Positions 1-64,000 of a stretch of DNA of 64,000 nt are shown one piece after another. The stretch is from Thiomicrorhabdus chilensis DSM 12352 (GTDB lineage Bacteria > Pseudomonadota > Gammaproteobacteria > Thiomicrospirales > Thiomicrospiraceae), in NCBI RefSeq assembly GCF_000483485.1, contig NZ_KI519609.1, positions 1,207,460 to 1,271,459 on the forward strand. Reading direction: 5' to 3'. A program made the position numbers and the translations under genes. Numbering within the stretch: the first letter of the stretch is position 1; every line of letters begins with the position of its first letter. The notes under the pieces are model-generated. The model made no database searches. It was not told the origin of the DNA and saw nothing but the letters and a program-made list of their open reading frames with translations.

Positions 1-125
1 TAAGAAGTGAACTCGGTCGTCGTTTGAAATTACGTATCGTGCCGGACATTCGTTTCTATTATGATTCCGCTCCTGAGCACGCCGCTTATATCGAGGACTT
101 GATTAATAAGGCTTTGAATAAGTAA
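1..125 (+). CDS. rbfA: 30S ribosome-binding factor A, C-terminal end only
   Basis: The first 125 bases hold the last 40 codons of a gene whose start lies outside the window (codons begin at base 3, stop TAA at 123-125). The translation contains LGRRLKLRIVPDIRFYYD and ends EDLINKALNK, which matches the conserved C-terminal part of RbfA, the KH-fold factor that binds helix 1 of 16S rRNA during 30S maturation. The next gene, truB, starts on the base after the stop, as in the common nusA-infB-rbfA-truB order, so the two are surely cotranscribed. Identification rests on a short tail plus this synteny. Confidence 0.9.
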   Translation, partial: RSELGRRLKLRIVPDIRFYYDSAPEHAAYIEDLINKALNK

Positions 126-1064
126 ATGGCTCAGTACAGACGACCGCCGCGCGAGAATATCAACGGCATAGTTTTGCTCAACAAGCCGGTTGGAGTTTCT
201 TCCAACGGTATCCTGCAACAGGTGATGCGGATTTTTAACGCCAAAAAGGGCGGGCACACCGGCGCTTTGGATCCGTTTGCTACAGGATTGCTGCCTATCT
301 GTTTGGGGGAAGCCACCAAGGTGTCAGGCTTGCTTTTGGATTCCGACAAACGCTACACGGCCACCTTGAAGTTGGGTGAACAGAGCGATACCGGGGACAC
401 CGAAGGCGAGATCATCCAGCTTCTGCCGGTGCCTGAATTGAATGAGGCGGTTATCGAAGCCGTTTTTGAGCAGTTCAGAGGTGAGATAGAACAGGTTCCG
501 CCGATGTATTCTGCACTCAAACATCAGGGCAAACCCTTGTATTACTATGCGCGAAAAGGCATTGAAATTGACAGGCCTGCCCGTCCTATCCGCATCTTGG
601 CTTTAGATTTGATCGGTTTTTCAGAAAATGAAATCGTGTTTGACGTTTTGTGTTCCAAGGGTACCTATGTGCGTACCTTGGGTGAAGATATTGCCAAAGC
701 CCTGGGAACAGTCGGGCACTTGACCGCGTTGCACCGCACCCAGACCGGGAGTTTGCACGGCGACCAGATGTTGACCCTGGAAGAGATCGAGGCACGCAAG
801 CTTGAGTGCCTGCAACCGTTGGATATTGCGTTGCAGCACTTACAGCGTATTGATTTGGATGCAGAGCAGGCGGCTTTGATCAAGCAGGGGCAAAAGCTGC
901 GCCTGGAACAGCCAAAAACCGATTTGGTGCGTTTTTACGACGATCAGGGTGTTTTTTTTGCGGTGGGTGAATGGCAAGTTGAAAAGCAGCTTTTAAAACC
1001 TAAGCGGGTGTTTAATTTGCCTTCCGGTCCTAATACGAACGCTCCCTCGGGTTCTAAGGCTTGA
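126..1064 (+). CDS. truB: tRNA pseudouridine(55) synthase TruB
   Basis: Converts U55 in the T-loop of nearly all elongator tRNAs to pseudouridine. The 312-residue protein has the TruB catalytic block GGHTGALDPFATG at about residues 42-54, with the nucleophilic aspartate at position 49, and the LNKPVGVSS segment near the N-terminus. A C-terminal PUA-like part follows from about residue 245. Length is normal for the family. The ATG abuts the stop of rbfA and the stop overlaps the next reading frame, so translation is probably coupled. One CAGGCCTG repeat lies inside the gene at 572-579 and is read as part of Asp-Arg-Pro-Ala. Confidence 0.97.
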   Translation: MAQYRRPPRENINGIVLLNKPVGVSSNGILQQVMRIFNAKKGGHTGALDPFATGLLPICLGEATKVSGLLLDSDKRYTATLKLGEQSDTGDTEGEIIQLLPVPELNEAVIEAVFEQFRGEIEQVPPMYSALKHQGKPLYYYARKGIEIDRPARPIRILALDLIGFSENEIVFDVLCSKGTYVRTLGEDIAKALGTVGHLTALHRTQTGSLHGDQMLTLEEIEARKLECLQPLDIALQHLQRIDLDAEQAALIKQGQKLRLEQPKTDLVRFYDDQGVFFAVGEWQVEKQLLKPKRVFNLPSGPNTNAPSGSKA

Positions 1065-1915
1065 TGATGTTGTTTGATTCTGCTGACGGTATTTTGGATT
1101 TGCGATCCTTTGAAGAGTTTAAGGTCGCGCATTTGCCTGAGTCCACCTGGATGGCGTGGCAAGATGTTCCGGACCACCTCAATGAGTTACCTGCCGCCCC
1201 CGCCAAACTGTTTCTGGTGGGATCGCATCAGGCTATTGAGGAAGTGAGCCTGTATCTGCACGAAAAAAACTATCAGGTCAGCGGTTCGCTTTTAATCAAT
1301 CATGCTGAGGATTTAGCGCGTTGGCAGCAGCAGCTACCAGGCCTGTTCATTTCCGGTAAAGAGTCCAAAACCTTGTGGTCTCCGAGTGCACTGGTAAAAG
1401 AATTTATTGAATCTGTGGTGACTGACTCAAAGTCGCATGCCGGTACAGCCATCGATTTGGGATGTGGAGGGGGCCGGGATGCGGTCTTCTTGGCCAAGCA
1501 AGGCTGGAAGGTCACGGCAATCGATCAGGAAAGTCGAGTGATAAAACGCGCTAAACAACTCGCGAGTCGCGCTGGTGCTTCTGTGAAATGGAAATGCTGC
1601 GATTTAAAGAAGGCGGGATGTTTGCCGGAAACCGAGTTTGATTTGGTCTTGGTGATGCGTTTTCTCAACCGTAATCTGTATTCAGAGATCGACGCGCGGG
1701 TGAAACCCGGTGGATGGCTTGTTTTCCAAACCTTTGTTGAGGGGGTTGAGGTCTTCGGCTCCCCCAAAAATCCTAACTATATCCTGCGAAAGGGCGAGTT
1801 AGCGCAAGTTTTTGCAGACTTTAAAGTGATAATTGATAGAATAGACATCTTGCCGGACGGCCGCCCAGTCGCCTGTTTTGTGGGGCAGAAGAGAGGCGGG
1901 AACCGTCCTGATTGA
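1064..1915 (+). CDS. Rhodanese-like / SAM-dependent methyltransferase fusion protein
   Basis: Two-part protein of about 283 residues. Residues 1-90 look like a rhodanese fold (LDLRSFEEFKVAHLPES, LFLVGSH), but the segment that should carry the active-site cysteine has none, so sulfur transfer is unlikely. Residues 100-280 are a Rossmann-type methyltransferase with the SAM-binding motif AIDLGCGGGRDAVFLA and a following acidic residue in VTAIDQES. The substrate is unknown; TehB-like and type-11 methyltransferases are the nearest groups I recognise. The frame is open from TTG 1061 through ATG 1064 and ATG 1067. ATG 1064 is preferred because it overlaps the truB stop by one base. It continues the truB operon. 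Confidence 0.82.
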   Translation: MMLFDSADGILDLRSFEEFKVAHLPESTWMAWQDVPDHLNELPAAPAKLFLVGSHQAIEEVSLYLHEKNYQVSGSLLINHAEDLARWQQQLPGLFISGKESKTLWSPSALVKEFIESVVTDSKSHAGTAIDLGCGGGRDAVFLAKQGWKVTAIDQESRVIKRAKQLASRAGASVKWKCCDLKKAGCLPETEFDLVLVMRFLNRNLYSEIDARVKPGGWLVFQTFVEGVEVFGSPKNPNYILRKGELAQVFADFKVIIDRIDILPDGRPVACFVGQKRGGNRPD

Positions 1916-1932
1916 TAGAGAGTGGAGAGAGT

Positions 1933-2424
1933 ATGATTAGCATGACCAGCAAGGAATTATTTAAATTTTTTCAAACCAATTTTATCTGTGAGTCGTTGAC
2001 TCGTGAAGATGTCGAAAAACTTATCTCTTTTTTGCAAGAAAAGTGGTATGAATCCGGTGAAGTGATTTCCGACACGGGTGAAGTAGGTGACTCGCTTGGC
2101 TTTATTATTGAAGGTAAGGTCAAGTTTACCAGTGGCTCAGGCTCTGAAGAGGCCGAAGTCGGCAAACAGGGTGAAGGCAGTTTGATTGGTGAGATGTCTT
2201 TCTTTGACGGTAAACCGCGTAACCTTAAAATGTCGGCCTGTAAAAAGGGCGTGAAGTTGTTTATTTTGACCAAGCCCATGTATGATCGTTTGAAGGTCGA
2301 ACAGCCTTATATTGCGGTAAACATTCTTGAAAATGCCATCGTCAGCCTGGATACCCTAATTCGTCATATGGGCGATGACATTAACGCCTTGGAAAACTAC
2401 GTGCACGGCTTTGGAAAACGTTAA
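1933..2424 (+). CDS. Stand-alone cyclic-nucleotide-binding domain protein
   Basis: About 163 residues with a Crp-type effector domain: a run of beta strands with SGEVISDTGEVGDSLGFII and the phosphate-binding-cassette-like GEGSLIGEMSFFDGKPR. A helical tail follows, but no helix-turn-helix, so it is a sensor or adaptor module and not a Crp-family DNA-binding regulator. The frame is open back to TTG 1912, but ATG 1933 is preceded by the ribosome-binding sequence GGAGAG at a good distance and is taken as the start. It is the last gene of the rbfA-truB run; a 190-bp gap with a new promoter separates it from rpsO. Ligand and partner cannot be read from sequence. Confidence 0.75.
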   Translation: MISMTSKELFKFFQTNFICESLTREDVEKLISFLQEKWYESGEVISDTGEVGDSLGFIIEGKVKFTSGSGSEEAEVGKQGEGSLIGEMSFFDGKPRNLKMSACKKGVKLFILTKPMYDRLKVEQPYIAVNILENAIVSLDTLIRHMGDDINALENYVHGFGKR

Positions 2425-2489
2425 TTTTTCTGGCATAGTTTATGGGAATGGGATCAAAACACGTCATAATGTTAGCCTGTTCCGATAAA

Positions 2490-2520
2490 TTGACATTTTA
2501 GTCAGCGTTAAAGCTTGTAT
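2490..2520 (+). promoter_or_regulatory. Possible sigma70 promoter of rpsO
   Basis: TTGACA at 2490-2495 is a perfect -35 hexamer; the best -10 candidate is TTGTAT at 2515-2520, with a long 19-bp spacer. About 95 bases of leader would precede rpsO, room for the S15 self-binding site known in enterobacteria, though I cannot identify the pseudoknot here by eye. The assignment is weak because the spacer is not ideal. Confidence 0.35.
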
Positions 2521-2615
2521 TGCCGGTTTAAATCCGTAAAATACTCGGTTCGACTTCTATCATCGGTTGTGGAAGTTGAATTTTAATTCAAAACCGATCC
2601 ATTGGAGAAAGACCT

Positions 2616-2882
2616 ATGTTTGATGCTGAAGTTAAAGCACAAATCGTTGCAGAATACGCTACCTCAGAAGGCGATACCGGTTCACCAGAAGTTCAAGTTG
2701 CACTTCTTACTCACCGTATCAAGCACTTGACTGAGCACTTTAAAGCGCACAAGCAAGACAACCACTCACGTACCGGTTTGTTACGTTTGGTGAGTCGTCG
2801 TCGTAAGCTTTTAGATTACCTTCACAAGAAAGACGGTGAAAGATATCTAAATCTTATCAAGCGTTTGGGTCTACGTAAGTAA
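2616..2882 (+). CDS. rpsO: 30S ribosomal protein S15
   Basis: An 88-residue primary 16S rRNA-binding protein of the 30S platform. The sequence contains the family core [15 protein letters not shown] and the C-terminal [15 protein letters not shown] segment, and is one residue shorter than the usual 89. The start ATG follows the ribosome-binding sequence TTGGAGAA. It is followed by a strong terminator and then pnp, the conserved rpsO-pnp order. In enterobacteria S15 represses its own translation through its leader; the long untranslated region here is compatible with that. Confidence 0.98.
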
Positions 2883-2904
2883 TTCCAAAGCCTTGAAGAA
2901 AAAG

Positions 2905-2928
2905 CCCTGCATAGCAGGGTTTTTTTTT
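2905..2928 (+). terminator. Rho-independent terminator after rpsO
   Basis: CCCTGC (2905-2910) and GCAGGG (2914-2919) form a 6-bp stem with a 3-base loop, directly followed by nine T residues. It separates rpsO from pnp transcription, although read-through is usual at this place in relatives. Confidence 0.92.
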
Positions 2929-3203
2929 GCCAATTTTTTAGCTAAATGGGCCAAAAACTCCTGGTTTAGCAGACAATAAAAGGTAGAATGAAATGGTTTT
3001 TATCTTGAGGGCCGGATATTCACAGCCTTGGCTTTTGTTAAAGCCTGTCGTTCATGTTTAAGTGCTTGAAAAGACAGTGAAAATGGTGATGTGTTTTGGC
3101 GTATAGGCTGTTGTTGCTTCAACGTTTTGCTAAAATAGATGAGCTTGTCTCAAGATGAATGGACTATTTACTATTAATGCATAGTTGGCTGTAAACCAAG
3201 AGC

Positions 3204-3241
3204 CTGAATCCCTAAGCGACTTTTTGTTTAGGGATTCAGGT
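3204..3241 (+). promoter_or_regulatory. Long hairpin in the pnp leader, possible RNase III autoregulation site
   Basis: CCTGAATCCCTAA (3204-3216) and TTAGGGATTCAGG (3229-3241) form a perfect 13-bp stem with a 12-base loop, ending about 40 bases upstream of the pnp start. In E. coli a double-stranded leader element at this position is cut by RNase III and lets PNPase limit its own mRNA. The same role is inferred here from position and stem length only. A terminator is less likely because only four T residues follow. The rest of the gap (2929-3203) shows no gene; I could not settle on a convincing promoter in it. Confidence 0.6.
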
Positions 3242-3281
3242 TTTCAGCCATTTGAATCTAAGAAATTATAAAAGGTGTTTC

Positions 3282-5372
3282 ATGGCTAAAATTAGCAAGT
3301 CATTTCAATACGGACAGCATCAAGTTACTTTAGAAACCGGAGAGATCGCTCGTCAGGCAGACGGTGCGGTAATGATCGGCATGGGTGACACACGCGTGCT
3401 GGTTACGGTAGTCGCTGCCAAATCGGCGAAAGAGGGGCAGGACTTTTTTCCTCTGACCGTAAACTATCAGGAAAAAGCCTATGCGGCCGGCCGTATTCCA
3501 GGCGGTTTCCTTAAACGTGAAGGACGTCCTTCAGAGAAGGAAACCTTAACCTCTCGTCTGATTGACCGTCCGATTCGTCCTTTGTTCCCCAAAGGGTTCT
3601 TGAATGAGGTGCAGGTCATCGCTACTGTAGTGGCTTTGGATCCTGAGGTGGGAACCGAAGTGCCGGCCATGCTTGGAACTTCAGCAGCTTTAGCCATTTC
3701 CGGCATTCCGTTTAACGGCCCAATTGGTGCCGCTATTGTGGGATATCAGAATGATGAATACCTGCTTAATCCAAGTGCCGAGGCCTTACAGGAATCCGAT
3801 TTGGAGTTGAGTGTTGCCGGTACTCAAGACGCGGTCTTGATGGTTGAATCGGAAGCGTCCGAGTTGTCAGAAGATATTATGTTGGGCGCGGTGATGTTTG
3901 GTCATCAACAGATGCAAGCAGCCATTTCTGCAATTCAGGAATTTGCTCAAGAAGCAGGTAAACCGACTTGGGATTGGCAAGCTCCAGAAGAAAATACCGA
4001 ACTTAAAAATGCCGTATTCGATCTGATTCGTAGTGATGTTGAAGCCGCCTATTCAATTGCCGACAAAATGGATCGATACGCTGCTTTAGATGCAGCCAAA
4101 GAGAAAGCCATGACCCAGTTAGTCGCTTCTGAAATCAATGAAGAAGGCTTTCACGCAAAAGAGATCGAAGGCATGTTCGGCAAATTGCAGAAAGACATCG
4201 TACGCGGACGCATCATTGCCGGCGAGCCACGTATTGACGGGCGTGACGGTAAAACTGTTCGTAGCATTGACTGTCAGGTCGGCGTCCTGCCACAGGTTCA
4301 TGGTTCAGCTTTGTTCACCCGTGGTGAGACTCAGGCTTTGGTTGTGACCACTTTGGGAACCGAAAAGGACGCCAAGATGGTCGATGAACTGACCGGTTCC
4401 TATAACGACCGTTTCATGCTGCATTATAACTTCCCTCCGTTTTCGGTAGGGGAGTGTGGACGAGTAGGCAGTCCGGGACGCCGCGAAGTTGGTCACGGAA
4501 TGTTGGCGCGTCGCGGTGTTGCCGCCTTGTTGCCGACCTCTGAAGAATTTCCATATACCATTCGTGTGGTGTCTGAAATCACCGAATCAAACGGTTCAAG
4601 CTCTATGGCGTCGGTTTGCGGTACTTCGATGTCCTTAATGCATGCCGGTGTGCCGATTGCCGCTCCGATTGCGGGTATCGCCATGGGATTGATCAAGGAA
4701 GACAGCGGTTTTGCCGTGCTTTCGGATATCTTGGGTGATGAAGATCACCTTGGGGATATGGATTTCAAAGTGGCCGGAACCGATCAAGGGATTACCGCCT
4801 TGCAGATGGATATTAAAATCACCGGCATTACCGAAGAGATCATGCAAATTGCACTGGATCAAGCCAAGGCGGGCCGTTTGCACATTTTGGGTGAGATGGC
4901 GAAAGCAATCAGCTCGTCCAATGCTGATGTCGCGGGAACCGCGCCGCGTTTCTTTATGGTGAAAGTTAAGCCAGAGAAGGTACGTGAAATCATCGGAAAA
5001 GGTGGCGCGACGATTCGTGCCCTGACCGAAGAAACCGGTTGTACCATTGAAATCGACGACGAAGGCAATGTCAAAATCGCCTCGGTGGATGAAGAGTCTG
5101 CTAATTTGGCTAAAGCGCGTATTGCGGAAATTACCGCCGAGCCGGAAATTGGCAAAACCTATGATGCCGTGGTCAAAAAGATTGTCGACTTTGGTGCGTT
5201 TGTGGCTTACATGCCCGGCCGTGAAGGGTTGGTTCATGTGTCGCAGATTGCCGAAGAGCGTGTTGAAAACGTAGAAGATTACTTGAAAGAAGGTCAGGAA
5301 ATCCGCGTCAAACTTACTGACATCGACAAGCAAGGACGCGTCAAGCTTTCCATGAAAGAGGCGGATGCTTAA
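3282..5372 (+). CDS. pnp: Polyribonucleotide nucleotidyltransferase (PNPase)
   Basis: A 3'-5' phosphorolytic exoribonuclease of about 696 residues, core of RNA decay and the degradosome. Two RNase PH-like domains are visible: the N-terminal one with [18 protein letters not shown], and the second with [10 protein letters not shown] and the metal/phosphate-binding [19 protein letters not shown] domain with [12 protein letters not shown] follows near residue 560, then an S1 domain with [16 protein letters not shown] close to the C-terminus. The frame extends ten codons upstream, but ATG 3282 fits the family start ([11 protein letters not shown]) and has AAAGGTG in front of it. Length and domain order are normal. 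Confidence 0.98.
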
Positions 5373-5423
5373 TCGTCTATTTCTTGCTTGATTGAAAGCC
5401 TTTTTGGTTTTTAATCTGTTTTA

Positions 5424-5447
5424 AAGGGCCATTTCTAATGGCCTTTT
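5424..5447 (+). terminator. Rho-independent terminator after pnp
   Basis: GGCCATT (5427-5433) pairs with AATGGCC (5437-5443) around a TCT loop, extended by A-T pairs and followed by TTTT. It lies 50 bases behind the pnp stop. Confidence 0.85.
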
Positions 5448-5538
5448 ATCGTTTAAAGAATGTCTTTATTTGAAAATGTTTCGGGAAATCCCCATTCATT
5501 TCAGACAAAGTCACTAAAAATATAATTTGGGAAAATTT

Positions 5539-8457
5539 ATGTCTAAATCGCATCCTGCTTTTGAATTTATCGGTCGGCACCCTATCGAGACTTTAAATTT
5601 GACGGTTGAGCACTACCAGCACAAGGTAACCGGGGCCACCCATTACCATTTGGCGGCTGACGATCCGCAGAATGTATTTTTAGTGGCCTTGCGCACCGTA
5701 CCGATGGATTCCACCGGTGTGGCGCACATTTTGGAACACACCGTACTCTGCGGCAGCGAGAAGTATCCCGTACGCGATCCCTTTTTTATGATGATCCGTC
5801 GCTCTTTGAATACCTTTATGAATGCCTTCACGTCGAGTGATTGGACCGCTTATCCATTCGCCACGGAAAACCGTAAAGATTTCCAGAACCTGTTGCAGGT
5901 CTATATGGACGCGGTATTTTTCCCGAATCTGGATGAGCTGGATTTCGCTCAGGAAGGGCACCGTTTTGAATTTGAGGAGATGGATAACCCGGATTCACCC
6001 CTGACCTATAAAGGTGTGGTTTTCAATGAGATGAAAGGGGCCATGAGTTCGCCGATTTCACGTCTTTGGCAGAGTTTGACCGAATCCCTGTACCCGACCA
6101 ATACCTATCACTACAACAGCGGCGGTGAGCCGGTCGATATCCCGGATTTGACGCATCAGCAGTTGGTGGCATTCCATCAGGCACATTACCATCCTTCCAA
6201 CTCGGTGTTTATGACCTATGGTGACATCAGTGCTTTGCAACACCAGACCGGGTTTGAAGAGCTTGCTTTGAAGCGTTTCGATTCGCCAGTGCCGCAGGTG
6301 CATGTTGGCTTGGAAGAGCGTTTTGATAAACCTCAGACGGTTGAAAAATTCTACGCGTTGGATGAGGAGGAGAGTGCCCATAAAACTCATCTTGTATTGG
6401 GCTGGTTGTTGGGATTGAATCAGGATCCAAAAGAGGTGTTAAAAGGGCATCTGCTGAGTTCGGTGCTTTTGGACAACAGTGCCTCGCCATTGCGTAAAGT
6501 GTTGGAAGAGACTGATTTGGGCACGGCTGCGTCGCCGTTGTGCGGTTTGGAAGAGTCCAATAAAGAGATGGTGTTTTCCGTCGGCTTGCAGGGCTCTGAA
6601 GCCGAGCACGCTGAAGCGGTTGAGCATTTGATTATCGATGAATTACAACGCATTGTGAATGTTGGTGTCGATCAGCAACAGGTGGAGGCCATGCTGCACC
6701 AATTGGAACTCTCCCAGCGTGAAGTGGGAGGGGACAGCTATCCTTATGGTTTGCAGTTGATTTTACATGCCCTGCCCGGTGCTTTGCACGATGGTGACCC
6801 AATTGCTTTATTGGATTTGGACGACGCATTGCAGGAATTGGAAGAGGAAATCAAAAACCCCCGTTTTATCCCGAACTTGATACAGTCGTGGTTGCTGGAT
6901 AATCCGCACCGTGTACGTTTGTGCATGCGACCGGATAAAGAGTTGGCCAAGCGTGAGGAAGAAACAGAGAAGCAGAAGCTGGCTCAAATTCAAGCAGGCC
7001 TGTCCGTTTCTGAAAAACAGCAAATTGTGGACCTGGCGCTAGCGCTGGCGGAACGTCAGGAACAGATTGACGATGCCGATATTCTACCGGAAGTGACCAA
7101 GGACGATATCCCGACTGAGATCAAAATTATTCAAGGTGAGCAAGGTGCTGTTGGCGACTTGCCGGTGCATCAATACCAGTGCGGAACCAATGGCCTGGTT
7201 TATGAGCAAGTGTTGATTGATCTTCCCGATTTTTCGGAACATGAGAAAGCCATTTTGCCGTTGTTCAACACCTGTTTGACCGAAGTCGGGTGTGGTGGTC
7301 GGGATTATATCCAGACCCAAGAATTTCAGGCGGCCATTTCCGGCGGCATTTCCGCTCGTTCTGCCGTTCACTCCAAAATAGGCGATCCAAGCGCGTGTCA
7401 CAGCCACTATATTCTTTCCTCCAAGGCGCTTAACCGTAATCAGGAAGCTTTGGCTGGTTTGATGGAAGACACGCTTTATAGCGCGCGTTTTGACGAGTTG
7501 GCACGCATCAAGGATTTGGTTGGCCAGGTACGAGCCAGTGTTGACCATGGCATCACCGGAAACGGTCATGGTTTGGCGATGATGGCCGCCACGCAAAGTT
7601 TCACACCGATGGCGAAATGGAAATTCGAGCGCAGCGGTTTTGCCGGTATCCAATTCATCAAGCAGTTGCATGAACAGCTCAAAGATTCAACCCGAATGGA
7701 AAGTTTTGCCGAAGAGCTTAAGGGCATTCAGGACAAGTTAACTCAAGCCCCCAAACAGGGATTGTTGGTGGTGGATGAAGCGGGACATGCTTCGGCACTT
7801 AACGGCATGCAGAGTCGCTGGAAAAAGCTCTCTCAGCCTGCTCAAAGGCAAGAAGGCTTTAAGTTGCAAGCATCACACGGCCAAATCAAGCAGGCCTGGG
7901 TCACCAGTACACAGGTTAATTTCTGTGCACAGGCCTATCCGGCCGTATTGGCGGATCATGCCGATGCTCCCAAGCTTGCCGTTTTAGGGGCGTGTTTGCG
8001 CAACGGCTTTCTACATTCGGCCATTCGTGAAAAGGGCGGGGCCTACGGTGGCGGTGCGACCTACAACGGTGAGGCGGCAGCTTTTGTTTTCTATTCATAC
8101 CGTGATCCGCGTTTGCTGGAAACTTACGATGATTTCGCCAAGGCCAAGGATTGGTTGATGAGCAATGAGATGACGCAGGCCAAGGTCGACGAAGCCATTC
8201 TCAATGTCATCAGTGCAATGGATAGACCGGGATCTCCTGCCGGTGAAGCCAAGAAAGCGTTTTACCAATCATTGTATGGTCGTACGCACGATGTGCGTAT
8301 GGCTTATCGAGAAGGCGTGATTTCGAGCACCGTCAACGAGTTGCGGGAGGTTGCTGAACGCTACCTGCATCCGGAACGCGCTTCTTCTGCCGTGTTGACC
8401 CATAGCGGTATGAAAGAGATTGTCGCTGATGAGGGGTTTGATGTGTTTACACTTTAA
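5539..8457 (+). CDS. M16C-family zinc metalloprotease, presequence-protease (PreP) type
   Basis: About 972 residues, the length of the PreP / Cym1 branch of insulinase-like peptidases. The inverted zinc motif HILEH is at residues 63-67, followed by TVLCGS and the family segment MNAFTSSDWTAYPFAT; the distal acidic ligand is expected in FNEMKGAMSS about 90 residues later. A second, catalytically inactive M16 half forms the C-terminal part (EKGGAYGGGATYN, a substrate-binding R/Y-type region). Such enzymes degrade free peptides in a closed chamber. No signal peptide is seen, so it is probably cytoplasmic. The frame is open to TTG 5527, but ATG 5539 gives the family-like start. Monocistronic, behind the pnp terminator. 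Confidence 0.92.
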   Translation: MSKSHPAFEFIGRHPIETLNLTVEHYQHKVTGATHYHLAADDPQNVFLVALRTVPMDSTGVAHILEHTVLCGSEKYPVRDPFFMMIRRSLNTFMNAFTSSDWTAYPFATENRKDFQNLLQVYMDAVFFPNLDELDFAQEGHRFEFEEMDNPDSPLTYKGVVFNEMKGAMSSPISRLWQSLTESLYPTNTYHYNSGGEPVDIPDLTHQQLVAFHQAHYHPSNSVFMTYGDISALQHQTGFEELALKRFDSPVPQVHVGLEERFDKPQTVEKFYALDEEESAHKTHLVLGWLLGLNQDPKEVLKGHLLSSVLLDNSASPLRKVLEETDLGTAASPLCGLEESNKEMVFSVGLQGSEAEHAEAVEHLIIDELQRIVNVGVDQQQVEAMLHQLELSQREVGGDSYPYGLQLILHALPGALHDGDPIALLDLDDALQELEEEIKNPRFIPNLIQSWLLDNPHRVRLCMRPDKELAKREEETEKQKLAQIQAGLSVSEKQQIVDLALALAERQEQIDDADILPEVTKDDIPTEIKIIQGEQGAVGDLPVHQYQCGTNGLVYEQVLIDLPDFSEHEKAILPLFNTCLTEVGCGGRDYIQTQEFQAAISGGISARSAVHSKIGDPSACHSHYILSSKALNRNQEALAGLMEDTLYSARFDELARIKDLVGQVRASVDHGITGNGHGLAMMAATQSFTPMAKWKFERSGFAGIQFIKQLHEQLKDSTRMESFAEELKGIQDKLTQAPKQGLLVVDEAGHASALNGMQSRWKKLSQPAQRQEGFKLQASHGQIKQAWVTSTQVNFCAQAYPAVLADHADAPKLAVLGACLRNGFLHSAIREKGGAYGGGATYNGEAAAFVFYSYRDPRLLETYDDFAKAKDWLMSNEMTQAKVDEAILNVISAMDRPGSPAGEAKKAFYQSLYGRTHDVRMAYREGVISSTVNELREVAERYLHPERASSAVLTHSGMKEIVADEGFDVFTL

Positions 8458-8653
8458 AAGCCTTTATGCGCTTTGGACGATCCGAACCGCTTTTAAAAAT
8501 CGCGTTACCCAGGCCTGTTCATTTTGTTGATTATTAAGAATAACATGAGCAGAAACCCCCTCAAGCTGACGGTGCCTGGCTGATGTAACCTTTTACCTAT
8601 TGAATATAAATACAAAAAAACAATAAAAGATTAAAACAATAAAAGATTTAGTT

Positions 8654-9001
8654 ATGCCACATATCATTATCGAATACAGTCAGGAATCACTCTCTCGTAA
8701 ACTCGTTAAGTTCCTGCTTTCAGAAGCGTTTTATGCCGTCAAATCCACCAGGCTTTTTGACGAGCAAAACATCAAAGTACGGGCGCACCCGGTTGAGCAT
8801 TACCAACTGGGTGAAAGCGATTCCGGTTTCATGCATATCATTTGCCGAATTCATACAGGGAAAACGCAGGATGAGAAACAGCTATTGACGCAAACATTGC
8901 TCAAAAGCGTGAAGGGCGTAATGATGTCCTCGATGGTGATTACGGTCGAGGTCGTAGAGATGGACGACTCAAGTTATGCCAAAACTGTCCTCAAGGTGTA
9001 G
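8654..9001 (+). CDS. 5-carboxymethyl-2-hydroxymuconate isomerase family protein
   Basis: A 115-residue tautomerase-superfamily protein resembling CHMI (HpcD). It begins MPHIIIEYS, placing a proline next to the initiator methionine where this family uses Pro1 as catalytic base, and contains the typical KVRAHPVEHYQLGE and FMHIICRIHTGK segments. No other homoprotocatechuate-pathway gene is nearby, so the true substrate may differ. The gene converges with the DUF1810 gene with only 17 bases between stops. About 195 bases upstream are non-coding and AT-rich and carry a CAGGCCTG repeat at 8510. Confidence 0.85.
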   Translation: MPHIIIEYSQESLSRKLVKFLLSEAFYAVKSTRLFDEQNIKVRAHPVEHYQLGESDSGFMHIICRIHTGKTQDEKQLLTQTLLKSVKGVMMSSMVITVEVVEMDDSSYAKTVLKV

Positions 9002-9018
9002 AAAAGAGCAAAACCGGA

Positions 9019-9462
9019 TTAGAGCCGATTAAGAGCCTCTAAGGTCTTTTCGCTCAACTGGCCGTCACAAAATTTGTCTATCGCTTTTTGAAACAGTCTT
9101 TTATCTTCTGCGGCCTCTGCAAACAAGGTCATGCAGGCGCAGAATTTTTTATTATCCGGCTTGCCGAAAATCTCCAGCAGGCTGGTGCCCTCAATCGCCA
9201 CAACCGCTTGAACAGATTCCATTAAACGCGTCCCTAAAACAGGATGGTCTAAATAGGCTTTGGCTTCCTCCAGACTTTTGATCGCATAAAAGATCGTGGT
9301 TTGACTGTGGCCCAAACCGTCTATCTGCGGAAACACAAACCACATCCAGTGAGAACGCTTGCGAGCTGCTTGCAATTCGGCAAGGGCTCTCGGGTAGGTG
9401 TCTTGTTGGGCTTTGACAAAACGCTCTATATCGAAAGGGTCATTGTTTGTGGATGATTTCAT
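9019..9462 (-). CDS. DUF1810 family protein
   Basis: 147 residues with the family signature FVKAQQDTYPRALAEL, SHWMWFVFPQIDGLG and a C-terminal DNKKFCACMTLFAEA. DUF1810 proteins are small, helical and cytoplasmic, often annotated after calpastatin without functional support. I know of no established role, and the context (between a CHMI-like gene and roxA) does not suggest one. Confidence 0.85.
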   Translation of the reverse strand: MKSSTNNDPFDIERFVKAQQDTYPRALAELQAARKRSHWMWFVFPQIDGLGHSQTTIFYAIKSLEEAKAYLDHPVLGTRLMESVQAVVAIEGTSLLEIFGKPDNKKFCACMTLFAEAAEDKRLFQKAIDKFCDGQLSEKTLEALNRL

Positions 9463-9573
9463 GTGCCTATTCCAAGTTTGTCTGAATCGCAGTTGGCCAT
9501 CGTGACGGACTGAAAACCCAAGAAAACTGAACAGGCCTGCTCAGTTTTTGAAGACATTTAAATAAACTGAATT

Positions 9574-10743
9574 TTATTCGATAAACACCAAATACTGCAG
9601 TTTCCAAAGATCAAACAAGAGTTCCAGATTGCCGGAATGTGAAATGAGTTTACTCAAATCTTTCTGGGTTAGGAAAGACTGATTGGCGACCTGGCGAATC
9701 AAAGCCGGCTGTGCACCGAAGTCGTTCCAGATGGCACCGTTGATATAAAGCAGGGGTTTATCGTCCATTTCCGCATAGGCAAAGCGGCAAACGGGGTCTT
9801 TAATCAGGCCGTTTTCGACCATTAAGGCTCCGGAAAAGTCTTCGATGGACGGGGTTTCTTCTTGGGTCAGCGGTTCGGGTAATTGCTGAGCGGCCACTTG
9901 ATCCAACTGGGTCGCAAATCGTCCAAACCAGGTTTTGAGCAGGCCTCGGTCTTGCAGGATGGATTGCAATAATTCCTGAGCCTGATCGGCTGCAGCATCG
10001 GTCACTTCACCCGGATTGAGCTTGTCTGGCCATTGCGGGTCGATGTAGAGGTCTTTGAAAGCACCCATTTCGGAAAGGTGGTCGCCAAAGCTGTCCCACA
10101 GCTCCTGGCCGCGATAGGTACGGTAGCCAATAGAGTAGGTCATGCATTCATTGTCCAGAGCAACACCGTGGTGTCCCCATTTGGGCGGCAGATAGAGAAT
10201 GTCGCCCGTTTCAAATACGTGGTCTTCTTCGACTTTGAAGGTTTTCATCAAACGCAGATCGACGCCCTGGATATAGTTGTCTTCGGTGCAATCCTGAGAG
10301 GTCAGCTGCCAGCGTCTTTTTCCGGCGGCTTGCAGAAGAAAGACGTCGTAATGGTCAAAATGCGGGCCGACATTGCCGCCTTGAGTTGCATAGCTGATCA
10401 TGATGTCGTCGATACGCCAGCACGGCAAAAAATCGAAGTCGTTGAGCAGGTCGGTGACATCGGGAATCAAACGATCCACCCCCTGAATCAACAGTGTCCA
10501 ATTCTGTTCCGGGAGTTCACTGAAAGCCGATTCGTCAAATGGACCCTTCAATAACTGGTAGTCTTGGTCTCCATGCTGGATTACAATGCGGCTTTCGACT
10601 TCCTCCTCTAGGGACAGGCCTGCCAGTTCTTCGGCGGAAAGGGGGGATTCAAAACCGGGCAGGGCGTTACGGATCAGCAAGGGTTTCTTTTGCCAATATT
10701 CGGATAGAAACGTTTTTAAATCAATCTCTTGAAACTGAATCAT
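9574..10743 (-). CDS. roxA: Ribosomal protein uL16 arginine 3-hydroxylase (cupin, RoxA/YcfD type)
   Basis: 389 residues. A 2-oxoglutarate/Fe(II) oxygenase of the JmjC-like cupin family that hydroxylates an arginine of ribosomal protein L16 in E. coli. The N-terminal segment FLSEYWQKKPLLIRNAL and the iron-binding GPHFDHYDVFLLQA (HxD) are clear. The distal histidine is expected in the following strand (LPPKWGHHGVA), and IGYRT is typical. The C-terminal half matches the dimerisation/winged-helix part of the family. It lies downstream of purB on the same strand but is separated from it by a terminator. A CAGGCCTG repeat lies inside at 10615. Confidence 0.92.
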   Translation of the reverse strand: MIQFQEIDLKTFLSEYWQKKPLLIRNALPGFESPLSAEELAGLSLEEEVESRIVIQHGDQDYQLLKGPFDESAFSELPEQNWTLLIQGVDRLIPDVTDLLNDFDFLPCWRIDDIMISYATQGGNVGPHFDHYDVFLLQAAGKRRWQLTSQDCTEDNYIQGVDLRLMKTFKVEEDHVFETGDILYLPPKWGHHGVALDNECMTYSIGYRTYRGQELWDSFGDHLSEMGAFKDLYIDPQWPDKLNPGEVTDAAADQAQELLQSILQDRGLLKTWFGRFATQLDQVAAQQLPEPLTQEETPSIEDFSGALMVENGLIKDPVCRFAYAEMDDKPLLYINGAIWNDFGAQPALIRQVANQSFLTQKDLSKLISHSGNLELLFDLWKLQYLVFIE

Positions 10744-10781
10744 AATGCGATTCCTAATTGTATTCGGGCTGTGTCAACAAT

Positions 10782-10807
10782 AAAAAACCCACCGCATGGG
10801 TGGGTTT
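10782..10807 (-). terminator. Rho-independent terminator downstream of purB
   Basis: On the minus strand a 9-bp stem (plus-strand AAACCCACC 10785-10793 with GGTGGGTTT 10799-10807, 5-base loop) is followed by a run of six T. It ends transcripts from purB, so roxA needs its own promoter in the 40 bases that remain. Confidence 0.88.
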
Positions 10808-10828
10808 GAAACGATTTTAGTCAAAAAA

Positions 10829-12351
<1,523 letters not shown>

Positions 12352-12438
12352 TTATGCTAACCCTTTTTATCTGAAATTAATGGTGTGGTATTATATCGCA
12401 ATTCACATATTATTCTTAGTTTTTAGGAGACTTCCTCT

Positions 12439-15012
12439 ATGTTAGAAGCCTATCGTAGTCATGTTGCTGAACGTGCTGAACAGGGTATTCCACCACTTCC
12501 TCTTGATGCGGAACAAACCGCAAAAGTGGTTGAGTTGATTAAAAATCCGCCAGAAGGTGAAGAAGCGTTTGTGCTAGACCTGTTGAGCAACCGTGTTCCG
12601 CCGGGTGTGGATGAGGCTTCTTACGTTAAAGCCGGTTTTTTGGCCGACGTGGCAAAAGGGGAAGTCGCGGTTGATTTGATCACGCCTGAAAAAGCGACCT
12701 TCCTTTTGGGAACCATGCTGGGTGGTTACAACGTGCAGCCATTGATTGAGTTGCTGGACAGCCCAAACTCGGCGGTTGCGGAAGAGGCGGTGAAGGCGTT
12801 GTCTAAAACCTTGCTGGTTTACGATGCGTATCACGATGTGGTTGAAAAATCCAAAACCAACGATTATGCCATGCAAGTGGTGAAGTCTTGGGCGGATGCG
12901 GAATGGTTTACCAATAAGCCTAAGATGCCTGAAAGCATCACCGTTACTGTATTTAAGGTAGAAGGCGAAACCAATACCGATGACCTTTCTCCTGCAACGG
13001 CAGCCTGGTCTCGTCCAGATATTCCATTGCATGCCAAAGAGATGTTGGCGTCGAGAATGGATGATGTTGACGGTACGATTGAATCCTTGAAAGCCAAAGG
13101 CCACCCGGTCGCTTATGTCGGTGACGTGGTGGGTACCGGTTCTTCACGTAAATCGGCGATGAACTCGGTGATGTGGTTTTTCGGTGACGATATTCCTTAT
13201 GTCCCTAACAAGCGACAGGGCGGTGTGGTTCTGGGTGGTAAGATCGCCCCGATCTTTTTTAACACAGCGGAAGATTCCGGTTCTTTGCCAATTGAATGTG
13301 ATGTCGAACAGCTTAATATGGGCGATGTGATCACCATCCATCCTTATGAAGGCAAAATCACCAACGAAGCCGGTGAGACCATTTCAACGTTTGAGTTGGC
13401 ACCGGACACCATGCCGGATGAAGTGCGTGCAGGCGGTCGTGTACCGTTAATCATCGGACGTGGTTTGACCGATAAAGCTCGTAAAGCTTTGGGCATGGAG
13501 CCTTCTGAGGTGTTCATGCGTCCCCAAGACAAGTCTCAGGCGGCTCACGGTTATAGCTTGGCGCAGAAGATGGTCGGTAAAGCCTGTGGTATCGAGGGTG
13601 TACGTCCCGGGATGTATTGCGAACCGCACATGACCACCGTGGGCTCTCAGGACACCACCGGTGCGATGACACGTGATGAAATGAAAGAACTGGCGTGTTT
13701 AGGTTTCTCTGCGGACTTGGTGATGCAGTCTTTCTGTCATACCGCCGCTTACCCGAAACCGGTGGACATCAAATTGCAGCATACCTTGCCGGACTTCATG
13801 ACCAGCCGCGGCGGGGTAGCCTTGCGCCCGGGTGATGGGGTCATCCACTCTTGGTTGAACCGACTGTTACTGCCGGATACGGTGGGTACAGGTGGTGACT
13901 CGCATACGCGTTTCCCAATCGGGATTTCTTTCCCGGCCGGTTCCGGTTTGGTGGCGTTTGCCGCAACCTTGGGTGTGATGCCTCTGAATATGCCGGAATC
14001 GGTTCTGGTTCGCTTTAAAGGCGAGATGCAACCAGGCATCACTCTGCGTGACCTGGTCAACGCAATCCCGTATCAAGCGATTCAGGAAGGCCATTTGACG
14101 GTAGAGAAGAAAGGTAAGAAAAACGTTTTCAACGGCCGCGTTTTGGAAATCGAGGGTCTTGAGCACCTTAAGGTCGAACAGGCGTTTGAACTGTCCGATG
14201 CATCTGCCGAACGTTCCGCCAACGGCTGTGTGGTGAAACTGGGTGAAGCGCCAATTATCGAATACCTTAAATCGAACATGGCGTTGATTGACTGGATGGT
14301 TGAAAACGGTTACCAGGATGCGCGTACTTTGCTTCGCCGCCGTGATGAGATGCAGGCGTGGATTGATAATCCGCAATTGTTGGAAGCCGATGCTGATGCC
14401 GACTATGCAGCGGTCATCGAAATCGATTTGAATGAAATCAAAGAGCCGATTGTCGCCTGTCCGAACGATCCGGATGACGTCAAGTTGATGTCAGAAGTCG
14501 AAAACACCCAAATTGATGAGGTCTTCATCGGTTCGTGTATGACCAATATCGGCCACTACCGTGCGGCCGGTAAAGTTCTTGAACAGATGGGCAACGTGCC
14601 GACTCGCTTGTGGATTGCGCCGCCGACTAAAATGGATGAACGCCAGTTGATCGAAGAAGGTTATTACAGCATTTTCGGCAAGGTAGGCGCCCGTACCGAA
14701 ATGCCGGGTTGTTCCTTGTGCATGGGTAACCAGGCCCGAGTGGCCGATGGTGCAACCGTGTTCTCGACTTCGACCCGTAACTTCCCGAACCGCTTGGGTA
14801 ACGGTGCAAACGTTTATCTGGGGTCTGCGGAATTGGCGGCAGTGTGTTCGGTATTGGGCCGCATTCCGACCATTCAGGAATATATGGATGCAGTCGGTAT
14901 GTTGAATACCATGGGCGACGAAGTGTACCGTTATCTGCAGTTTGACGAGATGGCGGACTATGAAGTTGAGTCTCCCAAAAACCTGGCTGACATCGGAGTG
15001 GCGGTCGCCTAA
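12439..15012 (+). CDS. acnB: Aconitate hydratase B
   Basis: 857 residues. Isomerises citrate and isocitrate through a [4Fe-4S] cluster in the TCA cycle. The N-terminal HEAT-like domain ([22 protein letters not shown]) and the swivel domain precede the catalytic core, which is the domain order special to AcnB. Cluster cysteines lie in [11 protein letters not shown] and in the CSLCMGNQ pair (about residues 710 and 769-772). The start has the ribosome-binding sequence TAGGAG. Monocistronic, closed by a strong terminator. It is one of the longer genes in the window with no CAGGCCTG repeat. Confidence 0.98.
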
Positions 15013-15040
15013 CATCGACGCTCGTTAGCCTCAAATAAAA

Positions 15041-15076
15041 AACCCGCGATGACAATGGTCCATCGCGGGTTTTTTT
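15041..15076. terminator. Bidirectional terminator behind acnB
   Basis: AACCCGCGATG (15041-15051) and CATCGCGGGTT (15061-15071) form an 11-bp stem with a 9-base loop, an A-run before and a T-run after. It works for acnB and possibly for the opposing sppA transcript. Confidence 0.92.
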
Positions 15077-15155
15077 ATGCCTGAAGCTGAGCTCGGAAGC
15101 CCCTAGGCTCAGAAAGAGATTGCGATAAGGGGGTATGCTCGCTTGAATGCGATTC

Positions 15156-15179
15156 AAAATGAGCAGGCCTGTCCATTTT
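15156..15179. repeat. Extended CAGGCCTG palindrome between acnB and sppA
   Basis: The core at 15164-15171 is extended on both sides into a 24-bp near-perfect palindrome (AAAATGAGCAGG / CCTGTCCATTTT). It lies in the 236-bp gap between the convergent genes acnB and sppA, where no gene is seen. Confidence 0.85.
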
Positions 15180-15248
15180 AAAACATTGCCTATTCCGGCT
15201 TAACCGCTTGCAAAAGCAGTAAAAGCCGGATGTTTTGTCTAAAAACGT

Positions 15249-16211
15249 TCAGTGTAGCGTGGTTAGATAAAGCGACAATTTGCTGGCAGTTTCCGAGCTG
15301 ATGTCACCCATCAACTCCTCAATTAAGGATTTCTCAGATTCGTAAATACGACTGTGTTTGACGCCTACCACGTCACGCACCACTGATCCCATGTCGCCCA
15401 AGCCGTCAATCAAGCCGTTCTCAATGGCTTCATCGCCCAGCCAGACCAGGCCGGAGTAGGTCAGTTCGTTTTCCTTGATACGATCGCCACGGCCGGCGCG
15501 AACGGTTTCAATAAACTGCTGGTGGGTGCGTTCCAGAATGCGTTCCTGGAAGAACTTACGGCCCTCTTCGTCAACCGGTGCGAAAGGGTTGATGAAGGTT
15601 TTGTGTTCACCTGCATGCATGGAGCGGTTCTCGATGCCCATCTTATCCATCAGTTCGGTAAAGCCGAAACTGTCCATGCGAACGCCGATTGAACCGACCA
15701 TAGAACCTCTGTTGGCGTAAATCTTATCGGCGGCCACCGCAATGTAATAACAGCCGGAGGCACATAAGTCTTCCACAACGACATAGACCGGTTTGTTGTA
15801 TTTTTTCTTTAGGCGGGTGATTTCATCGTTGATCAAAGCCGACTGAACCGGGCTGCCACCCGGTGAATTGGCCTGAATGACGACCGCCTTACTGGATGGG
15901 TTGGCAAAGGCTTTTTGCAAAAGTGGGTTGAGGGTTTCCGCACTGATCTTGGAACCTGGCATGATGGCCCCCTCAAGCTTGATGATGGCTGCGTGTTCTT
16001 TACCCTTGGCCATAGATTCGAGTTCGTCCAACTGATTCATGTTCTGAACGGCTACCGTAATAAAGAATATTATGTAGGCGGCAATCGCGAGCTTTAAAAG
16101 ATTGGCGAAACGTCTTGTCCAACGCTCCTGTTTGACCAATGACTCCACCGCTGAGGCGAGTTTTTTGAATCCCTGCGGGTCTTGCTGGTTGTTTTGAGGG
16201 CCTTGTTCCAT
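15249..16211 (-). CDS. sppA: S49-family signal peptide peptidase, SppA type
   Basis: 320-residue membrane serine protease. A single transmembrane helix lies at about residues 43-60 (LAIAAYIIFFITVAV), followed by one Clp/crotonase-like protease domain. The nucleophile region DLCASGCYYIAVAADKIYA and the following GSIGVRMD segment are visible, as in short bacterial SppA/SohB enzymes that degrade leftover signal peptides. The Ser/Lys dyad is expected from the family; I place only the serine with confidence. It is divergent from uvrC, with starts about 55 bases apart. Confidence 0.88.
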   Translation of the reverse strand: MEQGPQNNQQDPQGFKKLASAVESLVKQERWTRRFANLLKLAIAAYIIFFITVAVQNMNQLDELESMAKGKEHAAIIKLEGAIMPGSKISAETLNPLLQKAFANPSSKAVVIQANSPGGSPVQSALINDEITRLKKKYNKPVYVVVEDLCASGCYYIAVAADKIYANRGSMVGSIGVRMDSFGFTELMDKMGIENRSMHAGEHKTFINPFAPVDEEGRKFFQERILERTHQQFIETVRAGRGDRIKENELTYSGLVWLGDEAIENGLIDGLGDMGSVVRDVVGVKHSRIYESEKSLIEELMGDISSETASKLSLYLTTLH

Positions 16212-16265
16212 CCTGAATCCTTTATAATACGGTTTGGTTTATAGCATTTTACAACGTTCACACTT

Positions 16266-18233
16266 ATGTCCTCAAAAAAATCCGACAATTCCGCAAACAA
16301 CGATCAAGTCGAGCACTCTGACGGTTCTGAAAACTCGGTAAAGGCCGCGGTTCAAAAACCATCAGAGATGAGAACGGAAAATTCAGATCTTGAAAATCCG
16401 CATCAATTTGATATAGGTGCCTATCTGAAGCAACTGACACAGCGCCCGGGCGTTTACCGTATGTACAACCAGGACGGTAAAATCATCTATGTGGGCAAAG
16501 CCAAGAACCTGCAGCGACGGGTGTCGAGTTACTTTAAGAAATCACACGAAGAGATCAAAACGGCCGCCATGGTGGCGCAGGTGGCTTTCATCGAAGTGAC
16601 CGTGACCGATACCGAAAGCGAAGCGTTGATTCTGGAAAACACCCTGATCAAACGCCATAAACCCAAATACAATATCCTGTTTCGTGATGACAAGTCTTAT
16701 CCTTATATCTTTGTTTCTACAGGTAAAAAGTTTCCGTCTTTAAGTTACCATCGTGGTGCCAAACGCAAAGTTGGCAAGTATTTCGGTCCATTCCCAAATG
16801 CCTCGGCGGTGCATCAAACCCTGCAAGCCCTGCAGAAGATCTTTCCGGTGCGCCAGTGTGCGGAAAGCGTCTTCAATCATCGTTCACGCCCTTGTTTGCA
16901 GTATCAGATCAAACGTTGTTCCGGTCCTTGTGTGGCGGGGTTGGTCAGCAAGCAGGAATACGACGAGGATGTACGCCATACCTTGATGTTTCTGGAAGGC
17001 AAGAGCTTTGATGTGATTGACGAGTTGGGACGAAAAATGGAACAGGCTTCCGAACAATTGGAGTTTGAGTTGGCCGCCGATTATCGAGACAAAGTGTCCG
17101 CTTTGCGCGCCATTCAGAGCCAGCATCTGATCAACCAGCCCGGTGCCAAGGACATGGATGTACTGGCGATTACGCAACAGGCTAATCAAGTCTGCGTGTG
17201 TCTGATGATGTACCGCGGAGGCAACCTATGGGGCAGCGAACACTATTATCCAAAAGCGCTTGAATGGCTGGAGCAAAAAGTCGATGAAGCGGCGGTGCTG
17301 TCTGCCTTCATCACCCAGCATTACGAACACCATCCGGTTCCGGCCATCGTATTGCTGCCCACTCAGTTGCCCGAGCAGCCTTTGCTGGAAAACTGGTTGA
17401 GTGAGAAACGTCAACATAAAGTCAGGATTCAGCGACCTGTGCAACAGACTGCAAAAGGCTTGATGCAATTGGCGACCACCAATGCCATCACCGGATTGAA
17501 ACAGCACCTGGGGCAAAAAGCCAGTCAGTATGAGCGTCTGCAGGCGTTGCAGGAAGCGCTGGCATTAGCGCAACCTCCACAGCACATGGAATGTTTTGAT
17601 ATCAGTCATACTCAAGGCAGCCATACCATTGCCAGTTGTGTGGTCTTTAAGGATGGTGTGCCTAATACTCAGTTATACCGTAAGTTCAATATTGAGGGCG
17701 TTCAAGCGGGAGACGATTACGCCGCCATGCATCAGGCCTTGGAAAGACGTTACAGCCGTATCAGGAAAGAGGGGACACCTTTGCCGGACTTGATTGTGGT
17801 TGACGGCGGAAAAGGCCAGCTTAACCAGGCCATAGAGGTACTCAAGTCGCTGGAGTTGGAGTCGGTGCCGCTGGTGTCGGTTGCCAAAGGTGAGGGGCGT
17901 AAGGCCGGTCTGGAAATTCTGTACACGCCCTATAACCCAGAAGGCATTGATTTGGAAGCCGACGATATGGCGTTGCACTTGATTAATTACATTCGAGACG
18001 AAGCACACCGTTTTGCGATCACCTCGCACCGCGCAAAACGTACCAAGGCGCAAACCTCTTCCAGTCTGGAAGCCATTGAGGGCATAGGCCCTAAAACCAG
18101 AAAGGCTTTGCTGTTACACTTTGGCGGTTTGAATGAAATCAAAAATGCCTCGGTGCAGGAGTTATCAAAAGTGAAAGGTATCAGCAAGGATAAAGCTCAG
18201 AATATCTATGACTTTTTTCATGGCAGCCTTTAA
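16266..18233 (+). CDS. uvrC: Excinuclease ABC subunit C
   Basis: 655 residues. Makes both incisions in nucleotide excision repair with UvrA/UvrB. The GIY-YIG nuclease is at about residues 62-85 (GVYRMY, IIYVGKAKNL). Four cysteines (CAESVFNHRSRPCLQYQ, RCSGPCV) form the expected region near residues 195-220. UvrB-binding UVR, RNase H-like C-terminal nuclease (CFDISHTQGSHTIAS, IVVDGGKGQL) and HhH2 domains follow. The N-terminus carries about 43 extra polar residues (Ser/Asn/Glu-rich) before the usual start of the fold, so the real start could be the methionine at about residue 35. Confidence 0.97.
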   Translation: MSSKKSDNSANNDQVEHSDGSENSVKAAVQKPSEMRTENSDLENPHQFDIGAYLKQLTQRPGVYRMYNQDGKIIYVGKAKNLQRRVSSYFKKSHEEIKTAAMVAQVAFIEVTVTDTESEALILENTLIKRHKPKYNILFRDDKSYPYIFVSTGKKFPSLSYHRGAKRKVGKYFGPFPNASAVHQTLQALQKIFPVRQCAESVFNHRSRPCLQYQIKRCSGPCVAGLVSKQEYDEDVRHTLMFLEGKSFDVIDELGRKMEQASEQLEFELAADYRDKVSALRAIQSQHLINQPGAKDMDVLAITQQANQVCVCLMMYRGGNLWGSEHYYPKALEWLEQKVDEAAVLSAFITQHYEHHPVPAIVLLPTQLPEQPLLENWLSEKRQHKVRIQRPVQQTAKGLMQLATTNAITGLKQHLGQKASQYERLQALQEALALAQPPQHMECFDISHTQGSHTIASCVVFKDGVPNTQLYRKFNIEGVQAGDDYAAMHQALERRYSRIRKEGTPLPDLIVVDGGKGQLNQAIEVLKSLELESVPLVSVAKGEGRKAGLEILYTPYNPEGIDLEADDMALHLINYIRDEAHRFAITSHRAKRTKAQTSSSLEAIEGIGPKTRKALLLHFGGLNEIKNASVQELSKVKGISKDKAQNIYDFFHGSL

Positions 18234-18431
18234 CCTGCAGTTTTTTAGAAAGGCCTACCTGCTTTGCGTTGATTTAATGGCTTTAAATCACTCAACGTAT
18301 TGCCGGCATTAAAGCCTTGTTCAGGTGGTTTTAGCACTTATAATCGGTTTAAACATGATAGTATTACTTCTTTATAGAAAGGCCCGTTTCGGTTTTACTC
18401 ATTACAGTTTTATTCAAGAGAAACATTTAAC

Positions 18432-19010
18432 ATGAATGTTCAATCCATTCCCATGATGATGACTTGGTCACGAGTCGTTTTGATCCCTGTGTTTTTAATC
18501 TGCTACTATGCGCCCATCGAAGATGCCCGTTTCTGGGCCGGCCTGGCGTTTATGATTGCCGCCATTACCGATTGGTTTGACGGGTTCCTGGCCCGTAAAC
18601 TCGGGTCTGACAGCAAGCTGGGGGCATTTTTGGACCCGGTGGCCGACAAGCTGATTGTGGCCGCAGCATTGATTGTGGTGGCCGCCGAATATCATGACAA
18701 TATCTGGGTGATTCTATCGGCCGTGGTTATTATCATGCGTGAAGTGAGTATCTCGGCGCTAAGGGAGTGGATGGCGGAAAACAATGCGCGCGAAGTGGTG
18801 GCGGTCTCCAGTTTGGGGAAAATCAAAACCGCTTCGCAGTTGGCCGCCTTGACGTGGTTGATTTATGGCGGCGAGCTGTGGGGCATTGATTGGGGCCAAC
18901 TCGGTTTCCCGATGCTCTATTTTGCTGCGGTTCTGACGGTGATCACCTGGGCCCAATACACGCGTGCGGCTCTGCCTGAAATCATTCGTTCAACAGAATC
19001 AAACAGTTAG
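18432..19010 (+). CDS. pgsA: CDP-diacylglycerol--glycerol-3-phosphate 3-phosphatidyltransferase
   Basis: 192-residue membrane enzyme that makes phosphatidylglycerophosphate, the first step towards phosphatidylglycerol and cardiolipin. The CDP-alcohol phosphotransferase signature D-x2-DG-x2-AR-x8-G-x3-D-x3-D is complete at residues 47-72 (DWFDGFLARKLG, GAFLDPVAD). About five hydrophobic helices span the protein. The uvrC-pgsA-tRNA order is common in gammaproteobacteria; in E. coli glyW-cysT-leuZ follow pgsA, exactly the three tRNAs found here. Confidence 0.96.
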   Translation: MNVQSIPMMMTWSRVVLIPVFLICYYAPIEDARFWAGLAFMIAAITDWFDGFLARKLGSDSKLGAFLDPVADKLIVAAALIVVAAEYHDNIWVILSAVVIIMREVSISALREWMAENNAREVVAVSSLGKIKTASQLAALTWLIYGGELWGIDWGQLGFPMLYFAAVLTVITWAQYTRAALPEIIRSTESNS

Positions 19011-19087
19011 TTTGCAAAAGCCTTGATAAAGAGCCGGGAAAACAGCAAGAAAGAGTTTATTATTTAAGAATCTTTTGTTAAAAGTGC

Positions 19088-19115
19088 TTGACCTTAAGCC
19101 GTAAAGCCCTATAAT
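19088..19115 (+). promoter_or_regulatory. Strong sigma70 promoter of the tRNA operon
   Basis: TTGACC (19088-19093), 16-bp spacer, TATAAT (19110-19115), 12 bases before the first tRNA. The bases after the -10 box are GC-rich (ACGGCC), the discriminator type seen in stringently controlled stable-RNA promoters. Confidence 0.88.
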
Positions 19116-19127
19116 ACGGCCTCATCA

Positions 19128-19202
19128 GCGGGAATAGCTCAGCGGTAGAGCACAACCTTGCCAAGGTTGGGGTCGCGAGTTCGATCCTCGTTTCCCGCTC
19201 CA
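19128..19202 (+). tRNA. tRNA-Gly (GCC)
   Basis: Acceptor GCGGGAA pairs with TTCCCGC; D-stem, a 5-bp anticodon stem CAACC/GGTTG with anticodon GCC at 19160-19162, TTCGATC in the T-loop, discriminator T and encoded CCA are all present. Confidence 0.98.
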
Positions 19203-19206
19203 ATAT

Positions 19207-19280
19207 GGCGGAATGGCAGAGTGGCTATGCAGCGGATTGCAAATCCGTGGACCTCGGTTCGACTCCGGGTTCCGCCTCCA
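19207..19280 (+). tRNA. tRNA-Cys (GCA)
   Basis: Acceptor GGCGGAA pairs with TTCCGCC. The anticodon loop carries GCA at 19239-19241; the T-loop is TTCGACT; discriminator T and encoded CCA. Four bases separate it from tRNA-Gly, so they share a transcript. Confidence 0.98.
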
Positions 19281-19353
19281 ATTTACCCTTTAGTAGATTG
19301 ATCAAGAATTGCATTTAACGTACGGCGATGCTTTCGCAGTACTTTATCTATAT

Positions 19354-19440
19354 GCCCAGGTGGCGAAATTGGTAGACGCAGGGGACTTAAAATCCCCCGG
19401 TGGAAACACTGTGCCGGTTCGACTCCGGCCCTGGGCACCA
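19354..19440 (+). tRNA. tRNA-Leu (TAA)
   Basis: Acceptor GCCCAGG pairs with CCTGGGC. Anticodon TAA at 19388-19390 in loop CTTAAAA, then a long class-II variable arm (CGGTGGAAACACTGTG), T-loop TTCGACT, discriminator A, encoded CCA. Confidence 0.98.
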
Positions 19441-19551
19441 TCTTTAAGCTTAGTTCAAAGCGTTTTAACACTTCAGAAAATCTAACCAGCAGTAACTCTG
19501 AACCTAACCTCACTTATTCTAAAAGCCTAAAGATTCCCATTTCGATTAAAT

Positions 19552-20574
19552 TCATTCCACTTGCACGTTGTTTCGGCTCAATTTTTTAGCTCGATAGAGC
19601 GCTTTGTCAGTACGCGAAAAGATCGAATCGGCGCAGTCTCCTTCCATGAAAGCGGTCACGCCGAAACTGCAGGTAATCTTACTGTTTTTGTTAAAGCGTA
19701 AATTGGCAATCAATTGACGAAGGCTTTCGGCTTTCTCAATCGCGACCAGTTTGTCTGTTTCCGGGAGGATAATGACAAATTCCTCCCCGCCCCAGCGTGC
19801 AACTGTATCTGTTTCACGAAGGTGTTCTTCAAGCAATTTCGCCACTTTTTGCAAAATCAGATCGCCTTGTTTGTGGCCGTAACGGTCATTGAATACTTTG
19901 AAGTCATCGATGTCGATCAGGATGATGCAAAGCGGGTGACAATAGCGTTTGGCCCGACTGATCTCTTTTTGCAGGCGTTCCTCAAAGCAGCGGCGATTGT
20001 AAACCCCGGTCAAAACATCGTGGGTTGCATTATATTGAACGTTTTCAATCTTTTGATACAGTGTTTGATTTAACTCGGAGAGCTCTTGAGTGCGTTGCTC
20101 AACAAGACCTTCCAGGCTGAGATTGTCTTCGGCCAGTAGCCGGTTTTGTTTTTCGAGTTCTTGTTGAGCTAATTTTTGTTGATGGATATTGGTGTGAGAG
20201 CCAATCATTCTGGCCACTTTTCCCGATGGAGTGCGTGCCACGATCTTGGCTGAGTCTTCGATCCAGAGATAGCTGCCGTCTTTCTTTTTGCAACGGTATT
20301 GGATGCGATAGTTTTCTATTTGTCCTTGAGTGTAGGCTTCAAAGTGTGCCATCACTCCCGGGTAGTCATCGGGGTGAATGATCTCTTCCCAGGTAAAGAC
20401 ATTTTCTTTCAAAGCCTCAATGTCATAGTCAAGCATCCGGTACCAGCCGGGGCTGCGAATCACCTCACCGGTCAAAGCATTCCAATCCCAGACGCCATCT
20501 TCAATGATGTCAAGTATGTGGCCAAGCGTTGCTTCGGCTTGCTCAAGATTGGAGTGGTGATAACGTTTATACAT
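19552..20574 (-). CDS. PAS-GGDEF diguanylate cyclase
   Basis: 340 residues. An N-terminal PAS domain with its PAC tail (about 10-135: WDWNALTGEVIRSPGWYRML, YRIQYRCKKKDGSYLWIED) is followed by a coiled-coil linker (EKQNRLLAEDNLSLEGLVEQ) and a C-terminal GGDEF domain (about 180-335). The active-site motif is intact as GGEEF in RWGGEEFVIILPE, with YNRRCFEE near its start, so it should make cyclic di-GMP in response to the PAS ligand. No transmembrane segment; cytoplasmic. It ends about 110 bases from the tRNA-Leu gene on the other strand. Confidence 0.93.
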   Translation of the reverse strand: MYKRYHHSNLEQAEATLGHILDIIEDGVWDWNALTGEVIRSPGWYRMLDYDIEALKENVFTWEEIIHPDDYPGVMAHFEAYTQGQIENYRIQYRCKKKDGSYLWIEDSAKIVARTPSGKVARMIGSHTNIHQQKLAQQELEKQNRLLAEDNLSLEGLVEQRTQELSELNQTLYQKIENVQYNATHDVLTGVYNRRCFEERLQKEISRAKRYCHPLCIILIDIDDFKVFNDRYGHKQGDLILQKVAKLLEEHLRETDTVARWGGEEFVIILPETDKLVAIEKAESLRQLIANLRFNKNSKITCSFGVTAFMEGDCADSIFSRTDKALYRAKKLSRNNVQVE

Positions 20575-20757
20575 GAGTTGGTTCGCCTCATAAAGACTTT
20601 AGTATAACTATTTTTTAGTGGAATGAAAGCCGATATCCCGTTTTGAGTGTGTTTTAACCCTATATTATTTAAGGATTTTTCCGGATTTTGTTATTTTTTG
20701 TTGGGTATAGAAACCGCCGGATATGGAAGTCTCTTATCAAGAATACAGATATAATTA

Positions 20758-20786
20758 TTGACGTGGGAAAATTTACCATATATGAT
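20758..20786 (+). promoter_or_regulatory. Sigma70 promoter of the small secreted-protein gene
   Basis: TTGACG (20758-20763), 17-bp spacer, TATGAT (20781-20786); both hexamers match consensus at five of six positions. It leaves a leader of about 90 bases before the gene at 20882. The rest of the 307-bp gap is AT-rich and shows nothing else. Confidence 0.65.
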
Positions 20787-20881
20787 TGTAATCAAGTCAA
20801 AAGCAAAGTCATTATTGCGATCAAGCATGATGATTGAAGCAGGCATGATGGATTATTTATTAAATTTAGAGGTAGATCAGC

Positions 20882-21232
20882 ATGAAAATGTTAAAAGTGA
20901 TGGGAACGGCAATATTGGGTTATTCTTTAAGCATGTCGTCTGCTTGGGCCGCTGAGGGTGACGCTATTTCCACGCAGTCCCAACAACAGATTCAGCAGCT
21001 GCAGCAGAACAATAACATGCGCATGGGGCCGGAAAACCCTGCCGGGAACAAACAGATCCAGCATCAGCACAAAATTCAAAAGCAATATACTTATGAAAAA
21101 GAGTACCGTTCAGATTCTACTCAAAACGGATTGAAAAGTGATCGTGGCGTGATTCGCTCCGAGTCTCGTCCTGCAAATAGGACGGGCTCTGGTTCGATGG
21201 GGGGCAGTGGTTCTGCCGGCGGTAAACGCTAG
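20882..21232 (+). CDS. Small Gln/Ser/Gly-rich exported protein of unknown function
   Basis: 116 residues. A clear signal peptide (lysine, then VMGTAILGYSLSMSSAWA, cleavage near AWA-AE) is followed by a low-complexity mature chain: a glutamine-rich helix-like stretch (STQSQQQIQQLQQNNN), a charged middle part (IQHQHKIQKQYTYEKEYRSD) and a Gly/Ser tail (GSGSMGGSGSAGG). No family recognised. It has its own promoter and terminator, so it is a true single-gene unit. The ribosome-binding site is weak (AGAGG at 20868-20872). Confidence 0.7.
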   Translation: MKMLKVMGTAILGYSLSMSSAWAAEGDAISTQSQQQIQQLQQNNNMRMGPENPAGNKQIQHQHKIQKQYTYEKEYRSDSTQNGLKSDRGVIRSESRPANRTGSGSMGGSGSAGGKR

Positions 21233-21280
21233 AATATCTGAGGGTAGCAACGCTCAGATTCTATCGTTAGATCAATGTAA

Positions 21281-21318
21281 AAACAAACAGGCCTGGTTAT
21301 GACCAGGCCTGTTTGTTT
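21281..21318. terminator. Bidirectional terminator built from two CAGGCCTG copies
   Basis: AAACAAACAGGCCTGGT and ACCAGGCCTGTTTGTTT form a perfect 17-bp stem with a 4-base loop. A-rich and T-rich flanks make it fit for both converging transcripts (secreted-protein gene and LuxR gene). The two repeat cores (21288, 21304) sit as an inverted pair in the stem. Confidence 0.85.
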
Positions 21319-21327
21319 GTGTAGGTT

Positions 21328-22164
21328 TTAGAGTCCACTTTTGTTGATTTTGTTGTAGAGTTCCAATTTGGAATTCACATGATACTTGGCGAAGATATTT
21401 TTCATGTGGGTTTTTACCGTATTCAAACTGATGTTGAGTTTTTCGGCTATTTTCGGGTAGGACTTTGCCTCCAACAGGTTTTTGATGATGCGCTTTTCAG
21501 TTTCAGTCAACAGCGGCATATCGGTGCAAACGCGGGTGCATTTGGAATAGAAGGTTTGGCTGCCTGTATCGTACAAGGGCTGAATTACTGTCTGGAAGAG
21601 TGCGTTAATCTTGCTCAGGTTGCTAATAACCGGGGTTTGATTTTGTTGGAATACAAAAATGGAATAACCGATATGCTCGCCTTCATAGCCCATAATTGGC
21701 AACACAAAAGCTTTTTTAAAACGCAACTTTTGTTCAAGTGTCTGGCTTTGCTTTTTAGTTAAGACGCCTTCAAAGAAATCGGTCAGGCCGTCAAGCTGCA
21801 TGTGTGTATCGGGTTGGCTGATCTCTTTCCGGCAACGTTTAAAAAAAGCGGACAGATTAAGCTGGTGCGGCTTGATTTTAAAGCCTTTCAATCCTTTCAA
21901 AATCTGCTTTTTGCCATCCAGCATGAACTCAAACCGTAATCGGCCTTGTTGGTTCAGGCAAATCGCCATCATGTGGCAGTTTGTCATTTCACTGATAAAG
22001 GGAATTTCGCTTTGTAAAATCGCCTGCAGACGATGACCGTAGATAAGGCACGACTGAATATGCACCGCTTTCAACAGAACTTCATGATCTTTTAATAGGT
22101 GTGTGAAATCACGCACCTTGGAGCAAGGACTGTTGTGCGGTAAAACCTGTAATTGCGTTTGCAT
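21328..22164 (-). CDS. LuxR-family transcriptional regulator
   Basis: 278 residues. The C-terminal 65 residues are a LuxR/FixJ-type helix-turn-helix (LTETEKRIIKNLLEAKSYPKI, then AEKLNISLNTVKTHMKNIFAKY). The N-terminal 200 residues look like a GAF-like sensing domain but match no family I can name. It is divergent from the gene of the C-terminally anchored exported protein and the exosortase. LuxR-type regulators are recurrent neighbours of exosortase loci, so it may control that module. Ligand unknown. Confidence 0.85.
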   Translation of the reverse strand: MQTQLQVLPHNSPCSKVRDFTHLLKDHEVLLKAVHIQSCLIYGHRLQAILQSEIPFISEMTNCHMMAICLNQQGRLRFEFMLDGKKQILKGLKGFKIKPHQLNLSAFFKRCRKEISQPDTHMQLDGLTDFFEGVLTKKQSQTLEQKLRFKKAFVLPIMGYEGEHIGYSIFVFQQNQTPVISNLSKINALFQTVIQPLYDTGSQTFYSKCTRVCTDMPLLTETEKRIIKNLLEAKSYPKIAEKLNISLNTVKTHMKNIFAKYHVNSKLELYNKINKSGL

Positions 22165-22351
22165 TGAAATCGTACTACCCTATAGATTGTCATTTAATCA
22201 ATTTTATGGGTAAAAAGATAACAGAATTTAATCTCGCTGCCTAGAAAATATCTTCTTCAAGAAGCGACTAAACGGGCAAAAAGCTTTGCTTTCTATCAAA
22301 TTCACCCATTCAGGTGATAGATATAACTGCGTATTTGATATATAGTCAATG

Positions 22352-22380
22352 TTAACTGAAGTGTAACTTTTTTATAAAAT
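22352..22380 (+). promoter_or_regulatory. Probable promoter of the exosortase-substrate gene
   Basis: TTAACT (22352-22357), 17-bp spacer, TAAAAT (22375-22380). The -35 hexamer sits within an imperfect inverted repeat GTTAAC-N5-TGTAAC (22351-22367) that could be an operator, for example for the divergent LuxR-type regulator. The remaining 300-bp gap is AT-rich without other features. Confidence 0.5.
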
Positions 22381-22463
22381 ATAGTTGTGATAAGGTTGTA
22401 TTAAAAAATAACAAAGAAGTTATAAGTTCAAATAATCGTTAATACTTCTAGGAGAAGGAAAAA

Positions 22464-23987
22464 ATGAAAAAAAACATGTTTAAACTAAGTTTGGTGGCCG
22501 CGGCTTGTATGACGGCGATGACCGCCGCTCAAGCAGGTAAAATTGTTGGCACCCAGCAAGCTTTGCCAAGTCCGGTTGTGGATGCCGAAGCGCAGGGTTT
22601 TGGTGCTTGGAACCTTGGTAATGTTAATGTCAAAATTGTTGATGTGGATACAGGTGAAGAATTAGCAAAAGCCTTTACAGAGTCGGACGGTAGCTACTCG
22701 GCTATGACTTACGGCGATACTTTCGTCAGTGAAGTTGATGACGGGGCAGGCAATGTGATGGGGAATCTTTACGGTAAAGACTGGCCAGTGGGGGAGCCAT
22801 CAGGTGTCAAGGCGATTAGCGTCACAGACCCAGCCGCTGTTCTGTCGAACAGCAAACCGGCCAGCTGTATTATGAGTACCTCCTATTATAAATTCAGTGA
22901 CAACCCGAACTATTCAGGTTCAACTCCGGATGACGGTTGGTTGGATTCTGACAACCCGAATCCGACCTTGTGTGACAGCCCGTTCCAGACACACAAACGT
23001 TTCAAGGTTAGTGCTCTGCCGACCACTGTGGATGGAGCAGGTAACGAAGGTATTGATTTGGTCTTTAATGTAGAAGATGAAGCAGGTTCACGTCGTTACA
23101 TGGTGCTTCAGAAACTGAATAACTACACCGACAGCCGTCTGTCCGGTTTCAAGATTGAAGTCGGTTTTGGGGTTGGAGCTGGATTTACACCGGGTGATGC
23201 AGGTGGGAACCTGACACTTTCGATTGGTACAGGTGAAGATGTTTCGACTACTCCGGCGGGTGATATTTTTGATGCTGAAGATTTGGCACCGTTCTCTGCG
23301 GGTCTGTTCGGGCCGGCTGATCCACCAAAACATCCTAGCGATGGTTTCTTCAGTGATCAGCGTGCTTATTTCCCAGTTAAGTTGACTAACGATTACACGA
23401 TTGAAAATAGCGGACCTTTGACTGCCAACTATACTGACATTTTCGGTGACTGGATGCCAAGCATCTATGAGCCAGCGGGTATATTCTACGACTTTGATGA
23501 TAACCCATTAACGGATGACCGTTTGGTGGCTTTTTGGGGAGATGATCCTGCAACCGCCGAAGTGGATTATCAGTGGTTGTCAGGTTTTGCGGATGATTTC
23601 GCACCGATATCTGCAGATCAGTTGGAAGCTTGGGCTGAAGATGACAGTGGACTCTATTCTATTGGCTCCATCGAAGATGTCTTGAATCTTGGCTTGTCTT
23701 ATATCGTTGAAATCGGCGATGTTACTGCTGATGTAGTTGGCGAAAAAGACTTTACAGAAAATGGTACCTTTACAATTCGTCTGACGCCAATCAAGTCTAC
23801 AACGGATGAATCGGTTCCTGAATATGTGAATGATGACACCCAGGAAGCGCCAGCTGATTTGACTGTCTATGAGAAGAGCAGTAGCAGCAACGGTTTCAGT
23901 GCTTACGACAACACCAGCTTGTTGGCGTCTGTGCTAGCCTTCCTTGGTTTGGGTGCGTTGGTTGCACGCAGAAAGCTTTCTAAATAA
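22464..23987 (+). CDS. Exported protein with exosortase-type C-terminal sorting signal
   Basis: 507 residues, strongly acidic. An N-terminal signal peptide (KKNMFKLSLVAAACMTAMTA, cleavage after AQA) is followed by a large mature domain with an SdrD_B/carboxypeptidase-regulatory-like start (VDVDTGEELAKAFTESDGSY) and no recognised enzyme motif. The C-terminus is tripartite: a Ser-rich linker (EKSSSSNGFSAYDNTS), a hydrophobic helix (LLASVLAFLGLGALVA) and a basic tail RRKLSK. This is the layout of PEP-CTERM-like substrates, but the PEP motif itself is absent. The exosortase gene starts 67 bases downstream, which marks this as its probable dedicated substrate. Function of the mature part unknown. 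Confidence 0.78.
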   Translation: MKKNMFKLSLVAAACMTAMTAAQAGKIVGTQQALPSPVVDAEAQGFGAWNLGNVNVKIVDVDTGEELAKAFTESDGSYSAMTYGDTFVSEVDDGAGNVMGNLYGKDWPVGEPSGVKAISVTDPAAVLSNSKPASCIMSTSYYKFSDNPNYSGSTPDDGWLDSDNPNPTLCDSPFQTHKRFKVSALPTTVDGAGNEGIDLVFNVEDEAGSRRYMVLQKLNNYTDSRLSGFKIEVGFGVGAGFTPGDAGGNLTLSIGTGEDVSTTPAGDIFDAEDLAPFSAGLFGPADPPKHPSDGFFSDQRAYFPVKLTNDYTIENSGPLTANYTDIFGDWMPSIYEPAGIFYDFDDNPLTDDRLVAFWGDDPATAEVDYQWLSGFADDFAPISADQLEAWAEDDSGLYSIGSIEDVLNLGLSYIVEIGDVTADVVGEKDFTENGTFTIRLTPIKSTTDESVPEYVNDDTQEAPADLTVYEKSSSSNGFSAYDNTSLLASVLAFLGLGALVARRKLSK

Positions 23988-24054
23988 GCATTAGATTTTG
24001 TCTAACTTAATTTAGCTTATTTTAGATTGTGATTAAAAAGAGCGGTCAATTCAG

Positions 24055-24558
24055 ATGGTAGGGTTTGCAATACGCTATCTTCTCTGGGTTGCACTGCTCT
24101 TTTTTTTGCTGTTTTTCGAGGGGTTCAGCCCTTTTTTTGTTTTCAATGAATGGCAAACCCAGTTAACCATTTTCATCACCCGTCTTTGGGTGGAATGGCT
24201 ACATCTTCCGGTTCTGATTCAAGCGGACACCTTGATTCTTTCCAATAAAATGCATCTGCAAATCTTGCATGAATGCAATGGTTTGACGCCTTACCTGCTT
24301 TATTTAGCCGCTATTCTGGCTTATCCAACTGACTTCAAAAGCAAAATTGTATGGCTTCTAATCGGTTATGCTGGACTTGTGTTGATCAATACGGTGCGTA
24401 TGTTAGGCATCACTTTGGTGGTGATTGATTCACCTGAACTGTTTCACTTTGTCCATGATTGGATTGGACGATATGGTGTCGGTTTCCTGACCATTTTAAT
24501 GTTTTATCTTTTCACCAATAGGGTGAACGTACATAAAAAATCTCCTCTCACTAAATAA
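24055..24558 (+). CDS. Exosortase/archaeosortase-family transpeptidase
   Basis: 167-residue multi-pass membrane protein with the three family active-site residues in order: Cys74 in LHECNGL, Arg115 in NTVRMLG and His134 in FVHDWIGRYG. Exosortases cut C-terminal sorting signals and are thought to transfer the protein to a surface or periplasmic acceptor. The short length, without an N-terminal extension or EpsI domain, resembles the small subtypes such as XrtH, but I cannot assign a subtype. No polysaccharide-export genes are near, so this looks like a one-substrate system with the gene just upstream. Confidence 0.85.
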   Translation: MVGFAIRYLLWVALLFFLLFFEGFSPFFVFNEWQTQLTIFITRLWVEWLHLPVLIQADTLILSNKMHLQILHECNGLTPYLLYLAAILAYPTDFKSKIVWLLIGYAGLVLINTVRMLGITLVVIDSPELFHFVHDWIGRYGVGFLTILMFYLFTNRVNVHKKSPLTK

Positions 24559-24729
24559 TAGATATTTTCTGTAATAAGGTTTAACTTCAATTTAACCGCT
24601 TTTTCTTGGTTTTCATATGCTTTTTCCATGCTCGGAAAATCTATCTGAAAGACTGAATTGACAGGGCTGGAGCGCTCTAGTAGACTGCTTTCGCTACCCT
24701 CGTATATTCCAGAGAACCAAAATAATATT

Positions 24730-25419
24730 ATGAATAAAGTCATTGACCTTAAAGGGTCTATTCTTTCGTTGACGGTGTTAAAACTGTTCAGCAACGATAT
24801 CGAACAAACCAAACAGGCATTAGAGCAAAAGGTCAGTCAAGCGCCCGATTTTTTTGTAGGCATTCCCGTGGTGTTGGAACCCGAAGTCGGCAATTTGGAT
24901 CCCACTTTTTTGGCGTTATTGGTTGAGTTGTTGCATCAGAAACAGATGATTCCGATCGGCATTCGTACCGAGGATGAATCCATCAAAGAGCAAGCCAATT
25001 ATGCAGGCCTGGCGGTTTTCAGTGGAGAGGCTAAAGTCAAAAAACGTCCAAAACCTGAAAAAAGCGATCAAAAAGAAAATTGTAGCGGCCTGAAGAGCGC
25101 TATGGTCATCAACCATGCGGTGCGTTCCGGCCAGCAAGTTTACGCCAAAGACCGTGATCTGATTGTCATGGGATCGGTCAATCCGGGAGCGGAGATTATC
25201 GCAGACGGCAATGTGCATGTGTACGGCACCGTGCGCGGCAAGGTCTTTGCCGGTTCGCAGGGGGAAACGTCGGCCCGCATCTTTGCACAGAAAATCGATG
25301 CGGAACTGGTCTGCATTGCCGGACTCTATCAGTTGTCGGAAGACATTTTGCCGGAATACAAACAAGGCTTTGTCGAAGTGTCGTTATTGAACGAACAATT
25401 AAATTTTAAACCACTATAA
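24730..25419 (+). CDS. minC: Septum site-determining protein MinC
   Basis: About 229 residues. Inhibits FtsZ assembly at the poles when recruited to the membrane by MinD. The N-terminal domain (IDLKGSILSLTVLKLFSNDI) and the C-terminal beta-helix that binds MinD (RSGQQVYAKDRDLIVMGSVN, then EIIADGNVHVYGTVRGKVFAG) are both clear. The frame is open to TTG 24658, but ATG 24730 gives the normal start. A CAGGCCTG repeat at 25004 encodes Ala-Gly-Leu in the linker region. First gene of minCDE. Confidence 0.95.
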   Translation: MNKVIDLKGSILSLTVLKLFSNDIEQTKQALEQKVSQAPDFFVGIPVVLEPEVGNLDPTFLALLVELLHQKQMIPIGIRTEDESIKEQANYAGLAVFSGEAKVKKRPKPEKSDQKENCSGLKSAMVINHAVRSGQQVYAKDRDLIVMGSVNPGAEIIADGNVHVYGTVRGKVFAGSQGETSARIFAQKIDAELVCIAGLYQLSEDILPEYKQGFVEVSLLNEQLNFKPL

Positions 25420-25533
25420 TTAGCATTATTATCCATTTAAGTTGAATCCACGGTATGTTGATTCGTGTATCGGGTTTTAATAACAATTTGAAATATATAA
25501 ACCATCTCACTGCTAGATGATAAAGGAGTCAGA

Positions 25534-26346
25534 GTGTCTCGTGTAGTCGTAGTGACCTCCGGTAAGGGAGGCGTGGGTAAAACCACCACAAGTGCAAGTT
25601 TTTCAACCGGTTTGGCTTTAAAAGGCTATAAAGTGGCGGTTATCGATTTTGACGTGGGCTTGCGTAACCTGGACTTGATCATGGGCTGTGAACGCCGTGT
25701 TGTCTATGATTTTGTGAATGTCGTTCAGGGCGAAGCCTCTTTGCAACAGGCCTTGATCAAGGACAAGCGGGTACCTAATCTTTTTATTTTGGCAGCTTCG
25801 CAAACCCGTGATAAAGATGCGTTGACGCTGGAAGGCGTTGAAAAAGTCATTGAAGACCTTAAGGAAGCCGGATTTGATTACATTATCTGTGATTCCCCGG
25901 CAGGCATCGAAAAGGGCGCGCAACTGGCGCTGTATTTTGCCGATGAAGCCCTGATAGTCACCAATCCGGAAGTCTCTTCGGTGCGAGATTCCGACCGTAT
26001 TTTGGGGATTTTACAGGCCAAGTCCAAGCGTGCCGAAAAAGGCGAAGCCCCAATTGTAGAGCATTTGGTATTGACGCGTTACAACCCTAACCGAGTTGAA
26101 ACCGGTGAGATGCTGTCAGTTGAAGATGTGATTGATCTATTGAGTGTGCCTTTATTGGGTGCGATTCCAGAGTCAGAAGATGTATTAAACGCATCAAACG
26201 CCGGTGCGCCGGTTGTGCTGGATGAAAACTCTGCGGCTGCGCAAGCCTATGCGGATGTGGTGGACCGTTTTCTGGGTGAGGAAGTGGAGCATCGTTTTCT
26301 GACGGTCGAGAAAAAAGGCCTGTTTAAAAAGCTGTTTGGCAAGTAA
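25534..26346 (+). CDS. minD: Septum site-determining ATPase MinD
   Basis: 270 residues. A deviant Walker ATPase that cycles between membrane and cytoplasm and carries MinC. The P-loop SGKGGVGKTTTSA begins at residue 9. The C-terminal amphipathic membrane-targeting helix is KKGLFKKLFGK. The start codon is GTG, preceded by AAGGAGT. It lies 114 bases after minC, and minE follows after 13 bases. Confidence 0.98.
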   Translation: MSRVVVVTSGKGGVGKTTTSASFSTGLALKGYKVAVIDFDVGLRNLDLIMGCERRVVYDFVNVVQGEASLQQALIKDKRVPNLFILAASQTRDKDALTLEGVEKVIEDLKEAGFDYIICDSPAGIEKGAQLALYFADEALIVTNPEVSSVRDSDRILGILQAKSKRAEKGEAPIVEHLVLTRYNPNRVETGEMLSVEDVIDLLSVPLLGAIPESEDVLNASNAGAPVVLDENSAAAQAYADVVDRFLGEEVEHRFLTVEKKGLFKKLFGK

Positions 26347-26359
26347 TAAGGAGTAAAGA

Positions 26360-26617
26360 ATGGCATTACTCGATTATCTTATTGGACAAAGAAGAAAGAA
26401 ATCGGCGACGGTGGCTAAAGATCGATTGCAGATTCTGCTGGCGCATGAACGTTCGGAACGCAATACGCCGGATTATCTGCCTAAAATGCGTGAAGAAATC
26501 CTGGCGGTCATCGCCAAATATGTCGATATCGATCAGGAAAAACTGCAGATTTCAGTGGATGAAGCAGATGGCTTTGAGGTATTGGAATTGAATCTGGTGT
26601 TGCCGGAAAATTCCTGA
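26360..26617 (+). CDS. minE: Cell division topological specificity factor MinE
   Basis: 85 residues. Stimulates the MinD ATPase and drives pole-to-pole oscillation. The anti-MinCD segment follows a short membrane-binding N-terminus (MALLDYLIGQRRKKSATVAK, DRLQILLAHER), and the dimerisation domain is C-terminal. It has the ribosome-binding sequence AAGGAGT and closes the minCDE operon before a strong terminator. Confidence 0.97.
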   Translation: MALLDYLIGQRRKKSATVAKDRLQILLAHERSERNTPDYLPKMREEILAVIAKYVDIDQEKLQISVDEADGFEVLELNLVLPENS

Positions 26618-26650
26618 TCCTTTTCTGAATCGTCAGTTTAAATCTACAAT

Positions 26651-26686
26651 TAAAGGGGCTTGATCATTTGATCAGCCCCTTTTTTG
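26651..26686 (+). terminator. Rho-independent terminator of minCDE
   Basis: AAGGGGCT and AGCCCCTT enclose a second palindromic part (GATCA / TGATC), giving a long stem, followed by T5-6. It starts 34 bases after the minE stop. Confidence 0.92.
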
Positions 26687-26756
26687 TTTCTGGCAATTGA
26701 TTTTGGGTAACGGGGTAAAACCTTTAAGAGCACAAGGGCCAAGTGTTTTTAATCTT

Positions 26757-27134
26757 TTCAATCTGAGCAGGCCTGCTGGTTTTACTAAAATAAATCATAC
26801 GGTTAGCTTAGGGAATCCTTGATTAAATAAGAGGTTCCTTAGCTAAGGTCGGTTCAGCTCGGCACTTCCATACCCCTTTGAAAAACCTCGTTCGCTTGCT
26901 TAATGAAATGAGCGTTTAAAATAGTGCACTGTTTGAGCCGCAGGCGAGTTTGCACTATTAAGCGAATGAATTTAGCAAGTTTCGAGGATTTGAGCAGGGT
27001 TTGTTTTTTGGTTACTTTTTTGCCAAACCGCAAAAAGTAACGTTCCCAGCATAAGCCATAAAAATAAACGCCACTTGATAAGTTCAATCTGAGCAGGCCC
27101 GCGGTTTTACCAAAATAAATAAAACGGTTAGCTT
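26757..27134. repeat. Imperfect direct repeat flanking an intergenic element
   Basis: Copy 1 (26757-26809) and copy 2 (27083-27134) share TTCAATCTGAGCAGG, then GGTTTTAC, AAAATAAAT and CGGTTAGCTT with few differences. Copy 1 contains an intact CAGGCCTG (26768), copy 2 a mutated CAGGCCCG. After copy 1 a further TTAGCT / GGTTCAG stretch reappears behind copy 2, with a small deletion. The duplication brackets the structured element at 26884-27041. Confidence 0.75.
26884..27041. other. Structured intergenic element between minE and the acetyltransferase gene
   Basis: Nested inverted repeats: AACCTCG (26884-26890) with CGAGGATT (26983-26990), AATAGTGCA (26920-26928) with TGCACTATT (26951-26959), and separately GTTACTTTTT (27011-27020) with AAAAAGTAAC (27032-27041). 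A 111-residue frame crosses it on the minus strand, but its composition is unusual and it is better read as a folded repeat element than as a gene. The GTTACTTTTT...AAAAAGTAAC arm resembles an intergenic motif often seen in proteobacteria. The 535-bp gap holds no other feature. Confidence 0.45.
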
Positions 27135-27152
27135 TGTTTAGCTCAGGTTGGT

Positions 27153-28307
27153 TCAGGTTTGCGATTTGTAAGGGCTGTGCAGCTGGCACTCCTGATAATA
27201 CTCGTCAATAGCCTGTTTTTCGGCTTTTAGAAAGTGGGCCATGCCTTCCGGAAAAGGGTTGTTGGCCAGCCAGTGCGCCGACCGGGTTTTAACGGGTATG
27301 AAACCACGCGCAATTTTATGTTCGCCGCCGGCTCCGGGTTCAAAGCGTTGCAGACCCTGTGCAATGGCGTATTCAATGCCCTGATAATAACAGGCTTCAA
27401 AATGCAGGTTTTTGACCTCTTGAATGCACCCCCAGTGGCGTCCGTAAAGAACGGAATCACTGCGATACATCAAAGCGCCGGCGATGCATTGGCCATGGGT
27501 ATCATCCGCCAAAACCAACAGGGTTTGATCGGGTAACGCCTCTGCCACTTCCTTGAAAAACCCTTTATTCAGAGTCGGCGTACTCCATTTTTCGGTAAAG
27601 GTTTTGTAGTAAAAATGGCTGAAATACTCCCAGTCTTCATCCGTGGCGTTGTGGCCGTCCAAGATTCTGATGCGGATTCCCGATTTTTCCAGACTGCTGC
27701 GTTCCTGACGGATGTTTTTGCGTTTTTTAGCGGTCAACAAGGCCAGAAAATCATCGAAATTTGCGTAGTTGTGATTGAACCAGTGAAAGTGGCAGTCGTG
27801 GCGGGTAAGGATGTCTGACTGGCGAGATAACCAGGCCTGTTCATTGTGGTTGGCGAACAGACAGTGCCATCCGCTGAATCCCTGATCCAAAGCATATTGC
27901 TTGAGTTGTTGAAGCATGAAGGCCTGAATGGCTTCCGCTGAATCCTGATGTGGGTGAATTAACATCCTGGGGCCGGTCACTGGACTGTAGGGCACTGCGC
28001 TGACCAATTTCGGATAGTAAGGCAAGCCGACTTTTTCCCAAGCCTCTGCCCAGCTGTGGTCAAAGACAAATTCGCCATAATTATTGTGTTTCTCATATAA
28101 AGGCAGGGCGGCGATCAATTGGCCATCTTGGCGCAGCGTCATATGATGCGGTATCCAACCGAACCGAGGGCTGACGCAGCGGTGAGTTTCCAAGGCCTGA
28201 AGAAACTCATGACGCACAAACGGATTGTTATCGCTGACCAGGGCATTCCATTCAGAAGCCGGAATCGACTGCATGTTGGTATGAAATTCAACTTGATAAT
28301 CAGTCAT
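27153..28307 (-). CDS. FemAB/GNAT-like acyltransferase family protein (DUF482 / peptidogalycan type)
   Basis: About 384 residues. The protein matches the DUF482 family: an N-terminal segment SEWNALVSDNNPFVRHEFL, a central NFDDFLALLTAKKRKNIRQE with basic residues, and the C-terminal block RFEPGAGGEHKIARGFIPV shared by the family. The fold is expected to be a double GNAT/FemAB acyltransferase; substrate unproven. The ATG at 28307 is used because AGGAGAG sits just upstream, although the frame extends six codons further. A CAGGCCTG lies inside at 27832. It is closely followed upstream by the ZIP/CNB gene on the same strand, suggesting one operon. Confidence 0.82.
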   Translation of the reverse strand: MTDYQVEFHTNMQSIPASEWNALVSDNNPFVRHEFLQALETHRCVSPRFGWIPHHMTLRQDGQLIAALPLYEKHNNYGEFVFDHSWAEAWEKVGLPYYPKLVSAVPYSPVTGPRMLIHPHQDSAEAIQAFMLQQLKQYALDQGFSGWHCLFANHNEQAWLSRQSDILTRHDCHFHWFNHNYANFDDFLALLTAKKRKNIRQERSSLEKSGIRIRILDGHNATDEDWEYFSHFYYKTFTEKWSTPTLNKGFFKEVAEALPDQTLLVLADDTHGQCIAGALMYRSDSVLYGRHWGCIQEVKNLHFEACYYQGIEYAIAQGLQRFEPGAGGEHKIARGFIPVKTRSAHWLANNPFPEGMAHFLKAEKQAIDEYYQECQLHSPYKSQT

Positions 28308-28324
28308 GGCTGACTCTCCTGACA

Positions 28325-30169
28325 TCAGTGTGTGACATCGAATGCCTTGAACATAATGGCACTGATGAATCCCATCAGGGTGACAAAGCCAATGATGGAA
28401 CCGCCTTTGTAGTAGGCTTCGGGCAACATGGTTTCAGCAATGACGGTCAGCATGGCCCCCGCAGCGATACCGCCAATCAGGGCAAACATCGAAGGGGAAG
28501 CGCCTTCCAATAAGATGCTGCCCAGTCCGGCACCCAATCCTGTCATCAACATCAGTAGCGTCCAGGCTAACAGTACCTGCTTGAAAGGGATGCCTTGTTC
28601 ACGCATGCTGGCGGAGCTGGAAAGCGCTTCCGGGTAATTGGACAAAAACAGTCCGGCAATCAAACTCATGCTGATCATGTGACCATCGGTAACATGAGAG
28701 CCGATCATTAACGACTCTGGAATTCCATCCAGAAAGATACCCAGCCAGATGGCAGTATAAGCGACCTTGTGGTGATTGAGGTGGTCTGAAAACTGGGCCA
28801 AGGAGGGCAACTGTCCGGGAAGCAGGTGTTTGACTGAACGGTTGACCCATTGCTGCGCGCGGTTTTCTGGCAGTTTTTGTTCTTGAATCAGGTATTGATG
28901 AATATTGTCTGTTTTGAGATAGGATTTGAGTTTGGCATGCAGGGGATCGACTTGTGCAAGCAGTTCGATAAAGTCGTTTTTTTCAAGCACCCAGAATCCA
29001 ACGTCTGTTTTGGCGATGGCGGTGGTGGCATGCTGTCCACCAACGACAAAGGCCATGACCCCAAAAAAATCTCCGCTTTGAATGTCCTCATATTCGTCGT
29101 GTTTGACTTTGGGGTCAATCAACTCGACCTTTCCTGAATCAAGCAAGTAGAGCCGGTCTGCCTCACTGTGATTGCTGAAAATTGCCTGTCCGGCTTTGAG
29201 GGTTCGGTATTTAAGTTTGCTGGCCAGTTGATTGCGTGCCAGCTCGTTGCAATCCTCGAAGAGTCCGAAGCGGTGGGTGTCCTGCAGGCGGCTCAGTGCC
29301 ATGGCGACAAGATTACGTGGTTCACGCGTATCGGGTAGACGTTGCTCGGTTCGGATCAGACGAAGAATTAATTCCAGGTGGGCTTTGATTTCACTTGAAT
29401 TCATATGCTGACGTTTTTCAAGATAATGGCGCAATTCGAGATTGTTTTGCAAGTAGTCGATTAGCACATCGGGGAGTACCTGGGTCGATTTGATTAAATC
29501 ATTGAACGCTTTGCGGCTCATTTTCCATAGGGTTACATCGGTTTTGGCTTGTGCCAGGGTGGCATTAGGCAGACTGGTAAAAAAAGCCATTCGTCCAAAT
29601 GCGTCTGCTTCATCCAGTTCGTAAAAGGTTTTCAGGTCGTGGTTGGGATCACGCAGCTTGACTTGGCCTTTTTGGATAATGTAAAACTGGTTTTGAATAT
29701 CACCGTGATGGTGGATGATTTGGTTGGACTTAAAGTGAACCACTTCAAATTTTTGCAACAGTTGCTGGCGTTCACTTTGCGGAATGGCTTGAAAAAACGG
29801 CAGACGATTCAATGATTGAGTCAGCTGAAGCCCACGTTTTTTCTGGTGGCTTCGAAAAAATTGGATTGTGGTGGCGGTCTTACGCAAAAAACCGCCTTTT
29901 TCATTGAGTTGTTTATTGAGCAACAAGTAAAAAAGGCTGCCTGTCATGGCACCAAGCGAGACTTCAAGCAACAATCCGCTTTCAATCGCGGGAGCAAACA
30001 AATCAATGGTGACGGCTGACAGCAAGGCTCCGGCACCAAATGCCATGAGCCAGGCGATGGCCTTTTCGCCGGGGCGCCAAAATAGGGTGGTCAGCGTGCC
30101 CAAAGGCAGAGATAAGGCACTGATAATGCCTATGAAAAATGCAAAATAAACGACGCTGTCCAATGACAC
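28325..30169 (-). CDS. ZIP-type metal transporter with two internal cyclic-nucleotide-binding domains
   Basis: About 614 residues with an unusual order. First, N-terminal membrane helices (FFIGIISALSLPLGTLTTLF, AIAWLMAFGAGALLSAVTID). Then a cytoplasmic insert of roughly 330 residues with two Crp-like domains (HFKSNQIIHHHGDIQNQFYI; LKAGQAIFSNHSEADRLYLL with FFGVMAF). Then C-terminal helices with the ZIP-like metal motifs WLGIFLDGIPESLMIG and LFLSNYPEALSSSASM. The layout suggests ligand-gated metal transport across the inner membrane. The frame runs on to 30253, but that part overlaps an inverted repeat; GTG 30169 with GGGAA upstream is the better start. Confidence 0.8.
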   Translation of the reverse strand: MSLDSVVYFAFFIGIISALSLPLGTLTTLFWRPGEKAIAWLMAFGAGALLSAVTIDLFAPAIESGLLLEVSLGAMTGSLFYLLLNKQLNEKGGFLRKTATTIQFFRSHQKKRGLQLTQSLNRLPFFQAIPQSERQQLLQKFEVVHFKSNQIIHHHGDIQNQFYIIQKGQVKLRDPNHDLKTFYELDEADAFGRMAFFTSLPNATLAQAKTDVTLWKMSRKAFNDLIKSTQVLPDVLIDYLQNNLELRHYLEKRQHMNSSEIKAHLELILRLIRTEQRLPDTREPRNLVAMALSRLQDTHRFGLFEDCNELARNQLASKLKYRTLKAGQAIFSNHSEADRLYLLDSGKVELIDPKVKHDEYEDIQSGDFFGVMAFVVGGQHATTAIAKTDVGFWVLEKNDFIELLAQVDPLHAKLKSYLKTDNIHQYLIQEQKLPENRAQQWVNRSVKHLLPGQLPSLAQFSDHLNHHKVAYTAIWLGIFLDGIPESLMIGSHVTDGHMISMSLIAGLFLSNYPEALSSSASMREQGIPFKQVLLAWTLLMLMTGLGAGLGSILLEGASPSMFALIGGIAAGAMLTVIAETMLPEAYYKGGSIIGFVTLMGFISAIMFKAFDVTH

Positions 30170-30241
30170 GAATCTTGATTCCCGAGAGTTTGGATTGATA
30201 ACTATCGTATTATAGTGGCTTGAATGGCAGGAATAAGCAAA

Positions 30242-30285
30242 GAATTCCACCAAAAACCGACAGGCCTGTCTATTTTAGTGGAATT
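30242..30285. repeat. CAGGCCTG copy inside a larger inverted repeat
   Basis: GAATTCCAC (30242-30250) and GTGGAATTC (30277-30285) flank the core CAGGCCTG (30261-30268) with A-rich and T-rich inner arms (CCAAAAACCGA, TCTATTTTAG). The whole unit is a long imperfect palindrome between two same-strand genes and may stop transcription of the upstream gene at 30320-30769. Confidence 0.7.
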
Positions 30286-30319
30286 CCGGTTTTACCGTAA
30301 ATTTTGAGTCCCGTGGTTT

Positions 30320-30769
30320 TTAATGACGGGTTGAATCGTCGAACAACGATGGTTGTCCCATCAGCAGTTCGAACTCCTGTGGATTCAAACAATTCAATTG
30401 CTTAGTGCGCTGTTTTGCAAGTGATTCTGGGGTTTCAAACGACAGGGAGTCAATGCTGGTGTGCTGGTTGAGCGTGTCTACAAAGCCCTTCAAGGCGTTA
30501 ATCACTTCTCCGTTCAGGTCTTGCTCGCTGTGATCCGAAATCATGCCGTGCAATTGATTCACCCAGTTGAGCTGGGTCGTTCGAACCCGTTCAAGGTGCG
30601 CTTTAAGTTGTCCTGTGCGAAGGGCGTCAGGATAAGCCCGGGTTAGATTTTTGATATCGCGAATGATCATTTCGGCGATTTGGATGCTTTGATCTGATTT
30701 GTTGTCCAGGCGCTCATCGATGAACTCCAGACAGGTTTGTAGGTTTTGCTGTGTCGATGTAATGGCCAT
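30320..30769 (-). CDS. Hypothetical helical protein
   Basis: 149 residues, predicted all-helical from its heptad-like spacing (QIAEMIIRDIKNLTRAYPDA, QLKAHLERVRTTQLNWVNQL), no signal peptide or membrane segment. The C-terminus is LLMGQPSLFDDSTRH. I recognise no family. An ATG preceded by AAGGAG at good spacing supports translation. It is divergent from the DNA-repair gene at 30917. Confidence 0.6.
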   Translation of the reverse strand: MAITSTQQNLQTCLEFIDERLDNKSDQSIQIAEMIIRDIKNLTRAYPDALRTGQLKAHLERVRTTQLNWVNQLHGMISDHSEQDLNGEVINALKGFVDTLNQHTSIDSLSFETPESLAKQRTKQLNCLNPQEFELLMGQPSLFDDSTRH

Positions 30770-30916
30770 AATTCACTCCTTTAGCGGATGGTTAAAGCTG
30801 TCATAATTTTGACGGTTTGGTGGATTGAAACTAAGCTTTTTCAGGCATACATCAAAGGTTGTGCCAAAAGCACCAAATTACTTGTTTTCGTTTATTTTTT
30901 TGAGGTGAATTAAAAG

Positions 30917-32008
30917 ATGGCTAAGGCCTTAAAATCGGTTTTTAACGTCCAAAGCATTGATGAACTGAGTCGGCAGCTGGCTCAAACGTCGCCCGGTTTC
31001 AATCAATCGCTTTTTGTAGAGCGCGTGTTTCAACCGGAGTGGGATGATTTGTCGCTGTTGCAACGCATCGCCCATGTCAGTGAATCTGTACATGAGGTTT
31101 TGAATTTGCCTTATGTGAAAGCGTTACCCATATTGAAGCGGGTTGCCCCTCATTTTTGCGGAATTTTTCACTGGGTGTTTCCCGACTATGTGGCCCGTTA
31201 TGGCTTGAGTCATTATGAATGTTCCATGCAGGCACTGGCAGAATTCACCCGTTTCAGCACTTCGGAATATGCGATTAGGGTTTTTCTGCATGCGAAGCCA
31301 CAACCGACCTTGGAGCAAATGATAGGGTGGTGTTCAAGTGACGATGCTCATCTGAGGCGCTTGGCGAGTGAAGGCGTCAGGCCACGTTTGCCATGGGCCA
31401 AACACCTACCTTGGATTGCCGATCGACCGGAAATTGTTTTGCCTATCATCGAGGCCTTGAAGTCTGATGAGAGTGCCTATGTGCGTAAAAGTGTCGCTAA
31501 TTTGTTGAACGACTTATCCAAGCAACAGCCGGATTGGGTGTTGGCGTTATGCACTCAATGGCACCATGAAGGCGAGTCTTTGAGCAAACAGACTGAATGG
31601 ATTATTAGACACGGTCTGCGAACCTTATTAAAAAAGGGTGATTCTCAAGCCCTGTCGTTACTGGGCTATAAACGTCCCCACCCGCTCATGGTAAAAAGCT
31701 GGCAATGCGATTCCCGCGTCAAGCGAGGTCAGCGCCTGCATTTTTTTGTGGAGATGCAATCTTTTGACAGCACTCTGGGCAAAATGCGCTTAGAATACGC
31801 CCTGACGTTCAAACGCAAACATTTGCAGGGCTATCGCAAGGTGTTTAAACTCGCCGAGGGCGATTATCGACAAAGCTGCAAAAAATTTAACAAACAGCAC
31901 AGCTTTGAGAAAATCACGACGCGATCTTATTATCCGGGTACGCACGCGATTGAGCTACTGGTCAATGGCGTGATGTTGGCCGCCAGTGAATTTGAATTAA
32001 TCGACTAA
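30917..32008 (+). CDS. DNA alkylation repair protein (AlkC/AlkD-like HEAT-repeat glycosylase)
   Basis: 363 residues. An alpha-helical HEAT-repeat protein with the family stretch IEALKSDESAYVRKSVANLLNDLSK (residues about 182-206) and WIIRHGLRTLLKKGD. AlkC and AlkD remove N3-methyladenine and related bases without flipping them out. The extra C-terminal 110 residues (KRGQRLHFFVEMQSFDSTLGK, beta-rich) match the AlkC-type extension. Which alkyl lesions it acts on cannot be told. It is followed after 60 bases by a pseudouridine synthase gene. Confidence 0.85.
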   Translation: MAKALKSVFNVQSIDELSRQLAQTSPGFNQSLFVERVFQPEWDDLSLLQRIAHVSESVHEVLNLPYVKALPILKRVAPHFCGIFHWVFPDYVARYGLSHYECSMQALAEFTRFSTSEYAIRVFLHAKPQPTLEQMIGWCSSDDAHLRRLASEGVRPRLPWAKHLPWIADRPEIVLPIIEALKSDESAYVRKSVANLLNDLSKQQPDWVLALCTQWHHEGESLSKQTEWIIRHGLRTLLKKGDSQALSLLGYKRPHPLMVKSWQCDSRVKRGQRLHFFVEMQSFDSTLGKMRLEYALTFKRKHLQGYRKVFKLAEGDYRQSCKKFNKQHSFEKITTRSYYPGTHAIELLVNGVMLAASEFELID

Positions 32009-32067
32009 CCGACTTGTCTCAATCTGGCAGGTGAATTTAATTAAGAGTTAATCAGGAATAAAAGAGT

Positions 32068-32748
32068 GTGCTGATCCCCGTCGTTTTTCAAAACAGTGAT
32101 TTCGTGGTCATAGATAAACCAGCCGATGTCAGTGTGCATTCTGAAGAATCGGCAGGCCTGGTGGTGCAGCTTAAACAGCAGTTGAATGCGCCCAATCTCT
32201 ATCCGGTGCACCGGCTTGACAAGATGACTTCGGGTTTGATGGTGTTTGCCTTGAATAAACCAACCGCTCAGGCTTTTCAGAAGGCGTTTGAAAATCATGA
32301 AGTAGAAAAATTTTACTTGGCGATCTCCGACCAAAAACCCAAAAAGAAACAGGGTTGGGTGAAAGGGGACATGCTAACGGCCCGCAGAGGCAGTTGGAAA
32401 TTGGCGAAAACTATGCAAAACCCAGCAAGAACCCAGTTTATCAGCACTTTGCTGCAGTCTTCGGAACGCTTGTTTCTGCTCAAACCGCTGACCGGGAAAA
32501 CCCATCAGATTCGAGTGGCCATGAAAAGTCTTTCGGCACCAATTTGTGGAGACATAAGGTACGCGTTTGCCGATTTGGCCAAACTTGAGGATCGAGGCTA
32601 TTTGCATGCCTATGCAATGCGTTTTGAACTGTTTTCCCGAAGTTATGAGTTTGTGTCTCTACCAAACACAGGAAAACGATTTGTCACTGAAGATTGCAAA
32701 CGGGCTCTACAGGCCTGGTCAAAACCTTGGGAATGTTTTAATTCTTAA
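32068..32748 (+). CDS. RluA-family pseudouridine synthase (TIGR01621-like)
   Basis: 226 residues. The catalytic signature HRLDKMTSGLMVFALN near residue 50 holds the nucleophilic aspartate, preceded by DFVVIDKPADVSVHSE and followed by LLKPLTGKTHQIRVAMKSL. There is no S4 RNA-binding domain, as in the small TIGR01621 subgroup, so the RNA target (rRNA or tRNA) is open. Start GTG 32068 with AGGA upstream. Two CAGGCCTG copies lie inside (32153, 32710). Confidence 0.88.
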   Translation: MLIPVVFQNSDFVVIDKPADVSVHSEESAGLVVQLKQQLNAPNLYPVHRLDKMTSGLMVFALNKPTAQAFQKAFENHEVEKFYLAISDQKPKKKQGWVKGDMLTARRGSWKLAKTMQNPARTQFISTLLQSSERLFLLKPLTGKTHQIRVAMKSLSAPICGDIRYAFADLAKLEDRGYLHAYAMRFELFSRSYEFVSLPNTGKRFVTEDCKRALQAWSKPWECFNS

Positions 32749-32792
32749 CGACAACTCTATAATGAATGATCGTAACTTTAAAGAAGGTGATT

Positions 32793-33239
32793 ATGTCAAC
32801 GAAAGCTGAGAATCCGTTCTGGGAAACCAAGACACTGGATGACATGACCCAGTCCGAGTGGGAGTCGTTATGCGACGGCTGCGGTTTATGCTGTTTGAAT
32901 AAACTGCAGGATGAGGACACCGATGAGATTGTCTATACGCGTGTGGTGTGCCGTTATTCCGACATCAATACGGCGCAATGTACCGACTATGCCAACCGTT
33001 CCGTCAATGTGCCCAGTTGCGTGCAGTTGACCAGAGAGCGGGTAGCCGAATTCGACTGGTTACCGGACAGCTGTGCCTATCGCTTAATTTATCGCGGGCA
33101 GCCGCTTCCAGAATGGCATCCTTTGGTTTCAGGGCAGGCCGGTTCCGTCAAGGCTGCGGGCGTTGGCATCACCGCAATCCCGGTGGTTGTGGATACGGGT
33201 GATTTGGATTTGGAAGAGTTTCTGATGGAAAAACCCTAA
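32793..33239 (+). CDS. ycgN: YcgN-family cysteine-cluster protein (UPF0260)
   Basis: 148 residues. The N-terminal part has the family's cysteine cluster CDGCGLCCLNKLQDE, then RVVCRYSD and a further cysteine in SCVQLTRERV; the conserved FWETKTLDDMTQSEWE opens the protein. The cluster may bind zinc or an iron-sulfur centre, but no function is established for the family. ATG 32793 is chosen (AAGAAGGTG in front) over an in-frame ATG nine codons upstream. It follows the pseudouridine synthase after 44 bases. Confidence 0.9.
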   Translation: MSTKAENPFWETKTLDDMTQSEWESLCDGCGLCCLNKLQDEDTDEIVYTRVVCRYSDINTAQCTDYANRSVNVPSCVQLTRERVAEFDWLPDSCAYRLIYRGQPLPEWHPLVSGQAGSVKAAGVGITAIPVVVDTGDLDLEEFLMEKP

Positions 33240-33401
33240 GAGGGCTGAATCATACCTTCTCGGCATGGCTATTTCGATTTTCTGAAGTCCAAATGTGGTC
33301 AGTGCCTGGCCATCGCAAACGTTGTCATAAAAATTCCAACCCATCCGCCTTCGTATCTCTTATACTGAATTTTGTTATCAATCATGAGTAGGGATACACA
33401 A

Positions 33402-34175
33402 ATGAAAGAGTCTACCTGGCTCAACTTACCCAGCCTCTCTTTGGCGGTCAAATCACTGTTTACCGGTTATATCCTGGTCGTCGGTCTCGGCTTGATGATG
33501 GCGGGCGGGCAAATCATGCTGACCCATGGCATGGCTGACGGCAAATTTGGCTTGTCGGTCGACGATATCGTTTACAGCTATTATGGCAATCGGGAAGGCT
33601 CGAAACTGGAAAGTAAACTGCATGGTTCCATGAAGGATAAAGCCACACCTGAAGAGAATTTGACGATGATCAAGTGGGCACGTTCCGGCGCGCCGGAGGC
33701 CGAGTGGAAACCTAGCATCAAGCCGATTATCGAGGCTAAATGCGCCATGTGTCATGCACACATGCCGGCATTGCCGGATGTGAGCGACTTCAAACAGATG
33801 CAAGCCATTGCTGCCGTGGATCACGGAGCGGAAATCGATTCCTTGACTCGTGTCTCGCACATCCATCTGTTCGGTATTTCTTTCATTTTCTTTTTTATCG
33901 GTTTGATTTTCTCGATGGCAGTCGGTTTTAAACCCTGGGTCAAAGCCACGTTGATTTTCATCCCGTTTGCGTTCCTGATTTTGGACATCGCTTCCTGGTG
34001 GCTGACCAAATGGAATCCAGGGTTTGCGTATTTGGTGATAATTGGCGGATTTGGTTACAGTCTGGCGGCGGCGGTGATGTTGTTCACGTCGCTTTATCAG
34101 ATGTGGATCATGCCTTGGAAGGGGCGCGGTTCGGATGAAAACACTTGGCAAGATGAACCACAATCAAAAAGTTAA
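33402..34175 (+). CDS. Inner-membrane monohaem cytochrome c protein
   Basis: About 257 residues. One N-terminal membrane helix (SLFTGYILVVGLGLMMAGGQ), then a periplasmic part of about 110 residues with one c-type haem site CAMCHAHMP near residue 115, then three further helices (IHLFGISFIFFFIGLIFSMA; ATLIFIPFAFLILDIASWWL; YLVIIGGFGYSLAAAVMLFT). His and Met residues after the haem motif could be axial ligands. The haem site makes an electron-transfer role likely; the partner is unknown. ATG 33402 with TAGGGA upstream is preferred over ATG 33384 and TTG 33372. Confidence 0.75.
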   Translation: MKESTWLNLPSLSLAVKSLFTGYILVVGLGLMMAGGQIMLTHGMADGKFGLSVDDIVYSYYGNREGSKLESKLHGSMKDKATPEENLTMIKWARSGAPEAEWKPSIKPIIEAKCAMCHAHMPALPDVSDFKQMQAIAAVDHGAEIDSLTRVSHIHLFGISFIFFFIGLIFSMAVGFKPWVKATLIFIPFAFLILDIASWWLTKWNPGFAYLVIIGGFGYSLAAAVMLFTSLYQMWIMPWKGRGSDENTWQDEPQSKS

Positions 34176-34313
34176 GGGATACGGTCTATACACTATAAAC
34201 GCAAAACCATGCAGGGGTCGACTCCCGAAAGGAATGCTCAAAAGTGGTGATTTATCCTATGGTTAGGGTTTGCTTTAAAACAGAAAGTTGATGAGGGCTT
34301 GAAAAGGAAGGAT

Positions 34314-34347
34314 AAAAAAAGGGCGCTGATGATAGCGCCCTTTATTT
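34314..34347. terminator. Terminator between cytochrome gene and slyD
   Basis: GGGCGCT (34321-34327) pairs with AGCGCCC (34334-34340); seven A before and TTTATTT after make it bidirectional, stronger for slyD on the minus strand. Confidence 0.9.
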
Positions 34348-34366
34348 GGATGCTTAGGGAATCCGC

Positions 34367-34846
34367 TTAGTGCTGATGACCGCCTTCACCGTGAGCATGT
34401 CCGTGTTCCATCTCTTCTTCAGTCGCATCACGCAGTCCCACGACTTCAACGTCAAACGTCAAGGCCATGCCGGCCAATGGGTGGTTGCCGTCAACCGTGA
34501 CCTGATCACCGTCGATGGCCGTGATTTCAACCGAATGCATGCCTTGTTCGGATTGCGCCTGAAAACGCATGCCGACTTCCAGATTATCGACTCCTTGGAA
34601 CATGCTGTTAGGCACGGTTTGTACCAATGCGTCAACGCGTTCACCATAAGCGGCTTCGGCAGGAATGGTGGTGGTGAATTTGTCGCCTACGGCTTTGCCT
34701 TCCAACTCGTTTTCCAAACCAGGAATCAAATTTCCGTGGCCGTGAAGATAGGCCAAAGGGTTGCCGTTTGAAGCGTCAAGCGTCTCGCCGGCTTCGTTCG
34801 TCAGAGTGTATTCGATCAAGCCGACTTTATCGTTTTTGATTGTCAT
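34367..34846 (-). CDS. slyD: FKBP-type peptidyl-prolyl isomerase SlyD
   Basis: 159 residues. FKBP domain with an inserted-in-flap (IF) chaperone domain: KNDKVGLIEYTLTNEAGETL, then GNLIPGLENELEGKAVGDKF before the insert, and HPLAGMALTFDVEVVGLRDA after it. The C-terminus is His-rich (EHGHAHGEGGHQH), the metal-binding tail that in E. coli delivers nickel to hydrogenase; shorter here. Cytoplasmic prolyl isomerase and chaperone. Own terminator; single gene. Confidence 0.95.
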   Translation of the reverse strand: MTIKNDKVGLIEYTLTNEAGETLDASNGNPLAYLHGHGNLIPGLENELEGKAVGDKFTTTIPAEAAYGERVDALVQTVPNSMFQGVDNLEVGMRFQAQSEQGMHSVEITAIDGDQVTVDGNHPLAGMALTFDVEVVGLRDATEEEMEHGHAHGEGGHQH

Positions 34847-34926
34847 GATTTATTCCTAGTTTGAGAGTTTTAATTCATTTCAAAACGGTTATCATACAGA
34901 GTCCGTTTATAAACTGCGAACTTTTA

Positions 34927-35131
34927 GAGAGTTTTGCACGAGTAGAACGCACAGGAAAAATAGACGTAAGTACCCCTTGAGGGTAGAAAATTTAGCTGAT
35001 TGAGGCGGAAAACGCAGCTAATAGCTGGTTATTAGCCAGTTGTCGCCCAACGGAAGTGCCCTTGGGGTACAACAAAAATCAGGTGAATTTTGGCCATTTT
35101 TACTCGTGTATCTATCTCGTGCAAAGCTCTC
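34927..35131. mobile_element. MITE-like element with IS5-type ends and target duplication
   Basis: A 205-bp element without a gene. Its ends are inverted repeats: left GAGAGTTTTGCACGAG (34927-34942), right reading inward GAGAGCTTTGCACGAG (35116-35131), 15 of 16 identical. Both sides are flanked by TTTTA (34922-34926 and 35132-35136), a likely target-site duplication. The ends resemble those of IS5-group elements (GAGRCCTTTGCACGA-like). Inside, TACCCC and GGGGTA add a further inverted pair. It occupies most of the 309-bp gap between slyD and hemJ. Confidence 0.75.
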
Positions 35132-35155
35132 TTTTAGATTGATTGGAGAATATTT

Positions 35156-35578
35156 ATGCTTTGGTTAAAAACGTTTCACATTCTGTTCATGATGTCCTGG
35201 ATGGCGGGGATTTTCTATCTGCCGAGAATTTTTGTGCATTTTGTGGAAGGCAAGGAGGCCGGGCAAGATGTGGCGCGTTTGGCGATCATGGCCAAAAAAC
35301 TATATGGCTTTATGACCATTATGATGATGTTGGCGATTGGTACCGGCATCTGGTTATGGTTGGCCTATTTCCCGCTTGCGGCAGGCATGGGCTGGTTGCA
35401 CGCCAAAATTGTGTTTGTGGTTTTGCTATTGGTTTACCACCTTTGGACCAAACGACGCATGAAGGAAATGCAGGAAGGGCATCTGGATCATAGCGGAGTC
35501 TATTACCGTTGGGCTAACGAGATTCCTCTGTTACTGGCAACCGTGATTCTGATTCTGGTGGTCGTCAAACCTTTTTAA
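35156..35578 (+). CDS. hemJ: HemJ/CopD-family membrane protein, probable protoporphyrinogen oxidase
   Basis: 140 residues, four membrane helices. N-terminal LKTFHILFMMSWMAGIFYLP with the conserved histidine, RIFVHF, and central MGWLHAKIVFVVLLLVYHLW match HemJ, which oxidises protoporphyrinogen IX in haem synthesis of many bacteria lacking HemG/HemY. The C-terminus has RWANEIPLLLATVILILVVV. ATG follows TTGGAG. The next gene starts 19 bases downstream. Confidence 0.87.
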   Translation: MLWLKTFHILFMMSWMAGIFYLPRIFVHFVEGKEAGQDVARLAIMAKKLYGFMTIMMMLAIGTGIWLWLAYFPLAAGMGWLHAKIVFVVLLLVYHLWTKRRMKEMQEGHLDHSGVYYRWANEIPLLLATVILILVVVKPF

Positions 35579-35597
35579 TCCCCCAGCAGGCTAGCCG

Positions 35598-36671
35598 ATG
35601 ATTCGTCACGATTCAATTCGACTTGGATTTAAATTGGCGCCCAAAACAGAGGCGCCAGTTTACCTGCAAGATCACACACGTGTATTGGATTTTGAAGTCT
35701 TGGGGCCTTTTGTGCGCAACCATTGCGGACAAATTGTCGGTGTACATCAAAACCATGCTTATCTTTCCGATGACGAGGGCCAAAACTGGCAGGCCTGTCC
35801 AATTTTCGATTCCGAAGCCTTTTCCTTTGACGATTCGCGTTCTTTAATCTGCTTGAGTTCCGGTGTTATGATTCTCTCTTTTTGCAATACCGCAAATCGC
35901 CACTTTAACTGGCGCAGAAAAACCAATCGACCCACTCACAACACTTTTTTGTATCACTGGGTGACCCGCAGTTTTGACGGCGGGCGTACCTGGGAGGCAC
36001 CGCAAAAAGTCCAACAAGGCTATGCGGCGGCGATGACCACAATGATCGAACTGGGCAGTGGTGAAGTGGTGATGTCGGCGCAGAATCTGGACTACCAAAA
36101 CGGCCGCCATTATGCCTTGAGTTTTGTCTCTAAGGACGAGGGGGAAAGTTGGCAGGCCAGCAATCGTATCGACATTGGTGGTCAAGGTCACCATGCCGGC
36201 TGTTACGAAGGCACTCTGGTAGAGCTTAAGGACGGTCGTGTCTGGTATTGTATCCGCACCAATCTAGACTGGTTCTGGCATGCCTTTTCGAATGACGGGG
36301 GGAGGAGCTGGATCCATATGGAGCCAGGCCTGCCGGCTTCCAGTTCACCGGCGATGTTGACGCGCCTGCACTCTGGACGACTTATGCTGACTTACAATGC
36401 ACTTTACAAACAGGGCGAGACTCAGGCACCGAGAAGATCGGGACTTTTCTCAGAAGTCGCCGCTTCCTGGCAGAGAGAAGAGCTTTCGGTTCGTTTTTCT
36501 GATAATGACGGCGAAAGCTGGTCCCAGCCTGTTGTGGTGGCCGCTTGCAAAGGTGCCTGGTTATCCTACCCCCTTGTGTTTGAAGTAGAGCCCGGAAGGA
36601 TTTGGTTGACCACGCTACAGAGCGAATTGAAAATCGAGTTGCTTGAGCAGGATTTAATCGGAAGCGAGTAA
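35598..36671 (+). CDS. Sialidase-like protein with five Asp-boxes
   Basis: 357 residues forming a six-bladed beta-propeller by family analogy. Five Asp-box motifs are visible: SDDEGQNW, SFDGGRTW, SKDEGESW, SNDGGRSW and SDNDGESW. No signal peptide, so it is probably cytoplasmic, unlike secreted neuraminidases. Whether it hydrolyses sialic acids is open; BNR-repeat proteins of this size also include other glycosidase-like hydrolases. Two CAGGCCTG copies lie inside (35790, 36325). Confidence 0.8.
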   Translation: MIRHDSIRLGFKLAPKTEAPVYLQDHTRVLDFEVLGPFVRNHCGQIVGVHQNHAYLSDDEGQNWQACPIFDSEAFSFDDSRSLICLSSGVMILSFCNTANRHFNWRRKTNRPTHNTFLYHWVTRSFDGGRTWEAPQKVQQGYAAAMTTMIELGSGEVVMSAQNLDYQNGRHYALSFVSKDEGESWQASNRIDIGGQGHHAGCYEGTLVELKDGRVWYCIRTNLDWFWHAFSNDGGRSWIHMEPGLPASSSPAMLTRLHSGRLMLTYNALYKQGETQAPRRSGLFSEVAASWQREELSVRFSDNDGESWSQPVVVAACKGAWLSYPLVFEVEPGRIWLTTLQSELKIELLEQDLIGSE

Positions 36672-36764
36672 CTGGAGATAAATAACATAAAGTCAGGTCA
36701 TGTCACTGGACTTGGGTTTTGTTGATGGTCAGGCGGCTGCCTGCTACAGAGATCTTGCCATTAA

Positions 36765-36786
36765 ATTCTCCCCAGGCGGGGAGAAT
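36765..36786. terminator. Hairpin between convergent sialidase-like and rhodanese genes
   Basis: ATTCTCCCC (36765-36773) and GGGGAGAAT (36778-36786), 9-bp stem with AGGC loop. The T-runs on both sides are short, so termination is probable but not perfect. Confidence 0.65.
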
Positions 36787-36804
36787 CAATTCTTATTGAG
36801 ACGT

Positions 36805-37473
36805 TTACGGCGTGACGGTGGTCAATCCTAAGGCGTTCCAAGCCTGCATGCCTCCCCGATACCAATGGATTTTGTGAGCAGGATAGCCCATGCTGACCAG
36901 GGTTTTGATATTGGTGGGCGATTGTCCGCACCAAGGGCCATTGCAAAATAGAACCAACTCCTTCGCGTCGGAAAAATTCCATATCCCATCTTCGGTTTTG
37001 GCACCGAACCGATCGGTCAAAATACTTTCAACCACGATGGGTTCAAAGTTTGAGGCCTCTCGATACAATTGCGTCCAAGGAAGGTTGATGGCGCTGGGAA
37101 TGGTGCCTTTAGCGACCCAATCCGGTGTGCGTGAGTCGATGATTAACAGGTTTTTATCGCCTGCGGCTTTGCGTTTTAAAAATTCCAGCAGTTCGATTTC
37201 ACCGATGGTGTTGACTCCCGGTAATAGCGTCATCGGTTGTACACAAAAAGGCGGACAGTTTCTTGAGGTGAGGGCGTAGTCCTCAATGATTTTGTTTTCA
37301 GCGCTTTGGTTGCGTTGGATGACAACGGGTTTGCCATTGTGCATCACGGTGATGGCGCTGATCTCTGTGGTGATTTTGACCTTGAGATCGGCTTTGGACG
37401 TTTCGCTTGACCAGGCTTCTGCAGAGAATAGGATTAAGAAAGCGGTACACGTTAATATGAGTTTATGTGCCAT
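36805..37473 (-). CDS. Exported rhodanese-like protein
   Basis: 222 residues. Signal peptide (KLILTCTAFLILFSAEAWSS), a short N-terminal part, then a rhodanese domain with DSRTPDWVAKGTIPSAINLP and the active-site loop LFCNGPWCGQSPTNI near residue 180, where the first cysteine is in catalytic position. Periplasmic rhodaneses of this type handle sulfane sulfur in many sulfur-oxidising bacteria, but the substrate is not evident here. Single gene. Confidence 0.85.
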   Translation of the reverse strand: MAHKLILTCTAFLILFSAEAWSSETSKADLKVKITTEISAITVMHNGKPVVIQRNQSAENKIIEDYALTSRNCPPFCVQPMTLLPGVNTIGEIELLEFLKRKAAGDKNLLIIDSRTPDWVAKGTIPSAINLPWTQLYREASNFEPIVVESILTDRFGAKTEDGIWNFSDAKELVLFCNGPWCGQSPTNIKTLVSMGYPAHKIHWYRGGMQAWNALGLTTVTP

Positions 37474-37657
37474 GATTCCCCCTTTATTGAGATCAATTGG
37501 GTGATGGATTCAGTTATCATCTTATCAAAATAAAATAGAAAACGATATTTAAAACAATGGCTTACTATTTAACTCCCGTGTGCTTTCTTCTGGCTACAGA
37601 AAAGAATACCGCTGAGTACAGGTATAGGTAACTGGTTGCAAGGTTGGGGCGGAAACG

Positions 37658-38194
37658 TTATTTGGGGAGTTTGATCTCAATTTCAATGTGCTGAACTTCG
37701 GTCTCTTCATCGCCTTTCTTGATGTCACTTTTAATGGTCACATCGCCTTTCTGCACGCCAATCATCACCTTATGATCTTGCTCTTCTTTGCCGCCATAGC
37801 CATACAGCAATTTATCTTTTGAAGTATTTTCTTGTAAAGGCAATCCCGGCTGTTCTTCTACCCTAACAGGGTCAAGAGTTTGTAAAGGCTTCACTGGTCC
37901 AAGTTCGGATGCGGTGTTTTCATCACCCGTTTTAAGCTGGTCGAGTTCGATTTTTAACGGCGCTGGTGCACGATTTTGGTTTGAAGGAGGTGTGGCGAGT
38001 GTGGCTTGTTCTTCAGTGGATGGCCGAACCTCTGACTTACTTTTATTAACTTCAGCGTCATTTTTTGTGGCCACAGGCGTTTGTGCGGGGGGCAGGTGTG
38101 CATCCCGCTCGGGTTTGCTAGTGATAAAAATGCTAAACAGAACTGCTAAAGTCAAAATCAGCAGGCCTGTAAGAAGGTAGTAGTATGGTTTCAT
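37658..38194 (-). CDS. Hypothetical membrane-anchored protein
   Basis: 178 residues. One N-terminal membrane helix (YYLLTGLLILTLAVLFSIFI), then a Pro/Ala/Lys-rich linker (AHLPPAQTPVATKNDAEVNK) and a polar C-terminal part ending in a predicted beta strand (VQHIEIEIKLPK). No family recognised. The bulk faces the periplasm. A CAGGCCTG copy (38162) lies in the membrane-helix codons. Confidence 0.55.
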   Translation of the reverse strand: MKPYYYLLTGLLILTLAVLFSIFITSKPERDAHLPPAQTPVATKNDAEVNKSKSEVRPSTEEQATLATPPSNQNRAPAPLKIELDQLKTGDENTASELGPVKPLQTLDPVRVEEQPGLPLQENTSKDKLLYGYGGKEEQDHKVMIGVQKGDVTIKSDIKKGDEETEVQHIEIEIKLPK

Positions 38195-38574
38195 TTAAGT
38201 ATCTTGTAGGGATTAAGAGGCTTTTGAAAATAACGCTGCAAGCGCTCATAATTTAGTAGGTTTTAACGCTAAAGTATTTTAAACTTCCGCTATGTATAGT
38301 TGACTGAATATTTAATCGTTGCACCTTATTTTACAGGCTTTTAATTCGACTGTTTTAAGGTAGTTGCCTAATATTAAATTTAAAGATTAAATTTAAAGTT
38401 TCTTAATTGCTTGAACAAACCCAGCCTATTCAAGGGAAGGTCAGGATTTGAACGTGAGTTGTGCATTTTAAATGGCAATGATGACTGAATTCTATCCGTA
38501 TAAAATTCTAGCTAAGTTTGCACGCACTCATACAAAAGAGTATGTTTGTAATTAAAAGATTAAAAAGGTGTGGC
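38195..38574. other. Intergenic region upstream of the rimB-rimK operon
   Basis: AT-rich, no gene seen. It contains a perfect tandem duplication of a 13-bp unit, ATTAAATTTAAAG, at 38373-38385 and 38386-38398. A frame reaching back to 38518 belongs to the following gene but lacks a ribosome-binding site. Confidence 0.5.
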
Positions 38575-39006
38575 ATGTCCGAATTTGTGGGTTGGCGAGA
38601 GTGGATTTCATTACCCGAACTGGGAATTGAGAACTTGAAATGCAAGGTGGATACGGGGGCAAAAAATTCCGCTTTGCATGCCTTTTCGGTTGAGACATTC
38701 GAAAAAAAGGGGGATTTATGGGTGCGTTTTTCTATTCACACCGATGAAGACGACCTGACGAAGATCCAGACCTGCGAAGCCAAAGTGCGGGCATTTCGTG
38801 CGGTGACCGATTCCGGCGGGAACGTTACGGAACGCTATTTTATTCATACCAGAGTCCAGATAGGCGAACATCGTCTAAAAATCCCGGTTTCCTTAACCTG
38901 TCGTGACACCATGGCGTTTAAGATGTTACTGGGACGAACCGCCTTGCGTAAAGGCGGATTTATTGTGAATCCACAAAAGTCATTCTTACAAGGAAACCGA
39001 TTATGA
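38575..39006 (+). CDS. RimB-like ATP-dependent zinc protease family protein (retropepsin-like)
   Basis: 143 residues of the Zn_protease (PF05618) family, whose members accompany RimK. The motif [15 protein letters not shown] carries the Asp-Thr-Gly of aspartic-type/retropepsin folds; [17 protein letters not shown] closes the family core. In Pseudomonas a RimB protein cuts RimK-modified S6, so removal or control of glutamate tails is the likely role. ATG 38575 has AAAAAGGTG in front and fits the family start. It overlaps rimK by four bases. Confidence 0.88.
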
Positions 39007-39914
39007 AAATTGCCATTTTGTCCAGAGGTCCGAACCTGTACTCCACAAAACGTCTGGTAGAAGCGGCAAGGTTACGTGGCCATGAAGTTCAGGTTGTCGA
39101 TGTGTTGCGCTGTTACATGAACATCAACTCAACCAACCCTGAGATTCACTATAAAGGTCAGATTCTTGAGGGCTTTGATGCGGTCATTCCCCGTATCGGC
39201 GCATCAGTGACTTTTTACGGTACGGCGGTATTGCGCCAGTTTGAGATGATGAATGTGTTTCCGTTGAATGAGTCGGTGGCGATCACACGTTCACGCGATA
39301 AGTTGCGCAGTTTGCAATTGCTGTCAAGAAAAGGGGTGGGGCTTCCGGTGACTGGTTTTGCGCATTCCCCGGACGACGTAGACGATCTTTTGAAAACCGT
39401 TGGCGGAGCACCTGTGGTGATCAAACTGCTGGAAGGCACGCAAGGGGTGGGGGTGGTGTTGGCCGAAACCCATTCTGCGGCGACCAGTGTTATACAGGCC
39501 TTCAACGGCTTGAAAGCCAATATTTTGGTGCAGGAGTTCATCAAGGAAGCGGGGGGCGCGGATATCCGTTGTTTTGTGGTTGGCGGTAAGGTCATTGCAT
39601 CAATGAAACGTCAAGGTAAAGAGGGAGAGTTCCGTTCCAATCTGCATCAAGGCGGTTCGGCTAATTTAATCAAAATTTCGGCGGCAGAACGTGCCACAGC
39701 GGTTAACGCCGCCAAAATCATGGGATTGAATGTCTGCGGTGTGGATCTGTTGCGCTCCAATCATGGGCCGGTGGTGATGGAGGTCAACTCTTCGCCTGGG
39801 CTCGAAGGTATTGAAGGTGCCACCGGCAAGGACATTGCTGGCATGATCATTGACTTTATCGAAAAAAATTCGGACAAGAGGCACAATCGCACCCGCACCC
39901 GAGGGCAGGGATAA
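39003..39914 (+). CDS. rimK: Ribosomal protein S6--L-glutamate ligase RimK
   Basis: 303 residues. ATP-grasp ligase that adds glutamates to the C-terminus of ribosomal protein S6. N-terminal [23 protein letters not shown]-grasp segments [18 protein letters not shown] and [17 protein letters not shown], and metal-binding [19 protein letters not shown] are all present. ATG overlaps the end of the rimB-like gene and the next gene begins one base after the stop: a tightly coupled three-gene operon. Confidence 0.95.
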
Positions 39915-40979
39915 ATGTCAAAGCGCAACCAGTCGATCACCATTGATGGCGTAACCGTACAGCCAGGTGAGCAAAAAACCATCGATTTAAAAGTGGGTAA
40001 ACTCTATACCCACAGTGAACTGATTATGCCGGTTCAGGTCTGGTGCGGAAGACAAGACGGACCGGTTCTGTTCATCAGTGCCGCCATTCACGGCGATGAG
40101 CTTAATGGCGTGGAAATCATTCGTCGTTTGCTCAAGGTGAAGGCGTTACAGCGTCTTAAAGGCACCTTGATCACGGTACCCATTGTCAATTTGCACGGTT
40201 TTATCAACCACAGTCGATACCTACCGGATCGCCGGGATTTGAACCGTAGCTTTCCAGGCTCCAGTTCGGGCTCGATAGCCGGGCGCTTGGCTAGTATATT
40301 CATGAATGAAATCGTTAAGAAATCGACTCATGGTATCGACCTGCATACGGGTGCAATCAATCGCAGTAATCTGCCGCAGATCCGGGCGAACCTGGATGAT
40401 GAGAACACGCGTAAGATGGCGGAAGCTTTTGCTGCACCTTTGATGTTGAATTCTAATTTACGCGATGGCTCGCTGCGAGCTGCGGCGGTCAAGAAAGGTA
40501 TTCCCATTCTGCTATATGAAGCAGGAGAGGCGTTGCGTTTTGATGAGGTTTCGATTCGCGCAGGTGTCAGAGGCATCCTCAATGTCATGCGTTTTTTGGA
40601 AATGCTGCCCAAATCGAGAAGAAAAACGGATCGAAAAAGCCAGTCGGTATTGGCACGATCCAGCTTCTGGGTCAGAGCTCCCCACAGCGGTATTTTCAGG
40701 TCACTGGTGTGGGATGGCGAGCGGGTGCACGGCAACAAATCCCTGATCGGCGTAATCTCCGACCCGTTCGGAGAGACGGAAGTTGAAGTCTATTCGCCAA
40801 ACAGTGGAATCGTGATTGGGCAGATGAAAATGCCATTGGTCAACGAAGGAGAGGCGCTGTTCCATATCGCCAAGTTTGCCAGAAGTGATATCGCAGAAGG
40901 TAAAGTGGAAGAGTTTCACGAAGAGATGTCCGATGAATCGACTCTGCCCTATCCGTCGGAAGATATTCCTTCGCTCTAA
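39915..40979 (+). CDS. M14-family (succinylglutamate desuccinylase/aspartoacylase-like) metallopeptidase
   Basis: 354 residues. The zinc site is recognisable as SAAIHGDELNGVEI (His, Glu) and GIDLHTGAINRSNLP (second His); the segment DRRDLNRSFPG is typical for this branch. A C-terminal beta domain follows (VYSPNSGIVIGQMKMPLVNE). It sits behind rimK without a gap. From this I infer an enzyme acting on glutamate-tailed substrates or on a related amide, but the substrate is unproven. Confidence 0.87.
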   Translation: MSKRNQSITIDGVTVQPGEQKTIDLKVGKLYTHSELIMPVQVWCGRQDGPVLFISAAIHGDELNGVEIIRRLLKVKALQRLKGTLITVPIVNLHGFINHSRYLPDRRDLNRSFPGSSSGSIAGRLASIFMNEIVKKSTHGIDLHTGAINRSNLPQIRANLDDENTRKMAEAFAAPLMLNSNLRDGSLRAAAVKKGIPILLYEAGEALRFDEVSIRAGVRGILNVMRFLEMLPKSRRKTDRKSQSVLARSSFWVRAPHSGIFRSLVWDGERVHGNKSLIGVISDPFGETEVEVYSPNSGIVIGQMKMPLVNEGEALFHIAKFARSDIAEGKVEEFHEEMSDESTLPYPSEDIPSL

Positions 40980-41122
40980 GCGTCTATTGTAAGGTCTCGG
41001 TTAGAGAGGTTATTCTGGTTGTTGGTATGATTTTAGACAGGCCTGCTCATTTTAAGCGGGCTGATTTGATGTCCAATAACCTATAGCGATAAAGATTGAA
41101 TTTTATAATGAATTTCAATAAC

Positions 41123-41860
41123 CTAAGAGTCAAATCTTAAAACCATTTTATCCTTATTCAACAACTTATTGGTGCGAATCATTGAAGCGATGATGTCTAC
41201 ATATTGTTGCTTCAATGCCGAATAGGGTTCTAAACCCTGTACCAGTGCCAGTCCGGTCGGTGCTTTGTTCTGTTTGCGCGATTTAAGGCGCGCATCCCTT
41301 AATGATTTAAAAGCAGGATGGTTGTTCAGCATCAGCATATAACTTTTGATGGAAGCCAGTGGCGAATCAAACTTCTTGACCTCGTGATACTTGCCCTGTG
41401 GTCTTCTTAAAGGCACCAGCCCACACCCTTTAGTGAAACACCATTGGCCAAAAAAGTTATTGCCTTGAGTGGCAAAGCGTGAAGTTCCCCAAGAGGATTC
41501 GTTGGCCGCCTGGGCAAGCGCTAATGACGGGGGAATGATGTCGATTTTCTTCAATAGGGTTTTTTGGGTCTGCAGGGTGATGTTTTTGTATTTGAGGCGA
41601 TACTTTTTGACAAGCTGTTTGACCTTGTTTTTGTCTCTTTTCGACAAATTATTGAAATCAAGCGATTCCACATAACGACGTTCTTCTAAAATTTCCTGAT
41701 TGGCGACATGAACGTAGGGCGTCAGATAATCGAAAAACAGCTGTTTTTTCTGTTTAACATCCGCTATTTTGGAGAAATCCGGGGCTGGGTTTTCCGCCTG
41801 CAATAGAAACGGAGTGCCCAGTAAAGCCGTTAAAAATACAGCAATCCAAATAATTTTCAT
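41123..41860 (-). CDS. Bax-like exported glucosaminidase
   Basis: 245 residues. Signal peptide (KIIWIAVFLTALLGTPFLLQ) followed by the Bax-family domain with PSLALAQAANESSWGTSRFA, in which the glutamate is the expected catalytic acid of the mannosyl-glycoprotein endo-beta-N-acetylglucosaminidase superfamily, and NNFFGQWCFTKGCG. It probably cuts peptidoglycan glycan chains in the periplasm. Single gene; a CAGGCCTG copy (41038) lies downstream. Confidence 0.88.
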   Translation of the reverse strand: MKIIWIAVFLTALLGTPFLLQAENPAPDFSKIADVKQKKQLFFDYLTPYVHVANQEILEERRYVESLDFNNLSKRDKNKVKQLVKKYRLKYKNITLQTQKTLLKKIDIIPPSLALAQAANESSWGTSRFATQGNNFFGQWCFTKGCGLVPLRRPQGKYHEVKKFDSPLASIKSYMLMLNNHPAFKSLRDARLKSRKQNKAPTGLALVQGLEPYSALKQQYVDIIASMIRTNKLLNKDKMVLRFDS

Positions 41861-42020
41861 AGTAGGGTAAGACTCATGGTCAATAAGGTGGGTATTATAA
41901 CGGTGGTTCTCTGTGAGACCAATTTAAATCGATTTTCACCATGCTGAAAACCGGCAGGCCTGTATTGAATGCCTTTAGGTGTTTTGTTTGTTTGACAAGG
42001 CATTCAATCATGCTGAAAGG

Positions 42021-42842
42021 TCAGCGCAATTCATAGCGGATAGGAACCTGTATTTGCCACTGGGTACGCTTGATTTCATCCGGAAAGGGTTGGAAACGTG
42101 AATGCATGCGTTCTTTGATGATATCCAGCGCGGCCCGATCAAGAATATCGCGTCGTGATGAGTCAACCACTCTCACCTGGGCAATGCGTCCATTTGGAAA
42201 AATGGTAAAGGAGAGTGTCACCGTTCCTTCCCAATGGCGTCTTTTGGCGCGTTTGGGATAGGTGTTCTGGGCCAGTTGGGCCAGTTGTTGCGCCAGCGTG
42301 CTGAGATAGGTTTTTTCCGCATTGGCGATTTGTTGAGGCGAAAATGCGGGTTCGAGACTTTTCTCAACAGTCGGCAATGCCGGGGCGGCAGGTTCAATGT
42401 CTACCGTTTTTTCAGGCGCAGGGCTAACCGGTTTAGTGGTGGGCTCAAGAACCGCTTTAGGTTTCGGTTTGGGTTCCACCTTTTTTTCCACCGGCTTTGG
42501 CTTGGGTTCAGGCTTAGGCTCCGGCTTGGGAACTGGTTTTTTAATGGGTTTGGGTTCTGGTTTTGGTTCCGGTTTAGGTTCCGGTTTAGGCGGTTCAACC
42601 TGTGGCGGTGGCGTCACCGGCTCAACCTGCGGTTCAATCTCAGGTTCAACCACCTCTTCAACCGGCATGGGTTCAGGAATGGGAGGGCGCGGTTTGGCCA
42701 TTTCAAACATCGCTAAAGAGACCGCCACGGCTTGAGTGGCCGGTGTCTTTTCTTCCGGTGTGTTTTGCCATAACAAGTACCCGCTTATGAGCAGGCCTGT
42801 GTATATCAAGACGGCGAGTAAAAAACTGATGGTATAACGCAT
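42021..42842 (-). CDS. tonB: TonB-family energy transducer
   Basis: 273 residues. One N-terminal membrane helix (ISFLLAVLIYTGLLISGYLL), a long periplasmic Pro-Glu-Lys spacer with repeated EPKPEPKP and KPVPKPEPKP stretches, and a C-terminal TonB domain (YPKRAKRRHWEGTVTLSFTI, NGRIAQVRVVDSS). It transmits the proton-motive force from ExbB/ExbD to outer-membrane receptors. Last gene of a tonB-exbD-exbB group on the minus strand; a receptor gene lies upstream. CAGGCCTG at 42792 falls in the helix codons. Confidence 0.94.
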   Translation of the reverse strand: MRYTISFLLAVLIYTGLLISGYLLWQNTPEEKTPATQAVAVSLAMFEMAKPRPPIPEPMPVEEVVEPEIEPQVEPVTPPPQVEPPKPEPKPEPKPEPKPIKKPVPKPEPKPEPKPKPVEKKVEPKPKPKAVLEPTTKPVSPAPEKTVDIEPAAPALPTVEKSLEPAFSPQQIANAEKTYLSTLAQQLAQLAQNTYPKRAKRRHWEGTVTLSFTIFPNGRIAQVRVVDSSRRDILDRAALDIIKERMHSRFQPFPDEIKRTQWQIQVPIRYELR

Positions 42843-42868
42843 TTTTTATTGGCTTTTAGGGCAGAGTC

Positions 42869-43258
42869 TTACTCTGCCTGGGTGAGAATGCTCAGGTTAT
42901 TGAGTTGGTACTGCTTTAGGGCGTCCACCAGTTTTACAAACGATTCGAAATGGGCTTTTCTATCAACCTGGATGACAATTGGCTGGTCACTTTCTAGCGT
43001 GCCCAGATGTGCGTCCAGTGACGCATAATCAAAAGCCTTGTCGTCCATGAAAAGTTGGTTGTCGGCATCGACGTTGAATTTCAATGGTGGCTGCTCCTTG
43101 GGGGGCACATAGGTCTCGGTGTGCTCGGTTTTGGGCAGGTCGATTTTCAGATTGTCCTTGACGATGAAGCTCGCGGTGGTCAAAACGATGGCCAGCAACA
43201 CCAGCATGACGTCAATCAATGGGATGACATTAATGGTGTCAAAACGTTTCATTTGCAT
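42869..43258 (-). CDS. exbD: ExbD/TolR-type proton channel subunit
   Basis: 129 residues. The single N-terminal helix with the conserved aspartate, INVIPLIDVMLVLLAIVLTT, and a periplasmic domain (IVIQVDRKAHFESFVKLVDA) are typical. It forms the proton channel with ExbB that powers TonB. It lies between exbB and tonB with short gaps. Confidence 0.93.
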   Translation of the reverse strand: MQMKRFDTINVIPLIDVMLVLLAIVLTTASFIVKDNLKIDLPKTEHTETYVPPKEQPPLKFNVDADNQLFMDDKAFDYASLDAHLGTLESDQPIVIQVDRKAHFESFVKLVDALKQYQLNNLSILTQAE

Positions 43259-43275
43259 CGGATCGGTCCAATTAT

Positions 43276-43710
43276 TTATTGATTGTTCGCGGATTTTTGC
43301 GCTTTGAACTGTGCGCTGAGTACATCGACCTTACGCATCAACCCGTTGTAAGCCATAATGCTCGGAATCGCCAGTGCAATCCCCGCGGCGGTGGCTTTAA
43401 GCGCCAAAGCCAGCCCGGTCATAATAGCCCCGGTGTCGATTGTGTCGAGCTTGCCCAGATCGTAGAAGGTGATTAAAATTCCAAGCACGGTTCCCAATAA
43501 TCCGATATAGGGAGCATTGGAGCCGATGATGGAGATGGCCGTCAGGTTTTTGGTGAGGTCTACCTGCAGCATTTCCAGGTGCGGATAGTCCGTTACCTGA
43601 ACCTTGGCATAGAAAAACAAACGTTCAAGCGTAAACCAAAGTGCGATAAACGCCATAATGCCGAGCAGACTGAATACGCTGAGATCAAGATAGGTTTTTA
43701 AAATTTCCAC
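43276..43710 (-). CDS. exbB: ExbB/MotA/TolQ-type proton channel subunit
   Basis: 144 residues, three membrane helices, shorter than E. coli ExbB and like the small type-2 ExbB. The conserved GLLGTVLGILITFYDLGK and MTGLALALKATAAGIALAIP helices are present. First of the exbB-exbD-tonB group on the minus strand, directly downstream of the receptor gene, so all four may be cotranscribed under Fur. Confidence 0.92.
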   Translation of the reverse strand: MEILKTYLDLSVFSLLGIMAFIALWFTLERLFFYAKVQVTDYPHLEMLQVDLTKNLTAISIIGSNAPYIGLLGTVLGILITFYDLGKLDTIDTGAIMTGLALALKATAAGIALAIPSIMAYNGLMRKVDVLSAQFKAQKSANNQ

Positions 43711-43863
43711 AAAACTGTTCCCTTTATATAGTGTGCGTTATTTTATAGGGTTTCTAAATTGTTTTGCAGTGAAACCCTGAATAAAACGTGAAGACCCCGA
43801 ATGAAAGTGATTCAATTCGGTTTTTTTCAGTTAATGTTACAAGCTTGTTATAAGAGCTTGATT

Positions 43864-45999
43864 TTAAAAGCTTGCCTTTACGCCTGCATACACCAAGCGG
43901 CCACGTAGAGGGCCCCAGATGTGTCCGACATCCCAATCCTCGCTACCAGCACTGGCTCCGTCATAAAACAGTGGAGAATCGCCTTCGGAAGTTTGCGTGT
44001 AGTCAAACAGGTTGTTGATGCCGCCGTATACTTCCCAGTTTTTGTTGATTTCCTTGGCAAGGCGGACATCTGCGGTGAAATAGGCAGGAGAGTGGTCGCC
44101 TTTACTGTCAACGCCATTAGCGCCATCGTAATGGCTGTCATAGGCCGCTCCGGCATAATCCTCATATTGGCGTTCGCCTACAGCGGTTACCGTAAAGTTA
44201 GCTTCCCAACCATGTCCTTCATAGTCGGCCATAAGTTTCAGACGTTCTTCAATCGGAATCACGCCGAAGGTGTCGCGATAGGCTTTATCATACATGAAGC
44301 CTTCCAGGCTTGCTCCGATAGACCAGTGTCCAGTCAATTGATGGGTCATCATAATGTCGGCATGTTGCACAGTACCCGTTTCATCTGAGTTAACCAGTGT
44401 CGGGCGACTGTAATTATCCATATCGATGTAGGTGAGATTGTCGACAGATGTCCAAGAGTAACTGGTTTCAAACAGCGTGTCCGCACCCGTATAGGTTAAA
44501 GCGTATCGTGCCGAGTTGGATTGTTCCAACTTATCGACATCCACCCCAAACCCGTCATCCAGTATGCCGTGGTCGGCCTCAAAAAACTGCAACGGAACGC
44601 GATAGCCTTTGCCCGCCGATAAGCGCGACGTCCAATTGAAATTGTGGTCATATTGAACGTGCAGGCGTGGCGCGACCATGGTTTCGTCAAAGGTTTTGTC
44701 CTGATCGACAAAATCGACGCTAATCTGGTCCAGGCGCAGTGCGGCGGAAATCTCTAAATTATGCGCCGGTGTCCAGATGTCGCGAAGGTAAAATCCTTGT
44801 GTGGTCATGTCATAAGAGTCGTCGGCAGGGTGAAGGCCACCGCTGGATTCCGAACGCATGGTGTCCAATTTATAGTCGCTACCAAACGTCAGAGCGTGTT
44901 GGTCGTTGACAAAGTAATCACCTCTCAGGTCAATGTAAAAGATATCTTGATCGGCTTGATAGGTGGTGCCTTCATAGATGGCATCCATGGCTGAATCCAC
45001 ATAAGAAACGGTGGCGCGCGTTTGCAGGTCTGGGTTGACATCATGTCGCCATTTTGCGGTGTAAGACTGCTTGGTGGATTCGATGTTCTCCAAGAAGTCC
45101 TTGGCGCTTGAAGTGGCAGAAGGATTGTTATTGACATTGTCGTCAATGAATCCGGGACTGGAACCCGTTTCTTGAGTGCGCGCATCCGACTCGGAGGAGG
45201 CCAGATCACTTCCAATCATAGGCCCGCCGAACACTTTTGAAGTTTGATCCTCAATGCGAAAATCTACGTTGTCCCCGTTATCCAATTGGTGCCACACTTG
45301 GGCACTGAGTCCTTGATTGCTCAGAGAGGGCGATTCATTGACATCATTATTGTCTTGATCGTACTGGTCGATATAATCCGATTGTGCCGAGATCGCCAGG
45401 GCGGTTTTGTTGTCAGAACTGACCTGAGTACCGGAAAGTTGATATTTATGATACTCCTGATTGCCGCGCGAGACATCGACGGTCAGTTTGTTTTGTCTCG
45501 GTTTGTCCGTGACCACATTAATGACCCCGCCAATCGCTTCCGAAGCGATCAGCGACGCCCCCGCGCCACGGGAAATCTCAATAGACGTCACGCCCGCCAT
45601 GGGAATGGCATCGAATCCGTAAAAACTTTCCACAATCGAGCTGTTTGGCACGCCGTTAATCATCAAAGTCGTGTGCTCGCCCTTAAGGCCGTTGAGCATG
45701 ATGCGTTTGACCCCGCACATAGAGCATTCTGTACTGACCTTGACTCCCGGTTCATCTTCAATCGCTTGGGCTAGATTGGCCGCTTGCTTTTTTTCGATTT
45801 TTTTTGAGGTAATCACTTCCGTTTGGATGATGTCATTTTTAACCTGAATCATGCGCGAAGAGGGCGCGTTATTATCAGTATTAGATACATCAATGGTGTC
45901 CAGTTGATCGACTTTTTCTTGAGAAAAAGCAGGCGGGATGGCAAGGGTGAATGCCAATGCAAGCGTCAGTGGAGGCAGTGAAAAGGGAGGAAGTCTCAT
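43864..45999 (-). CDS. TonB-dependent outer-membrane receptor
   Basis: About 711 residues. Signal peptide (LPPLTLALAFTLAIPPAFSQ), plug domain with a TonB-box-like DTIDVS and the plug motifs MLNGLKGEHTTLMINGVPNS and ISRGAGASLIASEAIGGVIN, then a 22-strand barrel ending in a C-terminal Phe (GRLVYAGVKASF). The plug contains the pair STECSMCGVKR, which could form a disulfide. Position with TonB/ExbBD and Fur boxes points to a ferric siderophore, haem or metal ligand. The frame runs 47 codons further upstream across the Fur region; ATG 45999 gives the signal peptide. Confidence 0.92.
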   Translation of the reverse strand: MRLPPFSLPPLTLALAFTLAIPPAFSQEKVDQLDTIDVSNTDNNAPSSRMIQVKNDIIQTEVITSKKIEKKQAANLAQAIEDEPGVKVSTECSMCGVKRIMLNGLKGEHTTLMINGVPNSSIVESFYGFDAIPMAGVTSIEISRGAGASLIASEAIGGVINVVTDKPRQNKLTVDVSRGNQEYHKYQLSGTQVSSDNKTALAISAQSDYIDQYDQDNNDVNESPSLSNQGLSAQVWHQLDNGDNVDFRIEDQTSKVFGGPMIGSDLASSESDARTQETGSSPGFIDDNVNNNPSATSSAKDFLENIESTKQSYTAKWRHDVNPDLQTRATVSYVDSAMDAIYEGTTYQADQDIFYIDLRGDYFVNDQHALTFGSDYKLDTMRSESSGGLHPADDSYDMTTQGFYLRDIWTPAHNLEISAALRLDQISVDFVDQDKTFDETMVAPRLHVQYDHNFNWTSRLSAGKGYRVPLQFFEADHGILDDGFGVDVDKLEQSNSARYALTYTGADTLFETSYSWTSVDNLTYIDMDNYSRPTLVNSDETGTVQHADIMMTHQLTGHWSIGASLEGFMYDKAYRDTFGVIPIEERLKLMADYEGHGWEANFTVTAVGERQYEDYAGAAYDSHYDGANGVDSKGDHSPAYFTADVRLAKEINKNWEVYGGINNLFDYTQTSEGDSPLFYDGASAGSEDWDVGHIWGPLRGRLVYAGVKASF

Positions 46000-46087
46000 A
46001 AGTCCGATAATCCTTTGTACAGGGGTAGATAAAATTTGATGAATAAATGACTCATTATGAAATTTAACCGTTAAATACAAACAAAAC

Positions 46088-46160
46088 GATATTGATAATG
46101 ATTTTTGTTTACATGATACTTGATGGAGGGCTAAATGCAATGGTAATGATAATAAATCTT
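46088..46160. promoter_or_regulatory. Two Fur boxes between the TonB-dependent receptor and the Cys-rich gene
   Basis: Compared with the 19-bp consensus GATAATGATAATCATTATC, the sequence at 46088-46106 matches at 15 positions (it has TTGATAATGATT) and that at 46142-46160 at 14 (it has GTAATGATAATAAAT). They sit about 90-160 bases upstream of the receptor start and 70-140 bases upstream of the divergent small gene, so iron should repress both. Confidence 0.75.
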
Positions 46161-46229
46161 ATTTATATTTAAGAAAAAGAAAAATTGAATTACAATTGAA
46201 TCTGAAGAGGTAAAAATCAGGAGTAGACA

Positions 46230-46475
46230 ATGAAACTGCAAATAGAATTATCGCAGGAGCAGTTGGTTGAACTGTTCAACTCAGGCCTCTTGCATCCCAG
46301 TGATGTCAAGTGCCTGAACAGCCAAAGCAAAGAGAGCGTCAAGCAGATGTGTTTGCAATTATGCCAGCCCAATCGTTGTTATCAGTGCGATCGACGCGAT
46401 CAATGCGCACGTGTTTTATTTGATGCCGGTTCTTCAATGACGACAGCAGAGACCGAATCGACTACTTTATCGTAA
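46230..46475 (+). CDS. Small cysteine-rich protein, probably iron-regulated
   Basis: 81 residues. The centre carries CLQLCQPNRCYQCDRRDQCA, five cysteines spaced for metal or Fe-S binding, after a helix KLQIELSQEQLVELFNSGLL. A further cysteine is in VKCLNSQ. No family recognised. AGGAG lies seven bases before the ATG, and the gene is divergent from the receptor across two Fur boxes, so a role in iron handling is a reasonable inference. Confidence 0.65.
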   Translation: MKLQIELSQEQLVELFNSGLLHPSDVKCLNSQSKESVKQMCLQLCQPNRCYQCDRRDQCARVLFDAGSSMTTAETESTTLS

Positions 46476-46551
46476 TAAATCAACGCAGAGCTTTGGGCCT
46501 GGTTTGATAATCAGTTAAAATAACGCCAATTTTAATGATGAGAGTTGAATT

Positions 46552-47925
46552 ATGTCTAAAGAGCAGCCTACAGTCGGAGTGGTGAGTTTAGGGTGTCCCA
46601 AAGCCACCGTGGATACCGAGCGCATTCTGACCCAATTGAGAACCGAAGGCTACCACTTAACCAACTCTTATGAAGATGCGGATACGGTCATCGTCAATAC
46701 CTGTGGCTTTATCGACAGCGCGGTTCAGGAATCCCTGGATACCATTGGCGAAGCGCTGGAAGAAAACGGCAAGGTGATCGTAACCGGTTGTTTGGGGGCC
46801 AAGGAAGACCAGATACTGGATGTGCATCCAAAAGTGATGGCGGTTTCCGGCCCAGCCGCTTACGAGCAAGTCGTTAAAGCGGTGCATCAAGTGATTGCAC
46901 CTCCACAACATAATCCGTTTACCGATTTGGTGCCGCCGCAAGGGATCAAGTTGACGCCCAAGCATTACGCTTATCTCAAAATTTCCGAAGGTTGCAACCA
47001 TCGCTGTACCTTTTGCATCATTCCATCCATGCGCGGGGATTTGGTGAGCCGTCCGGTGGCCGACGTCATTGCCGAAGCCAAACGTTTGAAAGAGGCTGGG
47101 GTAAAAGAGTTGCTGGTCGTTTCTCAGGACACGGCCGCTTATGGTGTGGACGTTAAATACAAAACCGAATTTGCCGATGGCCGACCCACCAAAACCTCAA
47201 TGGTCGGATTGTCTGAAGCCTTGGGTGAATTGGGCGGTGTGGAAGAGTTCTGGATACGTTTACATTATGTGTACCCCTATCCGAATGTGGAAGAGGTGAT
47301 TCCGCTGATGGCCGAAGGCAAGATTTTGCCTTATCTGGATATGCCGCTTCAGCACGCCAATCCACGCGTATTGAAAGCGATGAAACGCCCTGGCAATGTT
47401 GAGAAAACACTTGAGCGCATCAAGAAGTGGCGGGAAGCCGTGCCGGAGTTGACGATTCGTTCGACGTTTATCGTCGGTTTTCCGGGGGAGACAGAGGAGG
47501 AGTTTCAGGATTTATTGGATTTTCTGGAAGAGGCACAATTGGATCGTGTCGGCTGTTTCCAGTATTCCCCAGTGGAAGGGGCGACCGCCAATGAGATTGC
47601 CGAGCAGGTGCCGGATGAAGTCAAGCAGGAGCGTTTCGACCGTTTCATGCAGACGCAACAGCGTATCAGTGCCAATAAGATGCAAGCCAAGATCGGTAAG
47701 GTTATGCAGGTGTTGGTTGACGAGGTCGATGACGAAGGCGCCATTGCGCGTTCCATGGCGGATGCGCCGGAAATCGACGGTCTGGTGTTCATTGAAGACG
47801 GCTTTCACCTGGAACCGGGGCAGTTCGTTCAGGTGGAGATTGTCGCGGCCGATGAATACGACCTGTGGGCAAGACCGGTTGCGGAGTTTGTGCCGCAAGA
47901 GAGTGCCTATATCGAGCTGGGATAA
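46552..47925 (+). CDS. rimO: Ribosomal protein S12 methylthiotransferase RimO
   Basis: 457 residues. Adds a methylthio group to Asp88 of ribosomal protein S12. N-terminal UPF0004 domain with cluster cysteines at about 15, 51 and 80 (SLGCPKA, NTCGFID, VTGCLGA); radical-SAM motif [12 protein letters not shown] with cysteines at about 148, 152 and 155; C-terminal TRAM domain. Length and all six cysteines are as in active RimO. ATG is preceded by GAGAGTTGA. A terminator follows at 48017. Confidence 0.97.
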
Positions 47926-48016
47926 AAGCTTTTCTTTTACAGGTGATCTCGTATCAACAAATATGGGCTAATGTCATTCTCGATTTTTAGTCGCCAATTT
48001 CTGTATTCTTTATCTT

Positions 48017-48046
48017 AATAAGGCCGCTTTGCGGCCTTATTATTTT
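48017..48046 (+). terminator. Rho-independent terminator of rimO
   Basis: AATAAGGCCGC (48017-48027) and GCGGCCTTATT (48031-48041), perfect 11-bp stem with TTT loop, followed by ATTTT. Confidence 0.9.
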
Positions 48047-48424
48047 CTGTCTTGTGTTTCCCTTTTTCAAATTCGACAGGCCTGATTTGTTGTCCATTGC
48101 TTGATTTCTAGCGTGTGTATTTCAAGGTTGTTTAACCATCGACTGGAAACCTATATGAAAGATAAATTAAATGTAAATGAAAATTGTTTAGTAATTATTG
48201 TCAAAAGAGAAACAGAGGAGTACGATTAAATACCAACTTGTTTCACTTGAATGGAATTTCATCCAAGAGACAAGCCCAATAGAAAAAAACTATTAATTAT
48301 TTTCAAATAATCAATTGGATTAATTGAACGTGCGTTGCTAAAGTTACACCCAAGCATTAAACATGCTTGTGGATTCAAAAGTAAATTTTATGACCAAGTA
48401 TTAATCACTCTTAGGAGAATCAAA
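48047..48424. other. Leader region of the peroxiredoxin gene
   Basis: AT-rich, no protein gene. It holds a CAGGCCTG copy (48077) and a perfect inverted repeat CAAGCAT-N5-ATGCTTG at 48351-48369, about 56 bases before the peroxiredoxin start, which could be an operator or a leader hairpin. A frame open to 48335 covers part of it but lacks a ribosome-binding site. Confidence 0.45.
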
Positions 48425-49078
48425 ATGGAAAATCAAGAAACACAAGTTATCTCTTTACCTCGTTTGAATGAAGCGGCTCCAGCATTTGACGCTGTGACAA
48501 CTCACGGCCGTAAAACTTTGGAAGACTACAAAGGCAAGTGGTTGATTCTTTTCTCTCACCCAGCTGACTTTACGCCAGTTTGTACAACTGAATTTATGGC
48601 GTTCCAAGAGCGTAAGCCTCAGTTTGATGCTATGAACTGTGAGCTTTTAGGTCTTTCAATTGACTCTCATCACTCTCACATTGCTTGGGAGCTAAACATT
48701 AAACAAAACTGGGGCATGGAAATCGAATTCCCGATTATTGCTGACCTAGACATGAAAGTAGCGTCTGCTTACGGAATGGTTCACCCTGGTGCGGCGGATA
48801 CTTCAGCGGTACGTGCAACATTCATTATTGATGATAAAGGTGTACTTCGTGCCATGATGTATTACCCAATGAGCAACGGTCGTTCAATGGATGAGTTTGT
48901 ACGTCTTGTTAAAGCCATGCAGGCTTCTGACGAGCACGGTGTAGCTACGCCTGCGGCTTGGCAGCCAGGTGAAAAAGTGATTGTTCCTCCTGCAGCCACT
49001 GCAGAAGAAGCAAAAGCGCGTATGGCTTCTGATGATTATGACTGTGTTGATTTCTACTTCTGTACAAAGTCGCTATAA
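48425..49078 (+). CDS. Peroxiredoxin of the Prx6/AhpC-TSA type
   Basis: 217 residues. Reduces hydrogen peroxide and organic peroxides. The peroxidatic Cys53 is in SHPADFTPVCTTEF, the Prx6-type motif. Two further cysteines sit in the C-terminal DDYDCVDFYFCTKSL (about 207 and 213), the arrangement seen in archaeal-type Prx6 enzymes, where they may act as resolving residues. ATG 48425 is preceded by TTAGGAG at ideal spacing. Codon use is strongly biased and the gene is single with a terminator, suggesting high expression. Confidence 0.93.
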   Translation: MENQETQVISLPRLNEAAPAFDAVTTHGRKTLEDYKGKWLILFSHPADFTPVCTTEFMAFQERKPQFDAMNCELLGLSIDSHHSHIAWELNIKQNWGMEIEFPIIADLDMKVASAYGMVHPGAADTSAVRATFIIDDKGVLRAMMYYPMSNGRSMDEFVRLVKAMQASDEHGVATPAAWQPGEKVIVPPAATAEEAKARMASDDYDCVDFYFCTKSL

Positions 49079-49107
49079 GATTCCAATCTAAGCGATTGAA
49101 ATTAAAT

Positions 49108-49137
49108 AAAAAAGCCATTTTTTAATGGCTTTTTTTG
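49108..49137 (+). terminator. Rho-independent terminator of the peroxiredoxin gene
   Basis: AAAAGCCATT (49110-49119) and AATGGCTTTT (49124-49133) with a TTTT loop, followed by further T residues. Confidence 0.9.
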
Positions 49138-49179
49138 TATGCAGCCATTATCAATTTATTGAATAGGATACGATCAGAT

Positions 49180-49653
49180 ATGTTTAACAAAATATTGCTA
49201 GCGACTCTCGTTTGGGTTGTTTCGTTTGGCGCTCAGGCCAATCAGCCCTCAGTTGAGCTCAGTGCCCATAGCTTCGAAAACCAGTGGGAAAAACCGATGT
49301 CATTGGATGACCAGACTGAATGGTTGATTTTTTCGAGCCATAAAGCGGGTGGAGAGTGGGTCAGAAACGCGTTTACAACACTGAATGTGACCGATCCGCA
49401 AAGTCTAAAATGGCTTTATGTGGCGGACATTTCAGCCATGCCGAGCCTGATCAGTAAGTTCATTGCGATTCCCAAAATGCAGGATTATCCGTTTGCGATT
49501 GCATTGGAAAAAGAAGGTGAATTCACTTCGAGTTGGCCAAAGCAGGAAGAGGCGGTGAGTGTTTACAAATTGAATCGCCTGACGATTGAAAAGGTGGAGT
49601 TTTTTGAATCCGAACAGGCTTTGACTGAATTTTTAAAAGGTTTAACTCAGTAA
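49180..49653 (+). CDS. Conserved exported protein of unknown function
   Basis: About 157 residues. Signal peptide (FNKILLATLVWVVSFGAQA) and a compact domain with SFENQWEKPMSLDDQTEWLI, FSSHKAGGEWV and IPKMQDYPFAIALEKEG. The strand order and the start motif recall the thioredoxin-like YtfJ group, but no redox cysteines are present. Database entries of this kind are often labelled FAD/FMN dehydrogenases without reason. ATG 49180 with AGGATACG upstream is chosen; the frame opens 15 codons earlier inside the terminator. Confidence 0.6.
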   Translation: MFNKILLATLVWVVSFGAQANQPSVELSAHSFENQWEKPMSLDDQTEWLIFSSHKAGGEWVRNAFTTLNVTDPQSLKWLYVADISAMPSLISKFIAIPKMQDYPFAIALEKEGEFTSSWPKQEEAVSVYKLNRLTIEKVEFFESEQALTEFLKGLTQ

Positions 49654-49710
49654 CTCAGTAAACCGTATTACAAAATATTGCCAATATATCAATGATGACT
49701 CAATGGATCT

Positions 49711-49748
49711 CTCATTCAAAATGGACAGGCCTGTTCATTTTGAGTGAG
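49711..49748. repeat. 38-bp palindrome around CAGGCCTG
   Basis: CTCATTCAAAATG (49711-49723) and CATTTTGAGTGAG (49736-49748) flank the core at 49726-49733; the whole 38 bp is palindromic apart from one outer and one inner mismatch pair. It lies between convergent genes (exported protein and diguanylate cyclase), so it may serve as a terminator for both. Confidence 0.85.
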
Positions 49749-49791
49749 CCGTTTTAAACTCTGTTACAGTCTGGCGTGTTATTAAGCCATA

Positions 49792-50913
49792 TCAGGCTTG
49801 ACGCCCGGCAAGATGTTGCGCTTTATCTAAAATGATCACGCGGTTTTTTCCTGTTTTCTTAGCTTGGTAAAGCGCTTTGTCGGCATTCTGCACGAATTGT
49901 TCAATCGATGCCATTCCGGGAAAATATTCGGCCACACCAAAACTACAGCTAATAGAGTCTTGGATGTTTGCAAACCGGGTTTGCTCAATTTCATTGCGTA
50001 GCTTCTCACATAAGTGTGACGCGGACTCTGCGCTTTCTTCCGGAAGTACTAAAAAGAACTCCTCACCGCCCCAGCGACCGATGCAGTCGGTTTTACGCAC
50101 GGTGTGTTTCACAAGACTCGCCAGTTTTTTTAGCACTTCGTCGCCCACCAAATGACCGTATCGGTCGTTCACTTTTTTAAAATCGTCAATATCAAATAGC
50201 ACGATGGACAATTTTGTATGGTGGCGGTTTGCGCGTTCCATTTCAATTTGCAGAACCTCATTGATTTTTCGGCGGTTGGCAACTTGTGTCAAATCATCGA
50301 TAAGGGACAGTTTGTGAAGTTTGTTTTGGGCTTTTTTCTCTAAGGTTTCAGCGTTTAGCAAGGTGATTTCAATGATATAAGCCACAAACGTAATCAAAAG
50401 TGAGGCGATGATCAGTCGCATCAGACTGGTGCCGTCCCATTCGCCGTGCTGCCAAGTCCCTAAACCTTGATAAGCTAAATAAAACAGGACGGCGTAAAAG
50501 GCCGCGGTAAAATAGAGCCCGGATTTACGTTCGTTAATACCAATTGCAAAAATGGGAAAAAACAGACTCCACACCAATCCAAAACTCTGATTCTGGTTGA
50601 TTTGAAAAAAGGCCAGAAAGAAGATGAACAGACAGAGAGTGCCAATTAAAGCCGCACGTTTATGATTGTGGTTGACCCTTAAGTCCCAAATGGCAAACGC
50701 CGTCGCCAATGCGCCTAACAGGTCAATGACTGCAATATTGGCGTTGCCGTTCTTGAGTGTAAAAAAGTGAAGCACCGAAAAAACCAACAACGTCATGGTG
50801 GCCAGGTATAGATAGACATTAAGCAGCACCAATTTACGATAATGGTTTGTACCCGTATAGGGCTGATGATTGGTTAACTGCTTTTGAAACACATCGTTAA
50901 AAGAGGTTTTCAC
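49792..50913 (-). CDS. Membrane-bound GGDEF diguanylate cyclase
   Basis: 373 residues. About six hydrophobic helices in the N-terminal 190 residues (ATMTLLVFSVLHFFTL; FGLVWSLFFPIFAIGI; LMRLIIASLLITFVAYIIEI), then a GGDEF domain with DLTQVANRRKINEVLQ and the active-site GGEEF in RWGGEEFFLVLPEE. An inhibitory RxxD site may lie upstream of GGEEF but is not certain. It should make cyclic di-GMP. Second cyclase of the window; no phosphodiesterase domain is present. Confidence 0.93.
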   Translation of the reverse strand: MKTSFNDVFQKQLTNHQPYTGTNHYRKLVLLNVYLYLATMTLLVFSVLHFFTLKNGNANIAVIDLLGALATAFAIWDLRVNHNHKRAALIGTLCLFIFFLAFFQINQNQSFGLVWSLFFPIFAIGINERKSGLYFTAAFYAVLFYLAYQGLGTWQHGEWDGTSLMRLIIASLLITFVAYIIEITLLNAETLEKKAQNKLHKLSLIDDLTQVANRRKINEVLQIEMERANRHHTKLSIVLFDIDDFKKVNDRYGHLVGDEVLKKLASLVKHTVRKTDCIGRWGGEEFFLVLPEESAESASHLCEKLRNEIEQTRFANIQDSISCSFGVAEYFPGMASIEQFVQNADKALYQAKKTGKNRVIILDKAQHLAGRQA

Positions 50914-51096
50914 GGAACATCCTGATTATCTTGCTAAAGATAAGTTAAAGGCAGGCGCTATTATAAGCCTTGGCTTAGTACCCAATAAATTGCATACACA
51001 TGATTCAAGCTATAATAGCATGTTTTACATTTCTTGCTATTGATGCTAATGCATTGTTTTCTATAGAATTTATTGAGTTGTGGCATTGTGGGTTTT

Positions 51097-51198
51097 ATGA
51101 CAGGCAATAAACTGTCTTTTATGGTGAAAATGAATGAGCCTCGAATCATTGAACTGGGCCGTCAGTACCAGCCGCGCACCCTTGATAAACGAACGTAG
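51097..51198 (+). CDS. Possible 33-residue small protein
   Basis: A short frame starting ATG 51097 and ending TAG 51196-51198 contains KMNEPRIIELGRQYQPRTLD, which has a protein-like mix of residues. A second ATG at 51130 could also start it. No good ribosome-binding site is present. It may be a remnant of a larger gene or nothing. It lies in the 361-bp gap between the diguanylate cyclase and the DNA glycosylase; the rest of that gap holds only the repeat at 51227. Confidence 0.2.
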   Translation: MTGNKLSFMVKMNEPRIIELGRQYQPRTLDKRT

Positions 51199-51226
51199 GA
51201 TTGCGGCAAGAAAAAGTGATTTTCAT

Positions 51227-51250
51227 CGTTATCATCGTCGTTATCATTGT
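51227..51250 (+). promoter_or_regulatory. Tandem 12-bp repeat upstream of the DNA glycosylase gene
   Basis: CGTTATCATCGT (51227-51238) and CGTTATCATTGT (51239-51250) lie 25 bases before the gene. On the minus strand the stretch reads GATAACGACGATGATAACG, which resembles a Fur box at 12 of 19 positions, too weak for a firm call. The spacing of two turns-like units suggests a protein-binding site. Confidence 0.3.
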
Positions 51251-51274
51251 TTTACATAAGGAGTTTTAAATTAA

Positions 51275-51784
51275 ATGGATGTGTGTAACGGGTTTGACCC
51301 CATTGTTCCGGATGCTCCGGATAGCGCCAAGCTATTGATTTTGGGCACCATGCCCAGTGTCGAATCATTGAATCAATCTTTTTATTATGCACATCCAAGA
51401 AACGCCTTCTGGCCGATTTTATCGGCTCTATTGGGTCAAGAGCTGTTAACGGTGGAACAGAAAATCCACGCACTCAAATCGGCTGGAATTCTGCTATGGG
51501 ACGTATTAGCCAGTTGCGAGCGTTCAGGCAGCCTTGACAGCGCCATTAAAAAACCTTTGGCCAATGACTTCACTTGGATTTTTAAACATCACCCCCATAT
51601 AAAAACCATTGTATTTAATGGTAAATCGGCTGAGACGCTGTTCCGGCGCCATGTTTATGGCAAGCAGAATTTGCCGTCGGATTTGACCTTAATGACCTTG
51701 CCGTCAACCAGTCCCGCCAATGCCCGATTAACCTTAGAGGATAAACGGTTGTTATGGCAGGAAAAATTATCCGATTTGTTGTAA
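51275..51784 (+). CDS. DNA-deoxyinosine / uracil-DNA glycosylase family 6-type protein
   Basis: 169 residues of the uracil-DNA-glycosylase superfamily, hypoxanthine-DNA-glycosylase branch. Recognisable parts are LLILGTMPSVESLNQSFYYA (the substrate-binding motif of the branch), HPRNAFWPILSALLG, and LPSTSPANARLTLEDK near the C-terminus. It removes deaminated bases, most likely hypoxanthine. AAGGAGT in front supports the ATG. The next gene begins 45 bases downstream. Confidence 0.87.
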   Translation: MDVCNGFDPIVPDAPDSAKLLILGTMPSVESLNQSFYYAHPRNAFWPILSALLGQELLTVEQKIHALKSAGILLWDVLASCERSGSLDSAIKKPLANDFTWIFKHHPHIKTIVFNGKSAETLFRRHVYGKQNLPSDLTLMTLPSTSPANARLTLEDKRLLWQEKLSDLL

Positions 51785-51829
51785 AATACCTCTCCCTTTT
51801 TTCAAACTTATTATTTTAGGAGTTTTGCC

Positions 51830-53329
51830 TTGGAAGCAGACAACCTTAAGTTACCGGTTACATCGGAACTACTATCGCCCGCGGGCACATTAAAAAACAT
51901 GGAATACGCCTTTGCATACGGCGCTGATGCAGTCTATGCCGGACAGCCGCGTTACAGCTTGCGTGTGCGTAATAATGAGTTTGACGAAGAGACCTTGGAG
52001 AAGGGCATCAACCGCGCCCACGAACTGGGTAAGAAATTCTATGTGGTCAGCAACATCGCCGCGCACAACTCCAAAATCAAAACCTACATGAAAGACATCG
52101 CGCCGATTATCGCGATGAAACCGGACGCCTTGATCATGTCCGATCCGGGTCTGATCGCCATGGTGCATGAAGCCTATCCGGAGCAGGAAATCCATCTGTC
52201 CGTGCAGTCCAACGCCGTCAACTGGGCAACGGTCAAATTCTGGTACAACCAGGGTGTGAGCCGTGTGGTGCTGTCGCGTGAACTGTCGATGCAGGAAATC
52301 CGTGAAATCCGCGAAGCGGTTCCGGAAATGGAAATTGAAGTTTTCGTACACGGCGCTTTATGTATTGCCTATTCGGGCCGCTGTCTGCTTTCCGGTTACA
52401 TCAACAAACGTGACGCCAACCAGGGAACCTGCACCAACGCCTGCCGTTGGAACTACAACACCTATGAAGGCAAGGAAGACGAAAGCGGCGACATCGTCGG
52501 CATTCCGTTAGAGAATGTCTCCAACATCACCGACCTGACTGGCGAACAGGCTGAGGTGGAACCGACCTTGGGCGTTGGGCAAACCACCGACCAGGTTATG
52601 TTGCTGGAAGAGGAAGGGCGTCCGGGTGAATATATGCCGGCGTTTGAAGACGAGCACGGCACCTACATCATGAACTCCAAAGATTTGCGTGCGGTGGAAT
52701 TGATTCCTGAGTTGGTCGGCATGGGCGTGCACTCCCTGAAGATCGAAGGGCGCACCAAATCGCATTATTACGTGGCACGTACCGCACAGGTGTACCGCAA
52801 GGCAATCGACGATGCCGTGGCCGGCAAGCCGTTTGACCAGAACTTGTTGGGCGAGTTGGAAAGCTTGGCCAGCCGCGGTTATACCGAAGGTTTCTTGCGC
52901 CGCCATGTGCATTCCGAATACCAGAACTACGAGTACGGCGTTTCCAAATCCGATCGCCAGCGTTTTGTCGGCGAGGTGGTGGATGTGGTTGAACGCGACG
53001 GTCGCTCAATGCTGGAAATCGACGTCAAAAACAAATTCTGCGTCGGCGATTCCATTGAAATCATGAGTCCGGCCGGAAACGTTACCATGGTGTTGGATCA
53101 CATGCAGACGCATCATGATGAAGTCGTGGATTGCGCCAAAGGCTCCGGCTGGCTGGTGAGAATCCCCAACCCTTTCAAAGACTTGGATGTCGAAACCTTG
53201 AAGTTCGGTTTGCTGATGCGCAATGAGGCTTGGGGCGGAGACGTCAAACGTGATGCCGCAGCCAAAAAGGTCAAACAGCAGCAGGACGCCAAGGACGCTG
53301 AAAAGCGTGCGGCGGCCAAACAGGCTTAA
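51830..53329 (+). CDS. trhP: tRNA uridine-34 hydroxylation protein TrhP (YegQ, U32 peptidase family)
   Basis: 499 residues. A member of the U32 'peptidase' family that in E. coli takes part in forming 5-hydroxyuridine at tRNA position 34. Conserved parts: ELLSPAGTLKNMEYAFAYGA, VYAGQPRYSLRVRNNEF, the family block EVFVHGALCIAYSGRCLLSG and cysteines in DANQGTCTNACRW that may hold an Fe-S cluster. Start is TTG 51830 after TTAGGAG. The extreme C-terminus (KKVKQQQDAKDAEKRAAAKQ) is lysine/alanine-rich. The ferredoxin gene yfhL follows after 14 bases, so they form an operon. Confidence 0.92.
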   Translation: MEADNLKLPVTSELLSPAGTLKNMEYAFAYGADAVYAGQPRYSLRVRNNEFDEETLEKGINRAHELGKKFYVVSNIAAHNSKIKTYMKDIAPIIAMKPDALIMSDPGLIAMVHEAYPEQEIHLSVQSNAVNWATVKFWYNQGVSRVVLSRELSMQEIREIREAVPEMEIEVFVHGALCIAYSGRCLLSGYINKRDANQGTCTNACRWNYNTYEGKEDESGDIVGIPLENVSNITDLTGEQAEVEPTLGVGQTTDQVMLLEEEGRPGEYMPAFEDEHGTYIMNSKDLRAVELIPELVGMGVHSLKIEGRTKSHYYVARTAQVYRKAIDDAVAGKPFDQNLLGELESLASRGYTEGFLRRHVHSEYQNYEYGVSKSDRQRFVGEVVDVVERDGRSMLEIDVKNKFCVGDSIEIMSPAGNVTMVLDHMQTHHDEVVDCAKGSGWLVRIPNPFKDLDVETLKFGLLMRNEAWGGDVKRDAAAKKVKQQQDAKDAEKRAAAKQA

Positions 53330-53343
53330 GGGTCGGAATCTAG

Positions 53344-53601
53344 ATGGCGCTTAAAATCATCAAAGGTTGCATCAACTGCGACATGTGCGAGCCGGAATGC
53401 CCGAACAAGGCGATTTACATGGGTGACAAAATCTATGAAATCAATCCGGATCTGTGCACGGAATGTGTCGGTTTTTATGACCAACCGACCTGCATCAGCG
53501 TATGTCCGCTGGACTGCATCATCACCGACCCCGATCGGGTAGAGGACCACGATACGCTTTACCAGAAATTCACCGAACTGGTCAAAGCCGATAAAATATA
53601 A
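53344..53601 (+). CDS. yfhL: YfhL-type 2[4Fe-4S] ferredoxin
   Basis: 85 residues. Two cluster motifs: CINCDMCEPECPN, and C-x2-C-(insert)-C-x3-C as CTECVGFYDQPTCISVCP, the long loop of the Alvin/YfhL ferredoxin class with low potentials. Its position 14 bases behind trhP suggests it serves the same tRNA-modifying reaction with electrons or clusters; this is an inference from linkage. A terminator follows at 53619. Confidence 0.93.
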   Translation: MALKIIKGCINCDMCEPECPNKAIYMGDKIYEINPDLCTECVGFYDQPTCISVCPLDCIITDPDRVEDHDTLYQKFTELVKADKI

Positions 53602-53760
53602 CTTACCTTTCACTCACTAAGCGGCATTCATAGCCGCTTTTTCCACCCGAATTTGCCTTCAAACATTACCGATTGTTATTTCTGCGCATTTCATCTAGCA
53701 AGCCTTAGTTATTTGCTATAGTATTAAAAAGTAAATTTTACGTACCTATACAGCTATTCC
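53602..53760 (+). repeat. Left copy of diverged direct repeat flanking the cassette region
   Basis: The sequence just behind yfhL, from the terminator to GTATTAAAAAGTAAATTTTACG, is repeated in diverged form at 55541-55712. Shared words include CTAAGCGGCATTCA, AGCCG, TAGTATT and TTTTACGTA at matching distances. Confidence 0.65.
53619..53642 (+). terminator. Terminator of trhP-yfhL
   Basis: AAGCGGC (53619-53625) and GCCGCTT (53633-53639) with a 7-base loop followed by TTT. A mutated copy of the same hairpin occurs at 55558-55581. Confidence 0.85.
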
Positions 53761-53771
53761 GCGTTAATACC

Positions 53772-53884
53772 GTTTAACACTGTCAAAGTGACAGAAAGGT
53801 TAAATTGATATAAAGGCCACAGTGCCTGAATCAGTTTTGAATATCGTATATCAAGGCATTAGTGCCTTATACTAAATGTTATGC
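53772..53884 (+). other. attC-like site upstream of the first cassette gene
   Basis: GTTTAAC (53772-53778) fits the 5' core RYYYAAC and GTTATGC (53878-53884) the 3' core known from Vibrio repeats. Between them ATAAAGGCCACAGTGCC pairs imperfectly with AAGGCATTAGTGCCTTAT, a long VCR-like stem. At 113 bp it is at the long end for attC. The first cassette gene starts 16 bases after the 3' core. Confidence 0.5.
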
Positions 53885-53899
53885 CCCTAAGGAAAGATA

Positions 53900-54442
53900 A
53901 TGGAAGAGCCAAATTGGATTGATTATGTAACTGCTTTAGGTGCGCTATCTACACCTGTTCTAGTAATTATACTTTCGGCTATTGGGTGGAAACTAAGGAA
54001 GGGTATTGAAAGGAAAATTGAGCTAGAAGACAAGCTCCGAGATGACAGGGTAAATATCTATAATCAGATATTAGAGCCTTTCGTAATCCTACTGATGACA
54101 GATACAGCCTGGGGGATGGATAAAAAGAACAAGGGTAAAGATAAAAACAATGTAGCTATCTCACAAATGTTATCGCTAGATTACCGTAGGCTAGGCTTTA
54201 AAATGTCCCTGATGGGTTCAGACTCTGTTGTTCGTTCATATAACAATCTAATGCAGTATTTTTACTCAAAGGGTGATGATATAGAGAATCCAAATGAAAG
54301 CGATCTAAAAGAAATGCTGGGTCTTCTTGGAACATTCCTATTAGAAATTAGAAGAAGCATGGGTAATGAAGCAACTGACCTAGACAATTGGGATATGTTG
54401 GAGTGGTGGATGACGGATGCAAGGCGTCTGCGACACACATAG
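53900..54442 (+). CDS. Cassette gene 1: membrane-anchored protein of unknown function
   Basis: 180 residues. One N-terminal membrane helix (LSTPVLVIILSAIGWKL) and a charged helical cytoplasmic part (KGIERKIELEDKLRDDRVNI; LLGTFLLEIRRSMGNEATDL) ending in a Trp-rich tail (WDMLEWWMTDARRLRHT). No family recognised, as usual for integron cassette genes. AAGGAAAG precedes the ATG. AT-rich and unlike the surrounding codon use, which marks transfer. The stop overlaps the start of the next attC-like site. Confidence 0.6.
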   Translation: MEEPNWIDYVTALGALSTPVLVIILSAIGWKLRKGIERKIELEDKLRDDRVNIYNQILEPFVILLMTDTAWGMDKKNKGKDKNNVAISQMLSLDYRRLGFKMSLMGSDSVVRSYNNLMQYFYSKGDDIENPNESDLKEMLGLLGTFLLEIRRSMGNEATDLDNWDMLEWWMTDARRLRHT

Positions 54443-54513
54443 GGCATAATAAATCGTTCCACCCGATTCGTCACCGCTGCGCGGCTCCTCTCGGGTGAAC
54501 TCAAACGTTAGCC
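54443..54513 (+). other. attC site 1
   Basis: Starts GGCATAAT right at the stop of cassette gene 1 and ends GTTAGCC (54507-54513). Inner arms CACCCGA and TCGGGTG pair perfectly; inside them CCGCTGCGCGG forms the tip. Arm order and distance (about 70 bp) are those of a cassette recombination site, though the outer cores are not fully canonical. Confidence 0.7.
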
Positions 54514-54532
54514 ACATATTTAAGGATAAAGA

Positions 54533-54898
54533 ATGGAATTAAAAGAATTCATTACAGAATCTCTTGTACAAATAGCGGAAGGAATTGATGAGGCAAATTC
54601 TAAGCTTGGTAGCTCCGAAGCATTTGTAAACCCTAATGCTGTACAAGCATATTCTAAAGAAGCTAAAGCTTACGGCAGAGTTAGTGAAAATTACAAAGAG
54701 GACCTTCCTTTGGTTGAGCTTATTGAGTTTGACGTTGCAATCCAAGCTGAATCTGGAGAAAAAACAGGAGGAGGCTTAAAAATATCTATTGCATCAATTG
54801 GCTTAGACGCAAATGGAAGTACGACAGATTCTCATAGCAGTGAATCTAGAATCAAATTCAATATTCCCATGGTATATCCTCATGGAAAAATAATTTAA
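54533..54898 (+). CDS. Cassette gene 2: small soluble protein of unknown function
   Basis: 121 residues, no signal peptide or membrane helix. A helical N-terminus (LKEFITESLVQIAEGIDEAN) and a beta-rich C-terminus (IEFDVAIQAESGEK, GGLKISIASIGLDANG, RIKFNIPMVYP). The pattern resembles the small 'trypco2'-like domains found in defence and signalling contexts, but I would not assign it. AAGGATA precedes the ATG, 19 bases behind the end of attC 1; attC 2 begins at the stop. Confidence 0.6.
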   Translation: MELKEFITESLVQIAEGIDEANSKLGSSEAFVNPNAVQAYSKEAKAYGRVSENYKEDLPLVELIEFDVAIQAESGEKTGGGLKISIASIGLDANGSTTDSHSSESRIKFNIPMVYPHGKII

Positions 54899-54960
54899 GC
54901 CTAACAATTCACTCAACCCGACCGCGTTCACGCGCGGCCGGTTAGCTTAAACATTATGTG
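54899..54960 (+). other. attC site 2
   Basis: Begins with the canonical 5' core GCCTAAC (54899-54905). Arms CCCGACCGCG and CGCGGCCGG pair with one bulge around TTCACG. The 3' core reads CATTATG, one change from the canonical GTTATG. Length 62 bp. This is the best-formed attC of the group. Confidence 0.75.
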
Positions 54961-54992
54961 AGCAATATCATCAAATAGTCAAAGGAGTCAAA

Positions 54993-55289
54993 ATGCGTAT
55001 GACGATTGCCGACCGATTCAAAGCTCTATTTGCAAATGATGAATATGACTATTGGTTTAAACATTTTACTGATGAAGAAAAAAAACTTCGCCGCATGGAT
55101 TCTTGGGAGCTAGCTAAAGTGATCCAGGAGGAGACCGGCTCAACAGGAGATTCTTCAAAAAGAATCGTTGCAGAGCATCTGCTTCAAGTTCGCCTTGTCA
55201 AACTACAAAACCGCGCAACATATATAGGCATTGTTTTCGGGTTGCTTGGTATCGTTATTGGTGCATTTTTGAATAAGTTGCTTCAGTGA
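54993..55289 (+). CDS. Cassette gene 3: small protein with C-terminal membrane helix
   Basis: 98 residues. A charged N-terminal part (TIADRFKALFANDEYDYWFK) and one C-terminal helix (ATYIGIVFGLLGIVIGAFLN). AAAGGAGT precedes the ATG. Unknown function. No complete attC is seen behind it, so the third cassette has probably lost its right end, next to the transposase remnant. Confidence 0.6.
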   Translation: MRMTIADRFKALFANDEYDYWFKHFTDEEKKLRRMDSWELAKVIQEETGSTGDSSKRIVAEHLLQVRLVKLQNRATYIGIVFGLLGIVIGAFLNKLLQ

Positions 55290-55373
55290 TAATACATAAC
55301 CAGTGGGAAAAAGGTGTCAAAGCCTTTTTTTGAATAACATTAATTGTTTACCGCGCTAAGCTAGGATTGTTTC

Positions 55374-55447
55374 ATGCCCCGTAAATCTAGATTTTTCTTA
55401 CTTGGTGCCTAACCATGTTGTTCAACGTGGGCGTAATCGTGCTTCTA
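55374..55447 (+). pseudogene. Remnant of a REP-associated (Y1, IS200-like) transposase gene
   Basis: ATG at 55374 reads MPRKSRFFLLG; after a one-base shift the sequence continues VPNHVVQRGRNRA. Together this is the N-terminal signature of REP-associated tyrosine transposases (MPRKPR-x-HVIQRGNNR). The rest of the gene is missing. The following AAAGGGGACACTATCC is a sequence often seen next to such genes. Confidence 0.65.
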
Positions 55448-55540
55448 TTTTTTTAGGGGAAAAGGGGACACTATCCTTAAATTTCGCAAAAATTATAATA
55501 AATAGTGCCTCCTTTCCTAAATGGTCAAACTTGACAAAAT

Positions 55541-55712
55541 TTAACCCGCCTTTCCTTGACTAAGCGGCATTCACAGCCGATTTTGTCATTCCAAATCTGC
55601 CTATTAAAGATTATAAATCTTTGTTGCTACGTATTTTATTTCTATATCCCTTGTTTTTTGTTGTAGTATTTAACTGTAGTTTTACGTAATATTACAGGGT
55701 TGTCATCCAGTG
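55541..55712 (+). repeat. Right copy of diverged direct repeat flanking the cassette region
   Basis: Matches 53602-53760: CTAAGCGGCATTCACAGCCG against CTAAGCGGCATTCATAGCCG, then a similar AT-rich stretch, and TGTAGTATTTAACTGTAGTT followed by TTACGTA against TATAGTATTAAAAAGTAAAT and TTACGTA. The terminator hairpin has lost pairing here. No gene lies in it. Confidence 0.65.
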
Positions 55713-55732
55713 CCTTTTAATGAGGCCGATTT

Positions 55733-55913
55733 GACAAGGGAATTGATATTCAGGCAAAAGAAATTATCAATTTAGCTTCAGCCAAAATGTTGTAAAAAGC
55801 GTGGAATTACTTTTGTAGCCGTTGCACCTGTTATAAAACAGACTGTGCCAATGGTCAGTGAACCATGCTTAACCATGTTCTCATACCGAGTGCGCTATCG
55901 CGTAGCGACTTAA
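55733..55913 (+). pseudogene. Frameshifted gene fragment of unknown origin
   Basis: One frame reads KGIDIQAKEIINLASAKML and stops at 55793-55795. Four bases later, shifted by one, a second frame opens as KRGITFVAVAPVIKQTVPMV and runs on to a TAA at 55911. Both halves look protein-like and would join into one sequence with a small indel. I cannot name the parent gene. The rest of the 685-bp gap (55290-55974) holds the transposase remnant and the right repeat copy. Confidence 0.25.
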
Positions 55914-55974
55914 ACTTAGAGAGTTTTTAATAAAACCCTATGCGGCCATTGATGGCTTCAGGAGGTGAGGTTGT

Positions 55975-56643
55975 GTGAATATTGAGACAGATTTTCTACA
56001 TCGGGTGGCTGCATTTCTGATGGTGCATATCCTCTATGAGGTCCCCAGTGTATCGGCTTTGGGGGTAACGCCGGATATATTCGTTGATGAACTGCGATTT
56101 GAATCCAACAGCGCCATTGATGATTTGGTTCTGATGACTTCTCATGGACGGTTTTTTATTCAGGCCAAACACACTTTGAGTTTGTCGGATTGTTGTGTTT
56201 CAGAGTATTCATCTGTGTTAAGGCAATTCATTGTTCAATTCTGTAGCGAGAACATTAAAGGCGACAGATACATCATCGCCACCAACTCAGAGGCCTCTCT
56301 GGAGATCACGAAAGAGCTGAAAAACTTGACTGAGATGAGTCGTATCAATGGCACCCATATTATTGATACTCCTCAAACTGACCTTGAACGGGACGTTATA
56401 TCAAAAACCCGGAGCCTGTTGGAATTTCACTTTAAAAGCGTAACAGGGGAGGAGCTTCCAAAGAGGGTTTTAGAGGAAATATTCTCAAAAATTCATGTGG
56501 CCGTCATTGATATCGAAGCTGGTAAACCGCTTGAAAAGGCTGTGATGTCCTTGTTGGCGGATAAAAGTGGAATGAATTCGGACGAAATTTGGGAGGCGAT
56601 GATTTCGATGTGTGCGAACGGAAAGGTGATATTGGCCAATTGA
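55975..56643 (+). CDS. Stand-alone nuclease-like domain protein, possibly defence-related
   Basis: 222 residues. Residues 45-70 (AIDDLVLMTSHGRFFIQAKH) show the pattern D-x12-QxK of PD-(D/E)xK-type nuclease folds, followed by TLSLSDCCVSEYSSVLRQFI, a combination known from the N-terminal domain of very large ATPase-type defence proteins. The remainder is helical (EEIFSKIHVAVIDIEAGKPL). No ATPase part follows, so this is either a free-standing domain or a fragment with a natural stop. Start GTG 55975 has AGGAGGTGAGG upstream. It lies at the end of the accessory segment. Confidence 0.55.
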   Translation: MNIETDFLHRVAAFLMVHILYEVPSVSALGVTPDIFVDELRFESNSAIDDLVLMTSHGRFFIQAKHTLSLSDCCVSEYSSVLRQFIVQFCSENIKGDRYIIATNSEASLEITKELKNLTEMSRINGTHIIDTPQTDLERDVISKTRSLLEFHFKSVTGEELPKRVLEEIFSKIHVAVIDIEAGKPLEKAVMSLLADKSGMNSDEIWEAMISMCANGKVILAN

Positions 56644-56838
56644 AGCGGGGGCAGAAAAATCAACAGGCCTGTTCAGTTTCAACTGAAGTGGTCTGAAACC
56701 AGTCAGGTTTTTTAATTCATTCATCTCCAAAACTCACCTTTGCATGATGAATCTTCTGCAGAAGATTAACGCATAAGCATTGCACTTCTTGCTTGACTCA
56801 GTATCATGATTGTTCAACTTACTTATGAGGGGAAATCC

Positions 56839-57501
56839 ATGTCTCACAAACTCGAGTTAATCAGTTTCAAGTTGTGTCCATTTGTGCAACGCGCGGTCAT
56901 TGTGCTCAAGCAAAAGCAGGTGGACTTTGACATCACCTACATCGATTTGAACAATCCGCCGGAGTGGTTCAAGGAGATTTCCCCTCTTGGGCAGGTGCCG
57001 GTTCTTAAGGTGGGCGATGATGTGCTGTTTGAGTCGTCGGTGATTCAGGAGTATGTGGATGAGATCACGCCGCCCAGTCTGCAACCCAGCGATCCGTTGC
57101 TTAAGGCCAAGAACCGGGCGTGGATCAGTTTCGGCAGCGATATTTTGTTTGCCATGCATGCGCTGATCACCACAAAAGATGAAGCGGTTTTGGAAGAAAA
57201 ACAGGCACTGATTCAGCAAAAACTCAGTCAGCTGGAAGCGCAGCATTCCGGCGGGTCTTATTTCAACGGCGAAGAATTCAATATGATTGATGCCGCCTAT
57301 GCGCCGATGTTGATGCGCCTGTGTTTCGTCAAGAACCTGACCGGACTGGATTTGTTGGAAAACTGTCCCAAATTGAGCCGCTGGTCGGAGGTGCTTTTGG
57401 CGATGCCTTGCGTTCAGGAATCCGTGGTTGAAGACCTGATGCTGATGTACAAAGGCATGATCAAGAAAATGGATGGTTTGCTTGCGGCGCGCTTAGGTTA
57501 A
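56839..57501 (+). CDS. Glutathione S-transferase family protein
   Basis: About 220 residues. N-terminal thioredoxin-like domain with LISFKLCPFVQRAVIVLKQK (catalytic Cys/Ser position near residue 12) and PLGQVPVLKVGDDVLFESSV, which holds the cis-proline and the Glu-Ser pair that binds glutathione; helical C-terminal domain. ATG 56839 with GAGGGGAAA upstream is chosen over an in-frame ATG eleven codons earlier. Substrate unknown; omega- or beta-like by the Cys. Confidence 0.9.
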   Translation: MSHKLELISFKLCPFVQRAVIVLKQKQVDFDITYIDLNNPPEWFKEISPLGQVPVLKVGDDVLFESSVIQEYVDEITPPSLQPSDPLLKAKNRAWISFGSDILFAMHALITTKDEAVLEEKQALIQQKLSQLEAQHSGGSYFNGEEFNMIDAAYAPMLMRLCFVKNLTGLDLLENCPKLSRWSEVLLAMPCVQESVVEDLMLMYKGMIKKMDGLLAARLG

Positions 57502-57514
57502 AGCTGTAAGCGGC

Positions 57515-58450
57515 TTGTTGGAATTCAGAGTGAGTTGGGTGCAAGACCTTAAATTCAGGTCAAGCTGTTTTGGCCTGGTTGCCGTGCTCGTTGTCAGTGT
57601 GGCGGTCACCAGTCCCAGTCCTGTTCAAGCGACGGCTGACTCTCTCACCGGGCTAATCACTTCGCCAACCCCACAACCGATATCGGATGCGATCGCTTCA
57701 TTGACTCCTGAGGATTACCGTTGGATTGGCCAGCGTATTTATGCCAATGAGTGCGCGAGTGATCCACGTTATCTGACCTACTGGGGCAAAGGCGAGGCCT
57801 TTCCCTCTTTCGGCATCGGTCATTTCATCTGGTTTCCTGCTGGTATTGACCCTCCCTTTATTGAATCCTTTCCCGACATGCTGGCGTTTGTCTCTAGGCA
57901 GGTTGCACCGCCTTTATGGCTTCAGCAACTGCAACCCTTGCACGCGCCTTGGCAAAGCAAATCCCAGTTTGAGCAGGCCTGGTCTGGCCGGGAGTTGACG
58001 GAACTCAGGGATTGGTTGTTTAAGACTCAAAGTCAGCAGGCGCAGTTTATCGTTCAGGCATTTGAAACACGTTGGCTGAATAGACTTTCCGCTTTGGCTA
58101 GAGAAGAACAAATACGTTTAAGCCATAAGTTGTCGCTGTTGATGGCCAGTAAAGAGGGAACCTTTGCGGCCATTGATTACTTTAATTTCAAAGGCATAGG
58201 CGGCAATGCGGAAGAACAATATCAGAATGAGGAGTGGGGCTTGATCTCGGTTTTAAGACAGATGTCAACACCGCAAAAAACAACCCTTTCAAGCAAACAC
58301 ACGGTTCAGGAGTTTGTAAAGGCGGCAAAACAGCGACTCACCTTAAGAACGCAACTGGCACCCAAAGAGCGAAATGAACAGCGCTGGTTAAAGGGTTGGT
58401 TTAAACGCCTGGACGGGTATTGGCTTGAAGACCCGGCAGTGAATCCATAA
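57515..58450 (+). CDS. Conserved exported protein of unknown function
   Basis: About 311 residues. A hydrophobic N-terminus (CFGLVAVLVVSVAVTSPSPV) acts as signal peptide or anchor. The conserved core is IGQRIYANECASDPRYLTYW, then GKGEAFPSFGIGHFIWFPAG, a block I know only from hypothetical proteins. The Glu in ANEC and the following aromatic run recall lysozyme-like sites, but this is a guess. The start is uncertain (TTG 57515 or GTG 57530). CAGGCCTG at 57974. Confidence 0.6.
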   Translation: MLEFRVSWVQDLKFRSSCFGLVAVLVVSVAVTSPSPVQATADSLTGLITSPTPQPISDAIASLTPEDYRWIGQRIYANECASDPRYLTYWGKGEAFPSFGIGHFIWFPAGIDPPFIESFPDMLAFVSRQVAPPLWLQQLQPLHAPWQSKSQFEQAWSGRELTELRDWLFKTQSQQAQFIVQAFETRWLNRLSALAREEQIRLSHKLSLLMASKEGTFAAIDYFNFKGIGGNAEEQYQNEEWGLISVLRQMSTPQKTTLSSKHTVQEFVKAAKQRLTLRTQLAPKERNEQRWLKGWFKRLDGYWLEDPAVNP

Positions 58451-58597
58451 AGACAAAATTTTCATTGTGTGGGTTTTCTGGTTTTGGTGCCTTTTCCAGA
58501 AGCTAAAAATCACAATAAAGCCCTGCCAGCGGCTTTAAGGAATGTCATAATAGACAGACAAATCTGGGAATCATTCAAATTATCAAACGGAAATCAG

Positions 58598-59491
58598 ATG
58601 CAGTTTAAAAGCTTAATGGATTTTGTGGGACATACCCCTTTGGTGCAATTGCAGCGTATGGTTCATTCTGAAACCAATAGCGTGGTGTTGGCGAAATTAG
58701 AGGGCAATAATCCGGCGGGTTCCGTCAAAGACCGTCCGGCGGTGAACATGATCAAACAAGCCGAATTGCGTGGCGAGATAAAGCCCGGCGACACTTTGAT
58801 AGAGGCGACCAGCGGCAATACTGGTATTGCCCTGGCGATGGCGAGTGCGCTGATGGGGTATAAACTCAAGTTGATTATGCCGGACAATATGAGCATGGAA
58901 CGTAAGGCTTCCATGGCGGCTTACGGAGCCGAGCTGATCAGTGTGTCGCAACAAGAAGGGATGGAAGGCGCGCGTGATTTGGCGATGAGCCTTCAGCAGA
59001 GTGGTAAAGGCATTGTACTTGACCAATTTGCTAACCCGGATAACCCGTTGGCGCATTATCTGTCCACAGGCCCGGAGATATGGCAAGACACCTACGGCAA
59101 AGTCACCCACTTTGTCAGCGCCATGGGGACCACGGGCACGATTATGGGCACGTCGATGTATTTGAAGGAACAGAACCCGGATATTCAAATCGTGGGCGTG
59201 CAACCCGAAGACGGCGCGTCTATTCCCGGAATCCGCCGCTGGCCGGCCGAATACATGCCTAAAATCTATGAATCTACCCGTGTTGATCGCATTATTGATA
59301 TGTCGCAACACCGAGCCGAACAGACCATGCGTCAGTTGGCCAAACAGGAAGGGATTTTTGGCGGTGTGTCATCCGGCGGTGCAATGGCCGCTGCGCTTGA
59401 GGTGGCGTCGGAAACCGAAAATGCGGTGATTGTCACCATCGTGTGTGACCGCGGTGACCGCTACCTTTCGACCGGCGTCTATGCACATTGA
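58598..59491 (+). CDS. cysM: Cysteine synthase B (O-acetylserine sulfhydrylase)
   Basis: About 297 residues. PLP-dependent synthesis of cysteine from O-acetylserine with sulfide or thiosulfate. PLP lysine in NPAGSVKDRPAVNMI (about residue 41), substrate loop TSGNTGIALAMAS, and C-terminal SSGGAMAAALEVASETENAV. The short length and SVKDR environment fit CysM better than CysK. The frame opens 43 codons earlier, but ATG 58598 gives the family start MQFKSLMDFVGHTPL. It leads a run of four same-strand genes with small gaps. Confidence 0.93.
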   Translation: MQFKSLMDFVGHTPLVQLQRMVHSETNSVVLAKLEGNNPAGSVKDRPAVNMIKQAELRGEIKPGDTLIEATSGNTGIALAMASALMGYKLKLIMPDNMSMERKASMAAYGAELISVSQQEGMEGARDLAMSLQQSGKGIVLDQFANPDNPLAHYLSTGPEIWQDTYGKVTHFVSAMGTTGTIMGTSMYLKEQNPDIQIVGVQPEDGASIPGIRRWPAEYMPKIYESTRVDRIIDMSQHRAEQTMRQLAKQEGIFGGVSSGGAMAAALEVASETENAVIVTIVCDRGDRYLSTGVYAH

Positions 59492-59531
59492 CCTTTAAAC
59501 ACTTTCAGTATTAAGTAGAAATAGAACCCTT

Positions 59532-60029
59532 ATGGCAAGAGAAATAGAACGTAAGTTTTTATTGAAGAACCAGGATTGGAAGCCGTTGGCTTTTAAGCAA
59601 ACCCATTTCGCGCAAGGCTATCTGAACGACATTTCCGACCACAAAGCAAAAAGTTCGGTGAGGGTGCGTATTGAAGGCGAACAGGCGAACATGAACATCA
59701 AAAGCCTGGAAATCGGCTTAAGCCGTGACGAATATGAATATTCGATTCCATTGGAAGACGCCCAGAAAATGCTAAACACCCTGACTGTCGGGCCGGTGAT
59801 TGAGAAAATTCGTTATTTGGTTAAACACGATTCCCATACCTGGGAGATTGACGAGTTTTTGGGAGACAATGCCGGCTTGGTGGTTGCGGAAGTTGAGATG
59901 ACCTCGGAAGCCGATCAAGTACCCATTCCGGATTGGGCCGGGCGTGAAGTCACCGAGGTGGTTCGTTATTACAATATCAGTTTAAGTAAGTACCCATTCA
60001 AGGAGTGGAACGACGATGAAAAGAAATAG
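59532..60029 (+). CDS. CYTH-domain protein, probable inorganic triphosphatase
   Basis: 165 residues. A CYTH fold with the signature EIERKFL at residues 4-10 and charged strands SSVRVRIEGEQANMNIKS and YEYSIPLEDAQKML; Glu, Lys and Arg residues line the tunnel that binds triphosphate and metal. Bacterial single-domain CYTH proteins usually hydrolyse inorganic triphosphate; adenylate cyclase activity is less likely. It overlaps the TolC-like gene by 14 bases. Confidence 0.9.
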   Translation: MAREIERKFLLKNQDWKPLAFKQTHFAQGYLNDISDHKAKSSVRVRIEGEQANMNIKSLEIGLSRDEYEYSIPLEDAQKMLNTLTVGPVIEKIRYLVKHDSHTWEIDEFLGDNAGLVVAEVEMTSEADQVPIPDWAGREVTEVVRYYNISLSKYPFKEWNDDEKK

Positions 60030-61356
60030 TCTTTTATGCAAAAAATCGCTGCCAGCCTGGTTGTTTGCCGGTTTTGTATTGCCATTGCAAGCCGCTCCGA
60101 GTGCAGGCCTGCTGGATGTCTATCAGATGGCCGTGATCCATGATGCCAAAATTGCCCAGCAGCGCGCCCAATATCAAGCCGACCAGCAGGTTGTGGAGAC
60201 CGCTCGTTCGCCACTATTACCTCAAATCAGTGCAGACGGTTCTTATTTTATTAATGAAAGTGATCAGGATTTCGACCGCGGAGACGTGAATACCCGTACC
60301 TTATCATTGACATTGAATCAGTCTTTGTACGACCACGCATCCTGGTCGCGATACGAGCAGGCTAAATATTCGCTGCAACAAGCGGAGTTCACGATTCGTG
60401 AGGCAGAACAGTCCCTGATTGTGCGTACAGCAGACGCCTTCTTCAAAGTGCTGTTGGCTCAAGAGGACGTGTCTTTGTCCTTGGCACAGGAAGAAGCCGA
60501 TAAGATTCAGTGGGAACGGGCTCAGGCCTCTGCCGAAGTAGGGCTGGCCAGTCGCACCGATGTGTTGCAGGCCAAATCGAGTTATGACTTGTCTAAATCC
60601 AACCGCATCAATTCCGAGAACAGTCTGGATGTGGCTAAAGAAGAGCTTTTGAAGCTGACCGGTCAACCGGTGGATTCTTTAAAGGTGCTGGCATTACAGG
60701 TACCGCTTCCCCAAGACGAATTAGACATGGCCTACTGGGAAGATTTGGCGCAAACCAATAACCTGACGGTCAAACAGGTTGAAGCGCAATTGAATGCGGC
60801 TGGTGAAGAGGTTGAGGTGCAGAAGTCGGGTTACTGGCCGACCGCTGGGCTTCAGGCCAAGGTGTCGGATACCGCCTACTCTAATTACACTAATTCCGCG
60901 ACCACTATCTATTCAGATAATCAGAATACTCAAATCGGCGTATCAGTGAGTCTTCCATTGTATTCAGGCGGCGGCACCTCGTCCAAAGTCAGTCAAGCAC
61001 GTTATCAGTACCAGTCAGCCAACCAGGCGCTACGTGACAGTCGTGAACAGGCGCGTTTGAATGCGCGTGTTCAAGTCAGAACGGTGGAACGCGGCCAGAG
61101 TCTGATTGCCGCTTTGCGGGAAGCGGTTAATTCCAACCGTGCGTTTTTGGATGCGGCGGAAGAGAGTTACCGCGTGGGTTTGAAAAGCCTGCTTGAGGTC
61201 TTGACGGCACGTTCCAATTTCTTTAATGCCCGACGTAATCTGGTTGAGGCTCTGCATGCACAGGTTCTGAATCGTTTGAACCTGGAAGCGACCGTGGGTG
61301 ACCTGCAAGCAGAGGACTTGGCGGTGTATGACGAATTGTTGAGCGAACCGAACTAA
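60016..61356 (+). CDS. TolC-family outer-membrane efflux channel
   Basis: 446 residues. Signal peptide (CKKSLPAWLFAGFVLPLQAA) followed by two OEP repeats with long coiled coils (DVYQMAVIHDAKIAQQRAQY; RVGLKSLLEVLTARSNFFNA). It forms a trimeric channel through outer membrane and periplasm. No inner-membrane pump or adaptor is adjacent, so it is probably shared by several exporters. Starts inside the end of the CYTH gene and abuts the next gene. CAGGCCTG at 60104 encodes Ala-Gly-Leu. Confidence 0.93.
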   Translation: MKRNSLLCKKSLPAWLFAGFVLPLQAAPSAGLLDVYQMAVIHDAKIAQQRAQYQADQQVVETARSPLLPQISADGSYFINESDQDFDRGDVNTRTLSLTLNQSLYDHASWSRYEQAKYSLQQAEFTIREAEQSLIVRTADAFFKVLLAQEDVSLSLAQEEADKIQWERAQASAEVGLASRTDVLQAKSSYDLSKSNRINSENSLDVAKEELLKLTGQPVDSLKVLALQVPLPQDELDMAYWEDLAQTNNLTVKQVEAQLNAAGEEVEVQKSGYWPTAGLQAKVSDTAYSNYTNSATTIYSDNQNTQIGVSVSLPLYSGGGTSSKVSQARYQYQSANQALRDSREQARLNARVQVRTVERGQSLIAALREAVNSNRAFLDAAEESYRVGLKSLLEVLTARSNFFNARRNLVEALHAQVLNRLNLEATVGDLQAEDLAVYDELLSEPN

Positions 61357-62919
61357 GTGAATCGGTTTGGTTGTAATCAAGGCGAAAGGCTGGCTTTGCC
61401 TTTACGCAGAAGTTTGATTAAAACAGCCCTGACCGCACCCGTACTCGGGATTTTGTCAGGGCTGAACGGATGTGCTTCCACGAATTCTTCCGAAAAAGTG
61501 ATTCGCATGGGGGTCTCGTCCAGGCCCAGAATGCTCGACCCACGCAAAGCCACCGATGCGCTCTCCAGTCGAGTCAACCGTTTGCTGTATCGCCAATTGA
61601 TCGATTTTGATGAGCGTTTTGAACCCGTGCCCGATTTGGCGACCTGGCAGTCCATCAGTGCAACCCGTTATCGTTTCACTTTGACGGATCAAAGCGAATT
61701 TCACAATGGCGAAACACTTTCCGCCGAAGATGTGGTGGCGACTTATCGCAGTGTCTTGGATCCTCAGTTCGGTTCTGCCCATCGTGGCTCGCTAAAAGGC
61801 ATCCGCAAAGTGGAGTTGATCAACGCCACTCAGGTGGATTTCGTGCTTTCCGAAGCGGACCCATTGTTTGTCGGCCGTTTGGTGATTGGTATTCTGCCTA
61901 AAAGCCTGATCGAAAAAAACCATCCGTTCCACCAGCAACCTGTCGGTTCTGGGCCTTGTGAATTTGTTTCCGTTAATGAACAGAAGTTGGTTGTAAGAAG
62001 ATTGGCGGATGCCCAGTTATTGCATTTTATTCCGGTCAAAGACGCGACCGTCAGAATTCTAAAGCTGAAAAAGGGCGAGTTGGATATCGTTCAAAATGAC
62101 CTGTCGCCTGAGCTGGTGAACTACGCCGAAAATCAGGACGAGTTGAAAGTCGATTGGCACAGCGGCACCAATTTTGGTTATATCGGATTCAACTTCGAGG
62201 ATGCGTTGCTCAAGCAAAAGGCTTTGCGGCAGGCCATCGCCATGGGCATCGACCGTAAGGCGGTGATCAATGCCATTTTTGGCGGCCACGCGCGTCTCGC
62301 TGGCGGGTTGCTGGTACCGGAACACTGGTGCGGCGTGCCGGAAATAAACGGCTATCCTTATGATCCGGTACAGGCTAAAGCGCTGCTACAACAAGTAAAG
62401 ATTCCAGCAGGCCTGCTCAATTCCGAGGGTTTGATTGAACTCAGCTATAAAACCTCTAACGATCCCACGCGGATACGTCTGGCCACCATTTATCAGTCCC
62501 AACTCAGGAAAATAGGCATTCAGCTCAAAATACAGAGTTATGACTGGGGAACCTTTTACAGCGATATCAAGCAGGGGCGTTTCCAGCTTTACAGCCTGGC
62601 TTGGGTAGGTGTGAAAAGCCCGGATATTTTTCAATATGTGTTTGACAGCGCCGCCATACCGCCTAATGGCGCCAACCGCGGACGTTATCGGGATGAAAGG
62701 GCTGACCACTTGATTCGACAGGCCTCTACGCAAACCCAGCAAAACGAACAAGCGCGACTTTACCGTACCTTGCAAATTCATTTGCAGGAGACGCTGGCCA
62801 CGGTTCCATTATGGTACGAGGATCAATACGCGGTAAGCCGCAAACAGGTATCAGGGTATCAACTTTATTCAGATGGGCGATTAGACGGCTTATTGAATGT
62901 GCAGAAACGACAGGTTTGA
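61357..62919 (+). CDS. Family-5 extracellular solute-binding lipoprotein (peptide/nickel type)
   Basis: 520 residues. A Tat- or Sec-type leader ends in the lipobox LSGLNGC, then an SBP_bac_5 domain with VIRMGVSSRPRMLDPRKATD, HNGETLSAEDVVATYRSVLD and LRQAIAMGIDRKAVINAIF. It delivers peptides or similar solutes to an ABC importer, but no permease or ATPase gene is next to it. Start GTG 61357 lies directly behind the TolC-like stop. CAGGCCTG at 62408. A short hairpin (AGCCCTA / TAGGGCT, 62931-62954) follows. Confidence 0.9.
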   Translation: MNRFGCNQGERLALPLRRSLIKTALTAPVLGILSGLNGCASTNSSEKVIRMGVSSRPRMLDPRKATDALSSRVNRLLYRQLIDFDERFEPVPDLATWQSISATRYRFTLTDQSEFHNGETLSAEDVVATYRSVLDPQFGSAHRGSLKGIRKVELINATQVDFVLSEADPLFVGRLVIGILPKSLIEKNHPFHQQPVGSGPCEFVSVNEQKLVVRRLADAQLLHFIPVKDATVRILKLKKGELDIVQNDLSPELVNYAENQDELKVDWHSGTNFGYIGFNFEDALLKQKALRQAIAMGIDRKAVINAIFGGHARLAGGLLVPEHWCGVPEINGYPYDPVQAKALLQQVKIPAGLLNSEGLIELSYKTSNDPTRIRLATIYQSQLRKIGIQLKIQSYDWGTFYSDIKQGRFQLYSLAWVGVKSPDIFQYVFDSAAIPPNGANRGRYRDERADHLIRQASTQTQQNEQARLYRTLQIHLQETLATVPLWYEDQYAVSRKQVSGYQLYSDGRLDGLLNVQKRQV

Positions 62920-63022
62920 AATTTGGAGACAGCCCTACCAGAATCGATAGGGCTTAGGCGGATAGAAAAGGTTCAAGTGTAAACTCCTGAACCTCTCCCT
63001 TATTTGTTAAGCCTTTATTAGA

Positions 63023-63736
63023 TTAGCGTCTTCCGCCTCTTCCTCTACCACCAGTTTGCGTGTCGGTGGTATTGGTATTACCGGTTTCCATGTCAGAATT
63101 AACGATTGCATCAAACTCTTCCTGAGAGATATGCACCGGCGTATAGTCAAATCCACCTTGTAGAATCAAGCTATAAAAACTTCTTAGATGGTTTCTGGAA
63201 CCCTTCAGTAAGTTACTGTAAACGTTGGTAATATCTGTCTTTTTAATGATGTTCAGCTGTTCTTGCAAGTCGGCAATATCCAACTCTTCAATTTGTGCTC
63301 CAACCATCAATGCCGCTTCATAGCTTTGCGAACCGGAATCAACCAGGGCGTGATAAAGTTCGGTGAAAGCCGGGTCGGTATAATCGCCAATCGCATCAGA
63401 TTTGACCGGATCTTCGATGTTGTATTTCACCAATAACTCGGCCACTTTGTCGGTGTGGGTTTGTTCAGAATTGGCGATATTCTGGAAAATCGGTACACCC
63501 CAACGATTGTAAAGCGTCAAATAAACATCACGAGCCAATTTCTCTTCTTCTCGCATGAACTTGAGGCTGGTGCTTTCAAAGGTAGTCAGTTGAGAAGTGG
63601 TAGTCGTCGTACTACTGGTGCTGCTTGTGTTGGTTTGGTTGTTCTGCTGCCATTTACCCCCGGCTGCCTGAGCAGAAGTGCTGCCAGCCAAAAGTGCAAT
63701 AGATAAAACCGTTGTTTTTAAAATAAGATGTTTCAT
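63023..63736 (-). CDS. DUF2202 ferritin-like exported protein
   Basis: 237 residues. Signal peptide (KTTVLSIALLAGSTSAQAAG), a Ser/Thr-rich linker, then a DUF2202 four-helix domain with MREEEKLARDVYLTLYNRWG, ANSEQTHTDKVAELLVKYNI and SRNHLRSFYSLI; paired Glu and His residues suggest a di-iron site. The C-terminus is Gly/Arg-rich (GGRGRGGRR). Function unproven. Converges with the solute-binding gene. Confidence 0.87.
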   Translation of the reverse strand: MKHLILKTTVLSIALLAGSTSAQAAGGKWQQNNQTNTSSTSSTTTTTSQLTTFESTSLKFMREEEKLARDVYLTLYNRWGVPIFQNIANSEQTHTDKVAELLVKYNIEDPVKSDAIGDYTDPAFTELYHALVDSGSQSYEAALMVGAQIEELDIADLQEQLNIIKKTDITNVYSNLLKGSRNHLRSFYSLILQGGFDYTPVHISQEEFDAIVNSDMETGNTNTTDTQTGGRGRGGRR

Positions 63737-63968
63737 TTAACCTTCCTTTTTAAAGTCGAGTGCAATTCGGTAACCTGTGTTCAGCTAAAGTGAATTGCTA
63801 TTGTCAAAGTGACCATTTAAAAATTGAAGGCACAAAAATGTGGGAAGAGACAAAAATAAGATCTGTTATCGGAAATCAAACAGCTTATTATTTGGCAACC
63901 GGCTATCTTACTGAGTAAGACCCTTGGCTTTCCGTCCTTGCTTCACAACAAGTTTGGCACAACAAATA

Positions 63969-64000
63969 ATGTTTCAGTCAATTCAAAATACGTTTCGAAT
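63969..64000 (+). CDS. Possible start of a gene cut by the window end
   Basis: ATG 63969 begins a frame MFQSIQNTFR that runs off the window. N-termini of this type are common in membrane sensor proteins, but ten codons cannot prove a gene, and no clear ribosome-binding site precedes it. The 230 bases before it show no other feature. Confidence 0.25.
   Translation, partial: MFQSIQNTFR

Follow-up and report, generated by a model that had tools for sequence, protein, structure and literature searches.

The DNA behind the trhP-yfhL gene pair in the analysed stretch of 64 kb (hereafter the window) is best read as a degraded integron locus of the chromosome: the integrase gene (intI) has gone, the attI site stayed together with three cassettes, and the array is now probably frozen. 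To this reading we give a probability of roughly 80%. By the IntegronFinder 2.0 definition, which the accessible part of the source gives as at least two attC sites with no neighbouring integrase (PMC9024848), the locus is a CALIN, its attC sites being called here with our own covariance model (R2). More exactly, it has the sequence features of an integron relic without intI that retains an attI-like site, an intI stub and three cassettes. The label of a CALIN without integrase, given to the locus in an earlier sequence-only reading, is therefore right by definition but incomplete, as the attI-like site and the intI stub are still in place. The genes trhP (51830-53329) and yfhL (53344-53601) are followed in the window by three plus-strand open reading frames (ORFs), and the features of the locus are as follows (window coordinates, strand, description):

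53344..53601, plus: yfhL (4Fe-4S ferredoxin), left chromosomal neighbour; NCBIfam NF033683, 129 bits
53684..53735, minus: putative intI stub, about 16 antisense 5' codons; 19-base anchor and R3 alignment
53684..53881, plus: attI-like platform (intI stub, upstream region, GTT at 53878-53880); R3 85.5 bits, E 3.9e-25
53879..54507, plus: cassette 1, crossover to crossover (inferred), bounded by the attI-like site and attC1
53900..54442, plus: ORF1, 180 aa, no known domain; likely N-terminal membrane helix by eye
54444..54513, plus: attC1; R2 26.2 bits, E 1.5e-4; left-box TAAC core reads TAAT
54533..54898, plus: ORF2 (cassette 2), 121 aa, weakly Trypco2-like (PF19631)
54899..54959, plus: attC2; R2 70.2 bits, E 3.2e-17; crossover box ATT instead of GTT
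54993..55289, plus: ORF3 (cassette 3), 98 aa; likely C-terminal membrane helix by eye
55310..55454, plus: stretch with the frameshifted start of a transposase-like gene; 81% identity over 148 bp to locus L092, in the array of genome G001
55516..55770, plus: degenerate second copy of the yfhL 3' end, a terminator-like hairpin (by eye) and the left part of the intI stub/attI

The site in front of ORF1, with its GTTATGC end, had been counted among the attC sites, and in this respect the earlier picture of attC-separated cassettes has to be corrected, as the site is attI-like, whereas the picture stands for the sites after ORF1 and ORF2. Tried as an attC, the site at 53684-53881 reached only 8.9 bits (E 1.1) in an unfiltered R2 search and is therefore not taken as one; it was matched at 85.5 bits, over nearly the entire model, by R3, an attI sequence model trained without the window on 12 copies, of which seven adjoin intI or what remains of it and five are orphans. 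Furthermore, the segment 53834-53881 resembles DNA adjoining intI in the same genome and in several members of the genus. Because the R3 match starts in the antisense 5' end of intI, an integrase gene directed towards yfhL was most likely lost down to about 16 codons. The evidence for this stub consists of a 19-base anchor and the R3 alignment, which counts against the preferred reading: the anchor scored 31.1 (99th percentile of shuffles, 4.5), the stretch from it to the former start codon just -18.1 (95th percentile, -19.2), and the 30 bases upstream were at null level. A scan for a cassette promoter returned six promoter-like sites, none of them in the attI, against 6.9 expected from shuffles, and since such sites are no commoner than in shuffles, no cassette promoter is claimed.

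A covariance-model check for attC sites had been recommended in the sequence-only reading, and it returned two matches, 54444-54513 and 54899-54959. R2 was built from seven 61-base attC sites, none from the window, of which four came from intI-adjacent arrays of other genomes (G001, G002, G005, G007), two from the array at the intI of the genome under study (G000) and the seventh from G021, where the array is an orphan, the adjoining intI being broken in G001, G005 and G000; the model covers the short attC class only, and its E-values are rough owing to a short calibration. No third R2 match at E<=1 was present within the 64-kb window, and after ORF3 no match rose above background, an ACATAAC box near 55295 being recognised by eye only. 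In the whole genome, with 150 of 309 candidates scored, at least seven R2 matches at E<=10 formed three clusters, each with an attI-like copy: a pair at the intI locus, the pair in the window, and a group of three within C1:2339120-2340333. On its own, the bottom strand of attC1 folds better than 200 of 200 shuffles (z -2.7), and that of attC2 is unexceptional (z -1.6, with 11 of 200 shuffles as good); the modest score of attC1 and the ordinary fold of attC2 both count against the preferred reading. Of two pattern scans, the first missed both attC sites of the window; the other picked up nothing in the window but the attI region, with a score that shuffles can equal. An earlier attC model (R1), made from a mixed-length alignment, contained no base pairs and was not used. 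A search with Rfam at its gathering threshold hit the window four times, at three tRNAs and one riboswitch, and never at the array. A c-di-GMP-I riboswitch aptamer lies on the minus strand at 63891-63968 (58.4 bits).

The three small genes lie on the same strand as the earlier reading had it (53900-54442, 54533-54898 and 54993-55289), with the two R2 sites between them. ORF1 matched no Pfam family over cut-off and had no relative in viral contigs; its relatives occur in three other genomes among the 369 searched, and one of these, at 61% identity, has attC matches on both sides. ORF2 has relatives in seven other genomes of the 369 searched, as well as one weak relative among the plasmids searched. 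Six of the eight members of the ORF2 family match PF19631 (Trypco2; best E 1.1e-4), the window protein itself staying below the cut-off, and the relative in G022 has attC matches on both sides and stands behind an orphan attI. For ORF3, two relatives were found among the genome contigs searched; the relative in Pseudomonas sp. WN033, 60% identical, has a weak attC match just before it (19.1 bits, E 0.01) and an attC-like sequence, seen by eye, after it. For each of the three genes, an attC match thus adjoins one or more of its relatives elsewhere, and across the 12 loci with cassette-gene relatives R2, which covers the short class only, found an attC at E<=1 at five and none at seven, the latter counting against the preferred reading. 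The window genes have the marks of gene cassettes, each being one small gene with an attC and with relatives in attC settings elsewhere, with the limit that cassette 3 itself has no intact attC, and the scatter and attC setting of the relatives are consistent with ORF1 to ORF3 being cassette genes.

No integrase gene lies in the window, as had been stated: the only TIGR02249 match over cut-off in the genome (2,443,034 bases, two contigs) is C1:1514829-1515779, at 422 bits, 243 kb beyond the window. The genome-wide search that had been suggested thus shows one intI elsewhere, which carries an in-frame stop, a single TAA. Of the components of a complete integron, the window holds an attI site, as judged by sequence alone (R3, 85.5 bits), and only the stub at 53684-53735 in place of an intI gene. 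Under the preferred reading, the space between yfhL and a GST-like gene would once have been occupied by an integron, whose cassettes presumably entered at the GTT of attI through IntI-catalysed attI x attC recombination, as the anatomy of the locus suggests. The intI gene would then have eroded to the roughly 16 codons now seen, leaving the attI and the three-cassette array that are still visible; after this local loss, an integrase encoded elsewhere could still have acted in trans, to judge from related orphan sites. In its own genome the array is now probably frozen, because the sole intI has a stop, both attC sites are altered in their cores and the last attC is not intact.

Comparison with relatives bears on how the array came to its place. 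The yfhL gene follows trhP in 20 of the 20 relatives fetched, and ORF1 to ORF4 were not found by tblastn (E<=1e-5) in the stretch of about 6 kb behind trhP in these 20, so that the contrary case named beforehand, the same genes at this place without attC-like spacers, did not appear among them. In eight of the 20, the gap between yfhL and the GST-like gene (named by eye) is as short as 103 to 220 bp (G026, 160; G009, 159; G007, 103; G029, 127; G002, 169; G012, 118; G021, 207; G011, 220), which argues that the window array is an insertion. In G003 and G027 the gap measures about 3 kb and contains attC sites together with an oppositely oriented attI-like platform (L057 and L059); in G004, G005 and G020 it spans 1.5 to 2.8 kb, and the window array has no member there; the GST-like gene was unmatched in six of the 20, and G030 matched neither marker. 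An insertion could also have come about if IntI had placed cassettes at a secondary site (attG) behind yfhL where an integron never stood, which would suit both the distance of the array from intI and the short gap in eight relatives. An attG is, however, neither attI nor attC, and here the array is preceded by an attI-like site with an intI stub, neither of which a secondary-site insertion would bring, making this explanation very improbable. The retention of the attI-like site and the intI 5' stub points instead to a degraded platform rather than to cassettes that landed at a random place. Because no intI was seen inside the gap in the relatives read, and because the platforms of G003 and G027 have the opposite orientation, it is possible that a platform already without integrase was relocated. 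The trhP DNA had no match in phages.

The right end of the locus is less simple. Behind ORF3, at 55310-55454, lies the frameshifted start of what we take to be a transposase-like gene of the REP-associated type, and further on the segment 55516-55770 aligns with 53573-53830, with 172 of 250 aligned bases equal (score 67.5; shuffle maximum -12.5, n=200). This degenerate copy was detected as a 71% match (E 2.8e-15) and reached just 9.2 bits (E 0.16) with R3; it shows that the history of the locus is more complex and to that extent counts against the preferred reading. That the 3' end of yfhL, the hairpin and the stub recur on both sides of the array, at a spacing of about 1943 bp, is the one observation in favour of another course of events, in which a piece from the end of yfhL to the cassettes was imported from a relative by homologous recombination and 55516-55770 represents an older resident platform. 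Such an import would be compatible with a degraded integron locus, but we regard it as unlikely, since identity to G026 runs along trhP-yfhL without an evident step (per-bin values of 77 to 89%, lowest in the last bin, the 3' half of yfhL) and no donor was found. Further downstream, ORF4 (55975-56643, 222 aa) matches no more than positions 11-240 of the 1657-position PADLOC entry PDC-M54A (E 1e-23), and by this similarity it may be a fragment of a candidate phage defence protein or share a domain with one.

Platforms of this kind are widespread in the genus. R3 matches at E<=3e-7 were found at no fewer than 47 places in at least 22 of the 32 genus genomes, both counts being lower bounds with 80 candidates scored per genome, and G000 itself has at least four attI-like platforms, including the window and one beside its intI. 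Among 43 platforms examined, 15 had intI or a fragment of it upstream and 28, in 16 genomes, had neither (the orphans), a split for which 650 upstream bp per platform (346 bp in one case) were searched by tblastn, so that short remnants can have been missed; left out of the 43 were G020:C28, G030:C8, G017:C74 and G018:C49, all beside intI or fragments. An R2 attC match on the expected strand and side accompanied 17 of the 28 orphans (hand count; short class only), including weak or distant ones at L141 (20.5 bits) and L139 (about 6 kb away). Upstream genes identified several platforms as orthologous, among them, under gene names that we assigned from the sequences, those at lspA (G011, G029, G012), ilvC (G004, G006) and opp (G005, G029, G011). 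The opp site presents a series of decay, with intI in two pieces in G005, in fragments in G029 and as a stub only in G011. The intI gene of G002 shows no stop.

Several smaller features recur among these platforms. The intI homology ends near codon 16 at several orphans, including the window (53684-53735), and TACGTA is found at the orphans L076, L083, L084 and L134 where most intI-linked copies have TACGCA. A moving attI module, suggested by the shared left end of the stub, was considered and not adopted: about two thirds of the orphans showed no clear stub in the anchor test, and G012_L138 and G011_L140 retain more of intI than the stub. In addition, a short hairpin, perfect or nearly so, lies right after the attI crossover at L134 (G000:C1:1468872), L078 and L088 (both G004) and L139 (G006), and in the same position at L087 (G008), L146 (G018), L144 (G017) and L151 (G013). 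Where the sequence was read on (L134, L088, L078 and L139), a long attC-like sequence follows it, and the hairpin may thus belong to a very small cassette without a gene, found repeatedly in first place across several species. At the orphan platform C1:1468872 there was no R2 attC match, and the attC-like sequence there was recognised by eye.

At some orphan sites the cassettes appear to have changed after intI was gone. At the lspA site of three species, the last 100 attI bases are 87 to 94% identical and the preceding 320 bases 76 to 93%, and the 300 bases past the crossover are 60 to 65% identical, which is the level of shuffles (means 63 to 65%); trhP is 86 to 88% identical among these species (G011, G029 and G012). 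Since the junction between the lspA flank and attI is common to the species, the loss of intI probably predates their split, and the cassettes would have changed afterwards. The same contrast was seen in the orphan pair G011_L140/G012_L138, with 88.8, 81.8 and 87.4% identity before the crossover and 66.7% after it (null for the latter: mean 63.9, maximum 68.1). The first cassettes of the ilvC pair are related (83% over 148), around attI the pairs G017/G022 and G003/G027 have diverged too far for a verdict, and turnover is thus clear in two of five orthologous orphan groups. Moreover, the G000 orphan at C1:1468872-1469062 and the opp orphan of G011 share a cassette, second in the former and first in the latter, with 96% identity over 482 bases that start right behind the crossover in both, and trhP of the two genomes is 74% identical. 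Either trans action of an integrase or the exchange of arrays by homologous recombination best accounts for this shared cassette, and to judge from such comparisons orphan attI sites may have been used in trans.

These observations raise the alternative of a living satellite platform, that is, an attI-only docking site kept under selection and served by IntI in trans, with several such sites per genome. The number of copies, the 28 of 43 examined platforms without upstream intI, the orthologous orphans with conserved attI and flank but different cassettes, and the 96% identical cassette at the G000 and G011 orphans are all in keeping with it. On the other hand, the intI of G000 has a stop and both attC sites of the window are core-altered, nine of the 16 orphan-bearing genomes have no intI over cut-off, and arrays can also be swapped by homologous recombination, with clear turnover confined to the two groups mentioned; a satellite still alive in the window is accordingly doubtful, yet as the past of the locus it would be compatible with the degraded integron that we favour. 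On a wider scale, the genus might carry a distributed integron, in which dispersed intI-less attI platforms at inherited fixed places have their cassettes exchanged by one integrase in trans, the window being one of the four platforms of its genome, frozen by the loss of the integrase; we put this forward tentatively, as conceivable though short of probable.

In the accessible part of the IntegronFinder 2.0 paper (PMC9024848), one survey counts 2961 CALINs compared with 2760 complete integrons, the descent of CALINs from degraded integrons is stated as a proposal, and attI is sought for class 1 only; CALINs are apparently tabulated, in the portion available of PMC10295459, for Hydrogenovibrio crunogenus SP-41 and Thiomicrospira crunogena XCL-2. 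The origin of CALINs has so far only been proposed. A lineage-specific attI model can tell degraded platforms from cassettes dropped elsewhere, and at the present locus its match points to a degraded platform. Should orphan attI sites indeed be used by an integrase in trans, a single such enzyme could load cassettes at several places on one chromosome. No report of dispersed chromosomal attI sites without intI was recognised in the open-licence literature searched, and what is new here is the attI evidence at an orphan array, together with the sequence signs of continued cassette uptake at some orphan sites.

The window locus shares with CALINs in general the two attC sites and the absence of an integrase nearby, and differs from them by its attI-like site and intI stub. 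In a survey from 2008, roughly one intI gene in three was a pseudogene (PMC2426708), and chromosomal integrons with such a pseudogene resemble the window in the decay of intI; the window keeps only about 16 codons, and its genome differs in having at least three further attI-like platforms elsewhere, one of them beside intI. The insertions at attG, which the available sections of PMC12444791 describe as a non-classical insertion site, likewise place cassettes away from the integrase, whereas an attI-like site is present in the window. Delta-attI-type cassettes, reported as parts of resistance cassettes in mobile integrons (PMC12901181), are similar in that attI pieces lie out of their usual place, which here concerns whole chromosomal attI-like platforms. 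In Xanthomonas, cassette clusters (CALINs) occupy conserved positions away from intI/ilvD (PMC12444791), and they resemble the window locus in their fixed places; the available sections of that report give no attI for them, whereas the site in the window is marked by one.
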